From the NCBI RefSeq assembly GCF_964019385.1, contig NC_088646.1, positions 8,263,171-8,327,170 on the forward strand: a stretch of DNA of 64,000 nucleotides, read 5' to 3'. The notes beneath the pieces were generated by a model that was not told where the DNA came from, did no database searches, and saw nothing but the letters and a program-made list of their open reading frames with translations. Shown piece by piece: positions 1 through 64,000 of this stretch (the stretch's first letter is position 1; each line of letters opens with the position of its first letter). Both the position numbers and the translations under genes were made by a program. Source of the DNA: Sycon ciliatum. Lineage: Eukaryota; Porifera; Calcarea; Leucosolenida; Sycettidae.

Positions 1-314
1 GTACACATGATTGGATGCCAATTATATGCTAGGCATGTCATCAATGGAGATCACAGCACTGATTATCTTGGTGCTTTTAAGGTCAGGTTTCATCCACCGA
101 TGGGACCCAAACCATAATTTTCACATTGTACTTGAGTTCCCAGTACTCTTTTGTGTCAGACCTCTTAAAATGTATAGAGAACACCCAGCTGGGGAAGACG
201 CAGTGTTGTGCATTGTGCAATGCGGCCTGGGTGGTAGCGCCATAAGTATATCCTCAAGGACTACGCGCCGAGGTGACTGGAGTTGTACTGCCTGTATTTG
301 TTTATGCGTTACAG

Positions 315-1310
315 GACAAGTAATGTTCAGCATGCTGGCACATCTTGATTCGGTCTCATGCCTGTCTATAGACCCTACCGGCCTCTACTTTCTTTCTGGA
401 AGTAAGTTACTGTCACTAGGCTGGCAGTTGGTCGCACAAGGGTCATACCAAGCTTGTGTAATTCTGCACCAGCACGAATTTCTAGCCTAGCATCACCCCC
501 ACCTTGCTAGCATTGTTGCGTTCTAGGTGAATACACTTCATGTACTGTCGTGAACATAAAAATCCAGTCGATTGACCGGGCCGGCGCGCTCAGCGCGTAC
601 AGAATGTTGTGCACATGTACAATGTCGTGCAAATTGTTGATCCGATGCTACCCGTACGGCTCCATGGCCAGCCCCCTGGGGCCGCTAGACGTGCGACCGG
701 ATTCCCATGTCCACGACACTAGGATTAGGTAACAATACATCTATTGAGTGCAGAGTAGTAGGGGCAATCTTGCTGGCCCTTTTGTCATTGCACATACACA
801 TATCGGAGGTAACAGGCAAGTAGCCAGCACTGGCTCAACTGGTAAACTGTCGGTTGGGTGGACTCAGTACCATTTCGGGACAAGTAAGTAACGAATCAAG
901 ATTAGTATTCAAACACTGCCTATTGCGATACGTAGAGTAGAACATCCCATACACGGGTGACGATAGGTTGGGCAAAAGCCCCATCTTCTACTACCCTGGG
1001 AAAAACAGTGAAGATCAGCTTCTTGTCTCTATGATCACTGTATCCAAGGTCCCTAGTTCAAGTATTGGCGGTGAGCACCCCCAAACGTATGGATCCTGAA
1101 AGCATACGGTGTTCTTTTCTTTTCTCCTGCTCGCCTGCAGGTCATGACTGTTCACTGCGCTTGTGGACTATCGAATCACGAGCGTGCGTCCAGGAAATGA
1201 CGGCACATCGCAGGAAGAACGACGAAGCTGTGTTTAGTGTTGCATTTCATCCGAGCAAGGGCTACCTCGCCAGTGGTGGTGCTGATTCTGTCGCCAAAGT
1301 ATTCACGTGA
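315..1310 (+). CDS. STRN: Striatin family WD40 scaffold, C-terminal two exons (partial gene)
   Basis: This is the 3' end of a gene that starts left of the window. The exons seen are 315-401 (after an acceptor ending acag, before donor gtaag) and 1141-1310 (after cctgcag, stop TGA at 1308-1310). Joined, they encode the last two WD40 blades: a segment reading MLAHLDSVSCLSIDPTG, then SGSHDCSLRLW, CVQEMTAHR, and the tail VAFHPSKGYLASGGADSVAK followed by VFT. Striatins end in almost the same way (SGSHDCS-R-W, an AHR-K block, then AFHPSK-Y-ASAGAD--AKVF). They are scaffolds of the STRIPAK PP2A/kinase complex. The junction keeps frame: A at the end of the first exon plus GT of the second makes Ser. 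No earlier exon is recognisable in bases 1-310. Any striatin-family paralogue (STRN, STRN3, STRN4) is possible. Confidence 0.9.
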
Positions 1311-2590
1311 TGGCGCTTATGGCTGCAGTGAAACTCGGGACGGTACTAAACACACGCCATTGAGATTGAGAGCTACTTGAGTGTAGCCGGTAGAATGCAG
1401 CAAGATGATCTGGCCTATACGTGTAGATTCGAAGAACAAAAATAGTAGAAGTGTTTGAGTATGTACATGACTACATTGAGCCTAACAGAATACCGATGGA
1501 AATGACTGGCCGATACGAGATGCATACTGGCATATGAAGCTATTGAATTGAATTGCACTTCAGAGCTTCTCAGTAGCACTGCAGATGTACTAGTACTGCT
1601 ATTGGACAGATAAAAATTAATGTCATAGTCTTGTACCAAGCTCTCAGGCTAATGGATTATCCCGGCACTAAACGGCTAGCCTCGTCTTCTGCATGCATGC
1701 CCTGTGACTCTTACTTCCACCAGGCAATCGCTATCATTACTAGTGCGGATGGTGATACATGGAAGTAGACCGGACAAAATGTGTGGCTCCAGTCCTGGCT
1801 GCTCTGGATATGGTGTGGCTCCAGTCCTGGCTGCTCTGGATATGGTGTGGCTCCAGTCCTGGCTGCTCTGGATATGGTGTGGCTCCAGTCCTGGCTGCTC
1901 TGGATATGTTAGCCGTACCGCTATTAGCACTGTTGAACCAAGGCTGTGCGTTGTGGTACACCTTGAACTCTCAACTAGATTCGATGAATAGTCATGAGTA
2001 TGGACACAGACTATGTTCTGTGCTGATGATTGCGTTTCTGTTTGTTTTTGTCAAGCTTGTTAATTTTACAGACGTTCAGTTGCATTCAGTTGCACTGCGG
2101 CCAAAGTATGTCCTCATTTCTAGACAATGTCATTAAAACTGACAGCTATGTGAAACCGAATTTTATCCCATTGCTCCTTGCTACCACTGCTTTGAAAATA
2201 GTGTCAATATTTTTATACTGATGGTTTTTCCGACACGTGTGCCGTCCGCTACCCCTTTTGCACCTGCCCCGGGGGGGGGGGGGGGGTGCTCGTTATACAC
2301 TCTGTTCGGCTCAGTGGGAACGGTTGTACTGAGGTGGAAAGGCGGCATCCAGTGGGCCGCATGTCAGCTTTAACGTTACCAACTACAAACTTTACTTCTA
2401 TGATGTACCCATGTACATGGGAGATGTGAAAGTTGGCTTCTTATCACGGATACCACGACTGTGCATGCAGTTCACATGGCTACCCCTGCCTGGGGAAATG
2501 CACTGCCGACACATCGATTCAGCGGATAGTCCAAACATTCAACTAAATTCTGGAAAACCATCATTCGCATCAGAAGACCATAACAAATAA
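1311..2590. other. Intergenic, 3' of striatin; one short tandem repeat and a poly-G run
   Basis: I see no coding exon here. The stretch holds the 32-bp tandem repeat at 1781-1908 and a homopolymer G run near 2269-2286. Small reading frames across the tandem repeat arise only because it lacks stop codons. Confidence 0.6.
1781..1908. repeat. Four exact tandem copies of a 32-bp unit
   Basis: The unit begins GTGTGGCTCCAGTCCTGGCT and ends GCTCTGGATATG. It is repeated four times head to tail with no visible difference between copies, which suggests recent slippage or unequal exchange. The translated repeats in both directions have no stops, so they make spurious reading frames. There are no spacers, so it is not a CRISPR-like array. 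Confidence 0.95.
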
Positions 2591-2605
2591 GGGGTCGTCC
2601 GCAAT

Positions 2606-3345
2606 TACCGAAAGTTTTTTCCAATCCGTAGTAGCTTCAAATTTTTCCTCACCCACCCACCCACCCCCTCAGTCCGTAATAAAATATTATTGATGGACAC
2701 ACAACCCAACACATATGAAACAAACTCAATCAGTGCTGGTCCATGAGTCATAGTGACATCATGTATTGTATTACAACTACCATAATTGATGTTTAATTGG
2801 TGTTCACCGAAATGTTCAAGCAGCACTATCATAATACAGCTCGAGCTCGAGGACAACTGCCACAAGCAATTTATTGTTCTGTAATAATCAGAGTCACCAG
2901 CGGTTTTGAAAAAGGGCTGCTTCTTCACCGCCTTTCCAAACAACGTCGCCTGTCTGGACATAGTCGTCAGTGCCAGCGCTAGACGGAAGGACTTCAAAGG
3001 AGTGCATGGAAGACGGTACTCTGGACGAAGGAGACAGTGAAACTCAAAAATAGAAAGTGTCGACTCGCCGTCGAATGCGCCGAACTAATTACTTTATGAT
3101 CCCCGGCCCAAGAGCAGCCAAGGAAGCGCACGCGGGGGCGCAGAAACTGCCAGAACTACAAAAATATTTGTAGTAGACAGTTCGCGCGCAGCCGCGCGTG
3201 GAAAACAGGGGCTACTAGTACACGTAGACGTACACGTGGCACGTGCACGTGTCATTTCGGAAGTTTTTCAATCCGTAACTGGCCTTGACCCACCCACCCA
3301 CTTTCGAAGCTACTACGGATTGGAAAAAAAGTTACTTTCGATAAT
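2606..3345. repeat. Inverted repeat within the left part of the 6.2-kb element
   Basis: About 2606-2636 (CCGAAAGTTTTTTCCAATCC, then GTAGTAGCTTC) matches the reverse complement of about 3306-3342 (GAAGCTACTACGGATTGG, then the A/T-rich end). C-rich ACCCACCC tracts lie inside both arms. This suggests a smaller element forms, or sits in, the left end of the larger one. Confidence 0.7.
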
Positions 3346-3722
3346 CGTAGATTCCGCTAGGACCCGCAGGGTCCGACGTGGAATCGGGGTTACACGAGGA
3401 GTGAAGGCGAAGAATGTGACAGTGTGTTTGGCCTCAAATCGCTCTAGTTTTCCATAAATTTCCAGCGGTTTAAAGATAAAAATGCAAATGCACGCATTGA
3501 TTGCACCTAGCACCTCTTGCTTTCTTTGGCCTTTTCTGAGCGACCAAAATGAAAGTGCAATCAAGAGTAGTGACAGTGAGGGGTGGGTGACACCAGCACA
3601 ATGGGCGGGAACACACTGTCACATTCTTCGCCTTCACTCCTCGTGTAACCCCGATTCCACGTCGGACCCTGCGGGTCCTAGCGGAATCTACGATTACACT
3701 TCGGAGCTTCGGCTTCGAATGT
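3339..3722. repeat. Long hairpin: inverted arms 3339-3425 and 3612-3705
   Basis: The left arm contains GATTCCGCTAGGACCCGCAG and GGGGTTACACGAGGAGTGAA. The right arm contains the same blocks reversed and complemented (TTCACTCCTCGTGTAACCCC, CTGCGGGTCCTAGCGGAATC). The roughly 85-bp arms are nearly perfect, with a loop of about 190 bp. Confidence 0.85.
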
Positions 3723-6700
3723 GACAGTGTGACTTTTAAAGTGATCCACCACCTCAACCAAGGCAAGGGCGTAGCCAAGCATTATGTGCGAAGGAGAAGC
3801 GCGCATGTGGAGGGAAGGAACAGGCATCTCGCAGAGTGCCTGATATACAGTAAAAATGACGCTATGTATCGAGGATACACCATATGTACAGGTGCCCTTC
3901 AAGTCGGAGACATGAAGGGAGAAAAGGGTGACAGTCAATTAAAAACGACTAGCACCGGACACAGATAATAATACTGCGACACCATGGCGAGGCTGTGTCA
4001 AAATATGGAATGTCACAGTACTCCTCGAGCCAGGAATGTGGACAAAGAAGTTTGTCCCTTGCAAACCAGGGAACCAGGAAGGTCTTAGATCTGGAACCCT
4101 AGACATTTGTCTTGCGGACGGAGGCAAGGGCGAACACAACACGTACCTTCGGGAGTTGATGGCAGTGGAATACGGACAGACTGCGAAGCTCCGAGGTGAA
4201 CGGGGAGCCTGAGTCAAAACCATCTACATGGGAACGTGCCGCGTCAGACGTTTCCGAGGCAATTGGGATTGGGTCTCCAAGCCTGCAGAACCTCCAGAAC
4301 ATTGATGACACTCCATGTGCTGGCAGGCCAGCAGTAATAGACATCGGGCATCAAATGGGTGGTCGCTACATCAGCCTGGCCAATACTCCAAGAGGCCCTG
4401 AGCACGTAGCTGAAGTGTCGACGAGAGAGGAGAAAGATGCATAGGTAATTGGTCTATACTGCCTCCCTACATCGCACTGGGTGGCTAAGGAGTTGGTCCG
4501 ACTGCGATGAACTCCAGACCGGACCCACCAACAGCACTTGCTATATGTGGTGAATAGCGCCAACCATCAGGATGAGGCAGAATGGAGGGTGCAGAAGTGC
4601 ATTCTCCCACTGGTCTGGTCTGCCGGAAGGTCCAAGGAAGCCTGGCCCTCGGCCTCAGGATCTGAGCGCTAACTCACATACTGGTCCAGGTAGCGGGTAT
4701 GGCTGGCCACAAATCGGGCAAGTGATCTGTACCAATGATGTAACTGTGTACATGGTGTAAGGACCTACCTGTCCAACAGGCAGTTGCAGCTGTCTGCAAA
4801 CCGTGACGGTCGTGTGGGTCGTGGACGATGTCCCGAACATTGACGGCGACTAGGTGGAGCCAGCGGGGTCGCGCCAATAGTAATAGTTATGTACTCTTGG
4901 TAGCGCTAACAGACACATAGGTATCCAATGTTTCTTTCCTTGGATACGTAAGCAACAGCCATCACATGATCAATCTCGACATGCAAAGGTACTCCAGTTA
5001 TGCCATGCACTGGGGCTTGCAGACCAAGGCACTCCGCCCACAAGCAGTAGATGAATGGAGTTTAACTCCTGCAGAGTCATGTGGTTATGGGTGGCTGCTG
5101 TGCATGGGTCCTGAACTGACGGGCTCTCGTAGCGCAGCGATGGCACCTGTGAGGTGACTAGCTGGCCATCCCCGACTGAAAAGTGACAGACCCAGTAATG
5201 GAGACTTGTCAATTGAATCACGAGACCATATATCGAGGTTGCACAGCCAAAGCTGTGGAGCTCTATCCTGCAAGCACTATACTGTAATGAATTGATCGAC
5301 TGTGAAGCTGGACTAGCGGGAACGCCTTCCTCAATTCCGGACACTTCACGTTCAGGCGCCTCAAGTGGCTTGGTGATGGTAGAGATGGTGAGCCTCATAC
5401 ATTCCAGGGACTGCACCAGCTACAAGCCGGACTTGTGCAGGTTTACTTGGAGCTCGAGATGCTCCAGGAGGCGGATCGTTGCTTGCACTATGGTGTGCCG
5501 CAACCAGACCGCACACAATAATGAGGCAGGTGGCAATGCACATCACTACCTTCACCGCCCATGTCCGGAAAATGCAGACGATCGATGCAGACACTTGGTG
5601 CATGTGCGGAGTGAATAACACATGCCGAACGGTAGACATGTGTACCGCCAGCCACTTCCGGATGGATGCCGGTCGAGTGACACATGTCCTGCATGGCCAA
5701 ATAGCACATTGCCTCCATGAGGCTGGCAACATCGTCAGTGGCCGTACCGGGTCTCCAGCTTGCAGGGACCTGTGGTGATATAATCGTCATATTCGGGTGC
5801 TCACCGATGGTAGAGATGACGCAGGATGCGGAGCCAATGGCTGCTTGGATGGTCATTTGAACTGGACATAGTTTATATCCGTAGATCTCAGGTATATGTA
5901 TGGCTTACTCAGCTATTGCACAACATGGTCATGGACCTTGGGAGTGCACAGGACGTCTACGGCAAGACAAGGGTGAATGTACATGGAGGTCATCAAGTTC
6001 TTCCTCCACGGTGAGAACACAAAGACATCACATATTCACTGATTTCCTTCTGCGCTAGGAAAGCAGTTTTCTATACAATATACATAACTGTATATTTGTT
6101 TACAAAGAGGCGTCTTTTCGAGGGTAGAGGGCTCAACACGATGCGGAGCACTATGATGATTTCATTGAGTAAGGAACTCAAAGTTGCAACAAACTCTAAG
6201 ACCTCCTTGTGCCTGTTGTGTATATACCTGTTGTGTATATATTTTATACGTGAAGTACATTTATGCAAATGTACTCGTAAGCGTACCAAGTAAGGCACAC
6301 CGTGAAAGGCCACCGACAGCCGAGCAGGCTGGTAGTATGGACCATTGGCTGCACCATTACGGGAGTGGCACGACATGCATCCAGCTGCTTCAGCTCGTCT
6401 GCCAAGCCCTTGTTGGTAACGAAAGCCTGGTACATCGTGGGTCGGGCACAAGGCACACGTGCATGCAGTACCGGCGTATCCGCCATATCAGTACTAAACA
6501 GTACGAGACTGATCTGGTTGCTAGCTATGGTTGCTAGCTATAATATACCGGTAAGTAGATTCCTTCTGGGTGCGTAGATATTCCAGGATACGTACGATGA
6601 AATGCTATCCACAGTAGTAAATTACAGATATGGTTACTTGGACCTGCCGTTGCACGGAAAGGGCCGCGCTGATATGCACATATCATATGGGCAATGAATT

Positions 6701-7169
6701 GATCCCAGTTATGGATGCGGCAGTAATCGTGCAAGGCCTTGGCTGGCCAGACCAAAAAAAGGGGGTGGTCCCTCGCGGTACCCGAGGTGGGCACTAACTT
6801 GAGTAGTGGAAGGCAGTATACCACAAGTCATAGCGTACACAAAGGCAAGTGTACATGACATTGCACTCTTGGCACTACGCTCAGCAGATAGCTGGAGCGC
6901 CCGTGTCCGTACGTGCTCCAGCCACCGAAGGTCAGACTGAGGTATGGCAACAGCAAAAGTGTTATATGCTTCACCACTTCGAGGTTGCTATCACAAAAGG
7001 TGCTTGAGCAATAGGAGTGGCAGTACATTGTTGGCACTGCACAAATGGCAACCATTTGATGTTTATTTTTCATTGCTCACAGAGGTGCATCAGCCACCTC
7101 TGACATCGTGATTATGCTTCCAGAACCATGTATCTACATACAGGTAAACCTGTCTTAACCGGACGCCCG

Positions 7170-7234
7170 TGGTGCAGCGGAAACTGGTCTGATATGACAT
7201 TATTCCGCTTGACACAGGGATGTACGTTCGATCC
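7170..7234 (+). repeat. tRNA-like A and B boxes, possible SINE head
   Basis: TGGTGCAGCGG at 7170-7180 fits the pol III A-box consensus. GTTCGATCC at 7226-7234 fits the B box. The spacing of 45 nt between them is usual for tRNA-derived promoters. I could not fold a complete tRNA with a matching acceptor stem, so a decayed tRNA-derived SINE is more likely than a working tRNA gene. Confidence 0.35.
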
Positions 7235-7683
7235 ACAGCCCTTTGGTGCAGGAACATTTCCCGGTCAATACGGGATTCTGCTTGGTATAGGAGCAAGCAA
7301 ACACAGGTAGAACTGTACTTGCGAAACAACAATATGAGCATGGCAGAACGGCATTAAGTTATGGGCGTGACTCTGGGCATGAAACAAAGCACTCGCCGGT
7401 GCTTGCAAAGCCACGAGACCATCGTTCATCACCAATGGACTAATGGTTAGAGTGTGGCAAGGCCCCCGACAGGGCCTGCCCACTGGCGTGACGGAAGCCA
7501 CCATATCTACAATGACCGCACAGTCCACCAACATGGGTGGATGCGAGTTAGGCACAGACATTGGAAAGGCACTCCTGCTTTTCATGAAATTGCCCTGACC
7601 ACACCAGGAAGGCACGACTCAGGGCAAGAAACAAAGCACTCGCTGGTGCTTGCAAACCCACGAGACCATCGTCCATGGATAGT

Positions 7684-8115
7684 GGATAGAGTGGTTAGAG
7701 TGCGGCAAGGCACGCGACAGGGCCTGCCCACTGTAGAGACCATCGTCCATCGACAGTGGACGGATGGTTAGAGTGTAGCAAGGCACGCGACAGGGCCTGC
7801 CCACTGGTTCGACCATCGTCCATCCGCAGTGGATGGGTGGTTAGAGTGGCTAGAGTGTGGCAAGGCACGCGACAGGGCCTGCTCACTGTAGACTATCGTC
7901 CATGGACAATTGACGTATGGTTAGAGTGCGGCAAGGCACACGACATGGCCTGCCCAGTGGTGTGACCATCGTCCATCGACAGTGGATGGATGGCTAGAGT
8001 GTGGCAAGGCACGCGACAGGGCCTGCCCACTGGTGAGACCGTCGTCCATCGACAGTGGACGGATGGTTTGAGTGTGGCAAGACACGCGACAGGGCCTGCC
8101 CACTGTCGTGACAGA
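7684..8115. repeat. Minisatellite, about six copies of a 71-82-bp unit
   Basis: The core GCAAGGCACGCGACAGGGCC, or a close variant, starts at 7705, 7778, 7860, 7931, 8004 and 8077. The spacings are 73, 82, 71, 73 and 73 bp. Diverged copies lie at about 7456, 8193 and 8275. Each unit also holds CATCGTCCATCGACAGTGGA or a variant. The overlapping reading frames on both strands are repeat artefacts. Confidence 0.9.
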
Positions 8116-9261
8116 AGCCGCCGCATATCCGCCATGTCCGCGTCGTCCATCGATTGGGGTTGGATACCAGTTAGTTGTAGGTACAGAGATTGGCAAGGCA
8201 CTCGTCAGGGCCTGCCCAATGACGTGACGTAAGCCGTCTGTTGATGTTGCTACGCGCTAAGCGCAGAGCCTTGGCAAGGCACTCGAAAGAGCCTGCCGAA
8301 CTCGTGAAGGCCGCCCTGGCCCAACAGGGAAATCGTGACTCGGGGCATGAAACAAGGCACTCGTCGGTGCTTGCAAACCCACGGAACCATCGCAGCGTCG
8401 CCATCAGCATTGGCGGCCGAAAAGGCCGAAATTTCCGTATCGGCACAAACTAGTTACTTCAGCACTTACCTACACGGACAGCACGACGATCCGGTAGGAA
8501 CTCTTACTAGTCCTAGGCCTGGACTGCGAGCTTCAGCTTCGGAGTCATCATTACTTGTCATTAGACAATAGACACTGCCATAGCGGCGGTAGAAGACTGA
8601 AGTCTCAAGGATACTGGACAAAGGAAAAAAGGTAACCTATCAGCAAAGAAGCGAAAGAAAAGGCCAAAGAAAGCAAGAGGTGCTAGGTGCAATCAATGCG
8701 TGCATTTGCATTTTTATCTTTAAACCGCTGGAAATTTATGGAAAACTAGAGCGATTTGAGGCCAAACACACTGTCACATTCGAAGCCGAAGCTCCGAAGT
8801 GTAATTGCGGACGACCCCTAAGTCGTTCCCATTTTGGGAGTCTGTGCTCGAGGTTCAAGACTTCATAAGTAGATCTACGCATTAGTTAGTTACCATAGGC
8901 AGAAGTTGTCCTTGACAACCATGACGACTTCCCGACTCCCCACCGCATATGACTGAGTCTAGTCTGTACTGGCACTCGGACAACAGCTAGCCGCTGAGTC
9001 CGCGCTTCGCTTCAGTCTTCAGTCTGCAAGAAATGTCCCGTTTGTACCGATCAACGGATCAAGAAGCTGCTCCGGAGTTCTTCTCCAGGTCAGTTACTTA
9101 CCGACTATTAGGACTCAAAGAAATGAATCGACGGTGCTGATCCGCGGACTGCTACACAACATCACGAAATTTCCTCTGGGCCGGCCGCAGTGCCAGTGAA
9201 CGTAAAGAAGGGTCCATAACAGTTGTTGGTTAGATCAAACAGAGAAGCTAGTGACTGAGGT

Positions 9262-12200
9262 ATGGCGGACGCTGAGGCACCAGCTGGCGATGCGGCAGCT
9301 GCAGGAGCTGAAGGTGGAGAGGCGGCAGCAGCATCGCAGGCCAAGGACACAGCAAGCGATTTCCGCCGAGCATTCAACTTTCCACTTCTTCGGGTAAGAC
9401 AACCAGAGAAACTTGAGCATGCAAATTTAAACAAACAGTAATGTATTGTACATGTATAGCTGTACAATCAGTCATGTACATGTAAGCTTTTCACGGGCCA
9501 CAACAGAATAACATGAAATTTCCACTGGACAATGTCACTAGTGAATGTAAGGGTGCGTTCTTAAATTCTCTCGGAAAAGTTGGAGACTCTCCGAAAAGTT
9601 CGAGAGCTGTTCTTATATCCTCTCCGACTTTTAGGAGGCTCTCCAAGCTTCAGAGGTGGTTGAAACTTGGAGATTCCCGCGGTTTGGGATCAGCGCATGC
9701 GAACTACGACTAAAAAGCCACATGTTCATCATGAGTGTACGCATTTCCCTTTTCGCATACGCACACGTGCATACTACATTCATCACTCAAGATCCTTTGG
9801 CGCTTCATTTTGCTTGACATGTGCAAAATATCTCAGAATTCTTCGAGACCCGTTCTTGAATAATCCCAGTTTCTTCGACTTCTCTTTTCTTCTTCTCCTA
9901 GAAGCTAGAGAATATTAAAAGAACGCACCCTAAGAAAAGCCTTTGTATAGGTTTATAAATTGGATACAGGTAACGTTCAAGCGGCAGTTTGTAGGCGGTC
10001 AAACTAGGTAGTTCGCGATCTATAACAGTTACTGGAAGTGTCTACTTGATTGTGTGGATTTGCGTCTTCCCATGCGAAGTTACAGGTAACGTTGCTAATA
10101 CTTGTTGATACCAAAGTCACCGGCGGCAGCAGATGTGGTTTGGAAGATTTCTTCCGGATTACGGAGGATGTTTGATTATAGCGAACGTCCACATTTATCG
10201 ATTTATTATACAGTATACATGTACATGATTCACTGGAAAACATCACATGCTGGTACCAGCCAGAAGGATTATTATTATTATTATTATTTATTAAATTTTT
10301 AATAGGGCATTCCCACAGGCCTAAGGCCTTCTTACGGGGTACCCTATATGTTTTTGTATAGATGAGCGGAAGTCTGATAGCGTGGAGCAAATACGAACAG
10401 AAGCAGGGAGCGAATTCCAGCGATCTGCACCTAAGAAGCTTAATGCGTACAAGCCATAGCGGTTATTAGCCGGGGGAAGAGCCAGAGACAGAGTAACCTG
10501 CGAGCGGGTGATTGACGCTGTGTGTGTGGCATTGACTCTAGTCACAAAACAGTCTGTTAAGAGCGGGCTGCACACCTTATGTAATGATCTGTAAATAAGT
10601 ACGAACAATTTGAATCTCAAACGTAAGGAGATAGAAGCTAGGTGGTATCTGGCTAGAATAGTAGAAATGTCACAGAACCTTGGATAACCAAAAACAGTTC
10701 TAACTGCACGGTTGCTGAGGCAAGTCAAGCGATCTTGTTGCCCAGCCTGCAGACTGTGATAAAAAGCATTGGAACCGTACTCCAGTTGAGCCTGTATGAA
10801 CGCGCAGTAGAAGGTTCTCTTTGCATCAATTGTTAGACGGTCACGGATTCTACGAAACACAGCTAGCTTGTCGCCTACCTTTCGCTCAAGGGCACTGATG
10901 TGGTCAGCGAATGTCAGGTGCTGGTCAAAGGTCATACCAAGGTACTTGACGGTGGTCGCTGGTGGAATTGAGACATTGTCAATGGTTAGTCGGAGGGAGG
11001 AGCATACTTTTTTCGATCTGGAGTGGAACACAATGAACTGGGTCTTGCTGGCATTCAGGATTAGTCCTCGTTCACTGAGGAAGTCCCTGATACCACACAC
11101 ATCTCGGGCCAGTTCTTCGGTAGTTTGTTGTAGGTTGCGGCCTGCTAGGTACAGGGCGACATCGTCAGCGTACTGGCGCACCATGCTGGAAGATGCTGCC
11201 GAGGGCAATTTGCGTACAGATAGGTTAAAGAGCACAGGTCCGAGGGTGGATCCCTGAGGAACTCCCCTGTGAGCTTGGAGGTACAGCTTCACTGTACTGA
11301 GCTGCCTGGGAACCTCGCTAGGTGCTGCATTCGGATGAGATTGGTACAGATACTTAGCATACATGTACAGTGCTCTGTCTTGCTTGTACAGTGCATGACG
11401 CAATGGTGCACAATGTAACTGCACGACTATTGTGATCTCTATGCCATGCCGGGTAGCCATTCAGTGCATTGTTTTTGTACAGTACTGTCGGGTGCCGAAG
11501 AACTGGGGGGGGGGGGGGGTCCTAGCCTAGGCCGTTCTTATTTTTATGTAGGTCTACTACAGTCTATGCACAATCTCTCTGTTATGTTATGTTATGATGA
11601 CATCATGACATTGTCATTACAGCTGTATTTGGGAACGATACGCAGGTACGAGTATACATAGTGATTTAGAAATGTGGCTTGTCTACCCATTTTTCTGATC
11701 TGCAGCATTCTGATATGAACGAGGAGATGCGAACAGAGGTGATGGAACTATGTGTCACTGCTGCAGAAAAGCATGCAGCTAATATGGAGGTGAGGACTGT
11801 TGTGTATAGTGTTTGTCGCCGTATTGTCCCTCTCCATATTGTCTCTCATCTATAATTATGCATGCTCGTTGTAAATAAATCAGTCTTTGTCTTGTCCCAC
11901 AATGGACTCCTCCGTGGCTTCAGGCGAACACAACATGGTGGCAGCGGTGGGATTTGAACCCACGCCATCGAAATGACTGACACAACCAGGACAAGGCGGA
12001 TGATGGTACATGACTGCTGTGATGCCATGCGTACTGCAACCAGGGAGTCCACGTAAAAGACGAGTGAAACGTGTCAATGCTTTAGTTACACAACAAGGGC
12101 AAGTGGAACACGAAACAACGCGAATGTCATTTCCAGGCTGCCTGCGACGGGTCCGTCACCTTTCCTGGGGCAGGGCCGATTTATGTAGGTTCATGTACTT

Positions 12201-13655
12201 CTTAAAGTACTAGTATGGCATCGCAGGTCCAGGTCATGGCCACAACTGTGTGTTGCGGGATCGCGTGTGTTGCATCGACAACTGATCACATGCATAGAAC
12301 TGCTTAATCCGGGATCGAAATACATACCATTTCGGGTATTATTTCTGGTCTTATTTCGTCTCCCTTGCTGTTGCGACTCCCTGCTCTGCACTTATTGATA
12401 CTTCCTCCGCGTCATCGAAATTGTCGCAGTTTGACTTTTGATATAAAACGGGGTATTTACTCACCAGCACTGGTACCAGAGGCAAGGAATTGGACATAGG
12501 CGATAGTCATCAGTATAGGGTGACGGCAAAGTTCTATTTTCTGTTATTGGAAGCTGGAATTTTTGAATTAGACGCAATTTCTTCGCTGATGTCGCTGCGA
12601 TGGTAATTTCGACTCGCTGAGATCAGTCAGGCGTTGCAGCCTGCACATTTCTCGTGCTTGTGGCCATTCACTCAAGCCTCGTCACTGTTTTACCTTAGTT
12701 GGGGTGAGAATGACTTCGTGGAACAAGTGGCAGCGCTTGGAGAAACATCGAGGGGTCAGCAAACTAAATGCCTGCAACAGCGATAAAAATTGTCGCTCTG
12801 GCTGAGACACTCAGTACATGATTGTACCTGCAAGAGCCGTGTAGACTCTACACGTAGTGCTAGTGATGCACGCGCAGGTGCCGTACCATGGTATACCAGT
12901 GATGCTGAAAACGAGGGCGCGCTGGACGCGTTTGAGATGAGGCGCGACCAACTTTCAACCTTCCTTCAAATATTTCGGAACGATATTTTTGCATCCACTG
13001 ACATCAGGGACGACGAGGACTTCATCTCTGCATGAAAACTCTCAGTCCAACTGTCCTGGAACGTTACTCTAGTCTTCAGACTATCATGCTGTGTAATAAG
13101 TTTTGAATGGCTTAGCTATAAAGTTGTCAGTAACAAGTGACAAGTCACTAGTGAAACTGCGACAATTTCGATGACGCGGAGGAAGTACTTCAAAGTACAG
13201 TAAAACCTGTGACCACCCCTTGGGGCCAGAGAAAGCGGTCTTTAGTGGCAGGTGGTCCTTAGTTAGAGGTTTGCACCGCACAACCATAATGAATGCGAGA
13301 CCGTCCGTGCCTGACGAAGTGGTCTGTGGTACCAGGCTGGTCGCTAGTCATGGTGGCCTTTAGTTACAGGTTTTACTGTACGAGAATTTTGCAGTACGTT
13401 TTCCAGTGATCTGAAACTAAGACTAAAGCCCAAAATATGCTCAGGAAATCCTCTTATACAAGTGTCTGTTGTGTTCTGGTGTCTCTGTAGTATATGGCAA
13501 GAATGATCAAGGAAACTGTGGACAAGAAGTTTGGTCCGGCTTGGCATGTTGTTGTTGGTGAGGGCTACTCATTCGAAGTCACCCATGAAGAGAAGAACAT
13601 CCTTTACATGTACTTTGGAGGACAGGTCGGGATGTTGGTGTGGAAGTGCTCCTGA
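9262..13655 (+). CDS. DNAL4: Dynein light chain 4, axonemal type
   Basis: Three in-frame exons encode 126 residues: 9262-9393 (44 codons, donor gtaag), 11706-11789 (28 codons, after tgcag) and 13491-13655 (54 codons plus TGA, after ctgtag). The N-terminal 30 residues are Ala/Glu-rich and not conserved. From residue 34 the protein matches DNAL4: NFPLLRHSDMNEEM, MELCVTAAEK, MIKETVDKKFGPAWHVVVGE, and the LC8-like end YMYFGG ... LVWKCS. DNAL4 belongs to the LC8 dynein light chain family and binds dynein intermediate or heavy chains. The human protein is about 105 residues, so only the head is longer here. Intron 1 (9394-11705) carries a TAA-flanked MITE and a truncated LINE on the opposite strand. 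Intron 2 carries two TA-flanked MITEs. Confidence 0.93.
9551..9930. mobile_element. Harbinger-like MITE in DNAL4 intron 1, TAA duplication
   Basis: The ends are GGGTGCGTTCTT and its reverse complement AAGAACGCACCC, flanked by TAA at 9548-9550 and 9931-9933. The 380-bp body has no plausible transposase. G-rich ends with a 3-bp TWA duplication are typical of PIF/Harbinger non-autonomous elements. Confidence 0.8.
10264..11330 (-). mobile_element. 5'-truncated non-LTR retrotransposon (LINE)
   Basis: Reading on the minus strand from about 11330 to the stop at 10321, the frame encodes the C-terminal half of a reverse transcriptase. It shows GVPQGSTLGPVLF, the active-site YADD, then KYLGM and the thumb and C-terminal segments. 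After the stop comes a short 3' UTR and a tail of AAT repeats (10268-10293), the hallmark of target-primed insertion. The finger domain and endonuclease are missing, so this is a dead 5'-truncated copy. The RT type is CR1/Jockey-like in broad terms; I cannot assign the clade. The open frame upstream of about 11330 is probably host DNA. It lies antisense in DNAL4 intron 1. Confidence 0.88.
11939..12055 (-). repeat. tRNA-derived fragment (possible SINE)
   Basis: On the minus strand a B-box-like GGGTTCAAATCCC sits in a tRNA-like T arm followed by an acceptor-like GCTGCCA. No 5' acceptor half (TGGCAGC) is found at tRNA distance on that strand, so a functional tRNA is not supported. A tRNA-derived SINE remnant is the simplest reading. 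Confidence 0.3.
12401..13185. mobile_element. TA-flanked inverted-repeat MITE in DNAL4 intron 2
   Basis: The terminal inverted repeats are about 32 bp. The left begins CTTCCTCCGCGTCATCGAAA and the right end is its reverse complement. TA dinucleotides flank both (12399-12400 and 13186-13187). The 785-bp interior has no recognisable transposase. TA targets suggest Tc1/mariner/pogo-type mobilisation. Confidence 0.8.
13198..13378. mobile_element. Tigger/pogo-like MITE, 181 bp
   Basis: The ends read CAGTAAAACCTGTGACCACC and, reversed, ACAGGTTTTACTG, flanked by TA on both sides (13196-13197, 13379-13380). The interior repeats a GTGGTC/TTAGT theme (GGTGGTCCTTAGTTA, GGTGGCCTTTAGTTA). It lies in DNAL4 intron 2, 12 bp from the end of the neighbouring MITE. 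Confidence 0.8.
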
Positions 13656-14497
13656 TCGGGCTGAACCAAGCCGCTATGCTCAACTTGCCTGGCCACGTCG
13701 CAGGTCCTGTCCTGTGGACTGCCCTGGACAGGGTCAAGAACTGAGCAGGCACCTGACCAGTGTATGGTGCATACCAATGTACACAATCCTTCAGAACAGC
13801 ACGATAATACACACCTGCCCGGAATTGGCATCTGCCCGTACACTGCGTACGACTAGCACAAAGGCCAGGGCACGCTATGCGGCCTATAAAGACAAGGAGA
13901 GGGATAATGCTATTTACTTGGGCACACGCAAACCGCAACGTCAAACGCTGACCGAGGTATTTTTGTTTTAGGATATGAGTCTGGACTAGAATTCAGTTGT
14001 ACAATTATAAAACCATGTCAGAAACTTTGATTGAGTTACCATTGTTAGCAACACTGAGGGAGGACGGTGGTGCACAGTCATGTAGGCGTGTACATTATGA
14101 ACTTGTTAAAAGTGGTTTTTGCCGGGCAACATACCCACTTGCATTTTTTCAGGTTGACACTTGATCACCAGTTGCTGGCTGCCAATGAATGTTGCTAAGA
14201 CAGCTGATGTAGTTTATGACTTTTACCTGCATGTAAATGTGCTTCCAAAAAGTACCTAGCATTTGAGACTACGTATGTGCCTTGTGTATAATAGATGAAT
14301 GAAATCCCGCAAAATCTCGTAGAATCCCATAGACTGGGTTGGCTGTTGATTATTGTCGAATGTGCAGAACCCTAATGCAACAATCTCTCTTCTTCTCCTC
14401 CATGCGCTCTCAGCCGACACGTTACTACCCTCGGTAGCCATTACACACACCAACAATTCCAAATAACAAAGGGTACGGGTAGTTCGAGGAGAGAGAG

Positions 14498-14553
<56 letters not shown>

Positions 14554-15104
14554 AGGAGAGATTGCTGCATTATTGAACAGCCGAATGGTACCGTTCACAA
14601 TTTTATAAACATGTGCAGAACCCTATTGTGTTTTCTGAATCTGGACCAATTCACGACGAAATATTTTAGCGATCCGAGTTTCAGACTAAAACGAAAGATG
14701 ACCTTTACCGTGCTGTACATGCAAATTTTCGATTGGTGCGGTAAAACTTTGCCGAAAACACTCTTTTCACTAAAGTCGCTAAAATATCTCCATCTCTAAA
14801 ATTAGCCGTTTTACAGTACACCATTCTGGTCGTCTGTGACCCGGTGACCCTTGTGTGTTAACCTACAATTGAAAAGGGCAAGTTGTCCCAACAGAATAAC
14901 ACGGGCAAAATTCTTAAGTAATGTTAAGCGGCAGCTATGCGGGATTATGCGGTCATTATGCAAAGTGTTGTCTGTCATGAGTACAACTTTAGCGTACAGT
15001 TTCGGGCAAGTATACAACTTTGCCGTACAAACTCATGGGATGGTACGAATGTGTAGCACATTTTCATCGTCAGGCACTATTTTCTTGAACATTCCCATGG
15101 ATTA
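13656..15104. other. Intergenic between DNAL4 and HSP90, left part
   Basis: I see no exon. The stretch includes the DNAL4 3' flank and a GA microsatellite at about 14497-14548 (roughly 25 dinucleotide units). Short frames across the microsatellite read RE or SL repeats and are not genes. Confidence 0.6.
14497..14548. repeat. (GA)n microsatellite
   Basis: An uninterrupted GA dinucleotide run, ending in an AGGAGGAGAG stretch. Confidence 0.95.
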
Positions 15105-15305
15105 CAGTAGAGTCGTGCGCCGAAGAACGTTGAGCCCAAGAACATTCAGCCTGAAATGCTAAGAACGCCACAGCCTAAAGTTATAAACGGCGGTGTTGGT
15201 TTTCCGGCAGCCTTTGGATATATGATCCAGAACAAATTGTTTCTAAGAACGCCCCAGGCTAACTAACCCATCGAAAATAACGTTCTTGGACGCGCGACTC
15301 TACTG
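15105..15305. mobile_element. TA-flanked MITE, 201 bp
   Basis: The left end is CAGTAGAGTCGTGCGCCGAA and the right is the near reverse complement, ending GGACGCGCGACTCTACTG, flanked by TA (15103-15104, 15306-15307). The terminal CAGT and TA target fit Tigger/pogo-type MITEs. The interior repeats the phrase AAGAACG. Confidence 0.82.
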
Positions 15306-15775
15306 TATGTGGGTTTATGAACAGAAAAATTCTCGAAAACACGGATGAAAGCCAATAACGCGGAAAATTGCGCAGAAGTCACGTTATCCAGTGGGAACAG
15401 GACAAGCTACATTGTAGTGAAGTGATGAACAAAGAGTAATACTGGTGCATGTGACTGTGTGTGTGTTATTTGGCACCCGTCTTGATCTGTTTCTTATCAG
15501 ATTCAGACCCGCTATCGTTGCTATAAGAGAAAATATGTGGGTGCACATCCAGTGCATTTGAAAAAAAATCTGTGTGCTTCTCTTGCGACGAGCGTATACA
15601 CAGCACAACGTGCGTGCATGTGTGTATGTGTGGTACATGATCGGAAATTTGCCGCTAAATAATGTTGTCCTGAAATGGCTGGTGTGGGGTAATGACTAAT
15701 GAGCATTGTGTTCCCCAGATGTTTGTTTTTTTGGGCAGAATTTTCATCTGTACCGTGGTACCAAGAGTATATAAT

Positions 15776-16750
15776 AGGGGTGAAACAATTATACCGAATA
15801 CTCGAGTACTCGCTCGGGTTTTTCAGAAATAATCGTACTCGGAATAAATCAGAGTACAGGTCGTCCCCCGTTAATACGAGTCCGGTTAGTACATAAACCC
15901 CGTTAGTACATAAGAAATCTCAAGTCCCGGACGAAACGTGGTCACTTCCATACAAATTTTGTCGGTTAGTACATAATTCGTTAGTACATAAACCCCGTTA
16001 GTACATAACATTTCTCCGTACCCGCATGCCACCTACCTCAATAGTACATAATTTGTTGGTCTTTTGGCCTTCCAGTGGACGCACATCGTGTTCTAGTTTC
16101 TACTTGTGGACGCAATTAGCTCAGAAATCAGAGCGCACATCACAAACCGACAAAGCTCTTGTTTTTTCGAGTGACTGTACAGGCACCGCTGGGCATGTAT
16201 CATGTAAACTGTAGAATCTTCGCTGACTGTGACCGTTATAACATAATTTTTATGTTATATCGAGGGAATCAAGAATATCTCGCTCCCTAGTCATGGCAGC
16301 AAGAAACACTCAGAAAAATTGAAAAAAGTGAAAAATTCTGGTATACAAGCAAGTTATGTACACTTTCGTTTAGTACATAAACCCCGTTAATACATAACAT
16401 TTGTCAAGTCCCAGAGATTATGTATTAACGAGGGACGACCTGTACTCGTTCATACGTGGTACATGCATTTACCACAGAAATCTGCAGTTTCAGAGCAGCA
16501 ATCGTCAGATATTGATGTGCAGACTGTGTGGTGAACATTTGTTCAAGAGTAGAGAGAGCCCAAATGACCCAGCCACCAATATACCAGAGAAAAATGACTG
16601 CCATTCGGTTCAATCAGGGGTGTATCATGTGATTTTAAGGCCCTCGGTGTGCAATTTTTAGGAGATGAAGAATACTCGAATACTCGAATATTCGATCGGA
16701 GAAAATCAGAGTACTCGAACTCGGGATCTCAATGCGAACTTTCACCCCTA
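15776..16750. mobile_element. hAT-like MITE with 8-bp target duplication GTATATAA
   Basis: The terminal repeats are TAGGGGTGAAA and TTTCACCCCTA, flanked on both sides by GTATATAA (15768-15775 and 16751-16758). An 8-bp duplication and an AGGGGTG end are the signature of hAT elements. Subterminal sequence is rich in ATACTCGA/GTACTCG repeats on both sides. It is interrupted by a second element at 15857-16442, so its own length is about 390 bp. Confidence 0.88.
15857..16442. mobile_element. Tigger/pogo-like MITE nested in the hAT-like MITE
   Basis: The ends are CAGGTCGTCCCCCGTTAATA and the reverse complement of its near copy (TATTAACGAGGGACGACCTG), flanked by TA (15855-15856, 16443-16444). The interior repeats GTTAGTACATAAACCCCGTT several times in both orientations. 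There is no transposase. It is the youngest of the three nested layers. Confidence 0.88.
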
Positions 16751-16801
16751 GTATATAACCTCCCTGGTCTGGCCAGCTGGGGGATTATACTCTTGCTGAT
16801 A

Positions 16802-16835
16802 CCAAGAGTACATAACCTGGGTTATGTACTCTTGC
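16802..16835. mobile_element. 34-bp palindromic element with 5-bp TGATA duplication
   Basis: The left arm CCAAGAGTACATAACC is followed directly by the right arm GGTTATGTACTCTTGC, with only TG between. TGATA flanks it on both sides (16797-16801 and 16836-16840). One of the smallest members of the CCAAGAGTACATAA palindrome family; it abuts the older copy ending at 16796. Confidence 0.8.
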
Positions 16836-17581
16836 TGATACTAAGTGTGTACTAGTACCATGGTACTACCAAGTACCAGGGAGTGAACAACTTTATTACT
16901 CACATGATCTGTACAAATCCATGATATCACTCTTCCTGCAAACTGAAAAAGAATGAGTCATTCCTACTAAACTCTGTACATTATAATTATGTGTCAGCTT
17001 GGCCAATTGGGTACGTACGTACTCGTACTCATGCTAAGGTAGAAAAAAGAAAATCACCTTTAGTTTTACTTCCACCAGCACGCCTGGCGCCGTGGCCATC
17101 CAGACTGCAGTCTAGTCGTGACGTTAGTTGTAGCTACGTGACTCCCTCAATGACTCATGTCTGCGCCAACAGTGGCAACATCATAATCAAGATTCAATAA
17201 GTCGATGATGCAGCCAATGGCAAAGCGCTACAAGTACAAGTACAAGGAGATTCCTGTTGTTGGCAGAAGATTCCTCTATGTTCCTATCGATGATCGAGCA
17301 GATTTTGCTACGTACTTTTTATTCTCGTCATTCAAGACGTAATGTCTAATGAAGATTAGCTCCAGGGACCAGGGAGTCGTGATTTGATCGTATTCAGCAC
17401 CGGCTGCACCGTGCACCGGACACAAATCAATGGAAAAAACAAAAAAGGAAATCATGAAGGCGTAAAATACCGTAGAGTACCGTTACGTATACAAAGACTT
17501 TAATCGCCGTATGCCGTATACGGTAGATACGGTATATCACGCCTCCCGGATGCGTACTACAAATGAGTGTTTCTCACAACT

Positions 17582-17664
17582 CACGTGACCATGCACTGGC
17601 CAATCACGAGCGCGAAAAATGAGAATATTCGCGAACATTCTCAACATGGTGGGCGCTTTATAAA
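17582..17664 (+). promoter_or_regulatory. HSP90 promoter: CCAAT, four-unit heat-shock element, TATA box
   Basis: CACGTG is at 17582-17587 and CCAAT at 17600-17604. A perfect heat-shock element lies at 17623-17640: GAA-TA-TTC-GC-GAA-CA-TTC, four alternating pentamer units. A TATA box, TTTATAAA, is at 17657-17664. The ATG is at 17763, so transcription probably starts about 17690. This arrangement predicts strong HSF1-driven heat induction. The HSE lies only 17 bp upstream of the TATA box. Confidence 0.9.
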
Positions 17665-17690
17665 CTCCCCACACAGCTTTCCTTCCTTGA

Positions 17691-21541
<3,851 letters not shown>

Positions 21542-21706
21542 ACAATCATTGTCCTGTTAAAACTTTTGTACTTGATTTGTGTACACTTTAGTATTAGTAT
21601 CGTTCCATACTTGCTGAGCATCCTCTCACGACATCAACATCAAACTGAAATGGCTTTCCCTCCAGCATATTTGAGTTTCTCTTTTCTATCCATTTATAAA
21701 AGTTTT
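21542..21706 (+). other. HSP90 3' flank
   Basis: A short A/T-rich 3' UTR region. I see no canonical AATAAA close to the stop. The A/T-rich tract ending at 21718 may serve both HSP90 and the convergent frame on the other strand. Confidence 0.4.
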
Positions 21707-22065
21707 TTATTTTAATTTCCGCTTTCTTAGCTTCATCTGATCTGTGCTCCTGACAAGAAATCGCTGCTCCTCCATTTCTTTAGCTGTGTCCTTTGCCTGT
21801 TGTCTTTGTCGTGTGTACATGGTGTCGTGTTGTTTGCCCCTGTCAATTGCATTGGGTTTCCATGGCATCATTCCTTGTGCAAGTAGCATGTGGCATTTGC
21901 ATGTCTTCTGCTGATCATCCAGTTCGTGTAGTTTGTTCCCTGGATATCTCTCTGCGGCGGCACCTCCTGTAAATGTCCGTTCGGGGTTCTCAACAATTCT
22001 ACACTCGTTCTTCTTTCCATGCGTCTGGCCTAGCAAGTGTCCATTTTTGCATTCTTCTTTGTATG
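21707..22065 (-). CDS. Probable terminal exon of an unrecognised gene
   Basis: An open frame runs on the minus strand from about 22065 to the stop at 21707. It can begin after an acceptor-like caacag, giving YKEECKNGHLLGQTHGKKNE and later RIVENPERTFTGG, ERYPGNKLHELDDQQKTC, then a basic end with KLRKRKLK. The composition is charged, helical and non-repetitive, unlike the spurious frames around it. It has a clean stop followed by A/T-rich DNA. I do not recognise the family. No upstream exon was identified, and a tail-to-tail arrangement with HSP90 is implied. It could still be a chance frame of 115-120 codons. Confidence 0.4.
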
Positions 22066-22086
22066 CTGTTGACTACAATTGTGGAG

Positions 22087-22134
22087 CAGGGAGTCGTCAA
22101 TAATAATCAAACACCGGTATTTGACGACTCCCTG
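22087..22134. mobile_element. 48-bp hairpin of the CAGGGAGTCGT family
   Basis: The arms CAGGGAGTCGTCAA and TTGACGACTCCCTG enclose a short loop containing ACCGGTAT. It is related to the perfect 39-bp palindrome at 25663-25701. The flanks show no clear duplication. Confidence 0.6.
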
Positions 22135-22186
22135 GTGTGGTGTGGCTACAGTTCTTTGCTTTTTATTTTTTGTTCATTTGTATGTA

Positions 22187-22229
22187 CCAAGAGTTCATAA
22201 CCCAATATATGGGGGTTATGTACTCTTGG
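22187..22229. mobile_element. 43-bp palindromic element with ATGTA duplication
   Basis: The left arm is CCAAGAGTTCATAACCC and the right arm GGGTTATGTACTCTTGG. They flank ATATAT-like loop bases. ATGTA occurs immediately on both sides (22182-22186, 22230-22234). The arms are those of the large palindromic MITE at 40975-45179. Confidence 0.8.
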
Positions 22230-22649
22230 ATGTACCGATAAACCTCTTCGAAATACCTGTATTGTGTTCGTACCTTTCATACGAAAGTCAGTTGTTTGCT
22301 CTCCACACTGTCACTGGAGCTGAATGGCAGTCGACTAGTCGTGAGTCAGTCAAGTCTCCAGTCCAGTCGGCGGGAGGACTGAGCTCCAGTGTGGGGAACA
22401 CACAACTTTCTTATACATGTACAATTTGTTCAAGGTCCGCTGCTTTTATTCTTCGCTGTGTTGAGTTGTGTTGGTGTTTTTTTGGAATAGTATCTTGCGC
22501 TTATTTTGCTAGGTTCTTGCCTCACATGCACAGTGCTAGTGGCCTCTGCTACATGTAATCACTAGTAGCTTCCTACATTGTGGTTCTATAGTATATCGGC
22601 TAGGCTCGAGCCACTTTGGCCAGGAAAAAAACTATCTTCTCTGTTTTAT

Positions 22650-25330
22650 GTTGTTCTCTAGTATGACTGTTTGCCAAGTGCAAAATCAAAGTGCAGGAAT
22701 CTCTCCACTGCAAGGGACAACACTAGGAAGCGGACCGTTGGATGGATCCTACAACAGCGATGTCAATTTGTTGGCAGCATTGGACCAATCCCAGCGCTTG
22801 CAGCCACCGTCGGGTAGCCGACCGCAAGGGCACCGATCTGACGTAGCATCTCAAGCACAGGATGCTGAGTCATCTTCCACAATAAGCACACCGCTGGTAT
22901 GTGTCCCATCATCCCATTTGGCTCGGCAGGGCAGAAGTTCACTGAATTATCAGCGCAGTCCATTCAGAGCTTTGCGGATGGCGATGGTGACAACTCCAAG
23001 ATCATGACAGATCAGCCAGCTCATCTCCTTCGGCGAGTACAGCTCTAGAAGGACAGCAAGATCTTGGATCTTGTGTCGGAGGGCGCATGCATTCAGAATC
23101 ATTTACCGCCAATGTATACGTCTCGTTCCAATGAGGCGTCGCACAAGAGTGATGTTGTTTTCTCTTACCTAGTGTTTGGCGGTGAAATCCATTCAGCAAT
23201 CCGATATCTCTGTCCAGAGTCAGCCGATGGTATCTTGCACTTACATGACCCGGTGGACGAATCTTCCACAAGAACAGCTAGAGATGTATATTGCGATCAA
23301 GGCACCACACATCTGTTGACCCTCCAGAATCCATCCTGCTGGAGGGCGATGCGGCAATAGTCAACCGCATGTTATTCCGGAGAATAACGCCCGTGCTGAT
23401 TCGCAAGATGTCTCGAGGAATGAAAGGTTCTTCTGCCCCATCCGGTGTTGATGCAGATGGGTGGTGCAGAATGTTCACCAGTTACAAAGCTGCATCTGAC
23501 CACCTCTGTCGTGCATTGGCGCTCACAGAGCCGTGCTTGAGGCAATACCGACTCACGATGTGAGTGCATTTACCGCATCTAAACTCATCCTATTGGCCAA
23601 GAAGCCGTCTTCGCCCTATTGCAGTCGGGGAAGTGTTCCGTCGTCTAATTGGTTGCCCAGTGATGTCTGTGATCAAGCCTGACCTTCTACGTGCTATCGC
23701 TCCCATGCAGCTCTGTGTGGGTGTGCCATCTACCGGCGAAGCCGCTGTACACGCTATACGGAAGTTTTTCAACCGTGATGATGCAGAGGCAGTTTTCTTT
23801 GTGGATGCGACAAGCGCTTTCAACGCCCTGGACCGCACTGCAGCACTTCACACCATTCCGAGGATCTATCCGGCTCTGGGTAGGATATTTCAAAATACCT
23901 ACTCAGATAAGACCAGGCTGTGTGTGGCTGGTGGCGGCGAGGTTCTCTCCCAAGAAGGAACCTGTCAGGCCGATCCCCTGGTCATGGCGTATTATGCTGT
24001 AGCAACCATACCGGTAGTTAAGAGGTTGCGGGAGGCAGACCCCAATGTTAACCAGGTGTGGTATGTTGACGATGATGCAGCTGGCGGTGATATTAACTCC
24101 CTCGCCAGCTACTGGAAAGATGTTTTAACTTTATCGGACCTGAGTATGGATACGATCCCAATCCACGAAGACCACTCAGGACCGGGCTGACGAACTATTT
24201 TGGGGGACGGGAGTCTGCGTCACGGAGGCGGGTCACCAATATCTCACGACGATCATTGGTTCTGAAGGGTATTGCCATCGTGCCGGAGACAGGTATGTCA
24301 ACAACTGGCGACAGGAGCTGATGGCTCTCGCTGCAATGGCAGAAATGCAACCCCAGGCCGCCTACGCTATGCTCACGAAGGGCTTATCGTCCAAGTGGTC
24401 CTACCACTTGAGAGCATCATAGATAGACTCCATCACCCTGGCACCTTTACATGAGGTATTGGATCATCAGTTTCTTCCTGCCCTTTTGGGCCAGGGAATG
24501 GCAGCTGACAGCTCGTAGAGACAGCTTCTGTCTCTCCCGACGAGATTCGGGGGCTTGGCAATCCCTATGGTAGCAAAGTCTGCAGAGGCAGAGCATCAGG
24601 CATCACTTGCTATCATGGTGGCAATAGTGAAACTTGATCGACGCCCACCCAAGCGAGAGCGACCAAGACGTCCCCGTCATCAGTCCGGACCAAACCTTGC
24701 AAAGCGTCATATATGGAGGGTGTGACCAATCCTGTTCTCGAAGCGCGACGAACGAGGCATCGCCCGACAAAGGCGCCAGGAAAATGTCGGTGGGTGCTGC
24801 GGAGCTTTCACCGGTTAACAGCACAACCGTCCTGGAAAAACCGCACCGTGCTGAAGAAGTCGGATTTCAGAGACGCGCTATGCATGCGCTATGGTCTGCC
24901 ACTTGAAAGTGCATGTGATCATTGGGTCTGTGGGAAGTCCATAACTACCCACCGTGCCCGACCGGTGGCTATCCTTCGGCTCACCATAACGGCGTACTGC
25001 AGGAGGTACTGCCCGATGTCGAGATTGAGCCACGTTTGCTCCCACAACACGGTGAGGACATATCTGCCGCCTCGGCTAATCGTCAGCCAGAGGCACGCCT
25101 GGACATACGGGCTAGGGGTTTCTGGTCGCGGCAGCAGGATGCTTTTTTTCTTTTAATGTAAGGGTCACTGGCCTTGGGCCGTCCTTGTTGTCTCGTCTGG
25201 AAATCCTTAGCCACCTGAGATCACATGAGATAATGAAGAAGGCGGCGTATGGTGACCAGGTGGAGAGGGCATCATTCACCCCACTGGTGTTTTCGATCTC
25301 AGGTGTGATGGGCAAGGAAACCACTACATT
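22650..25330 (+). pseudogene. Decayed reverse-transcriptase retroelement
   Basis: Homology moves between frames, so the gene is broken by several indels. In order: a segment reading GSSAPSGVDADGW (about 23420-23465); a shifted segment with LILLAKKP; then, in the frame ending at 24190, the RT core FFVDATSAFNALDRTAAL, the SQEGTCQADPL turn and the active-site-like WYVDDDAAGGD (YVDD in place of YADD). Later frames give GLSSKWSYHLRAS (about 24380), LPTRFGG (about 24535), and finally SFTPLVFSISGVMG (about 25270). I recognise this block order from unannotated RT-like proteins common in cnidarian and sponge genomes. The retroelement clade is not resolved. It has no LTRs and no endonuclease that I can see. 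Confidence 0.75.
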
Positions 25331-25365
25331 TTAGAAGTCGCTAGCTGCTTTGGATCCCTCATCAT

Positions 25366-25480
25366 CCGGAAGAAAATAGTTGGTTTAATACAGAATTACA
25401 GCATACGTAATGCATCCAACATAACTGGTGTTCAATTATCCGGTTCCCTCACCTATCCGGATATTTTTTTGTGGAAAACG
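25366..25480. mobile_element. Tigger-like fragment
   Basis: It contains TTCAATTATCCGGTTCCCTC and TATCCGGATA. It shares its order of phrases (GAATTACAGCATA, then ATTATCCGGTT) with the minus-strand reading of 29056-29182, so the two are copies of one family. Complete ends are not visible here. Confidence 0.55.
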
Positions 25481-25662
25481 TATGTGTGCGGTCTTGCATT
25501 TGAGTGTTCTATTTCTTTCCGAATTATTTGGGTTGTCTTTTTGCTTTGGTTAGCCTGAGGGCCGTAGCCCCGAGGGCTACCCTGAAGGGCACAAACAAGC
25601 CATAAGACCCTCCCTGCCATGCACTAACTATTTTAGAACGAGGTTACATGCATTAGCTCACT

Positions 25663-25701
25663 CCAGGGAGTCGTAAAATACGGTATTTTACGACTCCCTG
25701 G
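25663..25701. mobile_element. Perfect 39-bp palindrome flanked by CTCACT
   Basis: CCAGGGAGTCGTAAAATAC pairs base for base with GTATTTTACGACTCCCTGG. CTCACT flanks both sides (25657-25662, 25702-25707), which suggests a 6-bp target duplication. It belongs with the hairpin at 22087-22134. A single arm (CCAGGGAGTCGT) lies at about 17370. Confidence 0.7.
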
Positions 25702-26378
25702 CTCACTCCCATTATGCTTGTGTACCATTGTATTGGGTAGTTTTGTGATTTGTGTGCAGAGAGACTTGGTGTGGTATGAAAGAATATTTTCTTCTGGTAA
25801 GTTATGGTAACTCAGCACCACTTAGGACTACTAAAAGTAGAATAGAAGCAAATGAAATGCTGGGCTCTTATTGCGAGCTTCATTCTTATGCATAGCTTGT
25901 GGAGCTATTTAGGGCTTTGAGAGCCCCTTGTCGATACCTCTAATGACTTTGATCTTCGGTTTTTATACTAGGTTTCCGCAAGCTGTTGACAAAGGAAATT
26001 CGTACAGATGAAAGAATACGGGAGGCAAAAACCGTACACACTTCTGAAATGCGTAGCTTTTAGTAGTACACCGTACATTTTATGCAGATTTCGTTATCTG
26101 CACCGTACTATAATTGTTTTTGTTTTTTTTACGGGGTAACGGCCTCTTTTACGGGCAAAATAAAGTCATGTAGACGTGAAACCGTACTATAATGCATACA
26201 GGGAGTTGTACGCACCAGTTTAGAGTATATTCAGCGGGCTAATCCAAGGCCCTCGACGCGTCATCAAGAGTAGTAAAAATTAATAACGATTGAGCGGGCT
26301 TTAAACTCTGATAAGGCGGCCCTTGGCCGGAATGTCGCTGATTGGTCGTTTCCTGGACAACGAGACAGACCTCGTTCT

Positions 26379-26815
26379 AAATTCGATTATAAAGCCAGTC
26401 TCAGTTATAAAGACATGGGCTTCATAAATGAAATGACATTTGACGTATGTTTTGTAAACTTTGAATGAAGGAATAAGTACTATGCTACCAAGGCCGGGTA
26501 TACATACAGTCAAGAGTACATGGGGTTATGTACTCTTGATACCGTATATCCGCACCTTTAAAGCCATGGAGTTAAATTCGATTATAAAGCCAGTCTCAGT
26601 TATAAAGCCATGGGCTTCATAAACGAAATGACATTTGACGTATGTTTTGTAAAAATGAAGGAATAAGTACTATGCTACCAAGGCCGGGTATACATACCGT
26701 ATGTCCGCACCTATAAAGCCATGGAGTTATATTCGATAAAGCCAGTCTCAGTTATAAATGAAATGACATTTGACGTATGTTTTGTAAAAATGAAGGAATA
26801 AGTACTATGCTAACA
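26379..26815. repeat. Three-copy tandem repeat, about 160-bp unit
   Basis: Copies begin near 26379, 26574 and 26730 with ATTCGATTATAAAGCC or a close form. They share GAAATGACATTTGACGTATG and GAATAAGTACTATGCTA. Copy 1 is longer because it carries the small palindromic insertion at 26508-26538. Copy 3 is shortened. Confidence 0.85.
26508..26538. mobile_element. 31-bp palindromic insertion with its empty site in the next repeat copy
   Basis: Copy 1 of the tandem repeat reads ...TATACATAC, then AGT, CAAGAGTACAT, GGGGTTATGTACTCTTG and ATAC, then CGTAT. Copy 2 reads ...TATACATAC directly followed by CGTAT (about 26690-26701). The inserted DNA is a CAAGAG...CTCTTG palindrome flanked by ATAC (26504-26507, 26539-26542). 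This is direct evidence that the palindrome is mobile. Confidence 0.8.
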
Positions 26816-26986
26816 AACCTACAGCCCAGGAGGGATAAGGAGGGTGAACAGGTGGATTTAGATTGAATTTCTGTGTGGACTTTGACTTTTATGGCATGGC
26901 GTAGTGGGTGAGTCATTTTGCATCTAAAATAGCTAGGAAAGCAGCAGTGTTTGGAATATAAGGCCATGGCTTTAAAGGCGCTGACA
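26799..26986. repeat. Dispersed repeat, first copy
   Basis: It matches about 30697-30890 over roughly 190 bp, with shared phrases such as AATTTCTGTGTGGACTTT, GAGTCATTTTGCATCTAAAA and GGCCATGGCTTTAAAGGCGC. The copies are in the same orientation. Its class is unknown. Confidence 0.85.
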
Positions 26987-26988
26987 TT

Positions 26989-27398
26989 AGAGAGGTTCCG
27001 GGGTACGATTTTCCGTGCCAAAATCCGTATGGGCGCTACGGATTTTTTCCAGGCGTGCTCCATACGATTTTTTGGCACGAGAATCCGTGTGGACTGGCTT
27101 TCATACGAACCATGCTTCGTATGGAGATTTTGCGTCATCAGGTGCAGAAAGATTTTTCGCGTACAAATTTGGTACGAGAAACATCGATTTTTCGCGGGAA
27201 GTTTTGATTTCGGTACAAAATTTCAAAATAAAAAGGCATAGCGCGGGAATGTGACGTGTTTGCGATCGTAACCTAGGCAATGACGGCAAACACATAAGTT
27301 CCGTACCCGGAACTTTTCACTGCTCGAAAATGACGTATAAAAAATCCGTAGAGCCTCCACGGATTTTGGCACGAAAAATCGTACTCCGGAACCTCCCT
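26989..27398. mobile_element. Inverted-repeat MITE, AGGGAGGTTCCGG ends
   Basis: The left end is AGAGAGGTTCCGGGGTACGA and the right end is close to its reverse complement (TCGTACTCCGGAACCTCCCT). ATT flanks both sides (26986-26988, 27399-27401). Subterminal phrases with AAATCCGT and GGCACGA are inverted too. It resembles the element at 56328-56755 in its first eight bases. Confidence 0.75.
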
Positions 27399-28477
27399 AT
27401 TATGGTACATGTACGCGCGCACAAGTACACAGCCTTCTCCAACAAAAAAGGAGCATATGCGTAGTCCCAGAGGTTTTATATCTGAATCATTTCTGGCATT
27501 TCTTATGCCAGCACACACCTTTTTTAATTTAATTTAATGGAACCAAGAGTACTATCAAGAGTACATAACGGGGTACTATCTTATTCCTCACCCACAGTAT
27601 TTGTATTCAGTATGGGCTGCAAGAGAACTAACTTCTGGTTACGGCGACGGGTGTGCAAATTTCATAGCAGTGACATTGTTGAGAACAGAACAACTTTAGC
27701 CACGTGAACACACATCGACCATTTCAACTGGTTCTGCGGATTTCAAGTAAATGGCATGGTACTCATGGTTGTTATTAGGACATGTACTGCAGAGCTTGCA
27801 AAAAATAGACGGTCTTACACCATGGACCGGCAAGGCAGTAAGTTGACTAGCAACTGCATACAGTTATTAAAAAGCAAGAACGAAGCAAGACCGGGCATCC
27901 CTCCACCCTGGAGTGAAGAAGAGAATATGAAAAAGTAATAAGGATGGCACCTCGCACGAGGCAAACATGCTCAAGTAGCTTAGATCTGACTTGGTGGGAG
28001 CTGAACTGGGGGAACAGGCTAAAGTAATGGCAGGGTGTCCATTGGACGAGCAGACACACGACATGACGTTATGAATACTGCAATAAAGCCACCGGGATTG
28101 GCAAAACAACACCTGCAGCAATGTGCAGCTGGCGCCAATGCCACTCAAAGAAGAAATGTGTGGCTGTTGAATGATTCCACTTGATTTCACACATGCCCAC
28201 CCACCGTGCCCGTTACAACGCTGTGTTTGCATCATGTCCTTGAACAGCCAACGCAATCATTGTCGTATTCCCAGCAACAATAAAATCCGGCGGTGCAGAT
28301 AGCTGTTGAGTAGTCAAGCGCCTACATGCAGGTCCTGCATGTGCATGGTAACTGATAGTTCCAGTCCAACTTGAACAGCTGGAATTGATCTTCACCAAAT
28401 GAGAACTCCAATGGTACGGGCTGGGAGCAAAGCAGTACTCCACCTCAGGGTTGGTTTGCTCGAATAGTGTCAACCTC

Positions 28478-31400
28478 TCACGTCTTCGAAACCAACTTCG
28501 CCCATTTTTCATTGTGCTGTTGTGATGTCTTGGCAAAATGACTTTTTACAAGCTGCATTGGCTTGTCTTTGCCAGAGAGGTTGATCCGGTTTCTGTGCTC
28601 CCAGATTGGTGCAAACAATTCGCTGCTGACGCAATCACCACCAGTAGCCTTTGTCTTTGGTGCATTCTGACGTAAGCAATACGCAAGATAGAAGCCTGTC
28701 ATGAATGCATCAAAGCCAGCCCGATGACTGCCTGTGCACCATTTACGAATTGGCTTGGATGATAGCGAAGCACTGGCTGCTACATTTGCAGGACCTGGTT
28801 TTGCCACTGCAACCTTCTGCGTACCCGTGCCACTGCTGCTTTCTGCTGGCGATTTACAAATCTTCTTTGCTGGTGGTTCTGTGAACATCCAAAACACAGA
28901 AAACACATAGACATCCTGTATAAAGATGCGGCTGAACTATGTTTATCCCAAACTGTATGCAACAAAAATCACAGCCAGCATAGCAAGCATACATTCACAT
29001 TGTGTTGCAGCAGACACATAAAGTGTCCCTTACAAATACAGACATGCTTCAAAGTGAACCGGATAATCGAACACACATACTGTATGTATGCATGACATAT
29101 GCTGTAATTCGGTAACCAACGATATTCTTCCGGACGGCGAGGGATTCAGATAAAAGAGGACCGGATAAGCGAGGTCTGACTGTACACAGTGAAGACTGAA
29201 GATCGCAGCACAAACTCCTGGGGTACTACAGAAGAAACCTTAGAACCATTCAACAGCCGGGGAAGGGGGAAATAATCACCACCTGATCCCCAGCATCCAC
29301 GTGCACATACCTGAGTCATCACTATCAGCTTCATCGCCATCACTTGATGACACTTCTCCTTCGGATAGATGAGTTTCTGCACTGCCGTTCGTACCTGAGC
29401 GTGCAGCAGCCTTTCTCTCCGCCCGTTGTCTCCGCTTCCGGCTCTTCTTTGCAATTTCAGCGTCTTCAACATCAAGGATGTCATCCAAATCATGTGATTT
29501 CGGACAGCTGTTATTCAGGTGACAAAACCCATAGGCCTGCAAAGTAAAGTTATGAATAAGAAGAGAACCCGGCACACAACGTATGACATATGGTCATTAT
29601 GGCCTCCAACTTGGAACTAATCACATCGGGGAACAAGCGCATGTTATGCACGACAGCACGTACATGCACTATACGGTGCAGTCTTACTGCAGGCGAAAAT
29701 TGACTGCACTGATTTAGTTGATTGTGGATTACACTAGCCAATGCCGATATCTCCATATCTGCCTTGGCTAGTGAAATCCAGGAGCACAGTGCAATGTATA
29801 CATACATGTACATGCTCTTGTTCTTAGGAGCTGAGAAAAGATGGATCGAGTACAAACATTTATTAAAACTCGGCTTACAGCAAACTTTTCACAGATGTCA
29901 GATTTCTGCACCGCTGCCTCTGTACTTGCTGCACCCGACCTCTGACTGGCTGCGGTGAATGACGACCTTAGCTTGCACTTGATTGTATCGATATTGGCAG
30001 ACAGGACGGGAGAGAGAAAGATAAGAGATATGTGGCGACGGCCAGCCACAGAATCCTTGTAATTCCTTCTTTGACTGAGCGGAACAGGAAGGAATCAACA
30101 GCCACAAGCAGAAGCATAGAAAATGGTGAGGCACAAGTTATGCGTTAGAGTCCACGAACTAAACAAGGTTTTGAACAGTCAGACGTGCACAAGGTAGCAC
30201 AAGACTGACAAGGAGTACTGAGACATTCCACGACAAGGAAGTGAGCTTGAGCACTGCTCGATAGCGCTAACCAACGGCCTTCCAACTTGGAAGGTTCGTG
30301 GATATTAGTGATAATTGCAAAGAGGGGAAGGTAAGCACCATCAAGCCGAACACAAGCTACATTCCAAGGCACAGTGGAATGCTGGCTTGGTACCGTTTTC
30401 CTTTCAATATTTTCCTTGGCTCACCATCCGAGTAATAAGTATTATGTAAAATAGAAGAAGAAAACACATGGGAACGAGTTATGAAGCAACTATCTAAGGC
30501 TGTAACAAGATAATACGCAGTCAGAACGTGTGATAACAGGGCACAAAACTGACAGGTTACCGAGGCATTCAACAACCTAGGACCTAGCTCTAACACATCT
30601 CTAGTGTGCAAACCAACAACAGCCTTCCAACTTCGAAGGTTCAAGGTTGGGTAGGACCAAATTCTATTTTACATTTAATACTGGCTCATTATCTGAGTTC
30701 AATAAGTACTATACTAACAAACTTGCAGCAGCAGGAAGGGTGAACAAGTGGATTCAGATTGAAATTTCTGTGTGGACTTTTACTTTTACGGCATTGCGTA
30801 GCGTGTGAGTCATTTTGCATCTAAAATAGCTAGGAAAGCAGCGGTATTTCGAACATACGGCCATGGCTTTAAAGGCGCTGCTAACATACGGTAATTAAAA
30901 AAGGTGATCCAGTACTTGTAGTGCACAGTGAAATAATGTCCAGTATACAAGCATACAACAACAGTAGACATTAACTTAGAATTAAGGCCGATTCAGAAGT
31001 CATTTCGCGTACAGGAAACGCGTCGCGTCGCAAAAAAGTTGATCTGAGCTCAACTATTTCACGTACTGTAAAAGCAGAAATTTTCGGTGGTGTAATATTT
31101 TCGGTATTCTCCAAAATCGGCAGTTCGGTGGAGGGAGATTGTTCGGTAAAACCCGTTTTCCAGGTACTACATGTATACAGTATTGGCTGTACCGAAATTC
31201 CAGGTACTACATGTATACAGTATTGGCTGTACCGAAATTTTCGGCGCGTTTTATTTTCGGTAAAAATTGTCGGCACCGAAGTTACCGAAAATAAAACACC
31301 ACCGGAAATTTCTGCTTTTACAGTACGGGAAAGCCATCGCGCTACAGTCGCGCGATGACTTTCCCATATGCGACATGAAGTATGAATCGGGCTTTAGTAC

Positions 31401-34265
31401 TGGAAGCACTGCCAACAGAACTACCTTACATGCTTGCAATGATGCAGTACGCTCTGCCCTTGTTAGGGTATTGAGCACTATTTTGCAGCAAGAACCTCAG
31501 ACACTTTGTGCTTACAATGATACACAGAATTGAGAGAATATACATGTACGTAGTCCATTCACCCAAATAGTCCCGCTGGGATTCGAAAGCCCAATTTTGG
31601 TCCAAATAAGGCTCAACACCCACTTTAAAATCAAAAAATTGGGTTTCGGTTCTGCTTCTCTGTACACGTTGACATGGTATACCTGTCCTGATATTGCAAA
31701 ACCTGGCCGAATTGCTAACTCTCTGGCCTTTGACTTTTCCGGCCTCTAATGTGGCAAGGAAGAATCGCACAGGACACACAACTATATCTACTATTCAACA
31801 TGCGAGGCACTAAAGGTTAGGGTGACAGTTCGGATGAACAGACTTTAAATCAGCGAAGGTAAAGCAGACATGAAGCCATTGAAGGCAACTTCCAACCCCT
31901 ACCTGTGTCGGAAGACATATTGCAGGTACGACGCCGGCAGACGCATGTGATACTCGGAGATCACTTTCGTGTCATACAGGCCAGATGCAAACATCACGCT
32001 TGTGTCGGCAATAAACTGATCAAACGTGTTTGGTAAGTCGGCATAGAACGAGCCGTAGAGAAACGCCAGGTCGACCATGGCGTTGTGCATAACTAGCGGT
32101 CGGCCACTCGTGAAGATAAGACTGATGAGTGAACGGATCGACTTTTCTGGTTCAACTCCCTGCACAAGGACAGCGTTTATAGGGCACACAGAGTGTACGG
32201 TTCATATGCATGGGGCAAGCATGTGTTCTTTTCCGTAAAATATATTTATTATCATTTGAAATGCATAAAACCAAAGCAACTCTGAAGACAAGCAGGATAT
32301 GGTGCATGTGTGTACACAACATGTAAGCCGCCACCCATATAACAGAATATTAATTTGCAAATGCACAGATTACCGCATACTACATACTTGGTCATTGCCC
32401 CGCTTGTACGGCAGGCCCTTCGCGTACTGCTTGTTAAAGTCAAAGCCATGATCGATGAGGAACTTCAGTGCGCCCGGCTCTACTGTGTAGTTCTCGGAGC
32501 AAAGCGTGCTGATGTCAAACGTCTGTGCGATCCATCGCTCGCCGACCTCGTCCAAAGAGGGGTTGAGACGCCGGAAGCAGGATAGGCCGACAGCTATGAC
32601 AGCACGCGTGCGCACTGTCGTAGCCAGGGTCTTGTAGCGCTCCTCAACAGAGCTGCAACGACAATGGCAACCAGAACGAAAAGAAATCCATGACCAAAAC
32701 AGTCATGTGGATACACAGAAAAGAAAGCGACACAAGCTGCAAATGTCCACGCTCGATACAGAAATACAAAGCAAAAACACCAGGAAGATGGTGGCAGCTG
32801 ATCACACTTTCCCCACCATGGACTACACAACTCTGTCTCGCAAGCTTATTATTTACAAGTACAATACCACACATTGCATGCCTTGAAAAAAAGGTACTAT
32901 TCTGCTTTGATACTACTTCTTTCTTCAAATGGCCTGTTTCTCATCACTTGGCTAGGCTAGCATTGTGTCATGTTCTCATCACTTGGCTAGGCTAGCATTG
33001 TGGCTATTCACGTATTACGCGAGTGAGCACAAATACACGTCCGCACTAGGCTATTCTCAGGACTGATTAAGGCTACTGGACCCTGGCTCAGCCAGACATG
33101 CTACCTCTGTAAAAGTTTGGTATTAATCTTACTATGCCATCAGTTGTCGCCGATTTCCCAGGCCGCTGAGTTCCTGTACGTAAGTATAGGTACAGGCACA
33201 ATCTGTTTTGAATTTAGGACAAGACGATGGAAGTCATTATGAAGTGTTGTGCAAGCTGTTTGTGGTTCATATGTTCAATTTACAAGTGTACTTGTGCATG
33301 CATGCATGCGCACGCACACACACACACACATGTACACATACGTGTGCCCCCCTTCCCCCATCTCCCCAGTCAAATATCTACAGCATGATATCAACACAGC
33401 ATTATGTAGCGGTTTTGTTGCCAACTACTTCAAGGGTATCACACTACGAGAAGCTTGAGTCTCACGAGGATTGACATGTCTACGAGATTGGAATATTTGT
33501 AGAATGCTCCGCTAATCGAACTCGGATGCAGTGTTTGCTCCAGAGCCGGGTCAGCCAGGTCAGTGACCCAGTTGGGGGATACTTTGACCCGTTTGAATAA
33601 AGAAAACCGGGACCCGGTTGGGAGTATGCTCAGCATACATGATGTCATGTTGAGTACTTTTTTTGTACTTCAAGGGTAGATCTCCACACTGATCTGTCAG
33701 TGACAGGCTGACGGTGTGTGCAGGTTCGCATTAAACATGTACTGTACAGCGGGGAGTAGTAACCCCTCCCTGCTATTGAACGTGCCCGGCTCTGACCCGG
33801 TTGCAAGAGTTGTGCCAGGTACACGTGTACCCGGTTGTTCTGAAACTCTAGAGCAGACACTGGGATGGTGAGCCAATCGCATTTACGTATAAGAGAAAGG
33901 ACCAAGATGTTACAAGTTATGACTAATAGTCCACCACGGCAACGACTAACGAGATAATAATTATACAGATTGTATATTATCTCATTACCGTGGTGGACTG
34001 TTAGGCGTAACTCGAAACATTTTGACCCTTTCTCTTATACATAAATGCTCAGCTAGCTAAACAAAACTGGTTCATGTCACTGAAATAAATATCAGGAATG
34101 GAAGGTCAAATTCTAGAGAAATAATTTTTTCACTGCAATCTAGATTCTCACAAGATCCATAGCCAGGAACTCGCAGTTGTTTATAGCTTGCAGCAGTGCT
34201 GGCCACGCACTCTCCAGATTCTCCACGTGAACATCCTGGACATTCACTGCTTTGAAGTCAGCCAT
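28478..34265 (-). CDS. TOE1: Target of EGR1 protein 1, DEDD 3' exonuclease
   Basis: Seven minus-strand exons: 34265-34152 (ATG at 34265), 33173-33133, 32652-32388, 32159-31903, 29966-29879 (5' edge uncertain), 29536-29311 and 28878-28478 (TGA). TOE1 is a nuclear/Cajal-body deadenylase that trims snRNA 3' tails. The four DEDD acidic residues are visible: Asp and Glu in MDLELSGLG (exons 1/2), Asp in HNAMVDLAFLY, and Asp in LYDTKVISEYH (exon 4). Exon 3 holds ERYKTLATTVRTRAV and HGFDFNKQYAKGLPY. A CCCH zinc finger spans exons 5/6 (DICEKFAAYGFCHLNNSCPKSH). A basic stretch, KKSRKRRQRAER, follows. The C-terminal HRAGFDAFMTGFYLAYC is diagnostic of TOE1. Intron 4 is about 1.9 kb and contains a MITE and a dispersed repeat. 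Confidence 0.93.
29056..29182 (-). mobile_element. Tigger-like fragment in TOE1 intron 6
   Basis: On the minus strand it starts CAGTCAGACCTCGCTTATCC at 29182 and contains TTCGATTATCCGGTTCAC near 29056. The terminal CAGT and the TTATCCGG phrases are pogo/Tigger-like. The far end is missing or diverged. Confidence 0.6.
30697..30890. repeat. Dispersed repeat, second copy
   Basis: The direct-orientation copy of 26799-26986; it lies in TOE1 intron 4. Identity looks like 85-90 percent by eye. Confidence 0.85.
31066..31322. mobile_element. TA-flanked MITE with an internal 40-bp duplication
   Basis: The ends CTGTAAAAGCAGAAATTTTC and GAAATTTCTGCTTTTACAG are reverse complements apart from one base, with TA on each side (31064-31065, 31323-31324). 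Inside, a roughly 41-bp phrase containing CCAGGTACTACATGTATACA occurs twice in tandem (31159-31199 and 31200-31240). It lies in TOE1 intron 4. Confidence 0.85.
33881..34046. repeat. 166-bp near-perfect hairpin in TOE1 intron 1
   Basis: The left arm starts ATTTACGTATAAGAGAAAGG and contains AGTCCACCACGG. The right arm contains CCGTGGTGGACT and ends CTCTTATACATAAAT. The arms are about 70 bp, with a short A/T-rich centre. No clear target duplication is seen. It looks like a foldback MITE, and would form a long hairpin if transcribed with the intron. Confidence 0.85.
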
Positions 34266-35301
34266 CAGAGAAATTACGCAAATAGTAATCGTGAACACTT
34301 CCTAATTCTCAGACCACGGACCTCCACGAATGCAGCAGACGCCTGCATGCAGTAGATTTTATCTAAAGAAGTATCTTACAGTGCCGCAAGTATACCTAAT
34401 ACACTCATAATAATTATAGGGTCTTCAGTTGTAACTCGAGCTATTTTTAGAAAACGGAAATGATTTTGTTCTCAATGCGCATTGTTAATGTTCATCATGC
34501 ATACTCTTTGAAAAACGAAACAATTACAAGAATGTGCGCATGATGTCACCGATCCGACCAACAGCATCATAATTATATCATGACGATGGTAGCGCAGCCT
34601 GCTTTGAGAACAAAAGTCCAGTACAAACTAGTTTGTCAAAATAATTTTTTAATTTTAGTCATCTACATGTAGCTCGTATCAAGAGTCCATGACTCTTGGT
34701 AGTATTTTTATTAGTACGACATCGCGTAGGAAGCGGAACAAACTGCATTCTGTTTTGAAAATGGGCACCGCTAGCGCTGCACCAGGCCTGCATGGCATGC
34801 AGAGTCGTCAAATACCGGTATCCTGCACTGCAGGGTACGGTACGCGGTGTGTACGAGTACCGTACCGTGACGAATCCGCAGCTGCATGCATGCTTGGCCT
34901 GCATGCAAGTGCATATGCGCTGCATGCTGATCACCATTATCATGATTTTTTATGGAGAAAAGCGATACAGAAAAAAAGGTGAGATTCTCAAGCATTTTTT
35001 GTGACTCTTGATCTTGCTTGCTGGCCGTACACATGGTACAAGACATGCATTGTGCAGCTACATGTAGCTATCAGTAATCACTTCCATCGTAGATTTTCAA
35101 TCCTCACACTTTTTTCTTCTTCTTCTTTGCTGCTTCCTTTTGGTAAGCAGTGTCCACTCACCTTTCCATTCTTTCTCTATACTCGTTGTTAGTGACTCAT
35201 CTACCTGCCGTTACCCCTTCACTGCCTTTGTTTGAAATAGCCAGAGCCCCAAACCCGCAAGTAGAGTTATTTCTATTGCATTTTGTCCGAAATTGTATAA
35301 T
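34266..35301. promoter_or_regulatory. Bidirectional gap between TOE1 and STRAP
   Basis: The two ATGs point away from each other and are 1036 bp apart, so both promoters must lie here or in upstream non-coding exons. A short palindrome (CAAGAGTCCATGACTCTTG, 34680-34698) and a single arm of the AGTCGTCAAATACCGG repeat (about 34802) also lie here. No TATA or heat-shock motif is evident. Confidence 0.5.
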
Positions 35302-38300
35302 ATGTCCTCCCGCCAAGTCCCCCTTACATGCCCTGGCCACACACGGCCTGTTGTAGACGTTGCCTTTAGTGGTATAACGCAGTATGGTTCCTTTCTGATA
35401 AGTGCATCAAAAGGTAAGGTAGTAGTGACTTTGGTTGATGCAAACTTGGTTTCCCAGTTTTTTTTATCAGTTCCGATTTGTGCATTTTTGTCTCAGATGG
35501 TCAACCCATGTTACGAGCTGGTGACACTGGCGATTGGCTTGGTACATTCGAAGGCCACAAAGGTGCTGTGTGGAGTGCTACCCTAACAGAAGACGGAGAA
35601 CGAGCTGCGACTGGAGCTGCCGACTTCACCGCGTACGTTCTTTACTCTGCTAATCTATGATTATTGATACAGCCTATTGTATATCATGCACATGCAGTAC
35701 ATTGTTTTTGTAGTGGCAAGTTGAATGTACTTCTTTCTAGTACATGTACTACGGAAACGTGGTTATACGGGTGGTGCGTTCTCCTGTAGGCGCAATTGCA
35801 ATCTGTCTAGAGTCATGAATCAATAAGCTGATCCTCACCGACTCTTCCTGCACGTCCCCACCCATGTTCAGGTACGCCCGATGGACAAGACCACACAGGT
35901 CGTCGGCCAATTGGCTAATGTCTTCTTCAGGCTTTCGACTTGTATTAACCCGTTATGTACCGCGCATCTAATGTATGCGTAGGGTACTCCTCGCCAATGA
36001 TGGACCTATAGGATAAAATCTAGACGCATTTTGTATGTGCAAGTTATGTTTTTCTGAATCTATAGTAATGAATGGGTCCATTTGTCAACATATTGTAATC
36101 CAGCACGCAGCTATAAGTAGAGGGCATACACGGAATACCCAATTATGAGCCAATTGTGCGTAATTCTGACAATTGAGATCGCTACATTTGAAATAAAGTA
36201 TAGACGTATCAGGGACGGCCATTGGGACGCACAGTGACAGAAGGATACCACAGGCACTAATTGCATGCATGAACAGCAACAGAAGGGGCGGAAAACGGAT
36301 GTATCGTCTAAATACCAGACGCAAATAATTGCGTCAAATATTCAAATTTTTGCAATTATTTCAGATTTGAAATATGCAGTTTTTGCTGATCTACTCACGT
36401 CGAGCGAGGATTGGTGATTGAGAAGACAAGAAAGCTGCCCTCCCTCTCGCTGCTACTTGGAGAGCGAATGCTGTGATGGCTTCAGCGATGAAAATTGGCA
36501 GTTTCGATTCAGGTCCTGAGGAGATATCGCTGCTTCAGCTCTCTCCAGTTGTCTACCACGACTAGAGGATGTCGACATTAGCTGGAGAAGGCTATATCTC
36601 TATTAGCAGCAGCGTGACGGAACGAAAACACGATCGAAATTGGCAAAATATATCGCAGAGCGCTGCATTTGCGAAGCGCACATTTCGCCGCGATCGGTCT
36701 CCATACTTTCAAATGGCGACCTACCCATATCATACATCAAAATTTTCAGTGGGATCTCAGCTGTCCACTGCAAAAACCGTGAGTCAATCAGAGAAAGGAC
36801 GCCGCCGAACGGCGCGTCCAAGTGTGGCGTGCCGAACCGTAAATATTTTTACGGTTCGAGATGGGCGCAGCACATAAAAGGGTTAACGGGCTGTCTCCGG
36901 AGGTGCGAAGCTCCTCGATAGGTCCTCTACGACCTGATGCCACTTCACTCGGCGGGCTTTGGATACAGTCGCAATGAATTTTTGTGCGGCCTCTCTTAGC
37001 CATACGGCTAAGTATTGGGCCTTCTGCGCGGCAGTTCACTCGTTCACACGAGCACATTGATTGAAGTTCTGTAAGTACTCCACCCAATCCCCCACACCAT
37101 CGTGCACTTCAGGCATCACTGCCGGTCTGACCACCATCGCCCCACCCACCCACCATTAGCACCTCCTGCAGCAGCAGCAGCAGGCAAGTGGACGTTGGCT
37201 GCAGCAGCCGGAGCATGGTTTTGAGGTATGATAAAAAGCTCAGAGAATCGAGTGTGTTCGCTCTCGGAGAAATCTTTGTCTTTGCAATTGCAGGACTGTG
37301 ATGCCTTTTTCCTCATATCCCCCACTTGCCACTCCGTACGGTATGCTTCCAAGCAATGAGAACTGTTCAGGTCACATGCACTGCAGAGTACATACGCACG
37401 CAGTACAGCCGGCATCGGATCATACCATTCTCGCACGGATCAGCAAAAATCATCGTCAAACTTGTCTGTACAGTATAGTACGGTTCGGTGGTCAACCGAT
37501 CACCAGTCCGCGCGCCAGTTCAAACTCTTTATTGTACGAGCGTCCAAATGACATTCAATGCATTAATGTGATAGCATTATGTACATCGGGATGTCTTGCC
37601 GTAGAAGCGGACGTTGCAGCTCCCACGTGCATGAGGGGAGCACGTTCACCCAACATGACATAGTTCGTCGCCAAGGGAAACAGTCAGCTGCCGATCCTGA
37701 TATCACACGGTAACTGGACAGTTTTAGAAAACCACAGGGAAAGACGAAACGTGTATGTTGGCTTGAGGTTACGACAGTTAGTAAATCTATTTAACGTTAT
37801 CGGCACTTCAGTACGAAATAGCGGTAGTGACGCCTGCGATACTTCTGTGAGGGAGTTCGTTGCTCCCCACACTGGAGTCAACTCGGTGGGGAAAACCCTA
37901 GTTCCAGGGTGAGGAGCAACCACGCACTTCTTCTATAAACACGTGTTTGTAACTTACGTGAGCATAAAGCTCAAACCAGACCAACAATGAACTGAGCTTT
38001 CTGCAGGTCAGAACTAGCTGCTGTTGTAAGAAGTGGAATTCGACACTTGCCACATGGGTCCATGTCATGCAGGATGCTGCCCTGCAGGCATAGAACTTTC
38101 ACCTTTCCGGTACGATTTGACCAAAGTACAAGTAGCCCATACGTTGTGCAGTGTGGTGTTGTGCAGTGTGGTGTTGTGCAGTGTGGTGTTTGCATCTCGA
38201 TCTCCCAGTCAAGCTCCATGCACAGGAATCAACCGCATGCCCCTTCAGAAGTTGTTTTTACCGTCCCTGTCCGTTTATCCAGCACTTTGTAATAGTCTTA

Positions 38301-41300
38301 ATATTAAAGCCAGCTGTCACCGCGAGGCGCCGATGCCTCGCACTTTGCTGTCTGTCAGCGCAGCATTCAACCGTGTGACATTTGTGTATTCTCCAGTCAA
38401 GTGTGCATACTTGATTGCTTTTCATCCTGTTTGGTATGTACAGGAAGTTATGGGAGGCATCCACTGGCGTGCATCTGGCTACTTTTGCCCACCCACACAT
38501 CGTCAAGGCGGTGGCCTTCACGAATGTAAGTAATATTTGTAGATTGGGTTCTATCAGAACTCAACATGCTTATCCTATAGACCTTATGCACGTTGCACAG
38601 ATGTACAACGTTCTGTACTACATGTACATGTAGGACCGTAGGTGTGTACAGACCCAGTTGGGTGTTCATTGTGTGCTATGCATGCGCATTTGACAATTTT
38701 AGCCTCATAATTAATGGCAAACAATCACTTGTCCAGCTTCTTCACTTTGGTTAGAACTAATGACTAGCTAGATCTTTGTCAGAAAAAAGGTTTTCGTATG
38801 AAATGCCTTCAGGGCCTTTCTTAGTGGAAATAGCAGTAAACACAATAGGGTCCTGCACATTCAACACCCAACCGGTTCTACGGGATTTCGTGCATCTGTA
38901 CAACGTGCATAAGGCTTATTCTACTCTCCATTGCTGGTGCTATGCCAGGCAGTGATGTGTTACCTGGATTGTGATAGCTGCTGGCTAACGCATCTAAAGC
39001 CTCAGAAAATCCTGACTTGGTTGGTTAGTTAGAATTCCCTGACTGACGAGGACACAGATCCCTGATGCAAATAACTTGATAACTCGGGACCTTTCAGCCT
39101 ATTGTTGCAGAAGCACTAATTTTCTTCTTGAAAACTGTTCCATGTGTGCATCAATTGTACTTCTGGGGAACTTGCGAAGGAGATTCTGGCCCAACTTCGG
39201 TCCTGTGCCCTTGTCCTTATTTGTGTACGCTGGGTCTTCCCCAAGAATGAGCAACCCCGCACATGGGCTCAGGACAGCACAATTTGTTGTTTAGTAATGT
39301 TTACGTCATTAGAGCAGTTCCGCGCTACGTAGTTATGTTACAGGTGGAGTCCTGATAGTTCGAACCCCGAAATTCCAGAGATGCCATGACTAATTTGTAC
39401 GAAATGTTGCTTTTTCTGCATTTGGTGTTATCTGGCCCTTTTCTCACTATCCATCACTGCATTTCACAGATTCATTTCAGGAAATATATACCGTATGTTC
39501 AACATTTCGGTCAAGAAATATGCGAATAAGCATCACTGGGAATGAATTGGGCACGGGTGGGATAGTCAGTGTTGTGCACTTTCGTACGAATGATGATGCG
39601 TGAAGTGCCCTGCTTTATTCTAAATGGCCCCCTTCCTGTTCGTCTTTTTCTCTATTTCTTGTCCCAGGACAAGACAAGGCTAGTGACCGGCTGCCAAAAT
39701 AAACAAGTCTATATCTGCAGCTGTGAAAGGCCTGATGCAGGTGAGCAGTGGACGAACTGCATGTCTTTGCTGTTGCTGTTATTTACTTCAATCGTGGCGG
39801 CACTTAGCCTGTGCTTGGTAGAACTATCTCCTACTGACTTTACTAATGGAGTGAATAGGTTTGCTGTTGTAATCTAAGACATTATTTAGCGTTGCTGTAA
39901 GTGTAGAGGTGGCACCTATGCCTCTCTCTTTGTCTGAGTTGTGGTCAATGTGAACATATTCTTCTTTGATTATAGAAAAGCAATTGCTGAAGAAACATAA
40001 TTCCATGGTAAAGCGTGTTTGCTGCGGTCCCGGTGACAACTTGGTTTTCAGCTCTTCAGAAGATAGCTGCATTGGGTAAGTGTGCAATGCCATCTGCTAC
40101 ACTATTGCTGTTGCTCATTAACTGTCAACACAATGCATTCCTGTTTCCTAGTGTCCTCGGTGGGTAACTTTAGTGGCATGTTGTGATGTTGCGGTGAGCG
40201 GTTGCATTGCTGTGGAAGTGCATGCCATCAGGTTGTCCAGCTCCTATGTGTGGCTGCCATGGCACTATTCCGGGGTATTATCTGTGCAGTGGTGCTCTGC
40301 ACACCAGTAGGACTAGAGCAGGCATCCTGTGGCACAAATGCAGCTCAGTTCCACACACTACATTGCTTTGCACCACTCATTTCCACCTACCCGGACGTGA
40401 TCCAGACTTTTTGCCGCGTGACACCTATGCGGAACTTGTGCTATCCGATTTTCACGTACTCTTGATTATGGTCTAGCTACAAAGCAGTGGTGTGGCAATG
40501 GTCTTTTTATTACTGCAGTACCATTCCTTCTTGATCGTTCTTTGTATGTCATAGTGTTCATTGCATATTCATCACTTCATTCCTTTGTGCTGAACGTGAT
40601 CACATGTAGGTATGCAAGTGTTTGTGTTGTTTCTTTCTTTGTACTGTGAAGTGGTTCTCATTTTGGTGTTGTGTATGTCATGTGTGCTCCTATTCTGTTT
40701 CTTACTGTTTTCTTCCAGTGTTTGGGACCTCCGCAGCAACCAGGAAGTACAGTCGCTGCCCACCACCAACGCAGTGACCAGCTTGGAATTGTCGCGTGAC
40801 GGAAATCATTTGACTGCCTGTCACGACAGAATTGTCACCGTGTACAATGCTGCAACGTAAGTGACTGCGTGATGTGCGCAGGTGGTCTGAAGGGTGTAGA
40901 CAGCGACTGTGTGTGCGTGTGTGCTGTGTTTCTGTACACTTGTGCAGTCATATTACCGGTATTACTGCGTATCCCCAAGAGTACATAAGGCCAAGTAAAA
41001 TAAAATCCCAGTTTATCGTCCTTTTTTTCACAAAAATCGGGGAGGGAGGGCGGATTTTATTTTTATTTTTTATTTTTTGATGTGCTACAGACTAGTATAG
41101 TTCTTGGTAAACAATGACACATCATGTGCAACAATCTGCAACAGAATAGTGGTAGTGTATGGAATACACAATGCTATAACAGTTATATGTACATAAACAA
41201 TTACATGCAAAATCTTTGGATCGACAGATTGTCACTCCACTCATAAGACACAAACCCCAATACTGTTTGGTTCACACAGACCACCAGATAAATGATAGAA

Positions 41301-44300
41301 AGCTGCAGAAGGGAAAGAACCAGTCAGAACAGTAACCAATAGTCAGTCATAAAGGGAACATGTTGGAATACAATTCACTTCTTCCCCTGAGGGACATGCG
41401 TGCGGGTACGCTTCTTCATGGCGCTCTTCCCAGACTCCTGGCAAGCACCACACACAGGATACGCATCGGCATTATTGACTAGACCCTCTCCTGAAGCGCA
41501 GTAGCAGCATACAGTGGGATACCCAGCAGAGTAGTACGGGATCTCAATAGGACTGTCACATGTGAGATTTCCCTTGACGTGCACGGAAGCCAGGGCACTG
41601 GTGACTTCGCAAGCTACATCCGTGAGATGACTGCCACAGGAGAAGCTCAGGGTCTCCAAGGCCGCGACCAGTTCCACACGTGCTGCTGACTTGACGCTCT
41701 GCTTGGCATACAGAACACGAGGCTTGCCACACTCGGAGCACCTGATGACCTCCTTGACATTCTTGGCATACTGGGCGCTGGGCGGGAATGGCATGCCATG
41801 ACCACCAGAGGCTGACTGGCTTGCTGCAACCAGAGATGGCCTGTGCTTCTCCAATGTTGGTTCGCCATATACAGCATCAAAGCTCTTGTACCGCTCGCCA
41901 TCAGGTACAGGGTCTGGGAGGTGATGCAGCTTCGAGAAGACATCCTCTGGCAGTCGCGGAGGCTTGCACACTGAGCATGCTGGTTTGCCACACTTCAGGA
42001 TGGTGAAGGAGTAATGCCGGGCAATGCAGTGCTCTTCCAGGAATGTCAGAAGTACCTTGTTCTTTGAAATGGACTGCTTGGTGGTACTCTTGGTATCCAG
42101 TGACGGGTCGATGAGTTTGACGGTGTCACGAAAAGCCTCAACCTCCTCGTCCGTGGCAGCATGAAAGCACTGGAATGGTACACCCGTCAGGCGAAGGCGT
42201 TGGAACAGCGAGCAAATCAAGATCTTCATATCTTCCATTGCATCCAGCACTGCATCTTTCAGGCCAGGGGTCTTCACGGCAGCATTCCTGATGTCCTTCA
42301 TGTTGTTGCAGCCTTTCAGTTGATTCTCGAAAGTGGTCTCATTCCGAACTACACCGACACCCTGCAAAGCGATGTTCAAGATCGACATGATGCGCTCCAC
42401 CGGATTCTTCCAAGAGTTGTACGGGGGTGTTCGAACAGCACAGACATAATCTAGGTCGAGCTTGATGAACAGCGACAGGAGGGACAACTGCGTGGAGAGG
42501 TAGGTTGGACGATGGTCGGGCCCGCCATCGGTGTACATGCAGAGGATAGGTTTTACATCGCCTTTCTGCAGGATACTCAGGAGCTCGCAACCATGGCGCG
42601 ATGGAGAGGAATGTTGAAATACACAGTCCTTCAAGCCCACGTGGACTGTTCTGCGATAGAAGGAGTCATCAATGGATTCTGGCACATCCACAATGAGATT
42701 CACGCTTGGTGTGAGATTGAACTTCGTGAAATCGTGGTCCGAAACTACCAGTTTTTCATTCAGCCCAACCAGAACCGGCCTTGATCTACTGCTGCCACAG
42801 GATGCCCAGGCTCTCCAACTTTGATTGTGTGCTTGTCATCTTGGCATACAAAGCACACATGATCACGAAACTGCACAGCAAATTCCCGCTCATAGCGAAA
42901 CAGAGCGCTGGCGTAGTGGCAGTCAATGTGAGCTGTCCGGAACTGACGTGATTGAACCATGAATTTTACTTTGAGTTTGCCCGTGTAGTGGCGAGCTGTA
43001 GCCAATGCAGGATTTCTCGGCCAGAACTGATACCGGAGCCATTGCACTGACGGGATGGGTGTGTCTGGAGGGCAACGCTTAGTGACCTCCTCGTGCATAT
43101 CCCTGACGCTCAAGGCCTTGGCAAGGTGAGTAATGACAGTGTTGTCTTCTTCCACATTGTCATGCCGTCGGTCATCAACTGCAGTCTCCACGGAGCTCTC
43201 AATGTATTGCTGGCATTGCTCAAGAAAAGCAGTATATGACTCGGGCCTACCGCTGTTCACAGTGCGCAAATCCCAGATGAGGTCTGCATCCTCTGTTTCG
43301 AACATTTCTGCAATTCGTTTGTCCACTGCTGCTTGGTCTGCGTTTGTACTGGCACTCGCATCTCCCGTGAGCCTTCTGTACACCTCCCGAAGAAATGCAG
43401 GCTTGGTGTTCGTCACAGAGCCAAACAGATGGATGAATTCCCTTCGCATAATGCGAGTGTGGAATGTTGGCATGCAGGATTTGAGCTGTTGCTGGATGGC
43501 GGAATTCTTTTGCAGGAGCTCAGATTCCTCAGCACACTCTGGAATACGCCAGATGAAATGCACATGCGCCTTGCTGCCAGTGTACGAATACAGAACGCAC
43601 TTGACGGGCACAACTATCCCCTCCAGGTACTCGTGTCTCCGGCGATGTTCAGTAGGACAATGGTCCTCAATCAGGATGTGTTCATAATCCTCAGCAGCAG
43701 ATATAGCGGCGTGCAGACTTCTATATCTCGCACCCAGAGTTGGCTTCACGACTAGAGTCGCCCCAATCACCTTCAGCTCATCCACGTCAGTTCTCACGCA
43801 GGTACGCTTGGCTTCACTGGTGTAGACTGTATCCAGATGCGCTTTCAGGTACGCAGCATACTTGCGGAAGTTGTCAGCAAGTCTCAACACAGCTTCCCGG
43901 ACACTTTTCCAGTGCTGGTGCTTCATGTAGGAGCAGCCAGCCAAGAAGAACAGGGATGACGACAACGCATCCAAATTCTGGCGGCACAGGTTCGACTGGT
44001 CCCGCTTTCTCCTTTTGCGATCTTCCGGCGTGTTGTACCCAACAAACTTCTCCAACAATGCAGGCACTGCACAACCTCGACTTGACAAGGTGTGGTGATT
44101 GCCATCGATATACCACAATGCATCACTGATTGTTCCTACGAAGTTCACACCAGCTGATCCAGCAAGCGCCTCTTCCCAGCCCAACTTGTTCTCCTCCAAG
44201 AACAGCAGAAGATCATTTTTCAGCACAGCTTTCTTGTTGACAGGGTTCCATTTCGGCGGAAGAGCACACTGCGTCTTCGACGCAGCCATCAACATAGCGA

Positions 44301-47300
44301 AAGCGTCACCAGACGGAGTTCTCTCCTGTGTTGTCGCTGTCGCTGCCTGTTCAGGGCAAGCGATAACGAATTCCACGTATTGCCCAAGAGCGCTGACAGT
44401 CTCGCCTACTGGCGAATCTGGACTCACAGGGGTTTTGGAACCTTGCTTTGTGTCGCCAACACTAGCTTGGACACAAGAGACAACGTCGCTCTCCTCAAGG
44501 CGCTCCCCATGGTCCAACTCGCCAGCGCTGAACTGGGTGAAAATGTCCGAGAGAGTTGAAGACGCAGAGACAACACAGCCATACCAGGACTTCAGAACTT
44601 TCAACCCGCGACGGATTTGCAGCAAAACAAACGGCATGTCGCTTCTCAACAAAGTCGCAACTACGGAAAGAACGGAAAACTGTCGAGGTCTCGACAGGAT
44701 GAAGACGGACTTTCGGCAGAAAGACGAAGCTGTGTTTTCAAGCCTTAGCCGACGTAAAAAATCAAGCTTTTGGCAAAATTCTAGATTTAAAAAATAAAAA
44801 TAAATTCCGGGCGGCCTCGAAAAATGGGGCGGGCGGGGACGATAAACTAGGATTTTTTTTACTTGGCCTAACCCTCCAGAGTGTGCAACTCCCACATACC
44901 CTGCTGTCCCGACAGAATTTCAAGTTGACGTCATACTTTATGACGCAATGCTCCTTGCACCAGTGATTTACAACATGTGTACGGGTGTCAACGCATCACA
45001 CGTTTTTCTTTGCAATAATTTGTACAGGATCGATGGGCTTCGGTCAACCACAGGTTCCGGATTCGTCTGATAATCTGTGTACAGTGCGCATTGCATCATC
45101 AAAATGACGTCAACTTGAAATTCTGTCGGGACAGCACCCATACTCGAGTTGCACACTCTGGGGGGTTATGTACTCTTGGTATCCCGGGCACTGTATTAGG
45201 GGCCGTCCATAATTATCAATCTTTTACAAAAAGAAAAAGTTTGGTTTATTTTATTTTATTTTTTACGAGAAACCACGAACCTCGAGAACAGAATACTGCA
45301 TGATAGAGGTGGTTGCAGACGCAACTGTGGTGGTGGTGAAACTGGAGCATCTCCGCCGACCTGAGGTTTGTGGGTGGGTCTATAGGAGAGTTTCGTTATG
45401 AAAAATATTGATAACTGAAATATCAATCCGTTCTAGTAGTCAAGTCAATACTGTATAACATTTTAGGTGCATTAAAATTTCGGTGCCACGGACCTGCCAG
45501 GTTTCCGGTGTAATGTAGAATTAGGTGACCAGCTTTCCCTTCATTTACAGTCCATACTCTAGTGCCTTTTAGGTGTAATTTAAATTTAGGTGCCTGTTTT
45601 CTCTACCGAAATCACCGAGATTAAAGTTACATCGAGAATAACATGTTTTTGTATATTTTTTGTTCAGGTGGAAGGGGGAGGGTCATAACTAAACTTTTTC
45701 GTTTCGTGAAAATTATTGATAATGCCGGATGGCCCCTTGATGTATGGTGCACTGGATATGCTATCCCAGTCACTTTTATCGTTGGTGCAGAGGACCTTGG
45801 CTATGGCGGGCATATCTTATGGCCCGAGGGCGTATATTTAACCCTCTCACTACCAGCCATTCAAATATCGATCCGCAATAGGCAATCACTAAATATTTCG
45901 TCACACGCTCAAATAATGTCGGATTATTACGAATGAGGGCTCTACGTCTTCAGAAAGACCTTGACTATCGACTGCAACTATCGCTTTCACTCCTTGGTGC
46001 ATAATTGGAGCACGGCGAAGCTCGAAGCTAGTGCGCGATCAAAAATGCGCATTAAAACATTTTGAGTCGGCGTCACGCTGAGAATAACTCTGATATCTTC
46101 TCGCTTACCTATGTGTTTTGGGGCTGGAAATCCTTCGGGTTTTAGGTATTTTCACAAGAACTTCGTCTGGTTTCTATGAGCCACGATTTTACAAATCAGT
46201 GAGCCACTCGTGACAGATCGCGCTGCGCATATTTGCTTGAGTTTGACAACGTCTTCTTCATCACGGCGCGGCACACACGAATGGCGCTTGGTGTTGTAGT
46301 TTCTACGAGTGCGTAGCTGCCATCATTAGCTTTCCAGAGAGTGGTTGTTTGTGAGAAATGGCCAAAGAGAGCAGAGACATAACAAAAGTCGTATTTTTGT
46401 AGACTGTGAATTGACTCAATGGCGAAAATAATGGGTAGTGAAAGGGTTAATGACGTTACACTGCATTTTGCTCAATCTGTGCTTGCTGAATACTGCTTGT
46501 TTGTAGGTTGGAGCCCATCAAGGAGCTGCAGATGCCCAGCAAAATGTACTCCGCCACTCTTCATCCAGCAAATGAGAGTGTCGTAACAGGTGGAGAAGAC
46601 CTGCAAATCTACAAGTTTGATTATGCCACAGGAGAACAACTAGGTACGATTTGCCTCCGTGTCGCACGTGCAATGGTTTGCAGACACGATAATATTATTA
46701 TTATGGGTGATCCGGGTACCTGTCTGTTTATTTTTTGTAACTGCTGATCCGTTAGCAAACGAGTACCCGACTTATTAGCTAACTTGTACAGTCGTACAGT
46801 TTGAATGTGTGGTTGCTGGTTGGATCCTGCTACATATGACAATTTAGACTGCTTTGCATGTAGCGCAGTATGTGCGCAGTATGTGCGCATGCTGCGCTTG
46901 TCGCGATGTAGTACACTTGCTGCGAATTGCATGGCATCGCATGTCCTCCTGGCACGAAATGTGGAAGGCTATTGTATAGTAACTGTAACTATTGGCTGCT
47001 AAAGGGAACGCGATAACCCGTCCGTTAAGCCAGGTACCCGTTTCTATCCTTAAAGGGTAACCGTTTCACCCCTAATTATTATACCTTAGTGCAAGATCCG
47101 CTGCCTTTCCTTATGATCGACACATGGCTGGAGATCCGTAAGGAACATCCTTGGTTGTACATTTAAGATTTGCCACTGATTTGGGTGTCAGCAGTATTTA
47201 TTTAAAAAAAAAACCCCCTGGGTACTGGTACTATCGTTGATGCTCGAAGTGGTCAGCCGTTATACTGCGTGGTATATCGGGTTGAGTTTTGATTGTGTGT

Positions 47301-47526
47301 CTGATTGTGCACCTTGGATTGATTGTATTGTGTGTTTGATATTCCAGAGGCGTACAAAGGTCACTTTGGTCCTATTCACGCTGTGAGGTACTCTCCTGAT
47401 GGTGAAGTGTACAGTTCCGGATCTGAGGATGGCACCCTTCGTCTCTGGCAAAACACAGTAGGAAAGACCTATGGCCTGTGGGTGGCCGAGGCATTGGCGC
47501 CAGAGGCTGCCAACACAGCATCCTAA
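35302..47526 (+). CDS. STRAP: Serine/threonine kinase receptor-associated protein (WD40)
   Basis: Eight exons join in frame: 35302-35413, 35497-35632, 38444-38525, 39668-39740, 39976-40075, 40719-40856, 46507-46643 and 47348-47526 (TAA), giving 318 residues. STRAP/UNRIP is a seven-blade WD40 protein of the SMN complex and a TGF-beta receptor and Unr partner. The start [20 protein letters not shown] and [20 protein letters not shown] are almost invariant in the family. Later blades read [40 protein letters not shown] and [16 protein letters not shown], ending [20 protein letters not shown]. The human protein is about 350 residues; the acidic tail is shorter here. The middle blade (exons 4-5) is the most diverged. 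Intron 2 holds a piggyBac-like MITE, and the 5.65-kb intron 6 holds a nest of transposons. Confidence 0.95.
35949..36882. mobile_element. piggyBac-like MITE with TTAA target, STRAP intron 2
   Basis: The ends are CCCGTTATGTACCGCGCATC and, on the other strand, CCCTTTTATGTGCTGCGCCC. TTAA flanks both (35945-35948, 36883-36886). CCC ends at a TTAA duplication are diagnostic of the piggyBac superfamily. The 934-bp interior has no transposase. Confidence 0.85.
38146..38190. repeat. Three tandem copies of a 15-bp unit
   Basis: The unit GTGCAGTGTGGTGTT is repeated exactly three times in STRAP intron 2. The length is a multiple of 3, so it makes repetitive frames that look coding but have no other support. 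Confidence 0.9.
39349..39500. mobile_element. One-ended Tigger-like fragment in STRAP intron 3
   Basis: CAGGTGGAGTCCTGATAGTT then CGAACCCCGAAATTCC matches the left end of the complete MITE at 19460-19837. I do not find the opposite end, so it is truncated. The right limit is a guess. Confidence 0.5.
41375..42788 (-). CDS. Orphan transposon protein, C-terminal part with DDE-like and zinc motifs
   Basis: The frame can be followed from about 42788 ([20 protein letters not shown]) to the stop at 41375, about 470 residues. It continues the frame ending at 42760 after a one-base-type shift. Candidate acidic catalytic residues are the first Asp in VSDHDFTKF or in [10 protein letters not shown], the second in [15 protein letters not shown], and Glu in [15 protein letters not shown]. 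This D-D-E spacing is compatible with an RNase H-like transposase, but that is inference. The C terminus is Cys-rich: [21 protein letters not shown] and [20 protein letters not shown] then GAC, like zinc-binding knuckles, and a basic tail [13 protein letters not shown]. The shift could be decay, a programmed frameshift or a removed intron. Confidence 0.7.
42773..44637 (-). CDS. Orphan transposon protein, N-terminal part
   Basis: The frame is open from 44895 to the stop at 42760. The part before about 44637 lies in the inverted repeat and flank, so a likely start is the ATG at 44637 ([18 protein letters not shown]). It encodes about 620 residues: a Ser/Thr/Gln-rich region, then helical segments including [44 protein letters not shown], an [11 protein letters not shown] block, [28 protein letters not shown], and near the end [20 protein letters not shown] then [12 protein letters not shown] recognise this order from uncharacterised proteins predicted in cnidarians and other invertebrates; I know no assigned function. 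The frame is lost at about 42773-42790, just after [14 protein letters not shown], and continues in the next frame. Confidence 0.7.
45194..45737. mobile_element. Inverted-repeat MITE related to the ends of the 2591-8818 element
   Basis: The left end GGGGCCGTCCATAATTATCA resembles GGGGTCGTCCGCAATTA at 2591. The right end, ATTATTGATAATGCCGGATGGCCCC, is its approximate inverse. It is preceded by TTA and followed by TTG, so the target duplication is imperfect. A second repeat (45450-45645) is nested inside. Confidence 0.65.
45450..45645. repeat. Dispersed inverted-repeat element, copy 1
   Basis: It matches 57453-57656 with the same order of phrases: AAAATTTCGGT, GGACCTGCCAGGTTTC, GGTGTAATGTAGAATTAGGT, TTTAGGTGTAATTTAAATTT, GCCGAAATCACCGA or a variant. 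The ends are weakly inverted (ATAACAT / ATAACATG). Confidence 0.8.
45842..46446. mobile_element. piggyBac-like MITE with TTAA target, STRAP intron 6
   Basis: The ends are CCCTCTCACTACC and its near inverse GGTAGTGAAAGGG, flanked by TTAA (45838-45841, 46447-46450). It is 605 bp with no transposase, and different in sequence from the TTAA element in intron 2. It ends 60 bp before exon 7. Confidence 0.85.
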
Positions 47527-48377
47527 TCTGCTCATGGACGGGTGACCAATTCTACTTGCAGCTCTACTATCGCTTACCTCGTTGGTCTGCTTTTTAATTA
47601 AATGATTTTTCGTTATGCCCTGGCGTTTCTTCAAATTCAAGCTGTGGGTTGGTTGTCTCGTCCTTTTGCCATGTTCTTTTGTTCCTGATTCAGTCCTATT
47701 ACCACCTCCAAGATTTTCATTTAATTTTTGTACAACCTATGTGAAGAGTAAAATTTTGGTGAATTATAAAATCTGTCAGTCTGTACAATGTAGCACAATT
47801 TAGTTCTGTTTTTGTCCACATGTTCTCAGTTTGCGCTATGTCCAATGCCACGTGCCGTAACTGGACAAATGTGTCCACAGCGTCGGTCAAGTCGTAGTTA
47901 AGTCCTATTCCGCCGTAACTGTGCGTGTGCACTGGCAGCGCCGCAATACCCTAACTGGCATGTATTGCGTGTCCAGTGGGCTGGACTTCAAAAAAAGTGT
48001 GTGTCGAGTACTAGTATGACACTGATCGCAGATTGCGTGACTTTCGCAGTATTTATTTATAATGCCATACGTGTTTCATTCGATTTGGAACTTGTTTGCC
48101 GTGTGAAGACTGCTTTCGTCGGGGCGCTTGTGAGATCTCGGAAGGCTGCTCTCTGGTTGTTTTCATGTCTGCTTTGTTTGTTTTTTTGTCCGTTTCCCAT
48201 TCTCTCTGCTTACTCCTTTCTCGTTTGGTTATCCCACTCAACGGTTATCCCACTCAACTTCTTATTTGTTTCCTCCATGTGTATTCAGGGCTATCTCTAG
48301 TCCTGATGCCAATTTGTAGCATAAAATATACTCAAAAACACCATCACTTGGTATGCCGTTTGGGTGATAGGTGAAAG

Positions 48378-48466
48378 CAAGAGTGCATAAACCAAAGTGG
48401 ATGGTTCCTGTGGGAGCGTACTTCGTGCAGTACGTCATTTCTGACGGCATGGTTTATGTACTCTTG
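48378..48466. mobile_element. Palindromic element of the CAAGAG family, about 89 bp
   Basis: The left arm CAAGAGTGCATAAACC and right arm GGTTTATGTACTCTTG flank a loop that also contains inverted GTACTTCGTGCAGTAC. The flanks are GTGAAAG and GTGATAG, a possible imperfect duplication. Another CAAGAGTCCAT arm follows at 48474. Confidence 0.6.
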
Positions 48467-49556
48467 GTGATAGCAAGAGTCCATGATCCCTTTGCCTATG
48501 TTAACTTTTGGCATGCAGTTTACTGGGAAAGTGGGTTTCATACAAGAATTGGTACAGTTGGTGCAATGTTCTTTGCAGTATTCTTGGTTTTGTTTAGAGA
48601 GAGCGTGTGTGCAGCTAGCTAGGCAGGATGGATGCATTGTAAGCTGCATTGGACTCATCTTGGCCTATTGCAGAATTTCCCACACTACTGTGCATGTCCT
48701 TTTGTTGCTGGGCAGGAAAGTGATCAAGTGTGTACAAAGTGCTGTCCGTAATAGTTGGTACCAAGAATCGGTTAACCTTAAACAGTGTTCACCGGTATTC
48801 TATTTAGGATCTGCTGTTCTATATAGTTCGTCAACCGTACAAGGTCTTCCGTCCTCTCGAGTGCTGTATACAAACGATGGCATAAGCGGGCCAATTGCCC
48901 ATGAAGGACAGTCAGAAAAACACTGTCGAAAGCGACTCAATCACCAAGTTGCACGTGCACTCTTGATTAGACTCTGTCTACGATGAAAAGTCCACTGAGC
49001 ATATGAATGTTTGCATCTCACAGCACTTGTCATGGCATAGTTATACTGATACACGTTATCTCGTGCAGAACAATATTAAACACACGTGTGAAAAATCTAC
49101 CGGTGTGTGCCGACTTTAAAGGCAACCTGTGGGAAGGCATCTAACTACTTCAGCTCTTTGTTGCAATTTTGTAGTCCCAGGCTCTTGGTGTGCATTTCCA
49201 GAATATAATGTAGATTTCTGATGCTATGCATGCTCAGAAACCTGGTTTCAGATCTTCTTTTGAATGCAACCGTACTTCCTTTGGACTCGGAAACGAATAC
49301 TTGGCAACAGTCTGCCGCCATTGGAGGAGCCCCCCAGCAGTGGAGCTGAGTCACCGAACCTTCGAACCATTGTTGTAGCCCTGATTCGAAGTGCATAGTT
49401 CAGTGTGCACACCACACCATGTCCATGATTCTGGGAAAAGTGCAATTCGTTGCTTTATATTATTCGGATTATTGAAGCTGCAATCTGCCGCTCCACAGGT
49501 CCACTGCAAACATGCACCAGTATGATCAAGAGTGTATAAGCTCCCTGAGCTTGGTA

Positions 49557-50001
49557 TAGTGGAGATTGGATATAACGACACTCCTTCGGGAGAAAGCAAA
49601 ATGTCGCTATATTCGATCTGTCACTAAACCGGATCTTCACATTTAGTATGCAATATGTATATCTAAAGTCATCCCGCAACGCTGCACTGCGGCTACAACG
49701 TGCAATGTAAAGCAGTGACCCGGAGGTCCGGGCACGTGGCACAGTCATTATACCATGTTCTAGACATGTCAGTCTGCCTGATACTAGAGGAAAGTCGTTA
49801 TATCCGATGTATTTTCACTGTTTTTCAGGTCTTCGGGCACCAAAAAAAGTGTCAGTAAATTCGATCTGTCGTTATTTTCGAGGTCGTTATACCCGATCTA
49901 TAATGTACAGAAAGGACTTGCTAAACGACTTGGGCAACAGAATTGTGTCGCTAAACTCGATTTGTCGTTATACCCAAGGTCGTTATATCCAATCTCCACT
50001 G
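49557..50001. mobile_element. Tigger/pogo-like MITE, 445 bp
   Basis: The left end TAGTGGAGATTGGATATAAC and the right end GTTATATCCAATCTCCACTG are near-perfect inverses, flanked by TA (49555-49556, 50002-50003). The interior repeats phrases of TCGTTATA/CGATCTGTC type. The CAGT terminus and TA target fit pogo/Tigger. Confidence 0.88.
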
Positions 50002-50460
50002 TATGACCAAGAGAACGTACTGTACCAAGCAACCTTCTGAAGTAATCATGGTAATGTACTCTCGATGTGACCTGTGACATTATGCTACCTACTGTGCCTT
50101 GACGCAAATGGCAAGTTCCTTGCACTTTCCCGAACCCATTCATGTAGGTGAACTGGCACTCTAGTTTACGTACCCTAGCATGGCGCTATTGAATCTTGAA
50201 GTCTTGATATGATTTTAGTTAAACTTCAAGTCAAGGGTGAAAATCACTGACATGTGCACAAACCCAGTTCAGTTTCCGTGGGAAATGTTGAGCAGTAGCA
50301 GTGTAAAGATGGAAGGTCATGATGAAATGACAATGAGTTATTATTTTAAAAAAGCGTTCACGAAATACGCACATGTTGGTACTCTACAGCTAATACCATA
50401 CGCATCATGTGAAGGATGTTGGCGAGTGAAAGAGCTGGCCCGCACCGGCACACCTCTCTG

Positions 50461-53000
50461 TCAAGTAGAGGCTTGCTCTGCTTTCTCGGGGTTATCGTCA
50501 GAAGAGGCTGCTGTTCCTTTGTCCCGTTCTTCTAACGTTCTCTTGCTGGCCACCAATGCATAGTTGATTGGCATAGAGTCGGATAGTGTCCAGCGCTGCG
50601 TGAGAGGGCTGAACGTCAAACCCTGGCAAAGTTCCACTCGCATCAAAGACCCAGATTCTGCAAGAAGCACGTCAGCACGCATATGCAAACGGTCGCACAG
50701 ATATAACATTATGTTCAGACTGTGATTTGTTGCCGAAAGATATACAATCACAGAATCCCTGTCGACGCACAGCAAAGGGAGGCCTCGAAAGGACATGAAG
50801 GTGAATTCATTAATTCATGAACCATGTCCATAACGTATGCCCAGAAATGCATTCTTATGAGACCATATCGAAACAGACCTCGAATGAAATGGGAGATTAA
50901 AACAATAGGATTATATTTCTTTAAAAAAGAAAGAAAATAGTGTTTCTTGTATTAGGGCGCGTTTGGTTGGGGTTGCACTTGTTCTGGGTCGGCCAGAACA
51001 TGATCTGCTTGCTCCGGCCTCGAGGCCGGAGCAGACCGAGCAGTTTCACTTTTTCACAGTGAAACCTGGCGGGAACATCGATTTTGGTCCGAAATGATCT
51101 CGTGCATACGCTTTTGGGTTGGACTCGTTGTACCGTACAAAGTGACCATAGTGACCCGTACACATTTTGAAGAATGCACAAGTTTGGCACACTTTTTCAC
51201 AAAAATGTGCTCTGTTTCTGGAGTACCGTTTGGTTGGCATGAGGCTGCTCCACGTGCACCAGCTGTTCGATCTTGTTCTAGATCGTACCAACCAAACATG
51301 GCCTTAGTTTTAGATCTAATAATGTTTGTTTGTATTCTTTATTTAGAGTGGAAGTCCAAAACAGGCCCTAGCCTAATAACAATGGTCCCACTAGTGAGGG
51401 AATGCTGTATATCTGTGCATAAGGATCAGTGAGTGTAACAGCAACTATTAGGGAAAGAAAAAGAGAGAAGAAAAACAACTCAAAACAGTTCACTTTATGG
51501 TACCATAAATATCTTTCCTTTGTTGTCCAACTCTCAGTGTGATGAAGATTTCTGATGATTATCACATGAAAACGACGTTCAAATCATAAAATATTGTCCC
51601 ATTGTTCCGTGGTACGAGTGTGCTCACTTTACTCTCATCGATATTAGGTTTCTTGTCTCCACGCCGACTTTTAAGTACTTCTTTTTCTTTTCTATAAATT
51701 TATCCTTGGCTCTCCATCCGAGTCCATTATACTTCGAAGTAGAAATACAAACATAAAAGCAGCACCAATCAATCCCAATCTACATACAACTTGACATCAA
51801 TCATACCAAGCGGAGACTTCACTCAACACCACGGGCAAAACAAATTAGTTGAAATTACCTCTGCAGTTCATTAAAAGCACGCTCAAGTCGTCCGGAGATA
51901 TGAACTTTTCCCACTCATGTGTTCCTGGTGGTGCATAGCCGAGTGACTCGGCAGCAACAATGCCAAGCGCATACGAGAGACACGTCTTGTTCAGAGTGGT
52001 GAAGACCACGGCACCACCATTCTGTCCAACACCGAATACAAGCAAAGAGCATTCCATGCCAGGATTTAACACAGGGAAAATATCGTTTCAATCCCACAAA
52101 GTCCAAACAAAACACACACCTGGACAAGGCGACAGCAGGTATTGACAAACGACCGCTGGTCTGACACATGCTCAATCACTTCTGACGCGACGACAATGTG
52201 AAACGACGATGACTCCGGTAGGTCCTCCGCAGCACCGCACTGGTACCGCAGTCTTCCCGAAAAAGACGAATCCATGGCCGCATGGTGTCGAGCAATGTCA
52301 ATGCTACGCTGCGAGGCATCCAGTCCCAGAACAGATGCTCCAAGTCTGGCCATTGGCTGATAACACATAGAAAGAGGAGCACATACATGTTCTTCAGCAT
52401 TCTGCGAGAGCTGTGGCAATACGCCCAGTGAGAAGGCAGATTTTGCCTGTCCGTATGGTGAAGTAAAATAAAGCTAAACAAACAAAAAAACATGTGCTGG
52501 TCAGTGCAACATGATAGAAACTGATATGCCTGAAAAGTATTCGACTTATCGTAGTAATAGACTATGTGCAGGTGCACCACACCGTTGAAACCTATAACAT
52601 AAGATTCGAACAATAAACTATGACAGGAAGCTTTTACCTCACTTAGCAGACCTCCGCCACAACCTATATCTAAAATCTTCAGCCCTTCAAGGCTGGCTGC
52701 CGGTCGAGCAGTTGTGCTGTCCGTTGACTCTGCCGAAGACTGCTGTGAAGGAGTTTGAACAATGTGCCTCGCCGCCCGTTGTACCAACGGCACACGCAGC
52801 GCATTCAGACTGTGCAGAGGTGCAAATGCTCCACGAGGATCCCACCATTTCGAGGACAGAGAGGAGAATTTGGCCACCTCCTCATCATTAATACTAGACG
52901 TGGATCTGGAACGAGTCAATGGAAACAAAACAGATGAGAAGTGCACAAAATCACCGCAGTGCAAGGCAGAACATCCTAATAGAAAAGAAAGCGCAAACAT
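50461..53000 (-). CDS. COQ3: Ubiquinone biosynthesis O-methyltransferase, mitochondrial
   Basis: Minus-strand exons: about 53000-52638, 52356-52120, 52021-51859 and 50657-50461 (TGA); all junctions keep frame, giving about 319 residues from the ATG at 53000. COQ3 is a SAM-dependent methyltransferase that makes both O-methylations of the ubiquinone ring in mitochondria. The motifs are in order: SSLSSKWWDPRGAFAPLHSL, the SAM-binding motif I LKILDIGCGGGLLSE, GASVLGLDASQRSIDIA, VASEVIEHV, GGAVVFTTLNKTCLSYALGI, GTHEWEKFISPDDL, and the end with TQRWTLSDSMPINYALVASK. The first 37 residues (MFALSFLLGCSALHC...) are plausible as a targeting peptide, but an alternative is an intron ending at the acceptor gttccag at about 52908, with the true start upstream. 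Confidence 0.93.
50955..51303. mobile_element. Tourist/Harbinger-like MITE with TTA duplication, COQ3 intron 3
   Basis: The ends are GGGCGCGTTTGGTTGG and, on the other strand, GGCCATGTTTGGTTGG, flanked by TTA (50952-50954, 51304-51306). It is 349 bp with no coding capacity. GG-plus-GTTTGG ends at a TWA target are the classic Tourist form. Confidence 0.88.
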
Positions 53001-55058
53001 GGTTTCCCCGCCATCGCTAGTTATAAAAGTACAAGATAGGGCATGAGGTACTGGTAGATACAAGTTTTACACCTTGTGTGTACAGTGCTTGGTCTGACAG
53101 TAGGTGTTGTATTGTATTGTCCCCTACATGTGGAACTACACGCCTGTTTATGTTTGTGTCAGTGATTAGTCCGCAGGCTGGATGTAGGTGTTATTCTACA
53201 CAATGGAATTCTGTTGACATGACATGTTGTAATTGTGGATAGACAATGTATCACTCTGTATTCGCATCTGTCCAATGAGATTAAATTGAAGCCCCCCCCC
53301 CCCCATTCATTTTCCGATTTTCGGGTTTTTCATGCAATTCAACGAAAATGCAGTTGAAAGTCACTATCACTAGATGGTTCATAAAAACACATTTGTCTGG
53401 GCCATGGGGCGAAGTCAGGGATTCGCCCCATTTAGCATACTGTAGTTGACAAATTTTCGAACCATTCTAATTTCAGCCTTCCAGGGCTAAAACCCATCTT
53501 GGCCGCATTAAATTTTTGGCCTGTACTGCTGCTGCCTGCATACACTGTCACACTGAACCTTGCAGAACAAAATTTCGGCCGCAGCAAATTTTTTAGCCTA
53601 ACATGACCAGGCCGAAAATAAATATGAGCCGGATATTTGTTGACTTACAGTAGCAGCAAGACAATATTGGAAAGTGAAAAAATGGGATACGGGGTAACTG
53701 TTTCCCATGCCCGCCCCCCCCCCCCCTACTATTTTGACCTGGCTAGAACCCTGTATTCCCAATCAAAATGGCGCATCTCCACCAAAATGAGAAGAGTGTG
53801 CCTTACAAGATAGGAATTTGTACAGAATGTTGCACTTGAAGCATTCTTTTATAGCACGGAAAGTAGAGAATATATGATCAATGAAGCGTTGCAGCTTCCT
53901 CGGACCAACACCGCTCGAATCAGTTCCAAGAAGACTACAAGTGGTGACATTTTGATTCTACAGTAGGCCGCGCTTCCTCTTTAAAGATCGTCATGTGAAT
54001 CGGTGAGGAGTTCCGTGATAAGTTATGACACAAAACGAAAAGAAATTTCGCCGTGGACTCATTCTCTGGGAGTTGCACACTACGGTTTATGTACAAACAT
54101 CATACATTATACTCATTTTCTCTGTGCTGCGCTGATGAGTCCACAAAGGACGAAACAGTTCTGTCCGCAGATTGAGTACATTATACTCTTGATATTTCTG
54201 TGCACTATACCCACGCCATACACTAATTCACTGAGGTACAGTAGAAGTTTTATCCTTTGATGATTTCCCTCAAATATCAGATCTATTTGAGTTTTATTCA
54301 CTCCCTACATAATTTTATTATCATCAACCACCGGCTAGGAGAGATTTCAAAGATAGGTACTAGTATCCATTTAATACCCCTGGAGAATCCGTGAATATAT
54401 AATACAGAGTGTGTGTGCATAATGGAATGCCCTTCAACTATGGTTGCAGTAAACTCACGAGCATTTCCTTGATTGGACTGAAATCATTCGCCGTACGAAG
54501 GTGAGGTGCCGGGCACTCTTTGAACAAGAGCAAGCCATATCCACTGAACACTCGCCCAATGACGCTTCTAAACCTGCTTCTATGATTGAACACCTTTTTG
54601 AACTCCTGCCGTCCTGGAGTCTTTGACTTCACCTTTTTTTGAAAATGATGACCCACAAGGGCCACATATATGCACAGTCCACACTTCGCTCTCTGGCGGC
54701 TTGTTTGCACAGGGAAACCCCCTACAAGCAAGCACGTCACAAAACGTTTCGTCACAAAACCTACAAAAATTGAAAAAATGCGAAGCTGATTGGTTTACGG
54801 TATTTTAATTTTTGCTTGAAAGATACAGCCACTGTCTTTACTACTTTTCATTCGGGCTGTTTAGCTACTTTCCTTCCAGCATTCTTCGAGAAACCTGTAT
54901 GTGATATATTGTGAGCAAGGTCATACTGGAAAGCTGTCTATTGCATAATATTATTGAACAGAGTACAGCTCGCAATGTTCTCTTTGGTGTTTCCTTCCAA
55001 CCATAATCCGAAGATTGACATTTTGTGGATTTGAACTTCATTGAGCAACTGCATCAGG
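53001..55058. other. Divergent gap between COQ3 and the PNISR-like gene
   Basis: No convincing exon. It has poly-C/G runs at about 53291-53304 and 53714-53727, and a partial arm of the GAGTTGCACACT MITE at about 54069-54082. A 78-residue basic minus-strand frame ends at 54438 and is not recognised. Both neighbours read outward, so promoters lie here. Confidence 0.5.
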
Positions 55059-58000
55059 ATGTGGGGTCAGGGCTACTACCGAGGACGTTCACGGGATCAG
55101 CAAGGAAGAAGCAACAATGCGAATGAGTCAGAGCTGAACCAGGGAGCTCCACAGCCACGTGGCCCAGCCAGCCAACGAAGTGGTCCGGAGTGGAAAGGTG
55201 GAGTTTTACAATTATAGTCTGACTCCAATTGTCCTGGGTGTCTTGTCAATAACATGCTTTAACGTATTGGTGTTGTTCTTGTGAAAGGCACATAGTAAAG
55301 CCTTCTGTAAAGAACGATTGTGAAACTAAGGAGTAACTGGAAACTTGGTGACAAGTATTCTACCGTCATACTGTAAGACGTGTTATTATAACGAGTCGCA
55401 AATTTAACGATTGTCCAAAATTCAGAGGTTAACGAGGAGATATGTTAACGATCTTGCAGTATTTTGCCATATCCACACACAACATATATGAAGCAGTGCG
55501 GCCTCAACGAATCTTATTATAACGAAGAAATGTCATCCGTTAAAACGTTAGATTTGCTTCCTCGTTATATATATACATGTCTTACAGTATCCTTTCCTTA
55601 CACAGGCCCCTCAATAGGCCTCTGCGGCCTTTGGACAATCCTTAAATATAAATCAATCAATATAGTCACTACTAAGTGCATGCATGGAAATTTGAGGTCA
55701 AACCGACGACTGGTGATACTTTATTAGCAGGCTGGCTAAAGGGTACCCCATTTTCGGCCAATGAGAGCGTTTTCGCTAGACACGCTCTGCTTCGCGCACT
55801 GATAGCCAGGTAACCAGGTAACCAGATCAATGTTTGATCCCAATCGAAAAAATCCTATTGCCCCCCCCCCCTCGCCGCGTTTTTTTTGCGCTTTTCAACT
55901 GGTTGAAGATTCCTTCTGAAAATGTCCAACCGCGGGATAACATGGATGACTAGGGCACACATTTACCCTCATTGGTGTATTCTCCTGCACCTATCCAGAC
56001 CTACCGATGCATTCACTTTTCAATATTTTTCTAGGATTAAATGTTATATGCTTGCTGTGGCTCAATTCTAATGGATACTTTGCTGTGTCCAGGCACTTGG
56101 CAAATCTCCAGTAGAACAAGGTAGAGTGCATTTCAGTGTTATACGTGCGCTGTTACATGTGTAAAAAGGTCTGTGCTCTGCGCATTGAGGACTTTTACGG
56201 CAGTTTGCCAAGCCTTTCTTTGTACATGCGTGCCTACAAGTATCTGGTTGGCGGTGTGTCACCCAGCACAGCGAAAGCAGTGTAGTTACAGCTATGCAAT
56301 TCATTGCCAAGACTGGCACATAACAGTAGGGAGGTTTCGCTCTACGTAATTGCGTATGAAAATCCGTATGTCGTACGCGCCGGGGAGCGAGGGCAACTTT
56401 CATACGTAAATCTCTGTACGGATTTCCGTAGGAAAGCTGTTTCCTTCGTTGGGTCCTCCGTAGGACTTTTTGAAATATTTTTCGCACCTTACGGATTTAT
56501 CCATGGCAACGTTTAAGTCGCGGGAGAAAGCAAGGCACACCACGTGGAGAACAAAATGGAAAACGCGGTTTCGGTTCGTGTTGCATGCGGTGGACGCATG
56601 CAGCCAACGCGTGTCCGAAGCAGCAAGGCATCATGCTTAGCAGTCGTGGTGAAATTATGTAGAGCGGAAACTCGACAGCGCTGATTTTTACATATGAAAA
56701 TTACGTGCAGTTCCTACGTTATTTTCATACGTGATTACGTAGAGCGAAACCTCCCCAGTGTCTGCACCTACCCAGGCTTCAGCTCGTGGACATGCAGCAA
56801 ACACATGAAACAGAGAAGAACATTTTGAAAATGTACAACACCGTGCACCCGGTTTCAAGGTGACGATGTGAAACATCTAAGGCTTTAATCCTACCAATGT
56901 GATAAGTGGCTGTAGTTCATTCACGGCTCGTGTTTTCAGGATCAGCTACATGTACATGGCACCCTTCCGAATGGAGATGATGCTCCCGTTTCGGGGAACA
57001 TGGCTAGTCCACTAAGTTAACTACACTTCACTGGCCGCTGCTGCACTCCATGTGTCTTGTCACCGAATCTGCTCGCTGCGTTGCCCCAGTCAGTGCCATG
57101 TGTACAGAATTGATTCTTTGAGCCTCGTTGTAACTGGCACAGCAAACGCAACACTGCTGAATGCGGCATGGCGCCAGCCAAAAGGAGCTAGATGTACGCC
57201 TATCGCTTTTGGGCCTGGAGTCTGGAAGCCGCTTTTTAATTTGTTTAGATTGTTGCCGTGAGCTGGCCATCATGTAAGTATGACATTCTGTTTGCAATGC
57301 CCTGTGATTGTACACTAAGTTGCTAACATAACACAGCAGGATGTAGGGGGTAGTGGGCAATGGTTTTCTGTGCATGTGGCCGGTACTACTAAGTATTTGT
57401 TATGCTAGTTGTACAACTAGCATATTGCTGTCTATCCCAGGTTCCATGTACTGTATAACATGTAATTTTAGGTGCAGTAAAATTTCGGTACCGAGGACCT
57501 GCCAGGTTTCAGGTGTAATGTAGAATTAGGTGACCAGCGTTTCCTGCACCTACAGGGCACTCTCCAGTGCCATTTAGGTGTAATTTAAATTTTGGTGCCT
57601 GGTTTCTTTGCCGAAATCACCGAAATTTAAGTTACACCGAAAATAACGTGTTATACAGCACCTGCTCTTATTTATAGACACAACTTTAAATTTGTGGTGG
57701 CATTCAGACTTGAGTGTGAACTGTCTCTTATTTTACCAGGTTTGCTATTGTGATGTCCAGATCACATCTTTTCAAAATCGACCTCGTTTCTGTCATGCAA
57801 TGGTGTGCATGTGGAGCACTGTGTTGAATGTTTGTGTGCCTTCTCTGTTTGCAGAGGACGAACAGAGCTGGCTCCGTCAACAGCAGCAGCAGCAGCAGGC
57901 AAGGGTTTCTGATCAACACTCCGCACACCGTTATCCCCAGCAAACCGAGCAGTATGCTCATGACCCTGGCTATAAGCGAGCAGCTGCACCTCCGGCGAGC

Positions 58001-61000
58001 AAGTCTGATGCAATCTCAGCGCCCCGTGCTCGGCAACAGCCACCTGGGCATACACCACGAGCAGTGCGTTCCACACCCTTAGAAGCTGGCCAGCATGAGT
58101 CCGTGCAGTATGCTCCTCGTTCTCCGCAAGTTGCTTACTCTGGTGAAGGGCCCCAGTCCGGCTCTCATCACCGGCAGCCTGCTTCACCAAGCAATGCGAG
58201 ACAAGATTCATCACACGAGACAAACCCAGCGCAGGAGCACCCAAGACCAAACAGAACTCTCCTTAGCGCTACATCTATCCCGAAGCGAACACTTCTGACT
58301 GAACCGCGTAGCTCGGCTCCTGCTGGTCGTGGCGCTCCTCGGGAATCTCAGAAGCAAGCAAGTCAGCCTGACCGTTCTTCCGGGCCAGTTCGTGATCTCT
58401 CGTCCAATGCCCAGCCGAGGCGTACTGATGTTCCGCCTAGGAATCAGGCTGCTCAATGGCAAGACTATGCAGATGCACCTCACCAGTCACAGCGATCGGC
58501 CTCAGGCCCTGCGCTTGATGATAGAAGTAGAAGCAGGCCATCATCCGGCACGCACCAATCCTCTGTGCAGCTCCATGGAGTTGGTGGGGAACCGGGATGG
58601 AACTCTGCTGATGTCAAGACTGACAGACAAACTGACACTAGCCATCAGCAACAACAGCTGCTGCAAGCTGTTCCACAACAGCAACCAAAGCCACATCCAG
58701 GACGCGAGCATCACCAGCAGAGAGATGAACCACAGCATCGTCCACAACAACAAAGACATCACCAAGGTCGGTTGAATCAAGACGAGCAGCATCCACATTG
58801 GCAGCAGCAGCGTCAACAGACCCAGCCTTCAGATTCTGATAGGCACGTGCCTGCACAAGGAAGAAGTACCGATTATAATGGTAGACATCAGCAACAACAG
58901 CAGCCCAAAGCTGTTTCACAACAGGCCGTAGTACCTCCAACCCAGCAGCCGCAAAAACAACAGCCAAAACCGCATCTTGGGCGTGAGCATCACCAGCAGA
59001 GAGACGAACCACAGCATCGTCTACAACAACAGAGCCATCACCAAGATCGGTTGAATCAAGACGAGCAGCATCCACATTGGCAGCAGCAGCGTCAACAGAC
59101 CCAGCTTTCAGATTCTGATAAGCACGTGCCTTCGCCAAGAAAAAGTACCGACTATGATGGTAGACATCAGCAACAACAGCAGCCCAAAGCTGTTTCACAA
59201 CAGGCCGTAGTACCTTCGACCCATCAACCGCAAAAACAACAGCCAAAACCGCATCTTGGGCGTGAGCATCACCAGCAGAGAGACGAACCACAGCATCGTC
59301 CACAACAACAGAGCCATCACCAAGATCGGTTGAATCAAGACGAGCAGCATCCACATTGGCAGCAGCAGCAGCAGCGTCAACAGACCCAGCCTTCAGATTC
59401 TGATAAGCACCTGCCTGCACCAAGAAGAAGTACCGACTATGATAGTCACTCACGCAGCTATGCCAGAAGTGATGAGCCTGGGCAATCGGGACACTCGTAC
59501 TCCAGACAGGAGCAGCAACAGCAGCTTCGTACATATCCTGAGAGCACGCACACATCTGGCGAAGCACATGCTGCACAAGGCGAGTCTGACCACCATGCGT
59601 ATGACAGGTTGAAGGGGCGATCAGCAGTACCACCAGCGGTAACAGCACAGCATAGCCAGCATCCATCTGAGCGCGCACATCCACCAGACCTTCCAAGTAG
59701 GACTGCCCAAGACAATGTTGCTTCGACTGGCAGTGATGGTATTGCGTGGCGCAGGGGAGACACTGGTAGCAAGGAGAGTGCTACTTCAACTGGCAATGAT
59801 GGTATTGCGTGGCGCAGGGGAGACACTGGTAGCAAGGAGAGTGCTGCTTCAACTGGCAGTGATGATATTGCATGGTCACTTGCTAGACCTATTCGCGACG
59901 GCGCTGGGGATAATTGGCAAGCGAAAGGGCAAGTTGATGAACGTAGTGATGTTGCTGCTGCTCCCGAGACCTGGCAACGCAATCACAACTCTGTTCAACA
60001 ATACTCGTCAGAATCGGACAGGAAGTCTGCTTTCAGAAGCCGCCCTGTGGAAGATGATTTGCCTCGGGCAGTCAGTTACCGACATGACTCCCACAAGCGT
60101 GACGTATCTGCACAATCTTCCTTTCCAGCTGATAATCGCCACTACAAGCATGGGCCAGTTGATCGTCACCAAGCGTACAATGAACCAGCTGCTGGTGGCA
60201 AAAGTCATCCTGTGCCCACGGAGGATCTGAATCGTGCGGAACAACCAGCGGGGTCGGTGAGTCGTGTAGGGTATGCTTCACAATCTGTGGACACTGCTCG
60301 GGTGCATTCACAAATTTCTCCAGGTGATGAGCGGAGAAGCAGGACTGGTCCTCGTGTACCAGAATCTGAGCAAGAGCAAACGCATCACATCCCTGGGTAT
60401 AGATCTCCTACAGACGACAGGTACTCAGGAGCTGACCCACACACTGCTGATAGTGTGACTTTCAGAAGCCGCCCTGTGCAAGATGATTTGCCTCAGGCAG
60501 TCAGTTACCGACATGACTCTCACGAGCGTGACGTATCTGCACAATCTTCCTTTCCTGCTGATGATCGCCACTACAAGCATGTGCCAGTTGATCGTCACCA
60601 AGCGTACAATGAACCAGCTGCTGGTGGCAAAAGTCATCCTGTGTCCAAGGAGGATCTGAATCGTGCGGAACAACCAGCGGGGTCGGTGAGTCGTGTAAGG
60701 TATGCTTCTGAATCTGTTGACACTGCTCGGGTGCATTCACAAATTTCTCCAGGTGATGAGCGGAGAAGCAGGACTGGTCCTCGTGTACCAGAATCTGAGC
60801 AAGAGCAAACGCATCACATCCCTGGTTATCGATCTCCTACAGACGACAGGTACTCAGGAGCTGACCCACTCACTGCTGATAGCCTGCCTGATGTGCGCTT
60901 TGCAGAGGATATGTATGAACAGTCCTTGAGCCAGGCATCGGCAGATCGAGAAAGTGTGGCACAGTCACACAGCCATGAGCACCTGCCTACGCGCACCCAA

Positions 61001-62080
61001 TCTGCTGCAGTGCACAGTACAGTAGACAGACCTGAACGCACTGTGGCTAGCTTACCGGAGGCTGAACTCAAAGTTCTGACTCGCAAGACTTTTGACTATG
61101 GTCACTCGGTCCCGGTTGCAGGTGCAAAGGCACCTGCGGATCAACAACCGTCGGACCCTGCTCCTCCCAAAGTGAATGATTCATTTTTTGACCTGGGTGG
61201 GGAAAGCAAATCACGGTCTGTTGATACTGGTGATCGTAGACAGAACATGGAGCGAGTTTCTGGATACACGGAGCAAGACGGCACGTCTCATGATGTGGAC
61301 TCTTTGTTTGACCGAGAGAGACGACCGCCAGTGTCTAGTAGGCAACGTGTTGTTCCTAGCCATACTGCTGAGTTGGGTTCTGCGGACGGTGCTGGCCGTC
61401 TGGCCATGCTCGGTCGCCAGTGGCCGTTAAAGACCACTACTGCAACACTACGTCCTAAGCAACGGGAAGTTACCCCGGAGCGTGACTGGGGAAGACGCCT
61501 GTCTCCGGAAGACGACAGGAGTTATGGGCCACCGGCGGTGCCAGATGCTGCATATTCCCGTGACCGCTACGATTCCCGTGTTTTGGGCAGGTCACCTGAG
61601 GATCGTCTGCCTGGCAGACATGAGGCTGAGTTTGAAGATGAGGACCTTCTCGGAGAGCCACTCAATGAGGATTATGATGGAAGACCATACTCGCCCCCAG
61701 ATGAGAGCGGTGGTCGAGCATGGACTGCATCTAGTGAAGCTCGTCATGCATCGTCACCTGATCAGAAACATTGGCAACAGCCAAAGCAGCAACGTGATAC
61801 ATGGGAGGGCTTTGGTTTTGGTGACAGTAGCAAGTCAGCTGAAGCCAGTGAAGACGCTGCCATGATGCAGATAGCCAAGGCCTTGTTCCCAGATGCTGCT
61901 GAAGCACTGGCTAAGGTTGGCATGGAGAGCAAGCTGACGGATCTGATTGTCAGTGCAGGTATGTTATGTTGATGTGCGTGCGTGCGCGCGTGTGTGTGTG
62001 TGTGTGAGTTTGCAGATGTGTGTGTCTACATGTGGACATGTGTGTGCCTGTGCCTGTTTCAGGCATGTTACGCTACCCTC

Positions 62081-62125
<45 letters not shown>

Positions 62126-63155
62126 CTTGTTTTGCTATGCATGTGTCTTTGTGTGCGATTATTGCCTGTGCGTGTTGAACTCAACCTGCTGCAGAGAAAA
62201 TGCTTGGTTTTCCAGCTTTTCCTTTTCCTGTATAGCCTCGTCTTGGGCTCAGTGAATATTTGTACTGTTACGACATTGCTTCAAGTGTGCCAGTTGACAG
62301 TGCAATGCAAAATTTCAACTAAACAGACCACTAGTATCTTGATTGTGAAAAAGGTTCGGTGTTCAGCATGTATTTCATCCTGATCCACTTTGCTATTCTT
62401 CTTTCACTCTCTTCAGCTGCTGCCAATACTAGCACTACTGCAAAGGACAAGCCAAACCTTCCCCCGTGGCTTCGCGAGCAGCTCGGCACCATGATGGCCA
62501 ATAAACAAAAGCGAGATGAAGACGCTTCGAAGACTGCCGCCAAGGGCGGAAAGTCCGCAAGGCAGGCTGGAAGTGATACGGACTACTCTGACTCGGAGGA
62601 TGAAGAGCGGGGTGCAGAGTCTGACACCAGTGCAGCGGAAGTTCTTTCATCGGAAGAAGAGGTAGGCTAAGTGCTGTGCATACAGGCGACTATACGCACT
62701 GTATAATATTACAGTGACAAGTTTTTTTCTTCAAACAGTGCGAGTATGATATACGCACTAGTTGTGTCTGCATGCATTCCATTCCTTGCAGTACTCTAGC
62801 AGTTGTCTGGTATCATAAAGTTATGTGAATGTGCTGCAGTTACATTCTGCTGGCAATGCCCATCTCACTCTTTGGTCTTTGTTTTGCTGCTGATTTCCTT
62901 CTGAACAGAGTCCGCGTAGAGCGAAGAAGAAGCCTCGTAGTAAGAAGAAGAAATCATCTAAAGTGAAGAAGGCTCCTACTCAAGAGTCTTTGGTACGGCA
63001 CGCCGTTTGCTGCTTTGTTTAGGTGCCACATTGCATCTGCTCAGGTGCCTGTGTGTTTTTCCACCACTGTTGCTGCTGCTACTGCTGTTCCTGCTGCTGC
63101 TGCTGCTGTTCCTCCTGCTGCTGTTGCTGCTGCTGCTGTTCCTCCTGCTGCTGAT

Positions 63156-63187
<32 letters not shown>

Positions 63188-63990
63188 TGTTGTTACTGCT
63201 GCCTTTGGTTTTGGTCTTGTTCTTCAGGTTTGTGGCTCATGACAAAGAGGACAGATGGTAGTTGTGCTTCACATGCTGTCCATTGTTTCTTCTGAATGAG
63301 CCAAGCTTGTTCTTAGGAGTACCTATGTATTGCGTTAGTACTGCTCTTCACCAGGTGGCCCGGCAGCCTTGGCGCGAATTTACGGACGATCAAGGGTCAG
63401 AGAAGCTGAAGGCCATGAGTAGTGCATGTGCACTATGTGCTGATGTGCTACTTAGTGTGGCGTGCTCTGTTTCTTGTGCACCTCCATAGTGCATAGTGCC
63501 TAGCCTGTTTCCTTCAAAACTCTGGATTGGCGGAGTGGGTCAACCTTCCAGAAGAATATCGTGTCTGCGATGGAATTGAAACGTGCCCGATCACACGATG
63601 GCGATCTGCAGTGTAAATCAGCGATTGGTGGACTTCCTTGCTTCGTTTTGCTAGCAGACTGAAGGCTGATTTTCAACCGTAATGTTTTCAGTGCCTGCGC
63701 TCTCCTTGACGGGCTGTGTGTCTCAAGGATGCATTGCCATGGTGTATTGTGATGAGATCATAGTTTAGCCCGTCCAGGAGCTGGTGCTAGAAATCGTGCT
63801 AAAGTTTCTATTGCGTTCCTCGTGTAGTTTGGTGACTCCTGCACTGCTGCGAAATAAGGAGTGTAAGTTGTGATACATAGCCAACTCTGGGAACTGCTGG
63901 TACGTTTTGATCTAGTCGCTACACTCATCAGCTTGCTATGCAGCAACAATCTATTACCCGTGCTCACTCGTAGCCACAGGTACTCGAGCA
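55059..63990 (+). CDS. Large Q/S/R-rich protein with a PNISR-like motif (3' end outside window)
   Basis: Exons: 55059-55197 (MWGQGYYRGRSRDQQGRS...), 57855-61958, 62417-62661, 62909-62992, and perhaps one from 63355; the gene continues beyond the window. The first four give about 1,520 residues, nearly all disordered. Exon 2 alone encodes about 1,368 residues, with poly-Gln, a Q/H-rich repeat of 91-93 residues in three copies, a 21-residue repeat in three copies and a 143-residue duplication. Exon 3 holds PNLPPWLREQLGTMMANKQK, which resembles the LPxWIREGLEKME-KQK motif of the nuclear SR-related protein PNISR, followed by an acidic Ser/Asp stretch. Exon 4 is Lys/Arg-rich (RRAKKKPRSKKKKSS). A nuclear, RNA-processing role is inferred. 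Orthology to PNISR is uncertain because this protein is far more repetitive. Confidence 0.7.
55371..55587. mobile_element. TA-flanked MITE, 217 bp
   Basis: The ends are CTGTAAGACGTGTTAT and the inverse ATACATGTCTTACAG, with TA on both sides (55369-55370, 55588-55589). The interior repeats AACGA/TTAACGA phrases. It lies in intron 1 of the PNISR-like gene. Confidence 0.82.
56328..56755. mobile_element. Inverted-repeat MITE with AGGGAGGTTTCGC ends
   Basis: AGGGAGGTTTCGCTCTACGT at the left is the inverse of ACGTAGAGCGAAACCTCCC at the right, flanked by CAGT (56324-56327, 56756-56759). Subterminal TACGTAATTGCGTATGAAAA is also mirrored. It shares its first eight bases with the element at 26989-27398. 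Confidence 0.8.
57453..57656. repeat. Dispersed inverted-repeat element, copy 2
   Basis: The partner of 45450-45645. Here the ends are clearer: GTATAACATG at the left and CGTGTTATAC at the right, with about 35 bp of imperfect inverted similarity (AAAATTTCGGT / ACCGAAATTTAAG). Confidence 0.8.
58680..59440. repeat. Coding tandem repeat, three copies of about 273-279 bp
   Basis: Each copy encodes GREHHQQRDEPQHR, RLNQDEQHPHWQQQ and STDYDGRHQQQQQPK or close forms. Starts are spaced 279 and 273 bp. The minus-strand reading of this repeat also lacks stops for 352 codons, which is an artefact. Confidence 0.9.
59720..59872. repeat. Coding tandem repeat, 63-bp unit, three copies (last partial)
   Basis: The units encode STGSDGIAWRRGDTGSKESA plus one residue. 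The third copy changes to SDDIAWSLARP. Confidence 0.9.
60031..60888. repeat. Coding tandem duplication of 429 bp
   Basis: Two adjacent copies, 60031-60459 and 60460-60888, are nearly identical. Each encodes 143 residues beginning FRSRPV-DDLP-AVSYRHDS. A few substitutions separate them, so the duplication is recent. Confidence 0.92.
62082..62122. repeat. (GT)n microsatellite
   Basis: About 20 GT units in the intron after exon 2 of the PNISR-like gene; more GT-rich DNA lies at about 61977-62008. Confidence 0.95.
63066..63192. repeat. CTG-rich trinucleotide tract
   Basis: Interrupted CTG repeats in an intron region past exon 4. Frames through it read poly-Leu or poly-Ala and are not genes. Confidence 0.95.
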
Positions 63991-64000
63991 TGGCATATCA

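Follow-up and report, generated by a model that had tools for sequence, protein, structure and literature searches.

The window, the whole 64,000-nucleotide stretch of Sycon ciliatum DNA that was analysed, contains a genuine 3.9-kb cut-and-paste DNA transposon nested in another mobile element, a MITE that it splits in two (Table 1). The ends of the transposon are imperfect inverted repeats of 33 bp, followed inwards by a 31-nt block that matches at 84% between the two ends, and not the exact terminal repeats of about 80 bp given in the original prediction. The predicted boundaries were correct, with TAA on both sides of the element. In the host MITE itself, the mirror arm carries one TAA only, at the place matching the insertion, and the empty site with a single TAA was also found in both of the uninterrupted host MITE copies examined. 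The ends, the duplication and the empty site are those of a complete, TAA-targeting DNA transposon, as had been proposed.

Table 1. Features of the transposon and of its insertion site (positions in the window).
Feature	Position	Strand	Remarks
Complete transposon, 3880 bp, transposase frame broken	40989..44868	.	Window copy
Left target duplication, TAA	40986..40988	.	
Right target duplication, TAA	44869..44871	.	
Inverted terminal repeat GGCCAAGTAAAATAAAATCCCAGTTTATCGTCC, 3' side of the gene	40989..41021	+	93.9% identical to the other end over 33 bp; 45 exact genome copies
Inverted terminal repeat, 5' side of the gene	44837..44868	-	
Host MITE, arms CCAAGAGTAC, split by the transposon	40975..45179	.	
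Transposase N-terminal frame from first ATG	42760..44637	-	Same start as the ORF (1088 aa) of L053, an intact sibling
Transposase C-terminal frame, 486 aa, with second Asp, Glu and cysteine pairs	41375..42835	-	
4-bp deletion shifting the frame, approximate place (near 42777)	42774..42780	-	Alignment with intact sibling L053
Putative first catalytic Asp, residue 600 of L053	42838..42840	-	Aligned with the D of DTKKK in ISAzo13
DHDF motif	42719..42739	-	Common to ISAzo13
Putative second catalytic Asp, residue 705 of L053	42527..42529	-	In TDGGPDHR (42509-42532)
Putative catalytic Glu, residue 749 of L053	42395..42397	-	In NPVERIMS (42383-42406)
Cysteine pair	41966..41995	-	
Further CxxC pairs CSEC, CCYC, CGAC	41441..41743	-	Zinc-ribbon-like by eye; best Pfam PF03604, E 0.16, below cut-off

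The transposase gene occupies two stop-to-stop frames of the minus strand (42760-44919 and 41375-42835). The single long coding region announced in the original prediction is split here by the 4-bp deletion relative to the intact sibling and, since the gene is frame-shifted, the full protein cannot be made from the window copy. The break falls between the first and the second Asp. The motif of the first Asp, which had not been named previously, lies within 42808-42846, in another frame than the second Asp and the Glu; we infer from the alignment with ISAzo13 that the residue listed in Table 1, rather than the neighbouring Asp, is the catalytic one. The predicted D motif, E motif and cysteine pairs are all present on the minus strand, with 43 residues between the second Asp and the Glu, and the protein does look like the DDE transposase of its element. 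In the intact sibling it is 1088 aa long, counted from the first ATG, and most of the complete relatives have frames of 1104-1140 aa. No Pfam family was found above cut-off for the two frames of the window, nor for the six antisense frames of the element. A PDB search with the two frames gave nothing useful, and when a profile was run against the solved structures of the PDB, seven weak matches were obtained, with no transposase among them.

The exact 33-bp end occurs 45 times genome-wide and a backward control sequence does not occur at all, so that the number of element ends is beyond chance. TWA precedes 42 of the 45 exact ends (TAA 26, TTA 16); this was scored with a second pattern lacking the last four bases at the far end, and all of the 42 places that it hit are among these 45. 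One of the three ends lacking a preceding TWA belongs to an intact sibling. Flanks were taken at 20 of 40 scored matches, the window copy included, and the first flank was TAA or TTA at every one of them. Identical 3-mers flank 11 of the 12 loci having both ends; locus L015 has TTA on one flank and TAA on the other. Other genome copies share the ends and have TAA or TTA duplications, in agreement with the original prediction. The short copies mostly correspond to internal deletions. Eight near-identical sibling matches keep an open frame of 1129-1136 aa. The family has probably been active recently, and the existence of several near-identical full-frame copies makes transposition directly testable. 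Moreover, TAA or TTA duplications together with GGCC- or GGGGCC-type ends were found in 6 of 11 element regions, reaching relatives at 17-19% identity. Inverted ends were not found within the stretch taken for four of these regions (F035, F051, F052 and F061), and a further one among the 11, F040, stopped at the end of its region.

The kinship of the transposase was established through relatives in the same genome. Two far relatives, L060 and L061 (18-19% identity), pass the ISAzo13 Pfam model PF07592 with E values of 3e-7 and 2e-7, the match covering 56 residues around the second Asp and the Glu (55 of 308 model positions). These are the only two of 19 relatives above cut-off; no match was obtained for the two frames of the window or for the 14 rows of its clade (clade A). 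A genome-wide PF07592 search returned the same two places, one of them above cut-off in that search. The NCBIfam ISAzo13 model (NF033519) matches 4 of the 19 relatives with a best E value of 1.3e-5, far under the curated cut-off where bits are given (15.7 vs 200 for L052). When L060 was compared by tblastn with 72,556 plasmid records, 22 matches were obtained at E values up to 10 (best 4e-3), of which 5 are annotated as ISAzo13 transposase and 9 as transposase, the other 8 being unannotated. A pattern search gave 40 matches in viral contigs and 83 in bacterial or archaeal genome contigs, collections that may omit records close to the window's genome, and none of these matches proved to be a relative by tblastn.

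A profile was built from 12 plasmid transposases, 9 annotated as ISAzo13 and 3 as transposase. Sixteen plasmid loci had been taken, and L062, L069, L080 and L081 were left out as no motif-bearing open frame was picked in them; 6 of the 12 rows were chosen because clade B matched them, which tilts the comparison toward clade B. Using hhalign, clade A aligned to this profile with a probability of 96.1% and a score of 68.2 over 171 columns, and the highest score in 30 column shuffles was 20.2. The two Asp, the Glu and DHDF line up in this alignment. Clades A and B aligned with each other at 99.6% (score 166). In a tree of 27 rows without Zator (9 from clade A, 5 from clade B, 6 of the 12 ISAzo13 and 7 IS630), clades A and B had supports of 92 and 95, and their joining against ISAzo13 and IS630 was weak (70). 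The tree is poorly resolved between families and was therefore used for clade unity only. It is through profiles and distant relatives, and not through the window protein alone, that the family is tied by homology to ISAzo13-type transposases.

The two groups share the D-D-E order, a nearly equal distance between the second Asp and the Glu (43 residues here, 42 in ISAzo13; PF07592, NF033519, also TP36), DHDF, a DGG/DNG motif, DDK here as compared to D[TSA]K, and NPVER here as compared to NPIE[HR]. A 3-bp duplication is also stated for ISAzo13 (PMC10045372). However, the proteins of the window's family are of about 1090-1140 aa and have a long N-terminus and C-terminal cysteine pairs; the plasmid rows, where full-length, are of about 400 aa. 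The first and second Asp are 104-108 residues apart, compared to 85-90 in ISAzo13 (only 59 in the ISAzo13 row L063). Finally, the target of the window's family is fixed to TWA, and ISAzo13 is bacterial whereas this family resides in a 538-Mb eukaryotic genome.

ISAzo13 has been described as the bacterial counterpart of the eukaryotic Zator elements, also with 3-bp duplications (PMC10045372), and TP36 is the name of the bacterial relatives of Zator in PMC7386202. Since the transposase is akin to ISAzo13 and Zator is tied to the same group, the element is best seen as an outlying branch of a known type, rather than as an entirely new class. On these comparisons it very probably represents a divergent DDE lineage of ISAzo13 stock, in or sister to Zator. 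The undescribed or poorly described superfamily put forward in the original prediction is not supported as a new one: relatives pass the ISAzo13 Pfam cut-off, clade A reaches ISAzo13 by profile, and Zator is already named, tied to ISAzo13 and endowed with 3-bp duplications. An ordinary Zator family, already in Repbase, is a serious possibility, somewhat short of an even chance. The two features of Zator in the literature, a 3-bp target duplication and a transposase related to ISAzo13/TP36 (PMC10045372), are both found in the window's family. Furthermore, Repbase keeps superfamilies apart only if they do not converge by PSI-BLAST, stated exceptions aside, and clades A and B converge by profile. 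However, PF07592 itself is not reached by clade A, and Zator was compared by its description in the literature. A new eukaryotic superfamily with its own derivation from ISAzo13 stock, apart from Zator, would accommodate the very large protein, the cysteine-rich C-terminus, the TWA-restricted target, the lack of a PF07592 match in 17 of 19 relatives and of an NCBIfam ISAzo13 match in 15 of 19, and the coherence of each clade in the tree. We consider it rather unlikely, as the Repbase criterion favours lumping and the tree, which has half of the ISAzo13 rows and no Zator, joins the two clades weakly. A search of mainly open-access literature, by title and start of abstract, gave no description of this family or of its end GGGGCCGTCC, which is weak evidence of novelty.

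The ends of PIF/Harbinger elements usually start with GG, as do those of the window's family, and MITE-like derivatives are common to both. The TWA duplication is also characteristic of PIF/Harbinger (PMC4482050), and Harbinger-type transposases are plentiful in the genome (at least 150 PF13359 matches, 150 of 809 candidates having been scored). It is nevertheless very improbable that the element is a PIF/Harbinger whose transposase has diverged. PF13359 matches none of the 19 relatives, and hhalign of clade A against a single Harbinger-type protein from this genome gave a score of 12.8 (0.08%). The transposase belongs to another DDE group than DDE_Tnp_4, which bears out the earlier view that the layout is not that of PIF/Harbinger. 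There appears to be one gene instead of two: a second gene of Myb/SANT type was not found, the largest other ATG ORF of L053 being of 184 aa and the six antisense frames of the window element lacking any Pfam match above cut-off.

The NPVE motif is similar to NPIE of IS630, and the relative L031 matches IS630 over this region (E 0.062). Clustering of Zator and TP36 in the vicinity of IS630 has been reported (PMC7386202). Clade B aligned to seven IS630 proteins with a score of 38 (54%), as expected for a far relative. However, clade A scored 16 against IS630, inside the shuffled range (maximum 20). IS630/Tc1/mariner elements have a 2-bp TA target, small proteins and mostly a shorter distance between the second Asp and the Glu (DD34E and the like; PMC7386202), compared to a 3-bp TAA/TTA target and 43 residues here. 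A Tc1/mariner or IS630-type element is thus extremely improbable.

On this reading, the single gene of the element encodes a long DDE transposase of ISAzo13 stock. The GGCC-type ends may be bound by the N-terminal part of this protein, by its C-terminal cysteine pairs or by both, and would be cut by a triad formed of D600, D705 and E749 (L053 numbering). Joining of the ends to a TWA target with a 3-bp stagger, followed by gap filling, would generate the TAA or TTA duplication. Copies with internal deletions may be moved in trans where both ends are retained.

This analysis probably identifies a large protein for which the Pfam models give no match, and links it to a bacterial IS family through relatives of the same genome. 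As the TWA target and GG-type ends are the same as in PIF/Harbinger, short copies of the window's family are easily misfiled, which suggests that a TWA duplication and GGCC ends are insufficient to call a MITE PIF/Harbinger. It is conceivable, if unlikely, that the window's clade is a separate ISAzo13-derived eukaryotic superfamily that converged on the PIF/Harbinger signature (TWA duplication, GG(GG)CC ends); part of the MITEs filed as PIF/Harbinger in such genomes would then be its derivatives. Both types of transposase, Harbinger-type and that of the window's family, coexist in this genome.

The 3880-bp element interrupts one arm of a palindromic MITE. TAA borders it on either side, and the mirror arm of the host MITE carries a single TAA. 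Two uninterrupted MITE copies from the same genome (L089 and L090), drawn from a search with 40 scored matches among the 1082 candidates of this high-copy family, represent the empty site, as the joined flanks align with them at 96% with a single TAA. Mirror arm and empty sites therefore demonstrate an insertion with a 3-bp duplication, as the original prediction held. Its exact inverted repeats of about 80 bp were too strong a description: the ends form a 33-bp inverted repeat with 93.9% identity, together with an inner inverted block (31 nt, 84%).

The 33-bp end was found at 45 exact places in the 538-Mb genome and at 2 more with one mismatch; the backward control gave 0 places. TAA (26) or TTA (16), one target read from opposite strands, directly precedes 42 of the 45 exact copies, counted with a pattern trimmed by four bases at its far end. 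Among the remaining three is the end of an intact sibling (C1:91538611, locus L022). Twenty loci from 40 scored matches, window copy included, were examined, and all 20 have TAA or TTA before the end. Both ends are visible in 12 of these loci (412-1400 bp). Eleven of the 12 carry an identical 3-mer at either edge, in line with the further copies with duplications that had been anticipated; L015 is the one that differs. In nine, a simple internal deletion seems to have shortened the full element, while additional or rearranged sequence is present in L011, L015 and L017. Blocks that align with the window match it at 98-100%, with one exception at 87.9% (L008).

A genome search with the C-terminal frame returned 62 matches, from 100% down to 22% identity. 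Among them are eight near-identical transposase genes whose open frames run to 1129-1136 aa. One of the eight, the intact sibling L053, is 3885 bp long with TAA on either side; its gene is one ATG frame, 1088 aa in length, and its second-longest ORF (184 aa) lies on the opposite strand. Compared with L053, the window copy shows seven substitutions and two deletions, of 1 bp and 4 bp. The longer deletion lies near 42777, between the catalytic residues D1 and D2, and shifts the frame, so that the window copy does not hold the one long coding region first attributed to it. The siblings with open frames are nearly identical, as are the short copies, and this suggests recent movement. Most likely, the transposase would bind the element ends, then excise the element and insert it at TWA, cutting the target with a stagger of 3 bp; short copies would be moved in trans.

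The aligned relatives comprise clade A, which includes the window's transposase (35-73% identity to L053), and the more distant clade B (17-19%). Six of the 11 element regions examined, members of both clades, have inverted ends bordered by a TAA or TTA duplication; the target and the GG..CC start are therefore common to both. None were seen in F035, F051, F052 and F061 within the stretch fetched, and F040 is incomplete at its end. Two clade B genes whose stretch showed no inverted ends, L051 (frame of 1120 aa) and L052 (1140 aa), are possibly host-adopted, or their ends lie further out. At full length, L052 occurs once in the genome. Its N-terminal stretch alone (residues about 84-177) recurs at nine other places with 32-40% identity, as if it were a module common to other elements.

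Features of the window and ends of related element regions
Feature	Window position	Strand	Ends	Remarks
Transposon	40989-44868			
Host MITE	40975-45179		CCAAGAGTAC	33-bp perfect inner inverted arms
Upstream element	2591-8818		GGGGTCGTCCGCAATTAC	perfect 18-bp inverted ends, TAA on both sides
Match to N-terminal part of L059 (clade B)	2839-2952	minus		tblastn, E 7e-6
Neighbouring stretch	45199-45736		GGGGCCGTCCATAATTATCAAT...	538 bp; imperfect inverted ends of ~48 bp; flanks TTA and TTG
Flanking coding stretches	40738-40860; about 46509-46643; about 47349-47490			
Clade A regions L053, F031, F033, F037			GGCCAAGT, GGCCACAC	inverted ends, TAA/TTA
Clade B regions F059, F060			GGGGCCGTCCGTAA	inverted ends, TAA/TTA

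No Pfam match above cut-off was obtained for the window's frames or clade A. Two clade B proteins, L060 and L061, exceed the cut-off of PF07592 (DDE_Tnp_ISAZ013; 3.1e-7 and 2.1e-7), with a match spanning 56 residues only, around D2 and E. Searched against the whole genome, PF07592 gave these two places among the best-scored candidates, one over the cut-off. The NCBIfam ISAzo13 model was matched by 4 of 19 relatives (best 1.3e-5); L052, where bits were shown, lay far under its curated cut-off. A tblastn search of 72,556 plasmid records with L060 yielded 22 with E no higher than 10, the best at 4e-3; of these, 14 are annotated, all as transposases (5 named ISAzo13), and 8 carry no annotation.

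Profiles were compared using hhalign, clade A being represented by 11 of its 13 rows and clade B by 4 of its 5. The ISAzo13 profile comprised 12 plasmid transposases (9 annotated ISAzo13, 3 transposase), 6 of them from the L060 search. Its score was 68.2 (96.1%) against clade A and 68.1 (95.9%) against clade B, and the two clades scored 166 (99.6%) with each other, each percentage being that of one comparison. The maximum over thirty column shuffles, the control, was 20.2. Clade A scored 16 with seven IS630 proteins and 12.8 with a Harbinger-type protein encoded in this genome, a single sequence and thus a weak control. IS630 scored 38 with clade B, as might be expected for far relatives, and 39 with ISAzo13. 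In the alignment with ISAzo13, DDKHTIKVG lies opposite DTKKKELVG, NPVER opposite NPIE[HR] and DHDF opposite DHDF, and the D2 motif is also aligned. The D2-E distance is 43 residues in all five clade B rows and in the eight clade A rows, out of 13, that the motif pattern could read; for ISAzo13, where it read 5 of 12 rows, the distance is 42. The D1-D2 separation is 104-108 residues for clade A and 154-160 for clade B; four ISAzo13 rows have 85-90 and one has 59. An RNase H fold of the window's transposase would follow from homology to ISAzo13.

In the literature, eukaryotic Zator is described as resembling prokaryotic ISAzo13, both making 3-bp duplications (PMC10045372), and Zator and TP36 are placed near IS630 (PMC7386202, PMC8533490). 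The Repbase rule defines a superfamily by convergence in iterated search, except that groups converging with different bacterial transposases, such as Zator and Mariner, stay apart (PMC4455052). It would lump clades A and B together and with an ISAzo13-like eukaryotic group, e.g. Zator. Given this lumping, the PF07592 matches and the clade A-ISAzo13 score, the undescribed superfamily originally proposed is not supported. The comparisons support assignment to a divergent ISAzo13/Zator-type lineage, the tie to Zator being drawn from its published features.

A GG start of the ends is usual for PIF/Harbinger and is shared by the element. The TWA target, given for PIF/Harbinger in PMC4482050, is a further likeness, and on signature alone short copies of the family would pass as PIF/Harbinger MITEs. 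The transposase differs, however: 0 of 19 relatives match PF13359, and neither the L053 ORFs nor, by Pfam matches above cut-off, six antisense frames of the window element revealed a Myb-type partner gene. This agrees with the earlier view that the layout is not the two-gene PIF/Harbinger one.

Elsewhere in the window, the upstream element is probably a degraded clade B relative. The neighbouring stretch lies close by the host MITE and looks like a non-autonomous element of clade B type. The flanking coding stretches presumably, judged by eye, resemble the WD40 protein STRAP; MITE and transposon would therefore lie in an intron. The host MITE itself shows, by eye, an apparent 5-bp duplication, TATCC.
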